Below are positions 1-64,000 of a DNA stretch of 64,000 bases, piece after piece. This DNA is from Basidiobolus meristosporus CBS 931.73. Its lineage: Eukaryota; Basidiobolomycota; Basidiobolomycetes; Basidiobolales; Basidiobolaceae. Below the pieces are notes generated by a model, which was not told where the DNA came from, searched no databases, and was given only the letters and a program-made list of their open reading frames with translations. Both the position numbers and the translations under genes were made by a program. The first letter of the stretch is position 1. Every line of letters starts with the position of its first letter. The DNA lies in the NCBI GenBank assembly GCA_002104905.1, contig MCFE01000067.1:62001-126000 (forward strand), written 5' to 3'.

Positions 1-173
1 CTAAATTTGACCAAATCACCACCTCTGATAGTCCACCAAAATTGACTACGGCTATCAGCATATTCTTTGATCGAATTGATTACACGCGTTTAGAAAATGG
101 AGTGTTGGAACTAGACAATCAATTTATTGATTCAACCAGCAAATATATACATTATTCTCCATGGAATACATTT

Positions 174-464
174 CTAATTCGAATTGGCCTCCATCCGGGC
201 TTCTCCCTTGACACGGCCAGCCTTTCCTTCAGCTTCCATTTGCTCGTTGCCAATGGCACAGCCAACAGTGTTCTTGACATTGCCCTTAAGCTTCTCGCTG
301 GCACCCTGAGCATACCCTTCGGCCTGGGCTTTTTTGTATTCGACATTCCCTTCGGCTCTTCTGGCCTTGCCTTCAGCTTGCATTTGCTCGTTGCCAATGG
401 CACTGCCTACATTCTCCTTGACGGCACCAGAGGCGGCTTTGACGTTAGCGTTGAACTTGTCCAT
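174..464 (-). CDS. CsbD-like small stress protein, copy 1
   Basis: Encodes 96 residues beginning MDKFNANVKAASG and ending in EANSN. Two tandem CsbD-like units are visible, about residues 10-45 and 58-93, each with the core VG.AIGNEQM.AEGKA. CsbD proteins are small, hydrophilic, stress-associated proteins; fungal relatives are often annotated as mismatched base-pair/cruciform DNA recognition proteins, and the biochemical role is not settled. There is no signal peptide, membrane segment or intron. I chose the internal ATG at 464 rather than the longer open frame to 656, because the other three copies start at the equivalent Met and the upstream region holds promoter-like sequence. It differs from the 806-1096 copy by one residue (Val for Ala in EGNVEYKK) and about ten nucleotides. 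Confidence 0.88.
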   Translation of the reverse strand: MDKFNANVKAASGAVKENVGSAIGNEQMQAEGKARRAEGNVEYKKAQAEGYAQGASEKLKGNVKNTVGCAIGNEQMEAEGKAGRVKGEARMEANSN

Positions 465-805
465 AGTGTTGTTGGATCGGAGTTGATTTGAGGATGTGAG
501 AGTGTAATGATAGTTGAGACTGTCTCGAAGCAATGGTAAATATTTATGGGAAACAATCCCGAAGAATGACGCAGTGGAATCAATCGCGCTTACTCCATCC
601 ATGATGTCACCCTGGTGCTCATTAGCCATATTTGGTAGACAGATAAATTGTTTCATTAGGGTTCACGTACCGGCACATTACCTTGGTTACTAGGTTGCGT
701 CACTTACCATCAAGCGCGAAAGCCATCAATGGTCCGTTTGGTATATATACGCCTGCAATACAACCAGTGCAAACACATTCTAACCAACTCCGATCTAACA
801 ACACT
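465..805. promoter_or_regulatory. Divergent promoter between CsbD copies 1 and 2
   Basis: The 341-bp spacer drives two head-to-head genes. On the copy 2 side there is a TATATATA at 742-749 and TGCGTCA at 696-702. On the copy 1 side (read on the minus strand) there is a CATAAATATTT-type TATA at about 538-550 and TGCGTCA at 567-573. Both CGTCA cores lie about 103-110 bp from their ATG. CGTCA/TGACG is the half-site of CRE/ATF-type bZIP factors; use of that site here is an inference. Confidence 0.55.
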
Positions 806-1096
806 ATGGACAAGTTCAACGCTAACGTCAAAGCCGCCTCTGGTGCCGTCAAGGAGAATGTAGGCAGTGCCATTGGCAACGAGCAAATGCAAGCTGAAGG
901 CAAGGCCAGAAGAGCCGAAGGGAATGCCGAGTACAAAAAGGCCCAGGCCGAAGGGTATGCTCAGGGTGCCAGTGAGAAGCTTAAGGGCAATGTCAAGAAC
1001 ACTGTTGGCTGTGCCATTGGCAACGAGCAAATGGAAGCCGAAGGAAAGGCTGGCCGTGTCAAGGGAGAGGCACGGATGGAAGCTAATTCCAATTAG
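806..1096 (+). CDS. CsbD-like small stress protein, copy 2
   Basis: Encodes 96 residues with the same two CsbD-like units as copy 1 (motifs GNEQMQAEGKA and GNEQMEAEGKA) and is transcribed divergently from it. The ATG at 806 follows a TATATATA at 742-749. The frame stays open upstream to 683 but would run through the TATA region, so the short start is preferred. An AATAAA lies about 50 bp past the stop. The sequence is CpG-rich (I count 12 CG in 291 bp), unlike the transposon region. Probably a soluble, highly charged cytosolic or nuclear protein; the function is inferred from the family only. Confidence 0.9.
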   Translation: MDKFNANVKAASGAVKENVGSAIGNEQMQAEGKARRAEGNAEYKKAQAEGYAQGASEKLKGNVKNTVGCAIGNEQMEAEGKAGRVKGEARMEANSN

Positions 1097-1143
1097 AAGT
1101 GTATATTTTTAAACGTAGTGTATATGGATTACTGACGTAATTA

Positions 1144-1149
1144 AATAAA
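1144..1149 (+). terminator. Poly(A) signal-like AATAAA after CsbD copy 2
   Basis: AATAAA lies 48 bp past the stop codon in a locally AT-rich stretch. It is consistent with 3'-end formation for copy 2. Confidence 0.4.
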
Positions 1150-1632
1150 ACCCTTTATCATTCACAAATTAGATAATGACTTGGTCAGTGCCATTGTGAA
1201 TTACAGGGTTCGTAGTTGTGAATAAGGGCCAGGTTGATGGAAAATTTACAGTTTGTTCCTTGTACTACAGCTAGTTTGCTTGTATGTGTGTAGGGTTACA
1301 ATATTCCTTTCCCTGTCAGAATTTTAAAGCACACCTTTCTATTAAATCCTCGTTCTGGATGCATCTCTCGGATGTTAATTTGTGTGAGGCTACTCCCACC
1401 TTGAGAAAGCTATGTGGTAGTGCCGTAGTACTTTTTTCATTATTCATACAGGTGATAATGATGCACCTGATGTGCCGCACCATATTCTCTGGTAATTATC
1501 GGCTTTCGGTAAAATGCTTGCGAAAAGATGAGTTTGGATACAAGATATTATTAATGTAAAACCGAGTCCTCGGAATACTTAGAATGATAATATAAGGAAT
1601 ATTAGGGCACTTTATTTACATCAGGGGTGGAT
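1150..1632. other. Intergenic, no gene seen
   Basis: AT-rich, unique-looking spacer between CsbD copies 2 and 3. One 91-residue frame (1284-1559) has no recognisable motif or codon signal. I see no repeat shared with the transposon region. Confidence 0.5.
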
Positions 1633-1923
1633 TCAATTGGAGTTGGCGCTCATGCGGGCGTCCCCTTTGGCACGACCTGCCTTGCCCTCAGCCTCCATCT
1701 GCTCATTGCCTACTGCGCTACCGACAGTATCCTTGACGCTGCCCTTGAGCTTCTCACCGGCTCCCTGGGCGTATCCTTCAGCCTGGGCCTTCTTGTACTC
1801 GGCATTGCCCTCGGCTCTGGTGGCCTTGCCTTCAGCTTGCATCTGCTCGTTGCCGAAAGCACTTCCTACGTTTTCCTTGACAGCACCGGTGGCGGACTTG
1901 ATATTAGCGTTGACTTTATCCAT
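1633..1923 (-). CDS. CsbD-like small stress protein, copy 3
   Basis: Encodes 96 residues starting MDKVNANIKSATG. It has two CsbD-like units, the first with SAFGNEQMQAEGKA and the second with SAVGNEQMEAEGKA, and ends in SANSN. It is clearly paralogous to copies 1 and 2 but diverged at scattered positions (Gly-Ala-Gly-Glu-Lys linker, AKGDARM near the end). An in-frame extension to 2007 exists but is not supported by the paralogues. The upstream stretch holds a CATAAATA-type TATA box near 1975-1981 and a CGTCA core at about 2021-2028. No intron and no frame damage, so probably functional. Confidence 0.88.
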   Translation of the reverse strand: MDKVNANIKSATGAVKENVGSAFGNEQMQAEGKATRAEGNAEYKKAQAEGYAQGAGEKLKGSVKDTVGSAVGNEQMEAEGKAGRAKGDARMSANSN

Positions 1924-2030
1924 GTTTGTGGTGAGAGAGGAATGATACGACTTCTGGCTAGTCGGAAGTAGAGTATTTATGTGGTGCAGGATTGGATTGG
2001 TCATCATCGATGAGAGCGCAGTGACGTTCG
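1924..2030 (-). promoter_or_regulatory. Putative promoter of CsbD copy 3
   Basis: On the coding strand it has AACGTCAC (plus-strand 2021-2028) about 100 bp upstream of the ATG and a CATAAATA TATA-like box near 1974-1981. The layout matches the other three copies. Confidence 0.5.
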
Positions 2031-2727
2031 ATTTGAGTTAGTTCACGTGAAATTGGTCACCTCAGGTAGGAATTCCATCCTAATCATCTTCCATTTACTA
2101 GGTGGGGATCTAATGGATGATCGAATGCTGAAGTTTGAACGATAATCTGATCAACGTTATCCAGTGTATGTACCAGCTGTAGATTTGTGGTTACAGGGAC
2201 GGGAGCAATATGGGTGAAACGCTACTTTACCTGTAACAATGAGAATATATAACTGATGTTGCATATTTGTTTACACTTTTAATTGGTCGGCTTTGTGAAC
2301 ATCTTTAAATGTGAAATATGTAGGGAACCAAGATGGCTAATTTACTTACTGTTTGGAGTTTGCCCTCATACAAACATCTCCTTTGGCATATTTGCTCATT
2401 GGCTACTCACTACTAACGCGGTTGATAGTTGGTTGTCTAACGTAAAATGACGTTTGATAGAGGAAATTCATTTAATGCTCAGATTCTTGACGTCAGCATG
2501 GAAAAATCGGGTTACTATCTGTCTGAATGCTGGATTAGTCGCATGGATTAATTTTATTCCACTTTCGTAATGATTCCCCAATAAATCGCTATGTATATAT
2601 ACATTTAGCTCAGTAAGAATCAGTGTCTGGTGACAAACTACGTGTAAACCAAATCTTGCACACAACCCGTAGCAAACTTGTTGGGAATTCTCAGAAACAG
2701 TTTATTTACAACACTTGAAAGGGTCGT
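2031..2727. other. Intergenic, no gene seen
   Basis: Spacer between CsbD copies 3 and 4. I see no domain-bearing frame and no copy of the mobile elements found further right. Confidence 0.5.
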
Positions 2728-3015
2728 TTATGAGTTAGCACCCATGCGGGCATCTCCTTTGGCATGACCAGCTTTGCCCTCGGCCTGCATTTGCTCATTG
2801 CCGATGGCACTGCCTACAGTGTCCTTCACATTTCCCTTCAGCTTCTCACCAGCTCCCTGCGCGTATCCTTCAGCTTGGGCTTTCTTATATTCAGCATTAC
2901 CCTCGGTTCTGGTGGCCTTGCCTTCAGCTTGCATCTGCTCGTTTCCAAATGCACTTCCTACGTTTTCCTTGACGGCTCCGGAGGCGGACTTGAGATTGGC
3001 ATTGATTTTATCCAT
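2728..3015 (-). CDS. CsbD-like small stress protein, copy 4
   Basis: Encodes 95 residues starting MDKINANLKSASG, with two CsbD-like units and ending GANS, one residue shorter than its paralogues. It is closest to copy 3 (shared SAFGNEQM, AGEKLKG and AKGDARM). The ATG at 3015 is preceded on its own strand by TATATAAAAG-like sequence about 70 bp upstream and by a CGTCA core about 115 bp upstream. The frame is intact and CpG-rich. It is the last recognisable cellular gene before the repeat compartment that starts near 3480. The function is inferred from the domain only. Confidence 0.87.
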   Translation of the reverse strand: MDKINANLKSASGAVKENVGSAFGNEQMQAEGKATRTEGNAEYKKAQAEGYAQGAGEKLKGNVKDTVGSAIGNEQMQAEGKAGHAKGDARMGANS

Positions 3016-3138
3016 GGTTAAGTTAGTATGAAGTACTCAGAGTAAGAGTGGGTTATTTGATCCCTCACAGCCGGTCGTAGACTTTTATATAGTGATGTGC
3101 TTGATGGGTCATCAGTGATGACTGTTAAGTGACGTTTG
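3016..3138 (-). promoter_or_regulatory. Putative promoter of CsbD copy 4
   Basis: On the coding strand it has AAACGTCAC (plus-strand about 3129-3137) and CTATATAAAAG (3082-3092) ahead of the ATG at 3015. The order and spacing are the same as at the other copies. Confidence 0.5.
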
Positions 3139-3480
3139 GTGTGCTAGTCACCTTGTGACTAACTGTTAGATTAATACTGGTGTCATGGTGCAGCCGGCTT
3201 GATGATTACGTGTTAGGCAGTGCCAACGTAGTTGTCATTCATATTAAGTTACTACGGATTGGCAAAGTTCAAAGTAAATTATGGAGGTATGGGTGCTGCT
3301 ATGATATCCGATTAATAGGCCCAAATGTAGTAAGAACATTACATGGACGAAATTTTCAGGCACTCATCCCCCACAGTCCGGAAAAGAGTAGATAAATTGA
3401 AGCATGAATTAATGTTGATCGCTTGGCACAGGGGATGTTCATACTTGCAGCTCCACTTTACTGTATGCTTGTTTAAAAAG
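3139..3480. other. Unique DNA up to the edge of the repeat compartment
   Basis: Short frames of 70-77 residues on both strands show no motif. At about 3480 the sequence abruptly becomes a minus-strand copy of Tnp2-element ORF1 3' sequence (recognised by alignment to 53.15 kb and 61.99 kb), which marks the compartment boundary. Confidence 0.5.
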
Positions 3481-4632
3481 ATCACATCAGGACACTCTGT
3501 AAAGACTATTAAAAAAAATTGTATCCCAGTTTTTACAACAAACTTGATCAAAACTCTTTGTCATAAAAATATATAAGTGGCTCTTAATTGGGTCTCTGCC
3601 AATTCTCACACTTTCTGATCCCTGACATTCAATCACCTTCTACATTTGTATACACTGATTGGCTATTACCTCTTTGTCACACTCCTTACTTCCTGACTCA
3701 ATCAATGCTCTTACTTTTCATGAATACAAATTGGTTTATTTTTGTTGAAACTTTGGTTGTAACTTGGTTGCCAATTGCACTGATGTATACAAGTCCCTAT
3801 ACCCAATGCTAGCATTGAGCCCAACCCTGCACTCAACAAGTAACTCCATTAAATTCCATCTTTCAATAAGTATCTCTGCAGTAATGCCCTTTTTCCATGA
3901 CTTTAGCAGGAACCATACCACTTTACAGCATTATACATTTACAAGTACCCATATGTCCTGGTCTTCAGCCAGCACTGCAAGGTCTAGCACCTCATCTGCC
4001 AGTCTTTACAATAAATCCTTTCAATATTCCAGTGCATTTTCTTGAGCACTGTGCTTGAAGAAGTGCTGTAACCTCTTGGTGTGTCTATTAATGTTCCACA
4101 ATTCCACTGTAGGCACTGCAGTAGTCTTTTCAGCTCTTGATGTTGTTGCATTGTCTCTCAGTGGCATCCTCACTCTATCTGCAATGGAGGAAATGGAGGC
4201 AATGATAGACAAATTGCCTTTCTCTGCAAGCTCATCTACCTCACTGGAGTGTAGCTCAACTGACAGCACTTTGACCTCATGTGAAAGTAGCTGTTGTCTT
4301 CTCAGTAACTCTTCTTAGCTATTATGGGCTTCAACCTGTTCTGGGTTAATGTTGTTGATTGGTGAGAACTGCAGTTTTTTCTCATGCTTCTCTGTTTGTG
4401 GCCTGGTGAGAATATCTTCTCTTTGCCATTAGCTTTATCACTGCCAGGTCTTTCACTGCTGCATTGACTGAGCACTACTTATATTGTAAAACATGTTGTC
4501 CTTGATAAATGCTGCACTGATGCATCTGCATTTGCCTGCTTGTCCCTCAACAACACTCTTCTGGCTACCTGATGTTTCTTTGCCACTTCTATTGAGCTTT
4601 CAGCCCTGCCTATGATGGGCTCCTGAGAAAGT
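3481..4632 (-). pseudogene. Tnp2 element A: ORF1, 3' half (decayed)
   Basis: This is the 3' untranslated region and C-terminal half of the Tnp2-element accessory gene ORF1, reading right to left. It includes the conserved block WNINRHTKRLQHFFK and the following SAQEN.LEY unit, seen near 4021-4269. It lacks the terminal about 90 bp with the inverted repeat seen in other copies. It is interrupted at 4632 by element B and resumes at 9146 after a loss of about 80 bp. Several stops and frameshifts; not expressed as a full protein. Confidence 0.7.
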
Positions 4633-4639
4633 CATTATT

Positions 4640-6680
4640 GTGCTCTGTAACTATTGTAACTGGATCCAATAAGCCAGGACATCTAATTGCATTATATGGC
4701 AAGAAACTTGATGGTATTTCAACAGCCTCACAGCAAGACTCTGATGGCATTAAATTGGCAGTATGGTGGCCTACAGCTGGTTTTGTATAATGCTACTGTA
4801 CCAGTTTACCAAATGGTTTTTCCTTTTTCTACCTCCCCTTGCACAATTTATATATTCCACTGTAGAATCACCCCTCTTTATTTGCTTACTCACTACTACC
4901 TAAGGTATTCCATATATAGCTTGAATCAAAAAATAATATGGCCTCCTGCTTACTAACCTCTACAAATGCACACACCTGCTGCAATTGACATACTTCCATC
5001 ACCTCAACTTTACATCTTTTTAGTTTGATGCTTGCAAAGTTGCTATATACCTTGTATTGCTGGTAAAATATACATCATCCAAACATACGCTTGATTATCA
5101 CTACTTCTGCCATGAATACCTCCTGCATACCTGCAAAGAACCTTTTGGTATTTAGCCAATATATTCCCTCTCCCTGCTGGATTCTAGTCCCCCTGATAGG
5201 TGAGTTCTGGCTCTTGTTTGTGTGAGTTCTCTATTGAGTGTTGTAGAAATTGGCTTGTGACTAAGAGAAATCCAGCATACCTAGATAGAACTTTCCTAAT
5301 AAAAATTAGTTACTTGTCGCATCCAACCCACTTTGCATTACTTGACCAATTACCCATGCATTGGGGCTGCTTAGCTACTTAATGCCATAGGCATAGGTGT
5401 CTCCATGTGCACATTTGTCCTCAGTATTTTCCAACTCTTTCTGGCTGTCCAGCATGTACCAACTCATAACATCCATGACAGACTTGAAGGTAAATATTCT
5501 TGATGAGATTGGGATATTGTAGTACCTGCAACTTGACTTGCCATCCTATCTCCCCATACATCTGCTCCATAGGAAGCTCTCACAAGGTAAAGCAAGGTCC
5601 AATATTCTCAACACAGCAAGCAAGATGGAGTAGCAAGTGGATACATTAGCGGCAGAGATCTAGATGTCTAGCTTTATGTTTATTGTATAGCCACTCAAAT
5701 CCTGTCACAAATTCTTTGCACAAAAGGTGTAGATGCATCAAGTTGGCGCTGGTGATCTGCTTATGGATAAATACTCCTACAATGTCCATATATGACTCCC
5801 AACGCTTCCAGTGTACTTTGGTAGAGATGGCTTCAGAAGGCCACTTGAATAAATACATATCAAGCTCATTCAGTCCTTCCACTTGTGGTGTTGCATATGC
5901 ACATGAATGTTGATTGGAGCCTATGAGAAGTACTTAGGGTAGCAGATACTCTGTAATTTCTTGCCAATTCTTTCAAATTTCTCCGGTATCTCACAGGGCT
6001 CATTAAGCTTGAAATGCCCCATGTACAACTTGGTCATCAGTATACAGATGTTGTTGAAAAGCAAATGAATTGCTCCCAGTGGAAAGCTTTTGCTTTAGTA
6101 GATACCCTCTATCTTAAGTATCTCTAGTTTCCAATTAATTCCATATTCTGGCCAATGGCTTAATGCTTGCCAACTTTGATGCAATTGCATGCTGACTTCT
6201 GTACATTCTCTCTGTGGAAAGATGATGTTCTTAGCGTTGGTGCTTGGGTAATAGTAATGTGTGTGAGTTATGCAGTAAGTACCCTGGATCTCACACATTT
6301 GACATCAATACCATCTATTGTGCCCAGAAAAGCTGACTATCTTGCTGATGGCTGGGGTATCTCCAATGCAGATAATAATATGCGCTTTTACATGTTGGCC
6401 ATTTATTGTTATCCTGCTGGAAAGCATATAAAGTTCATCCAGCAATAAATACAGGTAGCTATTCAGGTTGGTTGGAGATTTAGGCCTAGATACCAGTGGG
6501 ACTACCACCAGATTTATGCTCTGATACTGTAAGATAGATGGCAGATTCAGGTTGACAAGAATCAGTGGCCAGCAGGCTGTGCTGATAGAGTACTTATTTA
6601 ATGAGAATCCATCAAGTGCTAAGGCAAAGGCATGGTCATATTTATGCTCAAAGTAGCCCTTGCTTCTTAGCTTTTTGTAA
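4640..6680 (-). pseudogene. Tnp2-type transposase (ORF2), element B
   Basis: Tnp2 transposases cut and paste CACTA-class DNA transposons. The recognisable Tnp2 core is at 6305-6508 on the minus strand: LVSRPKSPTNLNSYLYLL, then IICIGDTPAISKI and FSGHN. This matches the family pattern of a PK.P.NLDS.LYPL segment, then GDIPA...GF.GHNG..PCR.C. The C-terminal region continues to about 4680 with the WHKEDSQEELE-type tail. The N-terminal zinc-finger part is deleted and multiple stops are present, so it is inactive. ORF1 is transcribed divergently on its right. Confidence 0.7.
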
Positions 6681-6740
6681 TGTTTAACCCAACCCCCCTA
6701 TAACACCATTTCCCCTTTTGTTTGACTCACTGACAAATAT

Positions 6741-8797
6741 ATGCTGCCAAAAAATTCAGCAAAGTTGTCTGGTTCTCAACCAAACCTAACTACTGACAAC
6801 AGCAGAAAAACTGTTGGACAACAGCTTGCATTAGCATTCAGTGCAACAAGCAGGGCTATAACCAAAATAGGCCCTATGGACAGTGTGCCCACTGAAGGGA
6901 ATTATGTGGATTTCTCAGGCTCTCAGTCAAGTAGACAATTGGGAATCCCTGCTGAGCTGCAAGCTGACCATATTGCTGAGGCAGATGAGAATGTAGCATA
7001 AGCAGTACCTTCAGTCAAAGACCAGCAAATGGCCATCATAATATCACCACCACCTGTATTAGCAAGTATGTTGTTGGCTCATACCAATGTATTCATGTGG
7101 CAATTAGGTGCAGTGGCTAATAGGTCAGATGCAATGGCCCAGAGAAATCAGGAAATAGTCCAGAAACAGGATGTGCAGATAAATGGTGCAGAGCAATCAC
7201 TATCCCTGGTAGAGAAAGCAGTATCTTTGCTGCAAAGAAGGAACTCAAGTAGCACAATGTCACAGACAAGAATCAAGCCATTTCCCAATGTAGCAGCAGA
7301 GGAACACCATACAGTCTTCAAAGCACAACAACAGTGTCTAAAGATAAAGCCCACAGAAAAATGTATCACTGAATGGGAGGGAGAAAATGTATTGTTTGTA
7401 CCAAAGCCTAAAAATCAAACAACATATAAGATCTTTGAAGCCATTGAATACAATGATGATGCGTGGGCAAATATTCAAAAGGTCATTAGAAGTCTAGCAC
7501 ACTAACACCTTAAGGCTGGCATACCATAGGACCATCAGTAACTCAAGGCCAAGCAGAATGAGCTTAACTTGCTCCATGAGCATTATCCTGGATTCAAACA
7601 AGCAAATGGATTTTGGGCCAGCATTGATATGCCAAGAAAGTATCTCAAGAATAGCAGAAACTATCAAAGGCACAAGAACAAGTGTGCAATGGCTACAAAC
7701 CAGCAGCTTCCTCAAGAGCCCATTACAAGCAGGGCCAAAAGCTCCAAACAAGCATCAGAGAGGCATCAGGTACCAGTAAGAGTAGCAATAAGGGAAAAGC
7801 AGGCAGACACATAGGCACCAGCACAACATTTACCAAGGAAAGAGCGTAGTTCAACTCAAGAAGTACTCAGTCAAAGTAGTAGTGAAGAACCTGGCAGAGA
7901 TGAAAACAAGTGGCTACTCCAGGATCCCATCACAGCATGGGCTGGGTGCTTGAGACTAGCGGAGAAGAACTGTCAGGTTGCCTGCAGAGTGCCAGCAAGG
8001 GACAAGTAGGCCAAAACAGATGCATCAGAGCAGCATTGATCAAGGAGAAAATGTAGTTCAATACAAGAATCACTCAAACATAGTAGCAGTGAAAGACCTG
8101 GCAGTGATAAAGGAAAAGGTAAAGGGGAAAATGTCTACCCAAGCCAGAGACAGGGAAGTGTGAGAAGAAGCTGTAGTTCTTGCTAATCAACACCATATGC
8201 CTGGAACAAACTAAATCCTTTCAAAGCCAAGAAGAATTACCAACAAGAAAAGAGCTGTTTTCACAAGAGTTGGAAGCGCAGCCAATTGAGCTACACTGCA
8301 GTGAGGTAGATGAGCTTGCAGTGAAAGGAAATTTGTCTACTACAGCCTCTAGGTCCTCCATTGCTGAAAGAGTGGAGATCCCACTGACAGACAAAGTAAC
8401 AATGTCAAGAACTCAAAAGGTTATCATGATGCCTTTGGTGGATTTTTGGAACATTAATAGGCCCACCAAGTGGTTGCAGCACTTCTTCAAGAGCAGTGCT
8501 CAAGAAAATGCACTTGAATATTGCAAGGATCTATTGCAAAGACTGGCAGATGAGGAGCTAGACCTTGCAGTGCCAGCTGAAGACCAGGATGTATGGGAAC
8601 AAGTGAATGGACAATGGCATAAAGCCATAGGGCTCCTGCCAAAATTGTGCAAACAGAGCATTACTGTAGAAATACTTATTGAGTGGTGGATTTTAATAGA
8701 GTTACTTATTGAGTGTGGGGTTGGGCTTAGTATCAGTGTAGGGTATAGTATAGGGGCTTGTAAAGGTCAATACAATTGTCAATTGAGGTACCACTGA
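6741..8797 (+). pseudogene. Tnp2-element accessory gene ORF1, element B
   Basis: I do not recognise the family. The start MLPKN.AKLSGSQPN is conserved among copies at 48393, 56742(-) and 59886. Visible parts: a Ser/Thr/Gln-rich N-terminus; a heptad-like coiled-coil stretch around 7100-7240 (DAMAQRNQEIVQKQD... then VEKAVSLLQRR); a conserved core HEHYPGFKQANGFWAS...RKYLKNSRNYQR at 7569-7690; and a Ser-rich linker. A C-terminal block at 8180-8797 (205 residues open, VDFWNINRPTKWLQHFFK and LEYCKDLLQRLADEELDL) lies in a different frame from the N-terminal part. Stops fall at 6999 and 7503. The conserved second frame suggests an intron or frameshift in the original gene. Probably a DNA- or transposase-binding partner, by position only. 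Confidence 0.6.
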
Positions 8798-9130
8798 AGT
8801 TTCAAAGGAAACTAATCAATTTGTATTCATGAAAAGTACAAGAAGCAGTTGAGTAGGTAGTAAGGAGTGTGAAAAAGAGGCAATAGCCAATCAATGAACA
8901 CAGATGTAGGAGGTGATGGAGTGTCTGGGAACAGAAAGTGAGAAAACTGGCAGATAACCAATCAAGAGCTACTTTTGTATCATTGTGATGAAAAATTTTG
9001 AATAAGTTTTTGATGATATCTGGCATGCAATTATTTTTTGACAGTCTTTGTATGGTGTCCTGATGGAATCAATACCACTTAGTCACAGGACTTAGAATTT
9101 GTGACAGCCTTTTGGTATGATTATTACAAT

Positions 9131-9145
9131 AACTTTTTGTAGGGC
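9131..9145. repeat. Terminal inverted repeat, ORF1 side of element B
   Basis: AACTTTTTGTAGGGC is the inverse of the family terminus CCCTATGAAAAAT.ATT. The sequence to the right is immediately element A ORF1 (minus strand). Confidence 0.55.
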
Positions 9146-9889
9146 AATGCTGGCCCAAAATCCATTTGCTTGCTTGAATACAGGCTAATGCTAATGGGAC
9201 AGATAAGTGCATTCTGCTTGGCCTAGAGTTCCTAATGGCCCCATTGTATGCAAGCCTTAAGGCAGTGCCATGCTAGACTTCTTAGAGCCTCTTGACTACT
9301 AGCCCACACTTTATCTTTACCCACAATAGCTTTACCATTCTTCAAAGTCTTCTGATTTTCAGGCTTGGGTATAGAAATTACAGTCTTTACTTTGCAAGCT
9401 GTAATAGGTTTCTTTGTGCGCTTTATCTCTGGGCAGTGTTATTGTACTTTAAAGGCCTTACAGTGCTCCTCTGCGGGTATATAGTGAAATGTCTCAATAC
9501 CTGGTTGTGATTTTGAGCTAATTGGGTTCCTTCATTGCACAAAGATACTGCATTCTCTACCTAGGATTTTGATTGTGCTACACAAAGTATTTGCTCATCC
9601 TATCTCTGGACTATTTCCTAATTTCACTGGGCCATTGCATTTATGTTATTAGCCCTTGCACCTACTTGCCTAATTAATGATTTGGTATGATCTGACAATA
9701 TACCTGCAAATGCTGGTGGTGGATATGTTATTATAGTCATTTGCCAGCCTTCCTCCAGAGGTACTGAGTCTGCTGAGTACTCCTCTGCCTGAGCAAGTTG
9801 GTTGGCTTGAAACATCACAAATGTTCTCAATTGCCTACCTGATTAAGAGCCTGATGAGTACAGTACCTAATTGCCACACTAATGCCTTG
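9146..9889 (-). pseudogene. Tnp2 element A: ORF1, 5' half (decayed)
   Basis: Continuation of A beyond element B: the coiled-coil region (reads EIVQ...DAMAQ on the minus strand near 9600-9640) and the Pro/Ala-rich segment at 9624-9830. The MLPKN start is absent. Near 9860-9890 a short stretch resembles the coiled-coil region again, then element C transposase tail sequence begins. Confidence 0.6.
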
Positions 9890-12850
9890 ATAAAGTAACA
9901 ACCTGACAGTCTTTCAGTGGTTTATCAACAGGAATTGCATGGCATTCTGGAGGTCTTGATGTGCTCTTCATTTATTTGAGCAGACTTAGCTGGCCAGTGC
10001 ATCCAATTGCCTTATGTGGCAAGAAACCTGATAGTGAACTGACAGCCTCATTGCTAACCACTGCTGGCATCATCACAGCAGTACAGTAGTCTACAGATAG
10101 CTCTGTATAATGTAACTGTACCAATATATCAAATGATATTTTCTTTTTCCACTTCCCCTTGCACCATTCATAAATTCCACTGCAGAATCACCCCTCTTTA
10201 TTTGCCTTCCTACTCCTACTTTGGGTATTTCACATATAGTCCAAATAAAGAAAAACTATGGTCTCTTGCTTACTAACCTCTAAATACACCCACACCTGCT
10301 GCAATTTACACACTTCTATAACCTCAACTTCACAACTTTTTAATCTGATTCTTTAAAGTTGCCATATGCCTTGTATGGCTAGTAACATATACCTCTTGCA
10401 AAAATATGCATGATTGCCACCACTTTAGCCACAAATACCTCCTGAATATCTGCAAAGAGCTTCATGGTATTTAACAAATATATTCCTTCTCCCAGCTGAA
10501 TTCTGGTACCCTTATAGATGTGCTCCAGCTCTTGTTTGTTTGAGCTCCTTATTTATAGGTGTAAAAATTGGCATGTGAACAGGAGCAACTGGCATACTTT
10601 GGTAAAGTTGTCCTAAGAAAAATTAGTTGCTTGTTGTGCCTGACCCTTCTTTGCATTACCTAACTGATTACCCACATATTGGGGCTGCTTAGCTTCTTAA
10701 AGCCAAAGGCATCAGTGTCTCCATGTATGCATTTGTCCTCAGTATTTTCCAACTCTTCCTGAATATCCTCCTTGTGCCAACTCATCATATCCATGATGGA
10801 CTTGAAGGTAATATTCTTAATCAGATTAGGATATGGTAGTACCTGCAACTTGACTATTCTTCCTATCTTGCCACACATCCACTTCATTGGAAATTACCAA
10901 AAGGTGAAGCATTGCCCAATATTCTCCACACACCAAGAAAGATGGAGTAGAGAATGGATACAGTAGTAGCAGAGAGCTATGCATTCAGCTTTATACTTAG
11001 AGTATAGCCACTCATATTTAATTACAAAAGCCTTGCATAAAAGCTGCCAATGCATCAAGTTGGCATTGGTGATCCACATCTGGAGCAATGCTCCTACAAT
11101 ATCCACATGAGACTCCTAATGCTTCCAATATACTCTTGGTAGAAATGGCTTCAGAAGACCACTGGAATAAATACATATCCACATCATCCAGTGCTTGCAT
11201 TTGTATTATCAACTACCAGTATGAATATGGATTGGAGCTTGTAGGAAGTACTTTGGGTAGTAGATACTCTGTAATATCTTGCCAATTCTTTCAGATTTCT
11301 CCTGTATCTCAGAGGGATAACTCAGCCTGAAATGCCCCATGTATAACTTGATCATTGGTATGGAAATTTTGTTGAACAGCAAATGTATTGCTCCCAGTGG
11401 AAAGCTTTTGCTCCAGCAGATACCTGCTATCTTAAATATCTGTAGTTTCCAATTAATTACATATTCCAGCCAATGGCTTATAGCTTAACAACTTTGTTGG
11501 AATTGCGTGCTGGCTTCTATACATTCCCTCTGTGGGAGTATGATGTACTTAGTGCTGGTGCTTGGATAATAATAATATGTGTAAGTTATGGAGTAAATTC
11601 CCTGAATTGCACACATTTGACGGCAATACTGCCCATTGTGCCCAGAAAAGCCAGTTATCTTGCTGATAGCTAGAGTATCTCCAATGCAGATAATAATAAG
11701 CTCTTTGATATTATGGCCATTTAGTAGTGTCCTGCTGGACAGCATACAAGATTCATACAGCAACAAAAATAGGTAGCCATCCAGGTTGGATGGTGGTTGT
11801 GGCCCAGATACCAGTGAGACTACCATTATATTTCTGCTCTGATACTGTAAGATAGGCAGCAGATTAAGGTTGGAAAGAATCAGTTACCAGCAGGATTTGC
11901 AGGTAGAGTACTTGTTCAATAGGAACCCATCAAGTGCCAAGGCAAAGGTATAATCTTACATAACTTCAAAGTTCCCCTTGCTTCTTAGTTGTTTGCAATA
12001 TTTGACATCAAATAAATTGGAAATACTGGTGTTTAATTGATACTGAGTGCAATACTTCATAGCTTTAAAATATATGTTGGACTGCATAAGCTTCTTTCAG
12101 TGGGGTATTACTAGAATATAAATGGAGTGTGAACAATGTTCTCCTCCAGTGATGGTGGATTCCTTAAAAGTTAGACACCTTGCAATGGTGGCATTTTTTG
12201 ATGTGAATGCCATGTAACTATTAGCACACACATGTATCAGGATGGTCTTGGGGTCCTATGTTGCAAGCTGTTGTAAGTTGCATCCTGGAATTTTTTTGGC
12301 AGGAAGAGCAGTAAGTCCTTAAAGCACCTATGACTGATATTTGTGGAATCATGCAACCTCTCTAGCTACAACATCACATGATTTGTGAGGAGATGGAATA
12401 CAGGGCTCACTTGGCAACATAAAGTATCCTTGTCATATTTTTCATAGGTGTTGTCTCATTGCATAGATGGATTTGGCCAGGATCATGCAGGGTAATGCTT
12501 TTGGGGTAGATATGCTAATGCCTAAAAGCATCAGAAGCTCATCTTACTCAGTTTGCACAAGGTAACAAGTACAGCTAGGTGCTAATACAGAAGTATTAGG
12601 TGGTTGCCAAGATACTGCTAGAATAGTAGTGACTGCTCAACTATCAGATATAACTTGTGTGGCAAAACACTGTCTGTGATCTTTGCAATACTTTCTATGC
12701 TCTCACCATGCTTCATGGTGGTGAGCCTTGTAGCAATAGTCCAACAGTTCCTTCTCTCTTCTCTTACAGCATTGAATCAAAGTAGTATTCTCCATGGTGA
12801 AAGCAGTTGGACACTTGAAAGCATAATGCCATCATATCACTTTTTTTTCA
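9890..12850 (-). pseudogene. Tnp2-type transposase (ORF2), element C
   Basis: The most complete transposase copy in the left part, reading from about 12850 down to 9890. N-terminal Cys/His zinc-finger region near 12660-12830; Tnp2 core at 11485-11826 (LVSGPQPPSNLDGYLFLL, IICIGDTLAISKITGFSGHN, C..MC.IQG). The C-terminal PYPNLIKNITFKSIMD and WHKEDIQEELENTE region is at 10660-10887. Interrupted by many stops. Divergent from ORF1 starting at 13018. The C-terminal-side terminus of the element is missing at 9890. Confidence 0.72.
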
Positions 12851-13017
12851 ATACTCATATGTATTTAAGACTGTCTTGTATTTGAGATGTTACACCTACA
12901 TGAATGTATGATTCAATGATGACCCACCATAGCAAGAATTATATATAAAGTTGTGGCACCACATACACACTTACATGAAACACTATTTCCCCTTTGGCTT
13001 GATTTGCTTCCAGACAT
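12851..13017. promoter_or_regulatory. Divergent promoter between ORF2 and ORF1, element C
   Basis: Spacer between the transposase (left, minus) and ORF1 (right, plus). It holds ATTATATATAAAG at 12939-12951 and the conserved leader TATTTCCCCTTTGG before the ORF1 ATG. The same arrangement recurs at 37.3, 48.3, 56.85 and 59.8 kb, which supports a real shared promoter. Confidence 0.45.
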
Positions 13018-13265
13018 ATGCTGCCAAAAAATAAAGCAAAGTAATATGGTTCCCCATCAAGCCCCTCTATTGATGGCAGTAAAGGAATGCTTGGACAACA
13101 GCTTGCTTTGACATACAGTGCAACAAGTAGGGCTATGTTCAAAAAAGACCATGTTGACAGTGTGCCCACTGAAGGTAATAATCTGGACTCCTCAGGCTCT
13201 TGGACAACAAGGCATATGAGAGTCCTGGCAGAGCAGCAAGCCAACCATAATGCTCAGGCAGGATA
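13018..13265 (+). pseudogene. Tnp2-element ORF1, N-terminal remnant, element C
   Basis: Starts MLPKNKAK followed at once by a stop, then the conserved LGQQLALTYSATSRAM and VDSVPTEGNN segments (13087-13260). At 13265 it switches within a few bases to mid-ORF2 sequence of element D in the same direction, so over 80% of ORF1 is lost. Confidence 0.6.
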
Positions 13266-15545
13266 TCATTGGAGGAAGATATTATTCATACTCCAGACAT
13301 ATTCCACAAATATTCCATCTGCAAAAGCCCATGCATCCAACAAATGTTGTGCATCTATAAAGTACTGCACTCAGTATCCATTAAGAACCAGCACTTCTGT
13401 AATATTTGATGTCAAGTATTGCAAATAACTAAGAAGTAAGGGCTACTCTAAAAGTATTTATGCCTATGTCTTTGCCTTGACACTTGGTAGATTCCGGTTT
13501 AGCCAACCTGCAAATCCTGCTGGCCACCGATTTGTATCAACCTCAATATGCCTCCTAACTTATGGTATTGGAGCAGATATCTTATGGTAGTCTTACTTAT
13601 TTCTGAGCCTAAGTCACCGTCCAACCAGGACAGCTACTTGTATCTATTGCTGGACAGGTTTTTTATGCTTTCCAGTGGGATACTACTCAATAGCAGTCAT
13701 ATAAAAGCACAAATTATTATCAGCATTATAGATACTCCAGCCATCAGCAAGATAGCTGGCTTTTCTGGGCACAATAGACAGTATTGCTGTCTAATGTTTG
13801 AGATCTAGTGAACTTACTCCATAATTCACCCATATGATTATAATCCAAATACAGTGCCAAGAATATCATCTTCCCACAGAGGGAACATAAGGAAGTCAGC
13901 ATGCAATTGCAGCAAATTTGGCAAGCAATAAGCCATTAACCAGAATATGGAATAAGTTGAAAACCAGAGATACTTAAGATACAGGGTAAATGTTGGAGTA
14001 AACACTCTCTACTGGGAGCAATGCATTTGCTTTTCAATAATAGTCCTATATCAATGACCAAGTTGTACATGGGGCATTTTAAGCTGAATGAGCCCTTTGA
14101 GATACAGAGAAATTTGAAAGAATTGGGAAGATACTAAAAGCTGTATTTGACCCAAATTACCTCACATGGGCCCCAATCAATACCTGTATGCATATGCAAC
14201 AATACAACTGCAAGGACTAGATGTACATGATATGTATTTATTCAAGTGGCCTTCAGAAGCCATTTCTACCAAGAGTACACTGGAACCATTGGGAGTCATT
14301 TGTTGTCATTGTGAGAATATTTATCCAGAAGTGAATAACTTATGCCAGCTTGATGCATCTACAGCTTTTTTGCAATGTGCTTGTGATGGTATTGGGGCAG
14401 CTACACTACAAGCATAAAGCTGAATATGTAGATCTTGGTGGTTACTCTATCCATACTGTATGCCATCTTACTTGGTGTGTGGAAAATATTGGGCCAAGCT
14501 TTACCTTTCAGGAGTTCCCTATTGAGCAGATGTGTAAGGAGAATGGAAGACAAGTTAAGTTGCAGGTGCTACCATACCCCAATCTCATCAAGAATATTAC
14601 CTTCAAGTCTGTCATGGATGTGATCTGTTGGCACATGAAGGACAGCCAGGAAAAGCTGGAAAGTACTAAGGACGGATGTGAACATGGAGACACCTGTGCC
14701 TTTAGCATCAAGAAGAAAAGCAGCAAAATGCATGGGTAGTTGGTTAAATAGTGCAAAGATGGGTTGGGTGCAAGAAGTAACTAATATCTATTGGGACAAC
14801 TTACTAAAGTATGCCAGGTTTTTCTTGGTTACAAGCCAGTTTCTGCACCATTCAATACAGAATTCACACAAACAAAGGCCAGAGCACACCTAAAATGAGA
14901 ACTTGAATCCTGCAGGGAGAAGGATTATGTTTGTTACATACTAAAAAGTTCTTTGCAGATACTCAGAGGATATTCTTGGCAAATGTAGTGACAACCAAGC
15001 ATATGCTGGCAGGATGTACTTTTTACCAGCATTGCATGGTGTATGGAACTCTGCAGGTATCACACTCAACAGCCATGAAGTTGAGGTGATAGCAGCATGT
15101 CACTTGCAACAGGTGTGCCTGTGCTTAGAGGTTAGTAAGCAGGAGGCCACAGTTTTTATTTATTCAAACTATGTTGAACGCCCACAGTGGCAGTGGGTAA
15201 GCAAATACAGATGGGTGACTCTGCAGTGGAATATTTAAATGGTGCAAGGGGAGGTACAAAATCAAGATACCATTTGTAAGTTGGTACAGTAGAGTTATAT
15301 AGAATTAGCAGTGGGCTTCCATACAGCATTATAATGCCAGCAAAGGCTTACAATGAGGTTGTTTGAACACCATCAACTTTCTTGGCATATAAGGCAACTG
15401 GATGTATTGGCTGGTAAAGTCCACTCAAATGAATGTGAGCACATCAAGACTGTTAGAATGCCATGCAAATATTGTCAAAAGAATTCTCAGACACTCACAA
15501 GTTTTGTACTTTATATAGCAGTAAAATCAGCAAATGCCACTACTT
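13266..15545 (+). pseudogene. Tnp2-type transposase (ORF2), element D
   Basis: Plus-strand transposase lacking its N-terminal zinc-finger part. The Tnp2 core is at 13548-13808 (LISEPKSPSNQDSYLYLLL, IIDTPAISKIAGFSGHN). A C-terminal region at 14166-14739 keeps long open stretches: HLTWCVENIGPSFTFQEFP, then LQVLPYPNLIKNITFKSVMD and HMKDSQEKLESTKD. Stops and frameshifts elsewhere. It is the best copy in the window for the transposase C-terminus, which runs to the element end at about 15673. Confidence 0.7.
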
Positions 15546-15673
15546 TCCCATCTTAAGAGTGTGTGGAGTTTCAATGATTCCAAGCTGCTGGCATTATGAT
15601 GGACTCATTGTGGGATCCTGACTGCGGATCTGTGTTGAATCTTCCTGCGGGAACCAATTGCTTTTCATTTGGA
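15546..15673. repeat. Transposase-side terminal region of element D
   Basis: The reverse complement matches the subterminal sequences at 21710-21780 and 40330-40430 (GGTCCTGCAGGTG-type, ATCC..ATC, then ATTATGATGG on this strand). It ends in CTTTTCATTTGG, a decayed form of TTTTTCATAGGG. Element E ORF1 3' sequence follows immediately. Confidence 0.5.
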
Positions 15674-15896
15674 ATGCTCTTACTTTCCTGGCATACTTAA
15701 TCTTCATTTGTACCTCAACTCCCAGTTGTACTGACCTAAGCAGGTGCCTACACCAAACATCACCATTAATCCCAGCTTTACACTCAGCATATAACTCTGA
15801 TAAAATATTCCATTCAATAAGTCTTTCTACCCTATAGCCCTTTTTTGGTGACTTTGGCAGGAACCCCTACAGCCTATGTCATGGCTTTACAAGTCT
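15674..15896 (-). pseudogene. Element E ORF1, 3' end fragment
   Basis: 3' untranslated and last coding portion of ORF1 on the minus strand, homologous to 53370-53590. It stops at the gypsy-2 LTR. Confidence 0.6.
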
Positions 15897-16250
15897 TGAT
15901 ATAAGAGTTGTAGAGGAGCAGGGAGCTTAGCCAGTATTGTATTCACTAAAACTTGAACTGTTTTTAATGAGGTTCCTGCAGTTCCTGATATACATTTTGC
16001 TCAGTCAATTGGTGCCTGATTATATTTCCTAATGTATGATGTGAATGATGACTCATATGATTGCATCATCATCACCCAATTAGATCCTATTTAATATATT
16101 TATATATGTTTAATAAGATCTGCTGATTCATCTGCTGACTAATACTACTGATTTGATAGATGACCCTGATGTACTGATAGGATAACCATAAAGCTAATTG
16201 ATTTGACTAAAAACTAATATAACTTAACTTTCAAGCAGTATATAATAGCA
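15897..16250 (-). repeat. gypsy-2 3' LTR
   Basis: On the plus strand it begins TGATATAAGAGTTGTAGAG and ends near ATAATAGCA, about 354 bp. It aligns along its length with the gypsy-1 LTRs. Confidence 0.7.
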
Positions 16251-16299
16251 TTATCCTCTACCAATGTTGGGAGGGTTATCCTGAGTCTCTTTTCTTTTG

Positions 16300-16896
16300 G
16301 TATCAATATCTTCATTGTTCAGTATTGTCAGCAAGTCTTGCAAGCTTAGGTCTGTGTCTATGTACTAAATCTTCCCACATAATCCCTTGTTTGTCCATTA
16401 GTTGGTAAGAAACAAATTAACATTATCTGATGATCTTGAATGGTCTCATCATTGCAGTTCAAACATCTTTCAAGTGTTGCTTCTCAGTAACACAAAGGTT
16501 CCAATTGTCAATGCTTTTAGTGGTATAGTCTTATCATATCTTTGCTTCATCTTTTCCATACCTTGAAATACTCTGGCCTGTGCCTCTGGATGTCTTTCTT
16601 CTTGTTGCTGGTGTCTACTTGGCAAACTGAGTTCATCTTCAAACAAGCCTGTAAGCTTTTACGGTGAGAGATCTCCCATGATCCTTGGTAAGATGGCAAT
16701 TGTTGGGTGTTGTTGCACACTCTAACTCTGCAGGCAATAAGTGGTTGGTCTATATGCTCATCCCACTTACTGGAAGCTCCAGTGGCATATTTGGTCTTCA
16801 TTTTTCCAAATATCTCATTAAGCTACTCAGTAACTCCATTAATTATAGGGTGGTATGCCAAGGTTTTCAGATGTTGCTCTGTTGCATTCCTGGTAG
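16300..16896 (-). pseudogene. gypsy-2 integrase, C-terminal part
   Basis: Minus-strand remnant of a Ty3/gypsy integrase C-terminus, which catalyses strand transfer in intact elements. KYATGASSKWDEHIDQPLIAC at 16547-16801 matches the gypsy-1 integrase segment near 30780-30880. Frame broken. Truncated by copia-1 at 16897; the partner fragment is at 20641-21003. Confidence 0.65.
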
Positions 16897-19800
16897 ATAA
16901 TTTGACCTTAGACTATGTCAAAGGAAGACCTCTCCATAAAGAACTCAGATGTAACAATCAGGCAGAGAAAGTTGAAGACAATGCTTTATTCCGCTCAGAG
17001 TGGTGTGCAGAAAAGAAGGGGAAGCAACAAAACTGAAGAAAACCTGGTTGCTGTAACTATTGTAAGGAGCCAGGTCACTGGACAAGAGAAAGCAAGAAGA
17101 AACAAGCAGACAAAAAACAGAAACAGGAGAAGGCAAACCATATAACTACTGATGAACATTTATTTGTCACTGTACAAGAGAGTGCAAGTAACTAAAGTAA
17201 TGAATGGTATATTGACTCTGGAGCATCACAGCATATTTGTGATATAAAGGGGTGATTCAGCAACTTAAAGACTATTCCCATATAAATGGTTGAGCCGAGA
17301 GACAAAAATGCACTGGAACTTATAGCCAGTGGGTCTATACTACTAAATATGAGTGATATCTCAGGGGCTACAGCAGCAAAACTGACTGACATACTCTATG
17401 TCCCTGGAATAGCTAAGAACCTACTCTCAGTCAGTAAAACAACTGCTCAGGGACTGAAATTTGTTTTTACTAGGCTGAACTGCTCAATATTGAGTGAAAA
17501 TGGACAAAAATTAGCTCTGGGAATCAGAGATCACAATATATACAATCTGCAATGCAAGATCATTGTACCTGAGTATGCCAACATTGCTGAAACTGATTAA
17601 ACTAACTGGGAGGCAGGGCAAAGGAGACCAGGTCAAATTGGGGAACTGAAAATGAACCAACTGATGAAAAATGAGCTTGTTTTAGGCCTAAGTTACTCAT
17701 TTCCAACCAAATTGAGTTTCTGTAAGGGATGTTCATATGGCAAACAAGCTAAGCAATGTTGCAGGAGCTCAGGAGGCATTAACACCACCAAAATATTGGC
17801 TATTATATACTCAGACTTATGAGGGCCCGTGAGAACACTGTCCTTTGGAGCCAAGAGATACTTTATAATGTTTATTGATGACAAGACAAGATATACATAG
17901 GTATACTTCCTCAGAGCAAAGGATGAGGCTATAGAGATATTTAAACACTTCAAGAAAATGGCAGAAACACAAACTGGGTTTAAATTGAAGATACTTCAAG
18001 GTGACAATGGAGGGGGATACTGCTCAAAGGAGTTTGCAAAATATTGCACATCTACTGGTATAATTCAGCAGACCACTGTTCCGCATACTCCACAGCAAAA
18101 TAGAGTAGCAGAATGTGCAAATAGAACAATAGTGAAAAGGGAAGATCTAAGCTACATGATAAGGGAATTGAATACAGGTTTTGGGCTGAATCTATTGCTA
18201 CTGCAGTGTATTTCAAAAAAAGGTGCTCAATAACAACACAACAGGACTCCACACCCTTTGAGGCATATACAGGCAAAGAACCTGACCTTCAGCACCTCAG
18301 GATCTTTGGCAGTGATGTTTTTATCACATCCCTGACAAAAAACACTCAAAGCTGAAACCACAGAGTAGAAAAGGGATCTTTCTTGAGTATTGTGAAGATA
18401 CTAAAGGGTATAGAGTGTATGATGGCAAAATTCAGAAGCTGATCAAGAGCAGGGATGTTGTATTTGAGGAGCATTCAGAGCAGAAAGCCACAGAAATCAT
18501 TGGCCAACTAACTGAAGATGCAATCAGCACTGATGAACAAGATATGTACCAAATTCAGCCAGGTACAGAAGATATTTCTATCAGTTCCAGATCAGAGCAG
18601 ATTATCCCAGCTAGGAGTTCTACCACAATTTGAAATGCCCCTAGGTCCTGGTGGCAGATATCCAATGATCATAAAGAAGCTTATCTTGCCTTATGTGCCA
18701 AACCTCAGAATCTGGAACCACCAATGCAAAGCCCATATGCTAATATGTGGCAACAAGCCATGCAGGAGGAGTACCAATCACTGATCAAAGTAAAAGCGTG
18801 GGAACTGGCAGATTTACCAAATGGGAGAAAGCCTTTATAATGTAGATGGGTCTACATGATCAAGATAGCCTCAAATGGTACTGTTGATAAGTACAAGGCT
18901 GGATTGGTGGCTAAAGGCTATTCCCAAGTCCAAGGGATAGACTTTCAGGAAACATTTGCTCTGGGTGCAAAGTTTAACTCCATTGGGACAGTTCTAGCCT
19001 TGGCAGCTGTATACAGTCTAGATCTTCACCAAATGGACATCACAACAGCCTTTCTAAATGGGGATTTGCAAGAAACCATATATAAAGAGCAAACAGAGGG
19101 TTTTACAATTCAAAAGGCTGCCATAAGATGTGCAGACTCAGGAAATTGTTGTATGGGCTTAAGCAGGCACCTAGAGCATGGTAGACAAGACTGAAATATA
19201 TCTAGAGTAGATTGGGTTTATTTGTAGCACAGCATATCACAGTATATATGTGAAACAACTCAAAACGGGTGAAATCATCCTAGTTCTGTATGTGGACAAC
19301 CTGATAATAGCTACCAGTGACCTGGAGGCACTTCAACAGACAAAATTAGATCTCTTCAGCAAGTTTGAGGTGAAAAATCTTGGAAAATTGAGCTATGTTC
19401 TTGGAATTGAAATGGATTTTGACAAATCTATGCAGAAAGCTGTGCTAAATCAGGCTAGGTACATTAGGGACATTCTTACAAGCTTCAAAATGAAAAACTG
19501 CAAGCCTGAGGCTACCCCTATGGACAATAATCCAAAATTGTGTAAATCTCAGCCAGTGGTAGGTGAAATGGCTTAAATATGGACCAAAACTTACCATATC
19601 TATCATTTGTTGTAGCCTAATGTACTTGATAGTGTCTACACATCCTGATATTTTTGTGGCAGTTGGAATAGTCAGTCAATTCATGCAGAATTATGAATCA
19701 GATCAAGTTACAGCAGTTGATTGGATGATCAGATATCTACAAGGTGCCATAAATATGGTACTGGAATACTCCAGAGCAGCTAATAGGCAAAAATTTGATG

Positions 19801-20270
19801 GTTATAGTGATTCAGATTGGGGTAGAGATCTGATTGACAAATGCTTGACCACTGGATAAATAATCCTTCATACTGGTGCAGCTATTACTTCAAATTGCAA
19901 GAAACAACCAGCTGTGGCCCTATCTACAACTGAAGCTGAATATATGGCTGCTTGCCAAGCAACTAAGGACACTACATGGCTACAGAAATTACTCAAAGAC
20001 TTGGACCTTAATTCAGATAAACCAACATGTATTCACAATGATAATCAAGGTTGTATAGCATTGGCTAGGAATCTCACTAATAATGCCAGAACTAAGAAAT
20101 AGATATACAACACCACTTTGTGAGGGAAGTAGTAGAATATAACTTAGCAGAGTTAGTTTATTGTCCAACTGACAAAATGACAGCAGATATATTGGCAACC
20201 CACCAGCTACACCACAATTTGAGAATCTCAGAGAGGAATTAGGATTAAGAAATTATTTAGTTGAGGGGAG
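16897..20270 (+). pseudogene. copia-1 gag end and pol polyprotein
   Basis: Domains in order: end of gag with LDYVK; CCHC zinc knuckle (CNYCKEPGHWTRE..., final Cys changed to Ser) near 17050; aspartic protease with IDSGASQHI near 17210; gag-pre-integrase (YVPGIAKNLLSVSK); integrase with GDNGGGYCSKEF and PHTPQQNRVAE (17958-18233); RVT_2 reverse transcriptase (GLVAKGYSQVQGIDFQETFA and MDITTAFLNGDLQETIY at 18856-19194); RT active site YVDNL instead of YVDDL at about 19290; RNase H with SDSDWG and LSTTEAEYMAA (19780-20100). At least six stops or frameshifts; inactive. Confidence 0.85.
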
Positions 20271-20640
20271 TGTTGAAATATTGGACTATTTGGTATAATT
20301 CAGCAGCTCAAAACTTACTTTACAACTCTAGACTAGTCTTGGTCACTCTAGAACTTATTTGCAGCTCTATTTCTGTCAGTTTCTTCACACCTATGGTCCT
20401 ATGATTATTCCCCTATAGTGAGGATCAAACTAACACTTTTTACCAAACACTACATACTCACCTTGAAACTGTTACAGAATGCTCCTGAATGCTAAGAAGC
20501 CCTCTTTACTTAGTGTTGCAGCAGTATTACTTCTATAAAGATATAAATATTGATCCTCTTTATGAATAAACAATGTTTCAACTACTACCACTATATCTTG
20601 ATAAGTTCCTTATATCCAAATCACTTCTTAAGTTGCAACA
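20271..20640 (+). repeat. copia-1 3' LTR
   Basis: Starts TGTTGAAATATTGG and ends TTGCAACA. 370 bp, about the length of the copia-2 LTRs (365 bp). Preceded by a purine-rich tract. Confidence 0.82.
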
Positions 20641-21044
20641 GTGGCATCGTCAATTGCTACTAGGATCTGACAATTGCATTTCCTGGTGGTTGGCAGTCTC
20701 CCAATAAAGTCTATACTTCATCTCTCAGTTGGTCTTAAAGGCTACAAGAGAAAGAGTTCAGCAATTCTTTGTGGTTGGCATTGGTTGATTTGGCAGCTTG
20801 CGTATGTTTTCACCAGCTTTTGAATATCTTGTTTCATTCTGGCCAGCATGCTCTGGCCTGCATAAGGCACTAGATTCTCCCATATCCAAGGTCCCCATAT
20901 CCATTGTGTAACATATGCAGTAAATCCAGGCAGGCTATCATAAGGGCATTCAGCAACAGGGCATCCATCAGCAACTTGGTAGTGTGTTTTATCTGGTACT
21001 AGGAGGGAGGAGTCTGGTTATGCTGCTAATAATGTGACAAGTCT
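20641..21044 (-). pseudogene. gypsy-2 integrase N-terminal part and leader
   Basis: Homologous to 31111-31470 of gypsy-1 (integrase core start and HHCC region on the minus strand). Near 21003 it jumps to sequence matching the gypsy-1 leader at 35540-35586, showing an internal deletion of gag to RNase H. Confidence 0.6.
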
Positions 21045-21390
21045 TGATTTCAGAGTTGTAGAGGAATAGGGAATTTAGCTAGTTTTGTACTCACCAAGAT
21101 TCAGACTGACTTTTGTTGAGGTAGCTATCAGCTCCTAATATACATTTTACCAGCTGAATTGCCAGCTAGATATATATCCTAATGTGGGCAGTGGCCAATG
21201 CCTCATTCACTTGAATCATTATCACCCAATTAGATCTTACCCATTGTATCTATTTATGTCTAATAAGGATCTGCTGACTAAAACTGCTGATGTGGTAGAT
21301 AACACTAATATACTGATAGACTACACATTAAGCTAGTTGATATGACTAAAAACTGATCTCACCTGAATATTCAAGTGGTAGGTCATGAAA
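21045..21390 (-). repeat. gypsy-2 5' LTR
   Basis: Plus strand begins TGATTTCAGAGTTGTAGAG; about 346 bp, aligned to the other gypsy LTRs. The right boundary is approximate (around GTCATGAAA). Confidence 0.6.
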
Positions 21391-21709
21391 ATTGCTTGCT
21401 CATAGGTTCATCAATATCCTATTCTTCTGCAAACACCGCAAGGTCTAGCACTTCATCTGCATTTTTGCAATGAATCCTTGAGGTGTTGAATGAATTATTG
21501 TAGGTGCTGCTCCTGAAGGAGTGCTGCAATCTACTGGTGTGCCTATGGATGCACCAGAATTCTACTGTTGGCATTTGCGTAATGTTCTGACTTCTTGCCA
21601 ACATTGATTTGCCCCTCAGTGGGTTCTTCATTCTGATTACAATGGGCACATGGAGGCCGTGGTAGAAAATTACCTTTTGCTGCAAGCTCATCTACCTCAC
21701 TAGAGTGAA
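21391..21709 (-). pseudogene. Element E ORF1, C-terminal block fragment
   Basis: Minus-strand match to the conserved ORF1 C-terminal block: VEFW.IHRHTSRLQHSFR, and VLDLAVFAEE at its left end. It ends at 21709, where element F begins. The same ORF resumes at 35992. Confidence 0.65.
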
Positions 21710-21759
21710 CCCTATGAAAATAATTTAGTCCAGCAGGTGCAACCAATCCGGATCAGCCA

Positions 21760-23637
21760 TTGGGATCCAAAAATGAATCCACCAAAATGACAGCAGCTGG
21801 AAAGTATGGACCCTCCTCACCTTCTTATAACAGAATTGTGACAGCATTTTGCTGATTTTAATGCAAAATAAAGTAAAATACTTGACTATGTTTGAGCAGT
21901 TTTTTAACAAGAATAGCATAGCATTCCAATGGTGTTGATAAGCACCACATTTAGAGAACCCCTAGCCGGCCAATAAATCCAAATGGCTTATATTGCAAGG
22001 CACCTGATGGTGATTGTGACGAAAAGAAATCTGGCTTACATTGGTCAACTTTTCCCAACAAAAATTAGTATCTTGTTGCACCCAACTAAACATGGCATTT
22101 CTTAACTGGTACCCATACATTGGGTCTGCTTAGCTTCCTAATGCCAAAGGCATAGGTGTCTCTATGTACACACCTATCCTTAGTACTTTCCTGCTTTTCC
22201 TGGCTGTCCTACATGTGCCAACCCATCACATCCATGACAGACTTGAAGGTGATATTTTTGATGAGATTGGGGTGTGGTAGCACCTGCAACTTGACTTCTC
22301 TTCCTTTCTCCCTACAAATCTGCTTCATAGGAAACTCCAAAAAGAAGAAGCTAGGCCAAATATTGTTGGCACACCAAGCAAGATGAAGTAGAGAATAAAT
22401 ACAGTAGTGTCAGATATCAAGCATTCAGCTTTATGCTTTTGGTGTACCTGCTCAAATCCTGTCACAAACTCATTGCAAAAAAGCTATAGATGCATGAAGT
22501 CAACATTGGCAATATACTTCTATATAATATTCCTGCAATGTCAACATATCACTCCCAATGCTTCCAATGTAACCTTGGTAGGAGTAGATTTTGAAGGCAA
22601 CTTGAATAAATGTACATCTGGTTCATAAAGTTGCCTCATTTGTATTGTTGCATTTGCATACAATTATCAATTGGAGCTTATGAGAAGTACTTTGGAGCGT
22701 AGAAAGTATGTATTATCTTGCCAATTCATTCAACTTCTTCTGTATCTTGATGGGCTCATTCAGCCTGAAATCACCCAGTTACAGCTTAGTCTTCATATAG
22801 GGATTTTTTGAAAAGCAAATGAATTGCTCTCAGTGAAACGCTTTTTCTCCAACAGATACCCTCTATCTTGATTATCTCCTGTCTCTAATCAATTCAATAT
22901 TCTTGCCAATGGCTCATGGCTTGCCAGCTTTGCTCTAAATTTATGCTGAATATTATATATTCTCTCTGTTTGAGATGTTGCTCTCAGTGTTGGTATTTAG
23001 GTAATAATATAACGTGTGAGTTTCAGTACAAATCCCCTGAATCTCACATTTTCAACAGAAATACCATCCTTAGTGCCTAGAGAAGCCAGCTGTCTTGGTA
23101 ATGGCTGAGGTATCTTCAAAGTAGATAAAAAAATGCACTGTGTGATAATGGCCATTTAGTGGTATCTCACTGGAAAGCACACAAAACATATAGTAGTAAT
23201 GGATACAGGTAGCTGTCCAGATTGGACAGCAAAATGGGCTCACAAACAGGGAGACTACCATCAGATCTCTGCTCCAATACCTCAAAATAGGGGGCACATT
23301 ATGGATGATGGGATCCAATGATCAGCAAGATTTGCTGCTAAAGTACTTGTTTAATGAGAATCCATTTTTTTTCCTACAGGTGCTATCTCATGGCGCATTT
23401 GTATTTAGCCAGGCCCATGGAAGGTGCTGTTTTTGGGAGAACAGTCTTGCAATCCATTTGTGAGCCTTTGTCTTTGGAGCAATCACTCTGCATGCTGTAT
23501 CCAGAATGCTGAGATGAGCCTAAAGGTGTCAAAAACTCCCCTTACTCAGTTTGTGCAAGGTGAAACTACAGCTAGATTCTTTTATAGAAATATCATGTGG
23601 CTGACAAGCTATTCTTGGTAGAGTGGTGATTGATGAT
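21760..23637 (-). pseudogene. Tnp2-type transposase (ORF2), element F
   Basis: Heavily decayed minus-strand transposase. C-terminal tail matches at 22040-22400, and a weak Tnp2 core at 23070-23318 (YWSRDLMVVSL, EDTSAITKTAGFS). The N-terminal part is interrupted at 23638-23642 by copia-2 and resumes at 27709. A segment of about 550 bp seen in other copies is missing around 23370. Confidence 0.6.
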
Positions 23638-23642
23638 TGGTC

Positions 23643-24007
23643 TGTTGCCATGTTGTGCTAATTGGTATGATTCAGCAGCTAAAAGTTTACTCAACAAATC
23701 AGGACTAATTTGATCACTGTAGTACCAACTTACAGCCCTATCTTTGCCGCTTTTCTCAGATCTATGATGTATTGCTTATTCACCAATAGTTAAGATCAAA
23801 TTAGCACTTTACCAAGCATTATATACTAACCCTGAAACTGTTGCAGAATGCTCCTGAATGCTGAGAAGCTCACTTAACTTAGTTGTACAGTTGTTTTATT
23901 TCTACAAGGGCATAAATACTGAGCTTCTATATGATTAACAATAGTGCAACTATTATTAATATTTTCAACAAGATCCTTATATCCAAATGGCCTCTTAAGT
24001 TGCAACA
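23643..24007 (+). repeat. copia-2 5' LTR
   Basis: TGTTGCCATGTTG...TTGCAACA, 365 bp. It has a CATAAATA promoter-like box near 23909. The LTR pair is visibly diverged, so this is an old insertion. Confidence 0.85.
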
Positions 24008-24020
24008 GGTTATGAGCCCC
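24008..24020 (+). other. copia-2 primer-binding site (initiator Met tRNA, anticodon loop)
   Basis: GGTTATGAGCCCC directly abuts the LTR. The inverse, GGGCTCATAACC, corresponds to the anticodon stem-loop (anticodon CAU) of fungal initiator Met tRNA rather than its 3' end. This is the half-tRNA priming known from Drosophila copia. Confidence 0.7.
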
Positions 24021-24043
24021 ATTTGCCTTACTCTATCTTAAAG

Positions 24044-24660
24044 ATGACTTGCACCAGCAAACAGAACAATGTAAATATCTCACCTGTAAAGGAGAAGTTT
24101 GATGGGAAGAACTACAGATTTTGGCAAATTAAGATGCAGATCCACCATGAGGAGCAAAAACTTTCAAATATAGTAACAGGGAGAAAAGTTAAGCTCATTA
24201 GGAGCAACAGAAAAAATTGTGAAGTTACAAGAGCAGGAGAGAAAAGCCTTTAATGCCATATTTACCAATATGCAAGACTTTGTCATTGGACAAATTTATG
24301 CTTCAAATACTGCCAAGGCTGCATTGGAATCCTTGGAGAAGATTGTTAGAGCATAGTCAACATCAAGCACGCTTTATTTGAAACTAAAGTTTCTGACATG
24401 AGGAGGAGGCCAAAAGTGATGTGCTACAACTCATTACCTGAATGGAGACACTGACAGAAGAACATTACAGTATATATTCTAGTGTAGATGATGGAGAAAA
24501 CATAATCTATTTGCTTTGCAGCTTATCAGATGAGTATGAGCCACTCATACCTTCCTTAAAATAAGAGAAGACAATCTGACTTTAGACTATGTCAAACAAA
24601 GACATCTCCATGGCAGATTCAGACACAATGATCACACAGAGAAAATTGAAGACAATGCTT
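24044..24660 (+). pseudogene. copia-2 gag
   Basis: Starts MTCTSKQNNVN, then the copia gag signature FDGKNYRFWQIKMQ (residues about 20-33). The frame closes at 24253 and continues in other frames to DNLTLDYVKQR near 24570. Gag would form the virus-like particle. Ends at about 24660, where non-copia sequence begins. Confidence 0.7.
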
Positions 24661-24939
24661 TGTAAAATCTTACCGACAAACCTCTTAAAATCATACCATA
24701 AACGGTATGGTCTTTCTTGATATATGTAAATCTGTTTGTTGCAGCCAGTAGCATTTCTCCACACAGTTGGCATTCACCACTTTGATAAACAATGCGTCTT
24801 TCAGGTTTATTTTCTACAACAACAAAATAGTTTGCATTAACAAAATCTGTGACTAATCCAGAATAAACACCAAAATCTGCCTCTGAACTAATTACTTTAT
24901 CCTTCCAAAATAATTCCAAATGTGGTCTGTCACAAGCTT
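24661..24939 (-). pseudogene. Captured gene fragment, possible PD-(D/E)XK nuclease-like domain
   Basis: An uninterrupted minus-strand frame of about 90 residues inside copia-2, unrelated to copia or gypsy proteins: LELFWKDKVISSEADFG, GLVTDFVNANYFVVVENKPE, GECQLCGEMLLAATNRF, HTVYGMILRGLSVRFYK. The series D...VVVENKP (D then E-x-K) followed by a Gln-containing helix and a hydrophobic strand resembles PD-(D/E)XK restriction-like folds found in fungal and Crinkler-type proteins. I infer this from pattern only. No stop in about 280 bp, in contrast to its surroundings. Next to it on the right is a gypsy LTR fragment, suggesting capture by a retroelement. Confidence 0.45.
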
Positions 24940-25155
24940 TGGTATAAGAGTTGTAGAGGAATAGGGAGCTTAGCTAGTATTGAATTCACTCAAACCTAAA
25001 CTAAGTTTGATTGAGGTTCCAGCAGCTCCTTATATACATATTTGCCAGATCAATTGCTGAATAATTGTATTTCCAATGTAGGTTGTGGCTGATGACTCTA
25101 ATTGATTTGACTAAAAGCTGATCTAACTTAAATGTTCAATTGGTAGATCATAGCA
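24940..25155 (-). repeat. gypsy LTR fragment inside copia-2
   Basis: Starts TGGTATAAGAGTTGTAGAGG like the 35587 LTR and ends GATCATAGCA, but is only 216 bp because of an internal deletion. Copia-2 integrase resumes immediately after it. Confidence 0.7.
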
Positions 25156-27325
25156 GGTCACATACTCTGCAGCAAAATGGAGTAGCAGAATATGCAAATG
25201 GTACGATTGTAAAGATGGGAAGAGCTATGCTACATGATAAGGGAATGAACTACAAAGTTCAGGCTGAATCAGTTGCCACTGTGATATGCATCATGAACAG
25301 ATGCCCATCAAGAGCAATATGTAATCCTATTCTTTCTGAAGCATATACAGGCAAAAAACCAAACCTCCAGCTCCTAAGGATCTTTAGCAGCATTGTTTTT
25401 ATCACATGCCTGACAAAAATGCTCAAGGTTAGAGCCAAATAGTAGGGAAGGGAGCTTTCTTTGGTATTGTGAGGATACTCAAGGGTATAGTGTGTATGAT
25501 GGCAAGATTCTGAAGTTGATCAAGAGCAGGACACTGCATTTGAGGAGAATTCTGATCACAAAGCCGCTGATATTATTGGCCAGCTGCCCAAGGATGTAAT
25601 CAACACTAAGAAATATGACACTTACCTAATTCAGTCAAATACAAAAGATAATTCTAACAGTTCCAGATCAGAGCAGATTATCCTAGTCAGGAAATCTACC
25701 AGAATAAGAAATACCTCTGGATCCTGGTTGTAGACATCTAATGATCATGAGGAAGCTTATCTTGCCATATGTGCCAAACCTCCAAATCTGGGATAGGCAA
25801 TGCCAAGTCCTAAAGCTATTATATGGCAACAAGCCATGCAGAAGTAGTACCAATCACTGATCAGGGCAAAAACATGGGCATTGATAGATTTACCCAGAGG
25901 GAGAAAGCCAATAGGATGTGGATGGGTCCTCAATACTCAAATGGTATCATTGATAAGTGCAAGCCTAGTTTGGTGGCTCAAGGCTTTTCACAGATCCAAG
26001 GACTAGAACAATTGGAAATATTTGTGCTAGACACCAAGTCCAACTCCATTAGGACAGTTCAAGCCTTGGCAGGTGTACATAGTCTAGATCTATATCAAAT
26101 GGACATCACAACAGCCTTTCAAAATAGGGATCTGCAAAAAACTATAAATACAGAGCAAGCAGAAGATTTTACCAAGCCAAAAGACCCCCATCAGGTGTAG
26201 ACCTAGGAAATTGTCATATGGGCTTAAGCAGGCATCTACAGCATGGTACAACAAGATTGATACGTATCTAGATGATATTGGGCTTCTTTGTAGCACTGCA
26301 GATCACAGTAAATGTTAATCAGCTCAAAAAGGGTGTGATCATCAAAGGTATCAATGTGGACAACCTAGTAATAGCTGCATGTGACCTACAGGTACTTACA
26401 CAGACAAGATCAGATCTCTTCAGCCAGTTTGAGATGAGTAAACTTTGAAAATTTAGCTATTTTCTAGGAACTTAAGTCATAATTGACATATGTACACAAG
26501 CAATTGTGCTGAATCAATCCGAATATATCAGGGACATTCTTGGATGCTTCAAAATGGCAAATTGCAAGCCTGCAGCTATCCTCATGGACAATAACCTGAA
26601 ATTGAGCAAATATCAGCCAGTTTCAAGTGAAAAAGGCTCAAATATGGACCAGAAGCTTTGCATTAAATTGGTGGTCAGTAGTCTGATGTACTGGATGGTG
26701 TCTACACATCAAGATATTGCAGTGGCAGTTGGAATAGTTATTAATTCATGCAAAATCATGGCTCAGCTTTAATTAGAGTATTTAAGCAGATTTTCAGATG
26801 TCCACAAGGAACCATAAACATAGTACTGGAATACCCCAGAGCAGCTAAAAGGCAAATATTTGATGGTTATAGTGATTCAGAAGGGGGTAGCAATCTGATT
26901 GAAAGAATCTCTACTATTGGGTATGCATTTCTTTGTGCTTGTGCTGCTATTACTTGGAATTGCAAGAAACAACCAACTGTGGGCCTATTTACAACTGAAG
27001 TTGCATATATGACTGCTTGTCAAGCAATTAAGGAGGCAATATGGCAGCAAAAATTATTCAGAGACATAGGTTTGATACCACTTGAACCAACATGTATTTA
27101 CAAGGATAATATAAGATGTATCTCATTAAACAGAAATCCCACTAATTTGCCAGTGCTAAGCACTTAGATATACAAGACTATTTTGTTGGAGAAGTCAAAG
27201 AAAACAGCTTAAAAGAGTTAGTTTACTGCACAACTGACAAAGTGGTGGCAGATATATTGTTCAAAACTACTATATAGGCCATCATTTGAGGATCTCAGAG
27301 AAGAATTAGGATCAAGAAATTATTT
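25156..27325 (+). pseudogene. copia-2 pol (integrase end, RT, RNase H)
   Basis: Integrase C-part with HTLQQNGVAEYANG and MNRCPSRAI (25140-25442); RVT_2 with LVAQGFSQIQG and MDITTAFQNRDLQ (25823-26200); RT active site VDNLVIA near 26355, again Asn for the second Asp; LNQSEYIRDILGCFKM (26506-26772); RNase H with FDGYSDSEGG and TTEVAYMTACQAIKEA (26820-27160). The CCHC knuckle, protease and N-terminal integrase are absent. Multiple stops; inactive. Confidence 0.8.
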
Positions 27326-27338
27326 GGTTGATGGCAGG

Positions 27339-27703
27339 TGTTGAAATATTGAGCTATTTAGTATCACTCAGCAGCCAAAAGCTTACTTAACAATCCTGGA
27401 CTAGTCATGGTCACTGTAGGACAAACTTACAGCCCTAACTATGCCACTTTCTTTTGATCTATGTCTTAATAATGACTTCCCTGTAGTCAAGATCAAAGCA
27501 CTTTTACCAAAACATTATGTACTACCCTTGAAGGTGTTACAAAGTGCACCTAGGTGTCAAGAAGCACTCCTTACTAGGTGCACAGTTGCATTACTTCTAC
27601 AAAGGTATAAATTTTAAGCTTCTATATGAATAGATAAAATATCAACTAATATCAATATATCCAGATAAGTCCTTTTGCCCAAATCACTTCCTAAGCTGCA
27701 TCA
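27339..27703 (+). repeat. copia-2 3' LTR
   Basis: 365 bp, TGTTGAAATATTGAG to the terminal CA, followed by the target duplication TGGTC. A short purine tract precedes it. Confidence 0.85.
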
Positions 27704-27708
27704 TGGTC

Positions 27709-28077
27709 AAATATAACTTGTGTGGCAAAACACTGTCTGTGATCCTTATAATTCTTCTTATGCTGTCTGCATGCTTCACAGTTGAGTGGCATTTGACAAT
27801 AGCCAGATAGTTCTTACTCTCTTCTCTTACAAAATTGATTCAAGGTAGTCTTTGCCATGGAGCAGGCAGATTGACACTCAAGCAATTATTACTATTATAT
27901 CACTTTTTTGTTTACAATCATGTGAATTAAGGACAGTCTTGTAGCTGAGATATTGTACCAACAGCATTAAAGATTTACTGATGATCTGCCATGGTAGCAC
28001 TTGAAACAAAGTTGCGGTAGCAGATACACACATTTATTGAGCACTACTTCTCCATGGTATGACTCATTTAGAGATAT
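27709..28077 (-). pseudogene. Element F ORF2 N-terminus and divergent promoter
   Basis: Matches the zinc-finger-encoding N-terminal part of ORF2 (compare 47990-48220) to about 27950. The rest is the spacer leading to ORF1 on the plus strand. Confidence 0.55.
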
Positions 28078-29470
28078 GTGGCGCTAAAAAATAAAGAAAA
28101 GGTGTCTGGTCACTAACCAATCAACCATTGGCAGCAGCAGAAGAAGGGCTATATAACAGCTTGTTTTAACATTGAGTGTAATAAGCATGGCTACATCTAA
28201 AGAAGAGCCATGTTTACAGTATGCCAACTGAAGGCAATAATGCAGACTTCTCAGGCTAGGAGTTAAGTGGGCAAATGAGTATCTCTGCATAGCTGCATGC
28301 CAATCATAATGCTCAGGCAGATGATAACATAGCAAACCTAGTACTCTATGCAACAGTCCAGCAAGTGGGCATCATAAATTAATCACCACCTGTACTGGCA
28401 AGTATATTGTCAACTCATACCTAAGTATCATTGAAGCAACTAGGTATAGTGGCTAATAAGACTGATACAATGACCCAGAGAAGCCAGGAAATAGTACAGA
28501 AAGAGGATAAGCAGATATTATAAGTAGAGCAATCAATATCTCATTTCTCAATGTTACAGCAGAGGAATACCAGACAGCCTTTGAAGCCCAACAACAATGC
28601 CCAAAGATAAAGCCCATAGAAGATTCTATCACAGCATGGGAGGGAGACTATGGCTTTGCTAACCAACCTGAAAATCAAAAGACATTGAAGATTAATGAAG
28701 CCATTTAGCACAATGATGACAAGTAGGCTAATATTCAAGTAGCTGCTAGAAGTCTAGCACTGTATCACCTTAAGGCCCGCATACCATGGGTCCATCAGGA
28801 ACTCAAGGCTAAGCAAAATGTGCTTCACTTGTAAAAGCTGCAATTATAACCAATTAACGCTGTCAGCCCAGAACAAGCTGAAATCCATCATAGCAAAGAA
28901 CAATTATCAGCAAGATATCCAGTGTGTTCTCAAGCGTTGGAATCACAGCCAGTAGAGCTGCACTCAAGTGAGGTAGAAGAGTTTGCAGAGAAAAGCAATT
29001 TGTCTACCACTGCTTCCATGTCCTGCATTATAGATATAGTGAAGATCCTATCAGCAGACAGATCAATAATATCAAGAATTCATAAGACTATTACAATTCC
29101 TAAAGTTAGGCTTTAGACCACTAATAAGCACACCATGATATTACAGTACTTCTTTCAGAGCAATGGTCAAGAAGAATGCACTTGGATTTTGCAAGGACTT
29201 ATTCCAAATACTGGCAGATAAGGTGTTAGACTTGGCAGTACTGGCTGAAAACCATGATGAATGGGAATTGTTGAGTGGACAGTGGCCTAAAATTGCTGCG
29301 TTTTTGCCAAAGTCATAGACAAAGGGCATTACAGCAGAAATACCTATTGAATGATGGATTTAGATAGATCTATTTGCTGATGTGGGGTTGGGCTCAATAT
29401 TTGTGTTGTGTATAAGGACATGCATCAATATATACAATTAGCAATAGAGTTACAACTGAATTTTAATGCA
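28078..29470 (+). pseudogene. Tnp2-element ORF1, element F
   Basis: Very decayed copy. The start ATG is lost (GCGCTAAAAA in place of ATGCTGCCAAAAA). The coiled-coil region is recognisable near 28470-28530, and the C-terminal block at 28922-29330 (LEEF/VELHSSEVEEFAEKSN, then LQYFF). Many stops. 3' untranslated sequence continues to about 29764, and the element's terminal 45 bp is found after gypsy-1 at 35944-35988. Confidence 0.6.
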
Positions 29471-29764
29471 AACAAATCAAGTTGTGAGCATGAAAAGTAA
29501 GAGGATTGATTGTGTCAGGAAGTAAGGAGCGCAAAAAAAGGCAATAGCCAATCAATGTTTATATGCATAGGAGGTGATTGAGTGTCTGGGATCAGAAAGT
29601 GAGAGAACTGGCAGAGGGCCAACCAGAGGCCACTAATGCATTGTTGTGATGGCAAATTTTGATCAAGTATTTTGTTAAATCTGGGGTGCAATTATTTGCC
29701 AATAGTCTTGTCACAGTGCCCTGACAGGATCAATACCTCTTAATCTTGGGAATTTCATTTTATA

Positions 29765-29947
29765 ATGGCTGACCTGTTCTTCTTGTGGTACCACTGCAGA
29801 ACTGCATCTGCCATTAAGAGGCTGCATAATGTAACTTGCTTTTGGGAGCAATCCCCTTAGCTCTGAAAGCCTGTTCAATCTGGAAGTGCCAAGTTACCAG
29901 GTTTTCATTGACTCTACCATGGTACTGGTTGACCAGCACACCAAAGT
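29765..29947 (-). mobile_element. gypsy gag fragment abutting gypsy-1
   Basis: 183 bp homologous to gypsy-1 gag at 35205-35385, directly against the gypsy-1 3' LTR. It is either a remnant of an earlier gypsy copy into which gypsy-1 inserted or the product of a rearrangement. Confidence 0.55.
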
Positions 29948-30300
29948 TGATATAAGAGTTGTAGAAGAATAGGGAGTTTAGCTAGTAATGTATTCACTAA
30001 AACTTGAACTGACTTTGAGGTACCTGCAGCTCCTTGTATACATTTTGCTAGATCAATTGCCGACTAATTGTATTTACCAATGTAGGATGTGGCTGATGCC
30101 TCATTTGATTGCATTGTCATCACCCAATAAGATCCCTCTTAATATATCTATTTCTGTCTGATAAGGATCTGCAGATTTGTTTGCTGACTAATGCTACTGA
30201 TTTGATAGATAATACTGATATACTGATAAGCTAAACATATAACCAATTGATTTGACTAAAAACTGATCTAACTTAAAAATTCAAGCAGCAGATCAAAACA
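29948..30300 (-). repeat. gypsy-1 3' LTR
   Basis: 353 bp; on the plus strand TGATATAAGAGTTG...GATCAAAACA, so TG...CA in element orientation. Bounded on the right by the polypurine tract. Confidence 0.85.
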
Positions 30301-30399
30301 TTTCCCCCTACTCAAGTTAAGAGGGTTCTCCTGAATCTCATTTCTTGTGATACCAATATCTTGATGGTCCAGTATTATCAGCAAGTCTTGCAAGCTTGA

Positions 30400-31462
30400 G
30401 TCTGTCCCTATGTACTCAGTCTTCCTGGATATTGCCTTGTTTGTCTACCAGTTGGTAAGTTGCAAATAGATATTCTCTGATGATCTTGAATGGTCCTGTC
30501 CATTGCGGCTCAAACTTCTTCCAAGTGTTGTTTCTTAGCAATACAAAGTTCCCAACTGTCAATGCTTCTGGTGCTATAGTCTTATCAAATCTCTGATTCA
30601 TCTTTTCTGCACTATGAGATACTATGATCTATGCCTCTTGACATCTTTGTTCCAGTTGCTGGTGTCTACTTGGCTGACTGAGTTCATCTTCTAAGGTATC
30701 TGTAAGCTTTGGTTGGGTAAGATCTCCTGGAATCCTTGGTTCACATCCATATACTAAGTGAAATGGCAATTGTTGGGTGGTGTAGTGTACTGGGACTCTG
30801 CATGCAAAGGGTGCTTGATCTATATACTCATCCCATCTACTGACAACCCCATTTGCATACTTGGTCAGCATTTTTCCAAATAATCCATGAAACCATTCAG
30901 TGACTCCAATAGTTCTGGGGTGATATGCCAAGGTTTTCAAGTGTTTTGGCTGCTGCATTTCCAGGTAACCTTCCAAAGTCTTTGCCATAAATCTTGCACC
31001 ACTGTGAGATAGAATCTCTACAGGGCATCCAAACTTCATAAGTATCTTATGGTAGATGAACCTTGCAACTACTTGCTCACTGGCTATAGGTACAGCTTTA
31101 GCCACTGGCCATTTAGTGGCATGGTCAATTGCTACTAGGATCCAATGGTTGTATTTCCAGGTAGTTGGCAGTCTTCCAATAAAGTCAATTCCCCATCTTT
31201 CAAATGGTCTTACAGGCTCCAAGAGAAGCAGTTCAGCAATTCTCTGTGGTTGGCCTTGGTTGATTTGGCAATTTGGGCATCTTTTCACTAGCTTCTCAGT
31301 GTCATGTTTCATTCTGGGCCACCATGCTCTGGCTTTCACAAGCTTATAAGTTCCTTCAATTCCAAGATGTCCATATCTAATGTGTATCTTATGTATTAAA
31401 TCCGGGTGAGCAACACAAGGGCAATAGGCAATAGGGCTTCCATCAACAATTTGGTAGAGTGT
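30400..31462 (-). pseudogene. gypsy-1 integrase
   Basis: Ty3-type integrase inserting cDNA into the genome. HHCC zinc finger: H..YGHLGIEGTYKL...CPNCQ (31270-31400). Catalytic core: WGIDFIGRLP and AIDHATKWPVAKAV present; the second Asp region reads ILSHSGARF where SD.G is expected, so the catalytic Asp is changed to His; GVTEWFHGLFGKML follows. The C-terminal part LTVGNFVLLRNNTWKKFEPQ and WTGPFKI (30416-30601) is a GPY/F-like module. The 236-residue central frame (30629-31339) is the longest intact stretch. Predicted inactive. Confidence 0.82.
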
Positions 31463-31774
31463 TTAATCCTGTACTACAAATATGCTGGCTTCATCCCAGA
31501 TTATCTTGTTGATATCTTCATCCACCTCATTAGGCATGGCCTGGTCCTCCAAATAAGTTGGTAATAGGCTAGGCCAATCCAATTCATGCACCAAGTTGAG
31601 TTGTGCAACTTGTTCTAATCTTGATAAGGTGTCAGCAACCATGTTGTTTTTCCCAGGGCAGCAGATAATATCCAAATCAAATTGCTGAATGTATTCACTC
31701 CATCTTGTCATTCTTCTAGAGAGTACCTTCTGAGTAAATATATACTTGAGGGAGACATGATCAGTCTTCACCAT
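31463..31774 (-). pseudogene. gypsy-1 RNase H, second half
   Basis: KTDHVSLKYIFTQKVLSRRM then WSEYIQQFDLDIICCPGKNN and VADTLSR, the typical end of gypsy RNase H. The first half lies at 32846-33100, on the far side of X1. Confidence 0.75.
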
Positions 31775-32845
31775 TGTGGTTATGTATAGGTCCAAGGGAG
31801 AGATATGTCCAACAACTCTCAAGTGTTATGTGTGTTGGGTGTTCACTGGGTGCAATAGCCTCTGGCAAAAGCTTGCTAGGAATACCTGGGTTCTGTGTCT
31901 AATCTGATGTGAAGGGGAATAAAGCCACAAGCTTGTCAAGGGAAAACTATTGAGCTACAATCCCCAACTTAGTTGGTGTCTTAACAAAAGTATGTGCTGG
32001 GCTCAGCGTCCTCTGAGAAGACAATATACTAAAGCTTCCAGAGTCAAAACAACTGTAAACTTCACCAGCAGGGACTAGATAAGAATGCAGCTGTGGTCAA
32101 TAGTTAGAAAGACAGAAAAGTATCTTTGTCTGTACAAGAACAAACTTGGGAAAGAATCAAATATGATAAAAGATACCTACTCTGAGTATTCCTCACAAGT
32201 AGTCCCTCCAAGGTCAGTTGGCTGTCAGCATGGTTTCCTGGGAGTGTCCTGTGGTCTGGGGTTGGAAGTTCAGGTGGCAGCAGGTAGTAGTGAGCACACT
32301 GATCAACAAGTTAGAATATTGACAAAAGGGATGATGGTTTATTGTTGAGGGATAGCCTCCCTTATATACTTTTCTTACTGGCTAAGTGATTACTAATCAT
32401 GGTGTTCCAGAAGGTTCTGGATATCAATAGAAATCTTAATGACATCAGAATGACCTAAGAATGTTCTAAGTAGGTGCTGCAAGGTTCTAAGAGGCACAGC
32501 ACATCCAACCAATCAGGAATTAGTATTCTGATACATGTGTAACATAGGGATACTGTATCTGGTATGGAAATGGTAGGGATGGTGATGCAGGTTGATCATG
32601 TGTCACAGGTACTGGTGTGGGTACTTGCCCAATATAGAAGCACTTATAGCTAGTAATCTTACAAAAAGTGAGGGGTAACTTATGCAATAAGGTAAGCAGG
32701 TGTGATAGTCAACTGGCTTATGGGATAGTACTGATCAGGTAAGACAAATGGGATGAAACTAAAATAAGTGTAGTAGAGATGAAGGGAAGTAGAAAATAGG
32801 GAAATGAGCACATCTGTCAGGGGGTGTCACTGTCACACCACTACA
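31775..32845 (-). mobile_element. LTR-X copy X1 (solo LTR) inside gypsy-1 RNase H
   Basis: 1071-bp element with no coding frame of its own, TG...CA ends (TGTGGTTATG...CCACTACA on the plus strand) and the 4-bp duplication CCAT at 31771-31774 and 32846-32849. It splits a continuous RNase H. Three other copies are in the window; all look like LTRs without an internal region. Confidence 0.78.
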
Positions 32846-33720
32846 CCATGCATTTGACTCCTTCAATATAGCATCTCCGTGTCTTCAAGCAGTGTATTAT
32901 AGCAAGCATCTCCTTCTCATGCACTGAATAGTTTTGTTCTGCTGAGTTCAGCTTCTTGGATTCAAAGACTACTGGGTGGTCCTTTCCCTTGTGTTCTTGG
33001 CTCAGTACTCCACCAATTGCATAATCTGAAGCATCTGTGCACAGAGTAAACTCTTCTCTGAAGTCAGGTATTCTTAAGCTTGGTAGCTTAGCAAGTCATT
33101 CTTGAGCATCTGGAAGGCAGTCTCACAAGCTATGTACCACTTGTAGGTATTGTCTTACTTGAGGATATCAGTTAAAGGGGCTGCAATACTTGCTAAGGAC
33201 TTAACAAATCCTCAATAATAGGAAACCATTCCTAGGAATGATTTGAGTTCTAACATATGATGCGGCTGATTCAGAATCTTGATAACTGCAGCCTTCTTAG
33301 GGTCTAAAGTTACTCCTGTGCTAGTCACCATGTGTCCCAGATATTCAACGTGTTCCTTGAAGAATTCACACTTGGGTAGCTTGCCAAAAAGCTTGTTCTC
33401 ACTTGGCTTCTTCAAGACCTTTTCAATGTGCATCAAGTGATCTTCTTCTATCTTGCTTTATATCTATATATCATCTAGGTAGATTATCACAAACTTGTCT
33501 AAGTACCCCTGGAAGACAGTCTGCATCAAGGTCATGAATGTTGCAGGGGCATTGGTGAGGCCAAAACTCATGACTAAGTACATGTAATGTCCATACCTGA
33601 TCCTGCATGCTATCTTAGGGATATCTTCTGGCTTTGACCTAATCTGGTTGTATCCTGACATGAGGTCAATCTTGCAGACAATAATGGCTCCATTGAGTTG
33701 GTCCAAAAGCTCATCAATCT
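32846..33720 (-). pseudogene. gypsy-1 reverse transcriptase and RNase H start
   Basis: [32 protein letters not shown] and the intact active-site motif YLDDI (33464-33706), then a stop, then ECEF..HVEYLGHMVTS and LKSFLGMVSYY (33212-33436). RNase H start: CTDASDYAIGGVLSQEHKG and NYSVHEKEMLAIIHCLK (32850-33070), joining to 31774 once X1 is removed. Stops and shifts at 33460 and 33180. Confidence 0.82.
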
Positions 33721-34016
33721 AAGGTATGGGGTACTTATTCTTCATAGTAACTGAATTGAAGACTCTGTAGTCAATACACATTCTAAGTGTCCCATCTTTC
33801 TTCTTTACAAAATGTACTGGTCTCCCCAAGGTGACTTGCTGGGCTGATATATCCTTGCTCCCATGGCTGATCTATTTGTCACTTCATCTCTTCCAACTCC
33901 AATGGACTCATTCTGTAAGGTGTCTTACTCACTGGAGGGCTATCTCCTGTTTCAATGGCATGATCCATGTCTCTGACTGGTGTTAGGCTTACAAGCTCAT
34001 CTGGAAATATGTCTGA

Positions 34017-34889
34017 TTATTCCTTCACAAGATAATGGACCTTCTGGGGTACTGGAGCAGAGGAATCCTCCCTTAATAATGCCATGAGGAACATCTGGGT
34101 GCCTTTTCTTAATGCTCTACAGAACTGTGTCTTGCTAAGCTCACTTGTTTCACACACACTGGAATTGACCAAGTTAAAATCCAGTCTGGCAGGTAATAGC
34201 TCATAGATCTTGTTGTCCTTCTGGATCTGAGTAGCATGGGTTCTCCAGTTGATTGATGGATTACAACAAAATAGCCAGGTTTTCCCAAGTACAAGGTCAA
34301 ACTTGCAGTTCCCAAATATATAGGCCTGTAGATCTTCTTCATAGTCATTGATCTTCATCCTTACTGGCTGAGTAATATGGTGGATTATTTGAGAGTTCCC
34401 ATCAGCTGTTGAAACTGAAGTTGATTTGGTGAGTTCCAAGTTGATTCCAGCTTTCAAAGCAAATTGCTCAGACATGTACTCATGTAATGCTCTTGAGTCA
34501 ATCATGATCCTGGCAGGTACTTCATTGATTACTCCATTCAAGTATAATAGCTTTCCTGAGTCTGAGGTCATCTGGGATAGGTATTCTTTAGTCATATGGA
34601 AGGTGAGTTCTGAGTCTTCTTCAAGTTCATCCTCCATGTTACTATGCTCCAAGGCCTCAAAATGGTTAAAGGTTCTAGATGGCTGGTGACCATTGCTCCT
34701 CTGAAGGCAAAACTTTGCAATATGTCCCTGCTGGTGGCAATTGAAGCAAAGTTCTTTTTTCTTACATTCTTCTGAGGTAGGATTCTTCTGCATAGCATCT
34801 ATTTCCTTTGGCACTGCTGCTAATTGTCTTCCTTCATAGTGATTGTAGCCTCTCTGATTAGTCATTGTGGGCTTCCCAACTCCAACCAT
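34017..34889 (-). pseudogene. gypsy-1 zinc knuckle and protease
   Basis: The longest retroelement frame here, 290 residues. Intact CCHC knuckle CFNCHQQGHIAKFC (about residues 48-61). An acidic linker follows, then a retropepsin-like domain with MIDSRALHEYMSEQFA, where the usual D-S/T-G triad reads D-S-R, so the protease is probably dead. KFDLVLGKTWLF follows as the second conserved protease motif. It continues into the RT leader (SDIFPDEL) after a stop. Confidence 0.78.
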
Positions 34890-35516
34890 AGCTGAGTCAT
34901 AGTCAACGGCAATCTTGATGGTTTCCTCAATAATCTGAGGTCTTCAATAACTCACTTCTTTATGAGTTCTTTCTTTCAACCCATCAATAAAGCATTCAAC
35001 TTGATCTGGAGAGTCCATTCTTTCAATCTGCTCAAGTAAACATCTATATTCCTAGATGTACTCTTGGACCATTCCTTTCTGTCAGAGTGTCTTCAACTTT
35101 GTTCTTATAAGTGTCTGTCAGTGTGGGGGCTCAAAGGCATCCTGAATTTCCAACACAAACTCATCCCAGGTAGAGATTGTAGAGCATCACATCATGGTGG
35201 CTGAGCTGATCTTGTTATAGTACCACTGTAAAGCTGCATTCTCCAGGTAAGATGCTGCATAGTGTAACTTGCGCTCTTAAGCTATTCCCTTAGCCTTGAA
35301 AGCTTCTTCATTCTGGAAGAGCCAAGTTCCCAGGTTTTCAATGACTCTACCATGGTACTGGTTGACCTTCACACTAAAGTTGCTCTTAATAGGGCTTTGC
35401 AGGCTTTGGGCCATGGTAGTCATTCCTTGTTGCAGCTGGCTAAGGATCTGGAGTAGCTGTTGCTGCTGGGCTAGGATTTGCTGCATAGCATTCTTCCATT
35501 CTTGATTTTTGGACAT
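34890..35516 (-). pseudogene. gypsy-1 gag
   Basis: Begins MSKNQEWKNAMQQILAQQQQ with a Gln-rich coiled coil, then NQYHGRVIENLGTWLFQNEE (35277-35516), the retrotransposon gag signature. The rest, to 34890, is interrupted by stops (WYYNKISSATMM, LKTL, YECLLEQIERM-type segments). The leader to the LTR is 35517-35586. Confidence 0.72.
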
Positions 35517-35586
35517 CTTGAGGGAGGCTTATTCTTTCTTCAGGAGGGATGTTTCTGATTATTGCTGCTACCAATGTTACCAGTCT

Positions 35587-35943
35587 TGGTATAAGAGTTG
35601 TAGAGAAATAGGGGGTTTAGCCAGTATTGTACTCACTAAAATTTGAACTGCTTTTTACTGAGGTTCCAGCAGCTGGTTATATACATTTTGCCAGATCAAT
35701 TGCTCATTAATTGTATTTCCTAATGTAGGCTATGGCTGATGACTCATTTGATTGCATCATCATCACCCAATAAGATCCCACTTAATTTATCTAATTCCGT
35801 CTGATAAGGATCTGCTGATTCATTTACTAACTAATGCTACTGAATTGATAGATAATACTGATATACTGATAAGCTAAACATATAACTAATTAATTTGACT
35901 AAAAACTGATCTAACTTAAACATTCAAGCAGCAGATCATAACA
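35587..35943 (-). repeat. gypsy-1 5' LTR
   Basis: 357 bp, TGGTATAAGAGTTG...GATCATAACA, homologous along its length to 29948-30300. Element F terminal sequence follows at 35944. Confidence 0.85.
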
Positions 35944-35991
35944 ATAACAGCCTTTGAACTGGGGCAATTACAGTTATATGTCATAGGAGAA

Positions 35992-37290
35992 GCTCTACTG
36001 GCTGTGCTTCCAAATCTTGTGAAAGCAACAGTAATCTTCTTAAGGTTTGTCTTGGCTGTGGGGCAAATGTACCTACACTTGGCTGATGGCTTTAGTTGTT
36101 GTAACTTGAGCTCCTCTCTGAGGCTTCCTTGACTCCAGCTGGGGTTGGTAATTCTTTCACCTTATCTTTATTACTGCTGAATGCTGAATGCTCACTGCTA
36201 CTTTAAGTGAGTTCTTATTATATTGTGCCTTGTTTTCTCCCATGTAGACACTGCACTGGTGAATTCATTTTGCCTACTTGTCCCTTTCCTACATTCTTCC
36301 AACTAACAGGCACTTCTTTACCACTTGCTTTGAGCTTTCAACCTTGCTTATGACAGGTTTTTGAGGCAGCCAAAGGTTCTGAGCCAAAGCACCTTTAGTC
36401 TTCTGCCTTTGATGGTTTCTGCGGTTCCTGAGGTACTTTCTTTGCATACCAATGTAGGCCCAAAATCTGTTTGCTAACTTAAAGCCAGGATTATGTTCAT
36501 GGAATAGATTAAGCACATTGTGCTAGGCCTTGAGCTTCTGAAGGCCCCTGGTGTGCTGGCCTTTAGTTGATAGTGTGCTAAACTCATTATAACCTCTTGA
36601 AAATTGGCTCACTCTTTGTCTTTGCATTTTGCTACTTAATATATATTACATATTTTTACTTTTTGGCTAGGTAAAGAGATCACATTCTCCCCCTGATGCT
36701 ATGTGAGGTTATTCTGTGGGCTTTCCATCTGGCTACATTTGTTGTGCTTCAGAGACTGTACAATTCTCCACTGCCATAATACTGAGCTACTTGGATTCCC
36801 TCTTTGCAGCCTAGATACTGTGTTCCCTACTTTGCATACTGATTGCTCTACATGTATTTTATGATCATACTGTCTCTGTACTATATCCTGGCAACTATAA
36901 CCGCATTAATCCCATTTGTTACTGATTCATTGGTAAAACCTGGCAGAAAACTTGTATTACTGGTGGTGGTTATGTATGCCAGTCATTTGCTAGTCCCTCA
37001 CCAGAGATTCTGTGTTATCTAGCTTCCATCTGCCTGATCATTATGCCCAGTTTGCAGCTCCACAGGTACTCTTAATTATCTACTGACTATATCCACAAGT
37101 GTTTGCATACATGCCTTCATTAGACACTATCAAATAGATTATTTTGATAGTAGCCCTACTTATTGCTCTGAATGTCATAGCAAGCTACTGTACAGTTGTT
37201 GTTTGGCTACTCTTAGCAGTGCAGCTTGGGTGGGTTCCAGTTACCTTTGCTGTCTTTTCATGTGGCATATATATGGGTCAAACAAAATGG
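35992..37290 (-). pseudogene. Element E ORF1, N-terminal two thirds
   Basis: Minus-strand ORF1 continuing from 21391-21709 across element F. HEHNPGFKLANRFWAYIGMQ and RKYLRNRRNHQRQKTKGALA at 36289-36516 are the conserved core. Coiled-coil and N-terminal regions run to about 37290, followed by the divergent promoter (37291-37440). Numerous stops. Confidence 0.65.
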
Positions 37291-37439
37291 AACTCAGAGT
37301 TACGTAAGCATGTGTTTGTAGTGGCATGGCTTAGTATATAATGCTTATCATGGTGGGCAATCATTGAATCCTACATTCACTCAGGTGCAGTGTATTAAAT
37401 ACAAGATTGTCTAATAACCACTTGAGTACTGACAAAAAG

Positions 37440-39549
37440 TGATATTATAGTGTTTGGTTGCCAAGTGTCAAGCTGTTTGGCCCATGGAGAAGGCTTCTCT
37501 GATTAAATGCTATAAGAGAAGGGAAATACAACCATGTTGCTATTCAACAAGCATCTCAGCCATGAAGTGTGTAGAGAGCATAAAAAGGATTACAAGCTTC
37601 ATGACCAGTGTGTTGCAATATGTACCATATTTGAGCATCCATCAGTCACTACTGTTTCAAGAATAGCTTGCTTTCACTTGATAGTTCTATAATGGGACCT
37701 AGCCCAGACTGTTCCTGGTAAGCTTATGACACCTTTTGGCTAACCTGATTCTTCTGTATTTGTCCATAGAGTATTAACTCTGGAGACAAAGGCTCACTGA
37801 TGGATTTTGTGCCTATTTCCCCTTACATTGGTACCTTACGTGAGCCCAACAAAATCAAAACATGCAATAAGACAACATCCTTGGACTGAAATGACAAGGA
37901 TACTCTCTGGAGCCAACTGAGCAGAGTAGTCCATTGACTGGCAAATGATGCAATGCTGCAACTAGAGAAATGGCATGTATCCACCAATATCAGTAATAGG
38001 TGCTTTCAGGACCTACTACTACATCCAGCCAAAGTCAATCTGGGATGCAATATACAATGTGCTTGCTGAAAGTTAAAAAAAATTGTGCAGCAGGAAACAT
38101 ATGATCTAGATACTGTTCAAGAACCAGTGTGTATTAGTAGTTGCATGGTACTCAAAACTCAACATGCCACAAGTTAAAGGACTTCAGCTTGTCAGGTATC
38201 CACCACCACAAGAGGAAAGTATTGTTCATACTATATATATATTCCAGTTATACAATAGTTAAAGTAGTTCAAATAGTCTAACAAATATTGTAAAACTCTG
38301 GAGTACCAAGCCCAGTATCTGTCAAGCCCAAAAATTTGCAACATATCTGATGGCAAACATTACAAACAGCCAAGATGCAAGGGATATATTGAAGGTATCT
38401 ACAACTATATCTATAACTTGCTACTTGATGGATTCTCACTGAACAAGTACTCTGCCAGTAAATCCTGCTGGCCATTGACTTTGATTAACCAGGATCTGCT
38501 GCAGAGACTGTATCAGAGCTAAAGTCTCATAGTAGCATCACTGATATCTGGACCTAATTCCCTGTTCAACCTGCATAGCTACCTGAATTTGTTGCTGAAT
38601 GAGCTCAGTGTACTATCCAGTGAGATACTTATGTATAGACATTATGTCAAAGTACACATTATTGTACACACTGGAGATACCACAGCCATTAGCAAGATAG
38701 CAAGCTTTTCTGGGCACAATAAAATCTGTTGCTGTTAGATTTGTGAGATCAAGTGGACTTACTCCATAAGTCACACACATTTTTACAGTCCAGACACCAA
38801 TACTAAGAGCATCATCCTCCCACAGAGAGAACACACAATAGTCAGCATGCAATTGTTCAAATCTGCAAGCTTTAGGTCATTTATTAGAATACAGAATTAA
38901 TCAAAAGCCAGAGCTACCTATGTTGGAGGGAATCTTTTGGAGCAAAAGCCTATTGCTGGGAGTATTGCATTTGCACCTCAACAATTTCCCATACTAATGG
39001 CAAAGTTGTAAATGGGGCTTTGAGCTAATTGAGTCATTTGAGGTACGTGAGTAATCTGAAATAATTGACAAGAGATTGCTGACTATCTGCTACCCAAAGT
39101 ACTTCCTACAAGCTTCATGTAGTCTTTGTACACTTATACAGAGATGATAGTTCAAGTGCTGCATGAGTTGGATATGATATTATCAAGTGGCCTTTGGAAT
39201 CAATTTCTACCAAGAGTATGTTGGAAGCATTGACAATCATATGCTGTCAGAGTAGGAATATTTCTCTGGAAGCAGGTTGCTAATGCCAATTTGGCACATC
39301 TACAGCTTTTATGTGAAAGTTTGTAACAAAATTTGGGCTTCTATACAACTAGTGCAAAGTTGAGAGCACAGGTTCCTACTACTACTACATTCATTCTACC
39401 CCATCTTGCTTGATGTGTAGAGAATATGCAACCTTGCTTGATCTTTTGAGAGTTTCCTACACAATAGATGTGTGGATGATAAGAAAGCAAGTCAGTGGGC
39501 AAGTACAACTGTATGCTTACCTCATCAAAAATATTACCTTCAAGTCTAT
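37440..39549 (+). pseudogene. Element E ORF2 (Tnp2 transposase), main part
   Basis: Starts with the zinc-finger region KCYKRREIQPCCYST (37490-37560). It runs through sequence matching the N-terminal domain (37800-38250), the Tnp2 core zone (38540-38760) and the C-terminal domain to 39549, with frequent stops. X4 interrupts it at 39550. The remainder, from ...CATTGATGTG onwards, is at 51283-52010 and joins in the same register as in element D. Confidence 0.65.
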
Positions 39550-39734
39550 TGTTGAGGGGTCATAGTGCAACCCACTAGCAAGTGTGCTTATTCACATAGG
39601 CACTTGTTCCCTACTTCTATATCACCTTTATTCTAGCTTTATCCAATCTTTCTTATTGTATTGTACTATCCTGTAGGCCAGCTAACTATCATAGCACCTA
39701 TTTTATTCCATAATTTCTTCTTCATGTTTGAGTA
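39550..39734 (+). mobile_element. LTR-X copy X4, left part
   Basis: TGTTGAGGGGTCATAGTG... aligns with the X3 start (55303). Interrupted at 39735 by a copia solo LTR and continued at 50868. Confidence 0.65.
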
Positions 39735-40329
39735 TGTTAAAATAATGAATTATTTGGTATCATTCAACAGCTAAAAACTTACTTAACAATTCTGGGCCAG
39801 TGTTGGTCATTGTGGACTAATGTACAGCCCTAACTTTGCCACTTTCTTCTTATATATCCCTAAGAAAAAAAAACTGGGAAACAACCAGCAAAATACAATC
39901 ATAGTATCAGCAGAAGTCCAAGTTTCTCAAAGTTGACAACTCTCAGTAGCTCTGCTCTGAGTTGATGGGCAGGCAAGCAAACATGTTCTCCACAAGGAGA
40001 CTAGGCAAACTAGCATTCATACCAAATTTGGCAATTAACTGCCCATTACTTCCATCAAGAATTGCATTTGAAATTTTGAACCCAAAACACCAGCTGAATG
40101 CCAGCAAAATACCAGCTAAAAGTCAGATGAATTCCAAGTTTGAGATTCTTCATAGGGTATCATCCCATGATTATTCCCCTATAGCCAAAATCAAATTAGC
40201 ACTTTTACTAAACATTATATACTAACCCTGAAACTGTTACAGAATGCTCCTGAATGTTGAGAAGCGCTCCTTACTTAGTCCTACATTTGTATTACTTCTA
40301 CAAAGGTATTAACACTGAACTTCTATATA
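39735..40329 (+). repeat. copia solo LTR (C3), left part, with MITE
   Basis: TGTTAAAATAATGAATTATTTGG matches the copia-1 and copia-2 LTR start. It contains a 300-bp MITE (39858-40157) and is broken at 40329 by element G. The last 80 bp of the LTR are at 50788-50867. The likely 5-bp duplication is GAGTA (39730-39734) and GATTA (50868-50872), with one mismatch. Confidence 0.7.
39858..40157. mobile_element. 300-bp Tnp2-family MITE, TSD TAT
   Basis: Begins CCCTAAGAAAAAA and ends ATTCTTCATAGGG, matching the CCCTATGAAAA terminus of element F, and is flanked by TAT at 39855-39857 and 40158-40160. It is absent from the corresponding place in the copia-1 and copia-2 LTRs. No coding capacity; probably mobilised by Tnp2 transposase. 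Confidence 0.68.
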
Positions 40330-40559
40330 CACTTGGAAAAATAATTTGGTCCTGCAGGTGAATCCAATCCAGATCAGCCTTCAAGATCCCATTTAAAGAC
40401 CATCATAATAGCAGCAGCTTGGAGTTAGTGACCCTCCTAATGATCTTATGACAAGATCATGACGGTGTTTTGCTAATTTTAGAGCCAAATAAAGGGATAA
40501 AACTTGACAATATTTTATTGGTGCTGTAACAATACTTGCATGGTATTGTTGCATTCTTT

Positions 40560-41775
40560 CAGTGCTCTATAACTGTTTTAAGTGGATCCAGTTGGCCAGG
40601 ACATCCAATTACCTTGTATGACAAGAAACTTGATGGTATTTTGACAGCCTCATGGCAAGACTCTGATGGCATTATATTGCAGTATGATGGCCTACCACTG
40701 GTTCTGTATAATGCTACCATACTAATTTACCAGATTGTATTTCCTTTTTCTACCTCCCTTTGTGCAATTGATATATTCCACTGTAAAATCACCCCTCTTT
40801 ATTTGCTTACCCACTACTACCTTGGGTATTACACATATAGTTTAAATCAGAAAAAACCATGGCCTCCTGCTTACTAACCTCTACAAATGCGCACAACTGC
40901 TGCAATTGACATACTCCTATTACTTCAACTTTACGGCTTTTTAGTGTGATACTTGCAAACTTGCCATATACCTTGTACTGCTAGTAAAAAATACATCTTG
41001 CAAACATATGCTTGGTTGTTGCCACTGGTGCCATGAATATATCCTCAATATCTGCAAAGAACCTCTTGGTATTTAGCCAATATATTCCTTCTCCCTGCTG
41101 GATTTTAGTCCCCCTTATAGGTGCACTCTGGCTTTTGTTTGTGTGAATTCTGTATTGAATAGTATATAAGTTGACTTGTGACCACAAGAGATCTGGCATA
41201 TCTTGGAGGAGTTTTCCTGCTAATAATTAGTTGCTTGTTGCACCCAACCCAACTGTGCATTTCTTAACTGATTACCCACACATTGGGGATGCTTAGCTTC
41301 TTATTGCCATAGACATAGGTGTCTCCATGTGCACATTTGTCCCCAGTATTTTCCAACTCTTGCTGGCTGCCCTCCTTGTGCCAACTAATCACATCCATGA
41401 TGGACTTGAAGGTAATATTCTTGATGAGATCGAGATATGGTAGTACCTGCAACTTGACTTGTCTTCAATCTCCCCATACCTCTGCTCCATAGGAAACTCC
41501 CAAAAGGTGAAGTAAGGCCCAATATTCTCCACACACCATGCAAGATAGAGTAGACAATGGATACAGTAGCAGCAGAGATCTACACATTCAGCTTCATGCT
41601 TGTAGTATAGCCGCTCAAATTGCGTTACAAACTCCTCACACAACTGCTGTAGATGTGTCAAGTTGGCATTGGTGATCTGCTTCTGGATAAATATTCCTAC
41701 AATGTCTACATATGACTCCCAATGCTTCCAATGTACTATTGGTAGGAATGGCTTCAGAACACTGCTTGAATAAAT
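40560..41775 (-). pseudogene. Element G ORF2, C-terminal part
   Basis: Transposase C-terminus on the minus strand: QVLPYLDLIKNITFKSIMD and WHKEGSQQELENTGDK (41264-41452), and HLAWCVENIGPYFTFWEFP-type sequence (41389-41841). Interrupted at 41776 by Harbinger-like element H and resumes at 45917. Confidence 0.68.
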
Positions 41776-41958
41776 AGTCTTGTTCTGTTGGATAGTGCCA
41801 CATAGTGCCAGCCTGTTTATGGTGCCGGATTGATCTGGCACTCTACAGCACTATCTGGCACTATAATTTCTACCATGATGCCAGTGGTATGATACAGTTA
41901 CTGGTAATTTTACTCAATCTTACTTATGTTGCTCAGAATAGTGCTTTCCTTGCTTTAT

Positions 41959-42843
41959 TTACTCTTCATAATGCTCCAGACACATTTCTCTCAGTGGATG
42001 TCTTCTTGTGTGAACATACTGTGCATTAATAAATATCTTAACTATTTTACCTATTGTGCTGTTTTCTCCTATATATGTCATTCCTCTGTATTTACCTGCC
42101 AATATGCTGCATCTCCTCAGATATCCAAATGTGTGCTCTACCCTCACTCTGAAATGATTAAATATCTCATTGTTGAGCTTCTGCTTCCTGCTAAGCACAC
42201 CATTCCTTGGCTTCCCATAAGCTGTAATACATCCTAATCTCTGACAATCCTCTCCTATATAGACTAAGTCTGCCATACATTTCTCCCCTCTACTGAATTC
42301 AGGATGATTCTCTACCCAGAGTGCTTTGTCATGCCTACTTCCAGCAAATGGCCCACTAAACCAGATGATGTTACCCTCAATGTCAGACAGTGCTTAAAAC
42401 TTCACACAGTGTACCTTGTACTTGCCAGAATAAAAGTGCCTCTTCCTTCTAGGAGGTCTATTAATCCTCACTGGGAAGGTATCCAAAATACTCCTGATAT
42501 GGAACCTGTTGCTGAACACTCTGGGATATGGAAGTCTATTGGAGCTTCTGAACCTAGTATTCCAAGCTTGCTCTAAGTCATTCATACCCTCTGCAAGGTG
42601 GTTCTCCATTGCTGTCAGCTGGGAATGAAAGCTTCTAGGACTTTTGTTGCCATGGATGGTGGGATGAAACCTTGTAGGGCAATAGTTCTTGTAATAGCAG
42701 AGAAGCTTAACAAGGGATCTCCTTGAGTAGATTGGGGTTGATGGTCCACAGTACTTGGAATAGATCTCCTCTAGTGTGGCAAAAGGAAATCCAGTGGTAT
42801 TGATGGGATTGATGAGAAAAGACCATTCAGATGAGTAAGTCAT
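41959..42843 (-). pseudogene. Harbinger/DDE_4-like transposase of element H
   Basis: About 294 residues reading 42843 to 41959, one in-frame stop near 42391. Segments: MTYSSEWSFLINPINTTGFP; a helical region with NHLAEGMNDLEQAWNTRF; ILDTFPVRINRPPRRKRHFY with the first catalytic Asp; NIIWFSGPFAGSRHDKALW with the second Asp; YGKPRNGVLSRKQKLNN; and FNHFRVRVEHTFGYLRRCSI with the catalytic Glu. This D-D-E layout and the RVEHTFG motif fit the PIF/Harbinger (DDE_4) family, which makes 3-bp target duplications. It could have been active very recently: only one stop is seen. A second, truncated copy is at 52645-53064. Confidence 0.78.
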
Positions 42844-43185
42844 ATTAAAATTGGTGGATGATTGTATGGAGGTGGTTTCAATTGATTTGGCTCAATCTGT
42901 GTTATTTATCTGATTTTTAATACATTATGGTTAAATCTCCATCCATTGCCATGTATCCCATCATTATGTTGCAAAAATCATCTGCAAACAATGCCTTAGT
43001 ACTTTTATTGATGCTTTAATCATAGGTCTATAATCAAATAGGAAATCTGCAACTGATGTGATCTGATCCATGTCAATACAATCCAAGATGCATCATGCAT
43101 AATATATGGAAAATTCAACAATCACATTAGTTTTCATATATCTTTCATATAAGACCAGGTTGATGCCAATATACTGCTGTATAAA
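42844..43185. other. Divergent spacer of element H
   Basis: AT-rich sequence between the transposase and the second gene of H. It presumably holds both promoters; no specific motif can be claimed. Confidence 0.35.
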
Positions 43186-45170
43186 TATCCAAATTCATTG
43201 CTATAGTCCCCATACCAAGCCTCAACTCATCATTAGTACAACCCAGACAAAACCCATCCCCCAGCTCACAAGCGTGGTCCAGACCAGAAAAGTCAATGTT
43301 GGATCTGTTTGAGTTCTTGCCAAATGATTTTAGTATGGCCCAAGTGTCTATGATGAGCCTTCATACAGATATTTGGGCACTACTGACTAATCTAGCAGAA
43401 CCAGATACCTCAGAGAGTTGACAAAGATGGAAGAATCTGAGTAGAAAGCTGTGGCATGAGTTCTACATCAAGATGCCAGCCAATGTATGTAAGAAGATAT
43501 ATAACAATACAAGTATTGAAATCAAGAATGAGCTGAGAGTGAGGGGATTTGAAAAAGTAGCCACGCGGGAAAAATTTGCACGCAATTTGCACCGTATGGG
43601 CTGGACGCATCCATTTGTGCCTCAACTTTGGGAACCAAGGAGATTTTGAATGAGTTTTTGCCTTGAATGACTAATGTACTATGTGATATATTAGTAGAGC
43701 CAAGTGGTTTACAAGAGCAATATACACAGGACTCATCCAGGCAACAGATCCAAAGTATCAGACACAGGGTAAGTGAATACCTTGAGGAATCAGACAGTGA
43801 GCTTCAGGAGGAAGAATACAGACCGCAAGCAACATCTTCCAGATTGCCCCAGCATGCCTTGCTGGATTCCCTACCATCTCTTACAACCACAGCATGCCAG
43901 CACATGTCAGTCCAGACCATGCCAACACCCTTTACCAGAATGCCCGGCATTGAGTCAACGTGCGCACTTCAGAGCAAAACTACAAGAACTAGCCAAACTG
44001 GTCATTTAGACACAAGTCCATTGGAGCAGACCAAGTCGCATCAACATGCAGCATCACATCAAACTCAGCCAAGGGCCATCTCAACGTGTCAAGGTGCGCC
44101 TGCGTGTGCCATTTTGCCTGACCATCAGCAAGTTACTTCTGGTGAACTGACTGATGATGACCAACAGGAAGTGCCTCAACCACCAGAGCCCTTGGCAAGT
44201 AAAAGTACGCGTTGGCATGTGGCACTACAGGCCGGTTCAGTCAGTTCAGTTGGAGCAATTCAGCGTGGCCAAGCTGCAGCACTGCACTCATCAACTAGGA
44301 GGCAAAATACTAGATTTGTTCCGTTGGATAGTGCCACATTGAGCCATAAGTGCCAAATGATGCCATAGTGTGCCAGAGAGGCCAAATGAGCCTCTACCTG
44401 GCCACAGAGTGTGAAACATAGCTCTGCATCTTCATACAAATCAGCCCCTGTGTTTCACCCATTGTGTTGGAGAAAATCCATTTTTTGACCTTTTTTTTGG
44501 ATTAATTTTGTGCAGGATGTGTTAGAGCACAAGCAGATTGAAGATATGCATCTGGTACTCAATACCCATGGCACTCTGAATCTAGCTCCTATAGCTTGTA
44601 TCATGTCACAAAAATGAATGGCACTATCTTGGTCCACTGGTACTATCTGGCACTATAAGTGCTTTTTATAGATCTTACTTTAGGGCTAATATTTAAATAT
44701 AGTGCCAGGTAGTAGCAGTGGACCAAGATAGTGCCATTCATTTTTGTGACATGATACAAGCTATAGGAGCTAGATTCAGAGTGCCATGGGTATTGAGTAC
44801 CAGATGCATATCTTCAGTTCTCCTGTGCTCTTACACATCCTGAGCTACATTGATCCACAAAAAAAGGTCAAAAAATGGATTTTCTTCTGCACAATGGGTG
44901 AAACACAGGGGCTGCTTTGCATGAAGATGCGGAGCTATGTTTCACACTCTGTGGCCAAGTATAGGCTCATTTGACCTCTCTGGCACACTATGGCATCATT
45001 TGGCACTCATGGCTCAATGTGGCACTATCCAATGGAACAAGTCTACTGACTACAAATACACAAGTAGCCAAGATGATAGTCAGCCAGGAAGTAGTATAGG
45101 TGTGCAAAGTGAGTCAATACCAAATGCTTCAGTAGTAGTCCCTGTGAGAAAAAAACCCAGGAGAAGATGA
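43186..45170 (+). pseudogene. Second gene of element H (unknown, Ser/Gln/Pro-rich), split by foldback
   Basis: Not recognised. A frame from about 43186 gives a Pro/Ser/Gln-rich start, then MLDLFEFLPNDFSMAQVSMM, one stop, and a basic helical stretch KLWHEFYIKMPANVCKKIYN ... FEKVATREKFARNLHRMGW to a stop at 43648. After a frame change, a 233-residue frame opens (43667-44368): acidic EESDSELQEEEY, then Ser/Thr/Gln/His-rich. The foldback element at 44312-45044 interrupts it. Beyond, the same frame continues at 45048 (TDYKYTSSQDD...) to a stop at 45170 after a basic tail KKPRRR, likely a nuclear localisation signal. By position it could be the DNA-binding partner of the transposase; no Myb motif is obvious. 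Confidence 0.55.
44312..45044. mobile_element. 733-bp palindromic foldback MITE, TSD ACT
   Basis: Arms at about 44312-44660 and 44697-45044 are near-perfect inverted copies around a spacer of about 36 bp. Ends AGATTTGTTCCGTTGGAT and CCAATGGAACAAGTCT match the element H terminus; ACT is duplicated at 44309-44311 and 45045-45047. It has no gene of its own; open frames inside (such as 44455-44637) mirror each other. Single strands could fold into a hairpin of about 350 bp. Confidence 0.88.
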
Positions 45171-45913
45171 TGCAATTGCTTTGAATTGCTCAGATTTGTA
45201 AAGATCCTGACAACCCATTTTTTTTGCAATCCAAATCAAGCCATTGCAAATCAGTGATCATCAAATTTTTGATATAAGTAATATCAAGGTTGTCTCACAT
45301 TGGAGACAGAACCCCTATAAATAAATACCCTGCATATATACACGTCATCTGTAATACCAGTGCAGCTATTGGATCTGTTTCACACCTACACAATTGCTTG
45401 CATGCTAGCTGTGACACCTTGTCCAATCACTAGGATCAGGGATTTACTTGCTCTATGGGCAAAATGGGATATTTGATGGCAAATCAGGTAGCTTTTTTAG
45501 TAGTCAATGAGCCAATTGGGGGCTGCCAGCTAAAGGATCCTTTTGGACCAATTAACCACTGAGATACCATCCAATTGGAGTGAGGGTAACCAAAATGGTA
45601 AGTATCAGTTTAGTTTGTAGTGTGATACACATTTATTTCCATTTACATTAAAGAAACATATCCAAATACTGGATCTTACCTGCCATAATAGAGGTATCCA
45701 ATTGCGCACGTGATGCAAACATTACAAGTTGGCACAATCATCCGTGCCAACCTCATTGTGTCAGGTTGTGCCATAGTGTGCAAGATTGTCCCGCATAGTG
45801 CAAAATTGTCCAAGAACAATCCTGCCTTCTGGTAGCTATAATATTGTGCCCAATCATTCTTTACAACCGCAGATTGCGCCACACACCCTGGCATGGTACG
45901 ATGGAACAAGTCT
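45171..45913. other. Right non-coding end of element H
   Basis: No coding signal. The last about 230 bp are rich in TTGTGCC/TGCCA motifs that mirror those at the left end and may be transposase-binding sites. Confidence 0.4.
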
Positions 45914-45916
45914 AAT

Positions 45917-46582
45917 ACATATCCAGCTCATCCAGTCTTTTCATTTGTATTGTTGCACATGTGTATGTATTTTAATCAGAGCCTGTGAGAAGTACTTAGG
46001 GTAGCGGATACTCTGTAATATATTGCCAATTCTTTCAAGTTTCTTGGTTATCTCAAAGGGCTCATTTAGCTTGAAATGCCCCATGTAAAACTTAGTAATC
46101 AGTATAGGGATATTGCTGAAAAGCAAATGTACTGCTCCCAGTGGGAAGCTTTTGCTCCAACAGATACCCTCTATCTTTAGTATCTCTGGTTTCCAATTGA
46201 TTCCATATTCTGGCCAATGGCCTATAGCTTGCCAACTTTGCTGCTACTGCATGCTTACTTCTGTATGCTCTCTCCATAGAAAGATGATGTTCTTAGTGCT
46301 GGTGTTTGGGTAATAATGATGTATGTATATTATAGAGTAAATCCCCTGGATCTCACACATTTGACAGCAATACCATCCATTGATGCAATGGTAGCATTTT
46401 TGGATATGAATGCCATGCAACTTTTAATGCATGCTGGAATCAGGACAGTCTCTGGATCAAATGTTGCCAGCCACATGATGGTTGACCACTTGTACCATGT
46501 ATATGGTAAGTGGCATCCCAGTATGATTTTGATAAGAAGTAGTAATAAATCCTCAAAGCCCCCATTACTGATTTTAGTGGAA
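45917..46582 (-). pseudogene. Element G ORF2, middle part with internal deletion
   Basis: Continues G ORF2 from 41775. The Tnp2 core (GDTPAISKI..SGHN segment), about 540 bp in C and K, is missing: sequence matching the post-core segment ends at 46385 and sequence matching the pre-core segment starts at 46386. The transposase is therefore catalytically dead. Confidence 0.62.
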
Positions 46583-46586
46583 ACAC

Positions 46587-47655
46587 TGTGGTGGTGTATA
46601 AGTCCAAGGGAGAGATATGTCCAACACTTCTCAAGTGTTATGTGTGTGGGGTTTCACTGGGTGCAATAACCTCTGCCAAAAGCTTGCTAGGAATACCTGG
46701 GCTCTGTCTCTAATCTAATGTGATGGGGAATAAAGCCACAAGCTTGTCAAGGGAAAACTATTGAGCTACAATCCCCAACTTAGTTGGTGTCTTAACAAAA
46801 GTATGTGCTGGGTTCAGTGTCCTTTAAGATGACAATGTACTAAAGCTTCCAAAGTCAAAACAACTGTAAACTCCACCAGCAGGGACTTGATAAGAATGCA
46901 GCTGTAGTCAGTAGCTACAAAGACAGAAAAATATCTTTGCCTGTACAAGAACAAACTTGGGAAAGAATGAAATATTATAAAAGATACCTACTCTGAGTAT
47001 TCCTCACAAGTAGTGCCTCAAAGGTTAATTGGCTGTCAGCATGGTTTCCTGGGAGTGTCCTGTGGTCTGGGGTTGGAAGTTCAGGTAGCAGCAGGTAGCA
47101 GTGATCACACTAATCAACAAGTTGGTATATTAATAAAAGGGGTGATGATTTATTGTTGAGGGATAGCCTCCCTTATATACTTTTCTTACTGCCTAAGTGA
47201 TTACTAATTGTGCTGTTCCAGAGGTTCTAGAGATCAATAGAAATCTTAATGACATCAGAATGACCTAGGAGTATCCTAAGTAGGTGCCAGAAGGTTCTAA
47301 GAGGCGCAGCACATCCAACCAATCAGGAATCAGTATGATGAAGCCTGTGTAACATAGGGATACCATAATTGGTATGAGAATGATGAGGATAGTGACACAG
47401 GTTGATCATGTGTCTTGGGTACTGGCACAGGTACTTGCCTAATAAAGACGTACTTACAGCTAGTAATCTAACATAACGTGAGGGATAACTTATGCAATAA
47501 GGTAAGTAGGTGAGAGAGTCAATTGGCTTATGGGACAGTACTGATCAGGTAAGACAAATGGGATAAAACTAAAATAAGTGTAGTAGAGATATAGGGAAGT
47601 AGGAAATATGGGAATGAGCACAACTGTAAGTGGGTATTACTGTGACCCCACTACT
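46587..47655 (-). mobile_element. LTR-X copy X2 in element G ORF2, TSD ACAC
   Basis: 1069 bp, TGTGGTGGTGTATAAGTCC to CCCCACTACT, with ACAC at 46583-46586 and 47656-47659. The flanks rejoin at the same length as the uninterrupted site in element K (59140-59160). Contains a TATA box and poly(A)-signal-like sequence on the minus strand, as in X3. Confidence 0.78.
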
Positions 47656-47659
47656 ACAC

Positions 47660-48220
47660 ACCACTTTGCTAGCCACAACATTACATCATTTACCAATAGA
47701 TGGGTTACTGAGCTCACTTGGCTCCATAAAGTATCCTTGGCATTTGTTTCAATGGGTGTTGTCTCCTTGCATATACGGATTTGACCAAGCTCATAAATGG
47801 TACTGTTATTAGGGGAGATAGGCTCAAAATCCATCAGTGGACCTTCTTTGTCAGAGCTATCACTCTGTGTGCTATATTCAGAAGGCTGAGGTGAGCCTAA
47901 GGGCATTACAAACTCACCTGACTCATTTTGTGCAAGGTGATAAAGATGGCCAGGTCCCAATATAGAAGTGTCAACTGGCTGGCAAGATAATGTTGGGACA
48001 GTGGTGACCAATGAATTGTCAAATATGACTTGGGTGGCAAAACACTGGCCATGATCTTTGTAATACTTCCTATGCTGTCAGCATGCTTTGTGGCTGAGAG
48101 GCTTGCCACAATAGTCACATGGTCTTTTTTCTCTTCTCTTATGGTGTTGAGTCAAAATAGTCTTGTCCATGGGGAAAACAGTTTGACCTTCAACAATGTA
48201 ACTCTATTACATCACTTTTA
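47660..48220 (-). pseudogene. Element G ORF2, N-terminal part
   Basis: Reads 48220 to 47660: zinc-finger zone, then PVDTSILGPGHLYHLAQNES and MPLGSPQPSEYSTQSDSSDK (47637-48011), the conserved N-terminal region of this transposase family, also at 57090-57419. Interrupted by X2. Confidence 0.65.
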
Positions 48221-48392
48221 GGCCAATACTCATGCGAACTTAAGACAGTCTTGTATTTGAGACATTGCACCTACATGAATGTAAGATTCAATGATGACCT
48301 GCCATAGTAAACACTATAAATATGATTATGATACCACATATACATGTCTATGTAACACTATTTCCCCTTTGGTTTTACTCACTTCCATATAT
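48221..48392. promoter_or_regulatory. Divergent promoter of element G
   Basis: Spacer with the conserved leader CTATTTCCCCTTTGG and AT-rich TATA-like stretches, between ORF2 (minus) and ORF1 (plus). Confidence 0.4.
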
Positions 48393-50460
48393 ATGCTGCC
48401 AAAAAATAAAGCAAAGTTGTCTGGTTCTCAACCAAACCCCACTGCTGATGGCAACAGAAGTACGGTTTGACAACAGCTTGCTTTGACATTCAGTGTAACA
48501 AGCATGGCTACATCCAAAACAGGCCCTGTGGACAGTGTGCCCATTGAAGGTAATAATGCGGACTCCTCAGGCTCTCAGTCAAGCAGGTAATTGAGAGCCT
48601 CTGCAGAGCCACAAGCTGACCATTATGCTCATGCAGATGAGAATGTAGCAAATGCAGTACCCTCAGTTGAAGATCAGCAAGTGGTCATGATAACATCACC
48701 ACCACAAATGTTAGCAAGTATGTTGTCAGCTCATACCAAAGAATTAATGAAATAATTAGGTGAAGTGGCTGATTGGATAGATGCAATGGCCCAGAGAAAT
48801 CAGGAAATAGTCCTGAAACAGGATGAGTGAATAATATGTGTAGAACAATCAATATCCCAGGTAGAGAAAGCAGTATCTTTGCTGCAAAGAAGGAACTCAG
48901 GCAGCTCAATGTCACAGCCAAGAATTGAGTCATTTTCTGATGTAACAGTAGAGGAACACCATAAAGTCTTTGAAGCAGAGCAACAGTGCCCAAAGATAAA
49001 GCCCACAGAAGAACCTATCACAGTGTGGGAGGGAGACAATGTGGTGTAAATACCAAAGCCTAAAAATCAAAAGACACTGAAGATCTGTGAAGCTGTTGAG
49101 TGCAATAATGAAGAGTGGGCTAATATACAAGAGGCCATAAGAAGTCTAGCATGCCATCACCTTTAGGCTGGCATACCATGGGACCATCAGGAACTCAAGG
49201 CCAAGCAGAATGCACTCAACTTGTTCTATGAGCATTATCCTGGATTCAAATGGGTAAAAGATCTTGGGCCAGCATTGGTACGCTATGAAAGTATCTCAAG
49301 AATAGCAGAAACTATCAAAGGCAGAAGAACAATGGTGCCATGGCTAAAAACCAGCAGCTTGCTCAAGAGCCTGTTACGAGCAGGGCCAAAAGCTCCTGAC
49401 AAGTGTCAAAGAGATGTCAGGCAGCTGGAAGAGTGCCAATTAGGGACTAGCAGGTAGACATGAATGCACCAGCACAACATTTATCAAGGAAAATGCATAG
49501 TACCACTCAAGAAGCACCCAGTGAAAGTAGTAGAGAAGGACCTGGCAGTGATAAAAACCAGTCACATTTACATGAGCCCATCACAACTACAGTTGAGAGC
49601 TTGAAACAAGCTGAAAAGAAACATCAGGTTGCCAGAAGAGTGCCAGCAAGGGACAAGAAGGCCAAAACAGATGTTTCATAGCAGAATTTATCCTGGAGAA
49701 AACGTAGTTCTTTACAAGAAGCACTTAAACAAAGTAGTGGTGATAGACCAAGCAGTGATAAAGGAAAAGGTAAAGGGAAAAATGTCTACCCAAGCCTGAG
49801 ACAGGGAGGCATGCAAAAAAAACTGCAGTCTTGCCAAGTAACACCACAAGCCAGGAACAGACTGAGTCCCATCATAGCCAACAAGAAAACAGCTGTTCTC
49901 ACAAGAGTTGGAAGCGCAGCCAGTTGAGCTATACTCCAGCAAGGTAGATAAGTTTGCTGAAAAAGGCAACTTGTCTACCACAGCATCCACAGCCTCCACA
50001 GTTTCCATTGTTGACAGAGTGGAGATCCCACTGACAGATAAGGCTACAATGTCAAGAGCCTGAAAGACTATCACAATGCCTACAGCAGAGTTTTGGAACA
50101 TTAATTGGCACACCAATAGGCTGCAGAACTTCTTCAAGAGCAGTGCTCAAGACAATGCACTGGAATATTGCAAGGATTAATTGCAAAGACTGGTGGATGA
50201 GGAGCTAGACCTTGCAGTTCTGGCTGAAGACCAGGATGTGTGGGAACCAGTGAATGAACGGTGGCATATAGCCATTGGGTTCCCGCCAAAGTCATGGAAC
50301 CAGTGCATTACAGCAGAGATACATATGGAGTGGTGGATTTAAATGGAGTTACTTGTTGAGTGTGGGGTTGGGCTTAATGTTAGTGTAGGGTATTGGGACT
50401 TGTATAGGTCAATACAATTGGCAATTGAGGTACAACTGAAGCTTCAACAGAAATAAATCA
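48393..50460 (+). pseudogene. Tnp2-element ORF1, element G
   Basis: Starts MLPKNKAKLSGSQPNP. The N-terminal Ser/Thr-rich region, coiled coil (EQSISQVEKAVSLLQRR near 48840-48890), core HEHYPGFKW at 49221, and C-terminal block near 50080-50240 (LEYCKD, VDEELDLAV) are all present but spread over different frames with stops. The 3' untranslated region ends at the terminus at 50787. Function unknown. Confidence 0.6.
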
Positions 50461-50787
50461 ATTTGTATTCATGAAAAGTAAGAGAAATGGTTGAGTCAGG
50501 AAGTAAGGGGTATGAAAAAGAGGCAATAGCCAACCAATTCACACAAATGTAGGAGGCAATAGAGTGTCTGGGATCAGAAAGTGAGCAATTTAGCAGGGAA
50601 CCAATCAAAAGCCACTTATACATTGTTGCAATGAAAAATTTGGACCAAGTTTTTTCTAAAATCTGGTGTGCAATTATTTTTCAATGGTCTCTTGACAGTT
50701 TCCTGATGAGATCAGTACTTCCTAGTCATGGGACTTCAACTTTGTGGCAGCCTTTTGACGGGAACATCTCAATAATCTTTCATATGG

Positions 50788-50867
50788 TATAAATAAACAA
50801 CAGTTCAACTATTATCACTATTGCTTAAAAAGTTCCTTATATTCAAATCACTTTTTAAATTACAACA
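50788..50867 (+). repeat. copia solo LTR (C3), right part
   Basis: TATAAATAAACAACAGTTC... to TTACAACA matches the last 80 bp of the copia-1 LTR (20560-20640). Confidence 0.7.
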
Positions 50868-51282
50868 GATTACTAGATTTAAGTGGTTATATTTCAGGCA
50901 AGTATCTGTACTGGTTCCTGTGATACAACCCCTGAACCAAGTTGCCATCCCTAACACTTCATCTAGATATGTTATCCCCATGCTATTCTGGTTGTAGAAT
51001 ACTGATCCCTGATTAGTTGGATGGGCTGTGCCTTCTGGAACCTTCCAGCCAATACTTGAATACACTTAGCTCATTTTGATGTTATTGATATTTTAACTGA
51101 TCTCCAGAACCTTGTAGAACTCCATGATTGGTAATCACTTAACCAGTGAGAAACATATATCAGGGAGACACTGCCTTGGTAATATATCATCTTACCTTTT
51201 ATTTGTAATCCAGTTTGTTGATTATTGCAATAACCTTTAAGAAGTGCTGGACAAATATTTCCTTAAAGTACACCCCACTACA
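50868..51282 (+). mobile_element. LTR-X copy X4, right part
   Basis: GATTACTAGATTTAAGTGG... aligns with X3 from about 55490, with an internal deletion. It ends CACCCCACTACA. Element E ORF2 continues at 51283-51287 in the register expected after a 4-bp duplication (CTAT/CATT, degenerate). Confidence 0.62.
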
Positions 51283-52010
51283 CATTCATTGATGTGAGGA
51301 GCTGGCATATGAAGGACACCCAGGAAAAGCTGGAAAACACTGAGGACAGATATGCACATGGAGACACCCTTGCCTTTGGCATTAAGAAGCCAAGCAGTCT
51401 CAGTGTGTTTGTAATCAGTTAAATTATACATGGTTAAGTTGGATGCAAAAAGAAACCAATTTTTGTTAGGACATGTTTGCCAGAGTATGATGAGTTATCT
51501 TGAGTACAAGACAATTTCTACACCGGTCAATATGAGATTTATACTAAAAAGAACCAGAGTACACCTATCAGGGGGCCTAGAGTCCATCAGGGAGAAGAAT
51601 TATGTTGGCCAAGTATCAAAAAGTATTTTGCCAATATTCAAGGGGTACTTATAGCTTAAGTGGTACCAAAGTGGTGCCAACTAAGCATATGCTTGCAACA
51701 TGCATATACACTCAGCAATACAAGGGAAACAAGAATTTTGCAAGTATCACAACAAAATGTCATAAAGTTCAGGTGATACAAGTGTGTTAGTTGCAGCAGT
51801 AATGAATATATGTAGAGGTTAGTGAGCAGGAAGCCATATATTTCTGATTTAGACTCTATGTGAAATACCTATGGTAGTAGTGGGTGACTAAGGAAGAGGG
51901 GCAATTCTACAGCAGAATAAATGAGTAGTACATTGGGGCATAGGATCAGGAACTTCCATTTGGTAAATTGGTATGGTAGCATTATACAAGAATAGCTGCA
52001 TGCCACTATC
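51283..52010 (+). pseudogene. Element E ORF2, C-terminal end
   Basis: Matches D at 14610-15330: ELAYEGHPGKAGKH-type frame with stops; coding-frame traces MKDTQEKLENTEDR and FGIKKPSS. Loses similarity near 52010. Confidence 0.6.
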
Positions 52011-52150
52011 TTGGGCAATAATTCCAAGAGATGTTGGTATTGTATAGAATTTGTATTTCACCTAAATATTCACCTAGATTGTTCACTTATATTATTACCT
52101 ACAGGACTTAGAGATTACGGGCCAATCTCCTTGTCAGGAATTACCCAGAA

Positions 52151-52514
52151 TATTCTCACCAAAACATCATTTACCCAGAACATGAAATTCTCAATGCTCT
52201 CCAAACAGCCCCAAACCTTGTACACATGCTCTTAGGACCTTCCCAAACATTTTCTACATGCTTGTTGTGCCAATACTATGCCAATATATAAATACTACTT
52301 TTACATTCAATATATGATTCAGTGAAAACAACATAATCTAGTTTTTCTCCCAATCACTTTCATTATCTCCAAGACTTTAAAAACCAGTTATGAGCTCTTG
52401 GCTTTGACTGTCCTCAATATGTACCACATCTATTGCTGGTACTTTCCCTCAGCTGAGATGTTAAATGGATCCTGATCCTCAGCTGTTGCTGAGGCATATG
52501 CTTGTAAGATGTAT
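52151..52514 (+). mobile_element. copia LTR (C4) with primer site and gag start, relic
   Basis: LTR 52151-52385 (235 bp) aligns with 63457-63692. Primer site GTTATGAGCTC follows, then a gag start homologous to 63697 onward (PSAEMLNGS-like). Truncated at 52514 by element I. The 52011-52150 stretch to its left has no clear identity. Confidence 0.65.
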
Positions 52515-53072
52515 AGACTTGTTCCATTGGATAGTGCCACATAGTGCCAGCATATTAAAAGTGGCTGATTAAACTGGCACTCTGTGGCACTATCTGGTGC
52601 TCTGATTTTTACTATGATGCCAGTGGCAGGATATAGCTACTGAATTGCCTTAGATATCCAAATGTAAGCTCTACTCTCACTCAGAAGTGATTAAATATCT
52701 TATTGTCAAGCCTCTGCTTCCTGCTATGCCCACCATTCCTGGGCTTGCCATGAGCTCTGATAAACTCAGATCTCTAACAATCCTCTCCTACATAAGATAA
52801 GTCTACCATGCATTTAGCCTTTCTCCCAAATTTTGGATGATTCTCTCCCCAGAGTGCTTTGTCATTCCTAATTTCAGCAAATGGCCCACTAAATCTGATG
52901 ATGTTACCCTCAGTGTCAGACAGTACTTGAAACCTCACACAGTGTGCCTTGTATTTGCCAGAATAAAAGTGCATCCGCCCTCTAGAAAACCTGTTAATCC
53001 TGACTGTGAAGGTATCCAATATATTCCTGGTATGGAACTTGTTGGTGAACATGCTGGGAAACAAAAATCCAA
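52515..53072 (-). mobile_element. Harbinger-like element I, truncated
   Basis: Left end AGACTTGTTCCATTGGATAG is the family terminus. The transposase remnant on the minus strand (52774-53064) keeps ILDTFTVRINRFSRGRMHFY and FSGPFAEIRNDKALW (His-Asp changed to Asn-Asp). A deletion near 52640 removes the C-terminal catalytic Glu. Cut off on the right by element J at 53073. Confidence 0.68.
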
Positions 53073-53599
53073 CCCTATAAGAAGTTATTGTGATGACGCC
53101 ATCATAAGGCCATCACAAATTCTAAGCCCTGTGACTAAGACATATTGATCCTATCAGGACACCATGCAAAGACCATCAAAAAATAATTTCTCCACAGATT
53201 TCACAAGAAACTAGGTCAAAGTTTCTCATCACAACAATACAAAGTGGCTTTTGACTGATTCTCTGCCAATGTTCTCACTCTCTGATCCCAGATACTCTAT
53301 CACCTCTTATGTTTGTGTACAATGATAGGCTATTGCCTCTTTCACACTTGTTACTTCCTGACTCAACCATTTCTCTACTTTTCATGCATAAATATTGATT
53401 TATTTCCATTGAAACTTCAGTTGTACCACAATTGCCAGTTGTATTGCCCTTTACAAGTCCCCTTACCGTACACTAACATTAAGCCCAACCCCACACTCAA
53501 CAAGTATCTCCACTAAAGTCCACCACTAAATAAGTATTTCCACTCTAATGCTCTGTTTTTGTACCTTTGACAGGAACCCTACAGCTGTATGCTACTGTT

Positions 53600-55302
53600 C
53601 ATTCACTGGTGCTCATATGTCTTGGTCTTCAGCTGGCACTGCAAGCTCTAGCACCTCATTTGCTAGTCTTTGTAATAGATCCTTGCAATAATCAAGTGTA
53701 TTTTCTTGAGTACTGCTCTTGAAGAAGTGCTGCAACCTCTTGACCTGCCTAATAATGCTCCAAATTTCCACCAAACGCAATGTGATAACCTTTGGAGCTC
53801 TTGACATTGCTACTTTGTGTGTTGGTGAGATCTTCACTCTTTCCACAATGTATGATATGGAGACTGTGATAGACAAGTTGCCTATCTCTGCAAACTCATC
53901 CACCTCACAGGAGTATGGCTTAACTGGCTGCGCTTCCAACTCTTGTGAATACTGCTGTTTTCTTGGTGGTGATTCTTCCTGGCTATGATTGAATTCAGTC
54001 TGTTCCAGGCTTATGGCATCAATTGGCAAGAACTGCAGTTTTTTGCATGCTTCCCTGTCTCAGGCATGCATAGACAAAGTAGTAGTGAAAAACCTAGCAG
54101 TGATAATGGAAATGGTAAAGGGAAAAATGTCTAAGTACTTCTTGTATTGAACTGTGTTTTCTCCTTGATAAATGCTGCACTGATGCATTTATTTTGGCCC
54201 ACTTGTCCCTTAATGGCACTCTGTGGGCAACCTAATGCTTCTTTCCCACTTGTTTTGAGCTCTCAGCCTATGCTGTGAAGGGCTCCTGAGGTTGCTGCTT
54301 GTTCTTATCACTGCCAGGTCCATCACTGCTACTATGACTGAGTGCTTCTTGAGTGAAACTATGCTTTTTCTGTAGGAAATATTGAGCAGGTGCATCTCTG
54401 TCTGCCTGCTTTTCCTGTGTTGCCACTCTTGTAGCTACCTGATGTCTCTCTGACACTTGTTTGGAGCTTTTGGCCCTGCTTGTAATGGGCTGTTGAGGAA
54501 GCCTCTGCTTCTTAGCCAGTGCACCCTTGCTCTTCTGCCTTTGAAAGTTTCTGCTATTCTTGAGAAACCTTCTTGGCATACTAATGCTGGCCTAGAATTA
54601 ATTTGCTTGTTTGAATTCTGGACAATGCTCATGGAGCAAGTCAAGCACATTCTGCTTGGCCTTAAGTTGCCAGTGGGCCCATGGTATGCTGGCCTTAAGG
54701 TGTAGGTGTGCTAGACTTCCAAAAGCCTGTTGATGATCAGCCCACTCTTCATCATTGCACTCAATGACTTAACAGATCTTTGATGTCTTATGATTCTTAG
54801 TTGTTGGTATGAATACAACATTTTCTCCCTCCCATTCTGTGATAGGTGTTTTTGTGGGCTTTATCTTTGGGTGCTGTTGTAGTGCTTCAAAGACTGTATG
54901 GTGCTCTTCTGTTGTTACATCAGTAAGTGGCTCAAATGTTGGCTGTGATATTGAGCTACTTGAGTTCCTTCTTTACAGCAAAGATACTGATTTCTCTACC
55001 TGGGATATTGATTGCTCTACACTTTGTAGCTACTCATCCTGTTTCTGGACTATTTCCCAATTTCTCTGTGCCATTGCATCTATCCAATCAGCCACTGCAC
55101 CTGATTGCCACATTAATGCTTTGGTATGAGCTGACAACATACTTGCTAATATTGGTGGTGGTGATGTTATAATGGCCACTTACTGATCTTCAACTGAGGG
55201 TACTGTGTTAGCTACATTCACATATGCCTGAACATAACAGTCAGCTTGTGGCTCTGCAGAGGTTCTCAATTGCCTACTTGACTGAGAGCTTGAGGAGTCC
55301 GC
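53600..55302 (-). pseudogene. Tnp2-element ORF1, element J, main part
   Basis: Read leftward: coiled coil and middle region (54809-55129 antisense zone), core ARKQMCLTCSMSI...RRFLKNSRNFQRQK (54268-54650), Ser-rich linker, and an unusually well kept C-terminal frame of 138 residues at 53613-54029: MPIDAISLEQTEFNHSQEES, then EIWSIIRQVKRLQHFFKSS, LDYCKDLLQRLANEVLELAV. The N-terminal end lies across X3 at 56574-56742. Confidence 0.62.
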
Positions 55303-56573
55303 TGTAGTGGGGTGACAGTGACACCCACTGACAGATGTGCTCATTCCCATATTTTTTTATGTCCCTATATCTCTACTATGCTTATTTTAGTTTTATCCCA
55401 TTTGTCTTACCTGATCAGTACTATCCCATAAGCCAGTTGACTATCACACCTGCTTACCTTATTGCATAAGTTACCCCTCACTTTATGTAAGATTAATAGC
55501 TATAAGTGCTTCTATATTGGGCAAGTACCCACACCAGTACCTGTGACACATGATCAACCCATGTCACCATCCCAACCATTTTCATCCCATATATGGTATC
55601 CCTATGTTTCACAGGTTTCAGAATACTGATTCCTGATTGGTTGGATGTGCTCTGCCTCTTAGAACCTTCCAGCACCTACTTAGAACATTCTTAGGTCATT
55701 CTGATGTCATTAAGACTTCTATTGATATCTGGAACCTTCTGGAACACCATGATTAGTAATCACTTAGCCAGTAAGAAAAGTATATAAGGGAGGCTATCCC
55801 TCAACAATAAATCATCATCCCTTTTATCAATATACTGACTTGTTGATTAGTGTGATCACTGCTACCTACTGCTACCTGAACTTCCAGCCCCAGACCACAG
55901 GACACTCCCAGGAAACCGCACTGACAGCTAACTGACCATAGAGGCACTACTTGTGAGGAATACTCAGAGTAGGTATCTTTTATTATATTTGATTCTTTCC
56001 CCAGCTTGTTCTTGTACAGGCAAAGATATTTTTCTGTCTTTGTAGCTACTGACTACAGCTGCATTCTTATCAAGTCCCTGCTGGTGGAGTTTACAGTTGT
56101 TTTGACTTTGGAAGCTTTAGTACATTGTCATCTTAAAGGACACTGAACCCAGCACATACTTTTGTTAAGACACCAACTAAGTTGGGGATTGTAGCTCAAT
56201 AGTTTTCCCTTGACAAGCTTGTGGCTTTATTCCCCATCACATTAGATTAGAGACAGAGCCCAGGTATTCCTAGCAAGCTTTTGGCAGAGGTTATTGCACC
56301 CAGTGAAACCCCACACACATAACACTTGAGAAGTGTTGGACATATCTCTCCCTTGGACTTATACACCACCACAGTGTTTCCACTAAAATCAGTAATGGGG
56401 GCTTTGAGGATTTATTACTACTTCTTATCAAAATCATACTGGGATGCCACTTACCATATACATGGTACAAGTGGTCAACCATCATGTGGCTGGCAACATT
56501 TGATCCAGAGACTGTCCTGATTCCAGCATGCATTAAAAGTTGCATGGCATTCATATCCAAAAATGCTACCACA
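55303..56573 (+). mobile_element. LTR-X copy X3 carrying a transduced Tnp2 fragment
   Basis: LTR-X at 55303-56373 in forward orientation (TGTAGTGGGGTGACAG..., TATATAAGG at 55781-55789, AATAAA at 55806-55811, ...ACACCACCACA), followed without a break by about 200 bp identical to element G ORF2 next to X2 (46386-46586), ending ATGCTACCACA. The whole 1271-bp block is flanked by CCGC (55299-55302) and CCAC (56574-56577), and element J ORF1 joins across it. Confidence 0.75.
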
Positions 56574-56742
56574 CCACATTACTACCTTTAATGGGCACAC
56601 TGTCCACTGGGCCTTTTTTAGATGTAGCCCTGCTTATTGCACTGAATTTCAAAGCAAGCTGTTGTCCAACCATTCTTCTGTTGCTGCCAGCAGTGGGGTT
56701 TGGTTGAGAACCAGACAACTTTGCTTTATTTTTTGGCAGCAT
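56574..56742 (-). pseudogene. Element J ORF1, N-terminal part
   Basis: Starts at 56742 with MLPKNKAKLSGSQPNPTAGS, then VGQQLALKFSAISRATSKKG and VDSVPIKG. Interrupted by X3. The start is set by agreement with elements B, G and K. Confidence 0.65.
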
Positions 56743-56939
56743 ATATATGGAAGTGAGTAAAACCAAAGGAGAAATAGTGTTACATATAAATGTGTATGTG
56801 GTGCCACTACTGTATTTATAGTGCTTACTATGGCAGGTCATCATTGAATCTTACATTCATGTAGGTGCAATGTCTCAAATACAAAACTGTCTTAAGTTCA
56901 CATGAGTATTGGCCTAAAAGTGATGTAATAGAGTTACAT
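56743..56939. promoter_or_regulatory. Divergent promoter of element J
   Basis: Conserved spacer between ORF1 (minus) and ORF2 (plus), same order as at 48221-48392 and 59721-59885. Confidence 0.4.
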
Positions 56940-58520
56940 TGTTGAAGGTCAAACTGTTTGCCCCATGGACAAGACTATTTTGACTCAACACCATAAGAGA
57001 AGAGAAAAAAGACCATGTGACTATTGTGGCAAGCCTCTCAGCAATGAAGCATGCAGATAGCATAGGAAGTACTACAAGGACCTCAGCCAGTGTTTGCCAC
57101 CCACGTCATATTTGACCATTCATTGGTCACTACTGTACCAACATTATCTTGCCGGCCAGTTGATACTTCTACATCAGCACCTGGCCATCTTTGTCACCTT
57201 GTGCAAACTGAGTCAGGTGAGTTTGTGATGCCTTTAGGCTCACCTCAGCCATCTGAATATGGCACACAGAGCAATAGCTCTGACAAAGAAGGTTCACTGT
57301 TGTATTTTGAGCCTATCTCCTCAACAACAGTACCATGTATGAGCCTTGTCGAATCCCTATATGCAATGAGACACCACATGTTGAAACCAATGCCAAGGAC
57401 ACTTTATGGAGCCAAGTGAACCTAGTAACCCATCTACTGGTGAATGATGTAATGTTGTGGCTAGAGAAGTGGCATGTTTCCACTAACATCAGTAATGGGG
57501 GCTTTGAGGATTTACTACTACTGCTTGCTAAATCATCCCTGCATGCCACTTACCATGCATATGGTATAGATGGACAACCATCATGCAGCTGGTAACATAT
57601 GACCTAGGAACCATCCTGATATCAGCATGTGTTAACAATTACATGGCATTCACATCAGAAATACCACTATTGCAAGGTGTCCAACTTGTCAGGAATCCAC
57701 CACCATTGGGCAAAACATTGTTCACACTCTGATTATATATTCTGGTAGTACCCTGTCTAAAGAAGCTATGCAGTCCAACAAATATTGTGAAGCTATAAAG
57801 TACTGCACCCGGCATCAATTGAGTGCAAATATACCCAAATTATTTGATAGCAAACATTACAAACAGCTAAGAGGCAGGGGCTACTTGGAAGGTATGTATC
57901 ACCATGCCTTTGCCTTAGCACTTGATTGAATCTCATTAAACAAGTACACTACCAGCATATCCTGCTGGCTGCTGACTCTCATCAACCTGAATTTGCTGCC
58001 AATCTTATGGTATCAGAGCAGCTCTCTGATGGTAGTCTTACTGGTATCTGGGCCTAAATCACTGTCCAACTTGGAGAGCTACCTGTATCCTTTGCTGTAT
58101 GAATTTGTATGCTTTCCTGCAGGATAATGTTAAGTTGCCATTATGTCAAAGTGCATATTATTATCTGCATAAGAGATACCCCAGCCATCAGCAAGATAGC
58201 TGGCTTCTCTGGGAACAATAGATTGTATTGCTGTCAAATGTGTTAGATCCAGGGGACTTAATCCATAACTCACACACATTATTATTACCCAAGCACCTAT
58301 ACTACAAACATCATCTTTCTGTAAAGTGAATGTAAAGAAGACAGCATGCAATTGCAGCAAAGTTGGTAAGCTATAAGCCATTGGCTGGAATATGGAATTA
58401 ACTGGAGAGCAGAGATACTTAAGATAGAGGGAGTCTGTTGGAGCAAAAGCTTTTCACTGGGAGCAATGCATTTGCATTTTAACAATATCCCTATACTGAT
58501 GACCAAGCTGTACATGGTGC
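56940..58520 (+). pseudogene. Tnp2-type transposase (ORF2), element J
   Basis: Zinc-finger-like start MDKTILTQHHKRREKRPC followed by DYCGKPLSNEAC (about 56965-57050). N-terminal domain VPTLSCRPVDTSTSAPGHL and VMPLGSPQPSEYGTQSNSS (57090-57300), EPCRIPICNETPHVE (57335-57390), and Tnp2 core traces near 57950-58230 (NLMVSEQLS, IICIRDTPAISKIAGFSG). Truncated at 58520 before the C-terminal domain. Several stops. Confidence 0.68.
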
Positions 58521-59720
58521 ATACAAAATTATCTGGCAATGGATATAGGTAGCTATCCAGGTTGGGCAGTGATTTAGGCCCACATACCAGTGAAACCACC
58601 ATCAGATTTCTACACTGATACCATAAGATAGGTGGTAGATTCAGGTTGATGAGAATCAGTGGCCAGCAGGATTTGGCAGTAGAGTACTTGTTTAATGAGA
58701 ATATATCAAGTGCTAAGGCAAAGGCATGGTCATACATACCTTCAAATTGGCCCTTGTTTCTTAGCTGTTTAAAATGTTTGCCATCAAATATCTGATATGT
58801 TAACACTTGATTGATAGTGAATGCAGCACTTTATAGCTACACAATATTTGCTGGACTGCATGAGCTTCTTTATACAGGGTATTGCTGGAATATATCTGGA
58901 GTGTAAACAATGCTTTCCCCCAATGGTTGTGAATTCCTGCCAAGCTGGACACCTGCAATAGTGGCATTTTCTGATATGAGCACCATGCAACTGTTAACGC
59001 ATGCTAGTATCAGGATGGCTCCTGGATTATATATTGCTAGCTGCATGATGGTTGCTTACTTATACCATGTACATGGTAAGTTTCATCCTGGGATAATTTT
59101 GGCACAAAGTAGTAAATCCTCAAAGCCCCCATTACTGATATCAGTGGAAATGCACCACTTCTCTTGCCACAACATTGCATCATTAACCAGTAGATGGATT
59201 ACTGTGCTCACTTGACTCCATATAGCATTCTTGACATTTTTTCCGCAAGTGCTTTCTCATTGCATAATGGGATCTTGCTGGGCTCATGCAGGGTACTGTT
59301 GCTAGGGAAGATAGGCTCATAATCCATCAGTGAGCCTGCTTCTTCAGAGCTATTACTCAGTGTGCCATATTCAGATGGCTGGGGTGAGCCTATAGGTGTC
59401 ACAAACTCACCTGACTCAGTTTGCGCAAGTTGATAAGTATGAGCAGATGCTGTTATAGAAGTATCAAGTGGCTAGCAAGATATTGTTAGTGTAGTAGTGA
59501 CTGGTGAATGGTCAAATAAGACTTGTATGGCAAAACACTGGCTGTGAACCTTGTAATACTTCTTATGCTGTATGCATGCTTCATGGCTGAGAGGCTTGCT
59601 ACCATAGTCACATAGTCATATTTCTCTTCTCTTATGGTGTTGAATCAGAGTAGTCTTATCCCTTGGGCAAACAGTTTGACATTCAACAACATAATGCTAT
59701 TATATTACATTTTTGGCAAT
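58521..59720 (-). pseudogene. Tnp2-type transposase (ORF2), element K
   Basis: Reads 59720 to 58521. Zinc-finger zone near 59580-59680; N-terminal SPQPSEYGTLSNSSEEAGSL (59208-59402); then a 169-residue frame 58297-58806 starting before the core: HAFALALDIFSLNKYSTAKS, WPLILINLNLPPILWYQ, NLMVVSLVCGPKSLPNLDSY. These are classic Tnp2 signatures. Beyond 58521 that frame runs into element J antisense sequence, so its end is an artefact. Confidence 0.7.
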
Positions 59721-59885
59721 ACTCATGTCAGTTTAAGACAGTCTTGTATTTAAGATATTGCACCTGCATGTAGATAAGATTCTGTGATGGCCCACCATAG
59801 TAAGCATTACAAATAAAATTGTGGTACTATATACACATGTATATGTAACACTATTTCCCCTTTGGTTTTACTCACTTCCATATAT
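59721..59885. promoter_or_regulatory. Divergent promoter of element K
   Basis: Spacer with the conserved leader ACACTATTTCCCCTTTGG and ATATATATG at the ORF1 start. Likely drives both genes of the element. Confidence 0.42.
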
Positions 59886-61760
59886 ATGCTGCCAAAAACT
59901 AAAGCAAAGTTGTCAGGTTCCCAACCAAACCCCACCACTGACAGTAGCAGAAAAATGGTTGGACAACAGCTTGCTTTGACATTCAGTGCAACAAGCAAGG
60001 CTAAAACCAAAAAAGGCCCTTTGGACAGCGTGCCCACTGAAGGGAGTAATGCAGATTCCTGAGCCTCTCAGTCAAGTAGGCAATTGAAAGTCTCTGCAGA
60101 GCAACAAACTGACCATATTGCTGAGGCAGGTGAGAATGAAGCAAAAGTAGTACTTTTGGTTGAGTACCAGCAATTGGCTGTCATAACATCACCACAGTCT
60201 GTATTAGCAAGTATGTTGTAGGCTCATACCAGGGCATTGATGAGTCAAATAGTTGCAGTGGCTGATAGGATAGATGCAATGGCTCAGGGAAATCAGGAAA
60301 TCAGGAAATAGTCCAGAAACAGGACAAGCAGATAATACATGTAGAGCAATCAATATCCCAGGTGGAGAAAGCAGTAGCTTTGCTGCAAAGAAGGAACTCA
60401 AGTAGCACAATGTCACAGCCAAGAATTGGGCCATTTCCTGATGTAATAGCAAAAGAACACCATAAAGTCTTTGAAGCACAACAACAGTGGCCAAAGATAA
60501 AGCCTGCAGAAAAAACTATTGCAGCATGGGAGGGAGGAAATGTAGTGTTTATACTAAAGCCTAAAAGTCAAGAAATACTGAAGAACTGCAAAGCCATTAA
60601 GTGCAACGATGAAGAGCAGGCTGATGATCAAGAGGCTGATAGAAGTCTAGTATACCAACATATCAAGGCTGGCATACAATGGGACCATCCAGGCTCAAGG
60701 CCAACTATAATGTGCTTGACTTTCTCCATGAGCATTATCCTGGATCCCAAGCAAGTAAACAGATTTTGGGCCAGCATTGGTATGCTAAGAAAGTATCTCA
60801 AGAATAGCAGAAACTATCAAAGGTAGAAGAAGAAGGGTGCAATTGCAGAAAACCAGCAGCTTCCTCACAAGCCCATTGCAAGCAGGGCCAAATGCTCCAA
60901 ACAAGCCTCAAAGAGGCATCAGGTAGCTGGAAGAGTGCTAATAAGGGAAAATCAGGCAGACACAGATGCACCAGTGCAATATTCACCAAGGAAACTGTGT
61001 AGTTTCACTCAAGAAGCACTCAGTCAAAGTAGCAGTGAAATACCTGGCAGTGATAGAGGAAAAGGTAATGGGGAACAAGTCTACCCAATCAGAGACAGGG
61101 AAGCATAAGATAAATGCTTGAGTTCTTGCCAATTAACACTGTAAGCCTGGAATAGACTGAATCCCATCATAGCCAAGAAGGATTACCAACAAGAAAACAG
61201 CTGTTTTCACAAGAGTTGGCAGTACAGCCAGTTGAGCTAAACTCCAGTGAGGTAGATGAGTTTGCAGAGAAAGGCAATTTGTCTACCACAGCCTCCATGT
61301 TCTCCATTGTTGCCAGAGTGGAGATCCCATTGACAAACAAAGTAGTAATACCAAGAACTCAAGAGGTTATCACAGTGCCTTTGGTGGAATTCTGGAACAT
61401 TAACAAGCACATTTAGAGGTTGCAGCACTTCTTGAAGTGCAGTGCTCAAGAAAACTCACTTGAATATTGCAAGGACTTATTGTAAAGACTGGCAGATGAG
61501 GATCTAGACCTTGCAGTGCTGGCTGAAGACCAGGATCTATAGGAACCAGTGAATGAACAACAACATTAAGCAGTAGGGTTCCTGCCAAAGTCATGGAAAC
61601 AGAGCATTGCAGATGAAATACTTATTTAGTGGTGGCTTTTAATGGAGTTACTTGTTGAATATGAGGTTGGGCTTAATGTTAGTGTAGTGTATAGGGACTT
61701 CTATATGCCAATACAATTGTCAATTGAGGTACCAGTGAAGCTTCAACAGATATTTATCAA
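59886..61760 (+). pseudogene. Tnp2-element ORF1, element K
   Basis: Starts MLPKTKAKLSGSQPNPTTDS with VGQQLALTFSATSKAKTKKG; stop at 60060. An 8-bp tandem duplication (GAAATCAG repeated, about 60290-60308) shifts the frame. A 154-residue frame at 60362-60826 holds the coiled-coil end and the segment PRIGPFPDVIAKEHHKVFEA to MLRKYLKNSRNYQR. The C-terminal block at 61216-61416 has VDEFAEKGNLSTTAS and VPLVEFWNINK, followed by LEYCKDLL. Unknown function. Confidence 0.62.
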
Positions 61761-62070
61761 TTTATATGCATGAAAAATAAGAGAAACAATTGAGTCAGGT
61801 AGTTAGGTGTGTGAAAAAAAGGCAATAGCCAATCAATGCACACAAATGTAGGAGGTGATAGATTGTCTGAGATCAGAAAGTGAGAAGATTGGAAGAGAAC
61901 CAATCAAAAGCCACTTTTGTATTATTGTGATGAAAAATTTTAACTAAGTTTTTTAAGATATCTGGGGTGCAATTATTTTTTGATGGTCTGTGCATGGTGT
62001 CCTGATGGAATCAATACCACATAGTCAAAGGACTTAGAAATTATGGCAGCCTGCTGATGGGATCATCACA

Positions 62071-62086
62071 ATAATTTTTCATAGGG
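62071..62086. repeat. Terminal inverted repeat, ORF1 side of element K
   Basis: ATAATTTTTCATAGGG, the inverse of the element F left end. Confidence 0.6.
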
Positions 62087-63456
62087 CTCAGTTTTAGCTT
62101 TGACAATTCTGGATGCAGGATCATTGATCCAAATGATGCCCATATTGCTCTGGGTATTTGAGATAAGAAACTATACAAGATAAATTCTATTTCATCATAT
62201 CTGGGAGCTAATAAAAGTGACTTAAATGAAGAAATGCCAATGCTTTGGCACAGGAGATTTGGTCACATTTATTTTGGTCAATACTGCAAAATAATCAAAG
62301 ATCAGCTAATTCTGGACTAAAAATTGATTTGGGCACTGTAATACATGCATATATGAACAACAGGCCAGACAGCTGTTCAAGAGCTCTGGGCTAATCAAAA
62401 TTATGTAGAAATTAGATCTAATCTCTCATATCTGTCTGAACCTATGCAAAATTTATTTTTAGGCCGGAAGAAGTATTTGATCACTTTTAATGAAAATTAT
62501 ACAAGATACATATAGGTCTACTTGATGGTGAGAATGAAAGAGGCTCTGTTCAAGCTCTGGGAGTTCAAAGCCATGGTGGAAAGAGAAACCAGTACAGAAA
62601 TTAAGATAATAAGCTCTGACAATGGTGGAGAATATTCCTCAAAACACCTCATCTACTTCTGCAAGATTCATGGGATAAATCAAGAGACTACTGTACTGTA
62701 CTTGCCACAGCAAAATGAAGTGGCAGAACATGCAAACTGATTAATGACTGATATGGCCAGACTTATGTTCCATAATCCAGTATTAGCTTATGATACTTGA
62801 GTGGAATCAGTTGCCACTGCTTTATACCCTAGAAATAGGAGTATAGCAGAATACCTTGTGATTCTACTCCATTTGGGCACTGTATGGATACAGACCATGT
62901 GCAGAACATCTAAGAGTGTTTGGGTGTACCGCATATGCCACAAAGCTGTCCAGTAATTGGTCAAAATCTGACCCAAGTAATGTAAAATGCATATTTTTGG
63001 GCTACTGCAATGGGAGTCAGGCAAACAGGCTCTACATTACCAAAGCAGAGAAGCTGATCAAGTACAGGGATGTATAATCTGATGAAAATCTGAAATTGGC
63101 ACAAAAAATTGCATCAGATGATGACAAAAATCTGATCTCAAGTCCACCAATAATCAGGATTGAATTAAAGCAATACAATGATAATCTTTTCACTCCAGAG
63201 GGCTCTACTGCCATGGTTCAGCCTAAGGCAGTGTCCAGGAATATCCCAGAAGTGATCATTCCTTTATCACAAAGTAGGAGATCCAACTAGACCAGAAATA
63301 GCCCAAATTACTATATCAATCAGGGCATAAACACTACCTATGCCTATTCAATCCATATTGATGAGCCACAGACTGTAAAAGAGGTGCTAAATAGCCTTCT
63401 GACAAGCCTTTGGAGACCTGCAATGACTAAGGAATATCAGGCCCTGATACTTAGAA
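62087..63456 (+). pseudogene. copia pol relic (C5): gag-pre-integrase and integrase
   Basis: HRRFGH (gag-pre-integrase motif) near 62245; integrase core with SSDNGGEYSSKHLIYFCKIH and LYLPQQNEVAEHAN (62522-62740), a DNGGEF-type motif; VESVATALYPRNRSI and VFGC-like region to 63060; ends at WRPAMTKEYQALI near 63445, which is the very start of the RVT_2 domain. There a new copia LTR (63457) interrupts it. Many stops. The left border abuts element K. Confidence 0.75.
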
Positions 63457-63692
63457 TGTTTTCACCAAAATATCATGTACCCAGAACATGAAAATTTGAT
63501 AAGTAGTTCAAACAGCCCCAGACTTTGCACGCATACTCTTGGGACCTTTCTAAGCCTATTTTATGTGTTTGCTCTGCCAAGACCATGTAAAAGTATAAAT
63601 ACCACTATAACATTCAATAAATCATCAAGTGAAAACCACATAATCTACTTGTTCTCCCTATCACCTTCAATATAACCAAGACTCTTACCACA
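63457..63692 (+). repeat. 5' LTR of copia element C6
   Basis: TGTTTTCACCAAAATATC...CTCTTACCACA, 236 bp, followed directly by a primer-binding site. A second copy is at 52151-52385. TATAAATACC lies near 63592. Confidence 0.75.
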
Positions 63693-63705
63693 GATTATGA
63701 GCCCC
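63693..63705 (+). other. Primer-binding site of copia C6
   Basis: GATTATGAGCCCC, equivalent to the copia-2 site, again matching the anticodon loop of initiator Met tRNA. Confidence 0.65.
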
Positions 63706-64000
63706 AAGCTGTCACTCTCTGCAATGTCTACTACTGCTATTACTGGAATTCTTCCCTCTGCTGAAAAGTTGGATGGATCTAACTACCAAGTGTGGAAGGT
63801 GAAGATGTAGATGCTGTTACAAGAAAGAGACCTTTGGGATATTATCATGGGAGAAGAATGCCCTCATAAAAATGTGGGAGAGGAATTCTTTAAGTACCAG
63901 ACAAAAGAACAAAGTGCCCTTAACTGCATTTGCCTTAATGTCAAAGACAAACTAATTATTCAATGCTCAAGTGCAAAAATGGCAAAGAGGGCCTGGAAGA
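63697..64000 (+). pseudogene. gag of copia C6, runs off the window
   Basis: ATG at 63697 lies inside the primer-binding site: MSPKLSLSAMSTTAITG, then the gag signature LDGSNYQVWKVKM, a single TAG stop at 63808, and the frame stays open afterwards (LLQERDLWDIIMGEE ... AKMAKRAWK) to the end of the window. It could be a recently disabled or, elsewhere in the genome, functional family. The rest of the element lies outside. Confidence 0.7.

Follow-up and report, generated by a model that had tools for sequence, protein, structure and literature searches.

The window, by which we mean the whole 64-kb stretch of DNA analysed here, is part of an 89-Mb assembly of 1311 contigs and lies on a contig of 188 kb. 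The region of interest is a nest in which the DNA element G and LTR retrotransposons are present in old copies. Remains of a tnp2-type transposase are present in the window, and one of the G copies contains a Transposase_21 match (58297-58806). At one end of the window there is a CsbD-like gene (174-656), near which a segment of about 300 bp occurs in several inverted and direct copies (166-3016). Together, this gene and the transposase remains are suggestive of a fungal genome. Three near-full-length copies of one LTR family, LTR-X, lie within the window, namely X1 (31772-32845, minus strand), X2 (46587-47655, minus strand) and X3 (55303-56573, plus strand). X2 and X3 are inverted relative to each other and 7,647 bp apart (47655 to 55303).

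LTR-X is a genuine LTR. We counted 53 distinct near-full-length copies out of 76 loci in the assembly; these loci are the best matches, which biases the census toward young copies. A primer-binding-site-like sequence, TATTTGGCACCC, follows the LTR in 6 of the 53 copies and a purine-tract-like sequence, GAGGGGGGTGGA, precedes it in 14, where both are named from position and likeness and not from a tRNA match. Pairs of LTR-X copies in the same direction and about 6.1 kb apart (for example C680, 78022 and 84126) suggest that full-length elements are present. One of these contains, within a stretch of 2.2 kb, an open piece of 733 amino acids with RVT_1 followed by RT_RNaseH_2, and this order of reverse transcriptase and then RNase H, as read from one copy, points to an element of the Ty3/gypsy type.

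The remaining 33 copies are solo-like. A flush 4-bp target duplication is found in 31 of these, exact in 22 (including X2) and differing only by transitions in the other 9, as is expected of CpG decay. All 31 duplications read NCGN or its transition forms, and so the LTR-X integrase seems to favour a central CpG. Only X3 and L038 have no matching flush duplication. L038 (C350) is a solo X LTR whose flanks are unlike (CCAG/GTGC), about 1.15 kb of G being absent between them, which fits a deletion by recombination between two X insertions within one G copy. Solo LTRs that form between elements in this way and carry mismatched target duplications are a familiar kind. X3 resembles L038 in its unlike flanks, but differs in retaining an outer duplication of its own and in containing inserted DNA.

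X2 is a solo LTR of 1069 bp. If its first base is read as a T-to-A change, the target duplication ACAC stands flush on both sides (46583-46586 and 47656-47659). Neither a primer-binding site nor a purine tract is found beside it. X3 is composed of a 1071-bp solo LTR and 200 bp of extra DNA. Starting from the left, it has the target duplication CCGC (55299-55302), 703 bp of native LTR (55303-56005) and then the 368-bp 3' part of the LTR (56006-56373), which ends in ACCACA (56368-56373). Where the element should stop, it goes on with the extra DNA (56374-56573), namely GTGT (56374-56377), which is a copy of the target duplication of X2, 194 bp of the G element that hosts X2 (56378-56571, identical to 46389-46582), and a final CA. 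The composite thus has TG...CA ends, and it is followed by CCAC (56574-56577), which we read as a CpG-decayed CCGC. The uninterrupted insertion site of X3 can be seen in a sister G copy at 48558-48561. The ends and the unlike 4-bp flanks are as described in the original prediction, which had seen in X3 an LTR-X joined to about 200 bp of the neighbour of X2.

When X3 (55303-56573) is aligned to X2 (47654-46389), identity is distributed as a mosaic. The first 703 bp hold 82 differing positions (11.7%), and the following 566 bp (56006-56571 against 46954-46389, which we call tract A) hold none. This contrast between a near-identical shared part and a diverged remainder had been predicted, and the pairwise alignment bears it out. 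If the differences were placed at random, the chance of all 82 falling in the first 703 of the 1071 LTR positions would be about 10^-15.7. The window yielded 67 self-alignments of at least 300 bp, and the longest exact run in any of the others is 130 bp. The identity of tract A stops abruptly on both sides. The native 703 bp of X3 have no non-self match above 95% among the 40 matches scored out of 2236 candidates in the assembly, which marks X3 as an old element in which the 3' part alone is recent. The native LTR part of X3 has a median divergence of 5.7% from 28 young copies (its first 20 bp left out); the shared part is at 4.1% and the native part of X2 at 9.2%.

The extra DNA can be traced to the X2 locus, since it opens with the target duplication of X2 and continues with the DNA that hosts X2. 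In addition, the matching duplications that flank X2 show that the piece of G is native there. The opposite direction, from X3 to X2, was considered and set aside. Raw divergence from the young copies weakly favoured X3 as the donor, but in windows along the LTR the excess of X2 ends about 250 bp before the tract, and values of 3.4-5.6% are already reached from 55751 on. The divergence test therefore does not decide the direction, and it is the duplications on both sides of X2 that place the G piece. The relatives of the native 5' parts of X2 and X3 offered no subfamily that settles the direction either; among the 40 matches scored for each they lie at 91-95%, save for self matches and a few short or divergent pieces. 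The first 450 bp or so of X2 (approximately 47206-47655) are 7.9-13.5% from the young copies and its later part 3.4-5.6%, as would be the case for a mosaic X2 or for one with a U3 from another subfamily.

Other loci were also considered as donors. L003 (C705) reaches 91% over the full composite, but it represents a separate X insertion about 16 bp off in a different G copy and has a duplication of its own (CCAC/CCGC). L045 and L046 have an X inserted at roughly the position in G that X2 occupies, and there G continues past the end of the tract; over the 311-bp piece that spans the composite junction they reach only 87% and 86%, so neither is a recent donor. Among the 40 candidates scored for this piece, 100% identity is found only at X3 itself and at X2 (302 of 311), and no other copy of the LTR and G composite was seen. 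The search for further LTR-X copies with extra flanking DNA, suggested as a check on the original prediction, hence gave no composite to place beside X3 among these 40. The plasmid collection contained no match.

The closing junction (56568-56573) reads ACCACA. It had been proposed that the new end, ATGCTACCACA, shares this hexamer with the true LTR end and that it is a plausible switch point. The sharing is as stated, and the place does appear to be the point of switching back at the LTR terminus, but the microhomology is limited to the 4 bp ACCA, common to the G piece and the LTR terminus, because X2 continues ACCATTGCA; the final CA belongs to the original LTR end. With the LTR counted as it now stands, the original 3' part of X3 being lost, ACCA occurs at three places in the last 368 bp, two of them within the last 9 bp, and it occurs at three places in the 300 bp that follow X3.

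The X2 and X3 loci share a second near-identical tract, tract B, which lies in plain host DNA. It runs from 48093 to 48310 (plus strand) in the G copy that hosts X2 and from 57042 to 56825 (minus strand) in the one that hosts X3, where it begins 252 bp to the right of X3. There are 3 differences in its 218 bp, compared with about 13% outside it (55/430 before the tract and 15/113 in 48449-48561). The width of 218 bp was picked after the data had been seen. None of 5000 permutations reached 3 differences in 218 bp, and the best 150-bp and 250-bp windows were matched in 2 of 5000 and 3 of 2000, respectively. In 22 control comparisons of either copy with 11 others, the minimum ranged from 11 to 24 differences in 218 bp. 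A cluster of 11 differences is seen at 48311-48348 in the X2-host copy, inside an otherwise near-identical stretch. Near-identity resumes after it, but this further stretch is partly conserved in another G copy, and so only the 218 bp are counted. When all 67 local pairs are scanned for tracts with at most three differences, the two longest (587 and 218 bp) are both at the X2 and X3 loci. Judged by its pattern of differences, tract B looks conversion-like, and with it the two loci appear to exchange sequence in place.

Our preferred explanation, to which we give a probability of about 80%, is in-place repair of an old solo LTR with X2 as the template, in which the copying overran into the flank of X2 and the repair was closed by microhomology. 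X3 would have begun as an ordinary solo LTR belonging to a Ty3/gypsy-type element, with CCGC as its target duplication, and the duplication that flanks it today is most simply that of this original insertion. Much later a break would have occurred at or near its 3' end. We infer that the broken LTR end invaded the inverted LTR of X2, 7.6 kb away, and that the last 368 bp of that LTR were copied, followed by 198 bp of flank, made up of the target duplication and 194 bp of G. Once released, the new strand would have had no homology left to anneal with, and it may then have been joined through ACCA to the surviving tip of the X3 LTR (ACCACA) and its target duplication. Seen this way, a template switch with X2 as the source and with host DNA carried along, as the original prediction had it, holds up well; a recent composite cDNA does not, given the age of the 5' 703 bp.

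The alternatives in which X3 is a mobile LTR composite must be weighed against this history, and we find them unlikely. Reverse transcriptase could have switched between an X-family RNA and a read-through RNA of X2, and the hybrid, ending in TG...ACCACA, could have entered the X3 site, giving rise to a 4-bp duplication. The TG...CA ends, the duplication flush to the composite and the resemblance of ACCACA to a true LTR end are all in its favour. Under reinsertion the junction would fall on the LTR terminus automatically, whereas under repair its exact position there is partly a coincidence, which the ACC-rich end of the LTR eases but does not remove. However, a recent template-switched cDNA would match its donors throughout. 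The 5' 703 bp are old and have no donor above 95% among 40 scored matches, so a donor missing from the assembly would be needed, and no second composite was seen among the 40 candidates scored for it. Moreover, the source lies just 7.6 kb away, a proximity that random insertion in 89 Mb would give in about 2 of 10,000 cases if target preference is ignored, and tract B links these two loci in plain host DNA as well. Reverse transcription of an LTR element also requires a primer-binding site and a purine tract, and X2 has neither alongside. For these reasons the claim of a composite that travelled as one piece and inserted anew is not upheld, and we see very little chance for a recent mobilisation of this kind. 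It also seems quite improbable to us that 200 bp of host DNA were packaged together with a lone LTR, underwent reverse transcription with a template switch, and entered the genome as one unit, with an ACCACA-like end of the host serving as a substitute terminus. An account in two stages, where an old composite was inserted by an unusual route and later homogenised with X2 through ordinary gene conversion, accommodates an old 5' part next to an identical 3' part, and accounts for the join on the LTR end. It requires two events, the first of which has no other example among the 40 scored candidates, and we regard it as unlikely.

Other alternatives leave X3 in place. A replication fork that switched template from X3 to X2 and back (FoSTeS/MMBIR) would need no double-strand break. 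Inverted neighbours and microhomology at the point of return are in keeping with it, and it predicts an identical outcome, which sequence alone cannot separate from break repair. The first switch, though, lies within long homology, a position that favours recombination, and the fork explanation appears highly improbable. We think it equally far-fetched that a false path or a chimeric read in the assembly placed X2 sequence in X3. Identical stretches of 566 bp within a single repeat-rich contig do invite such a suspicion, but the return junction is only 4 bp, assemblers work with overlaps far longer than that, and both flanks of X3 run on normally in the 188-kb contig. Segmental duplication was rejected. 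Its expected signs, uniform divergence and homology continuing beyond the ends of the block, are both absent, with divergence of 0 and 11.7% inside the block and flanks that are non-collinear parts of G.

A further aspect of the X2 locus may bear on how the copying ended. The G copy that hosts X2 has a deletion scar (46382-46384), about 5 bp past the end of tract A, where some 540 bp of G are missing. The missing stretch is present in three of the four other aligned G copies, and the fourth has most of its later part. G continues just past the end of the tract in 9 of 10 further copies, all of them pattern matches. A simple repair model leaves the closeness of the scar to the tract end unexplained. 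One reading is that X2 was broken at the scar as well, in which case copying would have run off a broken template, the last bases would have been trimmed back at the microhomology, and X2 would have been rejoined with a deletion. A long inverted repeat at 44311-45045, whose nested arms measure 187 nt (94%) and 177 nt (90%) with a spacing of 40 nt between the inner arms, lies about 1.3 kb from the scar and is a possible fragile site.

X3 is a clear case of natural gene conversion between LTRs that carried host DNA along, and this is a known kind of event. Three features of a non-canonical termination of homologous recombination are found in it, with a break in the recipient as the presumed trigger. 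The tract starts in shared homology (703 bp of diverged, aligned LTR give way to 368 bp of identical LTR), copying enters donor DNA that was absent from the recipient (GTGT and 194 bp), and microhomology (ACCA) is seen at the second end. Three reports offer comparisons. In reporter products with this type of termination, long-tract gene conversion was found to be closed by microhomology or added bases (PMC5104497). As in X3, copying begins in homology, moves on into DNA that the second end lacks, and is closed after part of that end has been lost. That system, however, relies on an induced break in mouse cells and has tracts of several kilobases, whereas X3 is natural, has a tract of 566 bp and involves two LTRs of a fungus. 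A set of 824 closely linked human duplications (at most 619 bp in the proximal class) carries hallmarks of synthesis-dependent strand annealing (PMC2671141). Short size, close linkage and microhomology at the breakpoint are shared with X3, but the proximal class has its donor within 5 kb, where X2 and X3 are 7,647 bp apart, and one side of X3 starts in shared LTR homology. Finally, potential gene-converted regions have been predicted in 25% of plant LTR pairs, with a disturbing effect on LTR dating (PMC7251063). Conversion within LTRs is common to both cases, but X2 and X3 are two solo LTRs at different loci, and host DNA was carried along. Among titles and the openings of abstracts, we recognised no description of a solo LTR that moves with flanking host DNA.

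The X2 scar beside the tract end would provide a handle on whether donor and recipient broke together. More generally, in-place repair between neighbouring solo LTRs can mimic a mobilised composite, including its TG...CA ends and target duplications. Tracts of this kind mislead the dating of LTRs as well as claims that host sequence has been transduced. The check that reveals them is to look for the target duplication of another copy inside the element, which is simple and can be applied genome-wide.
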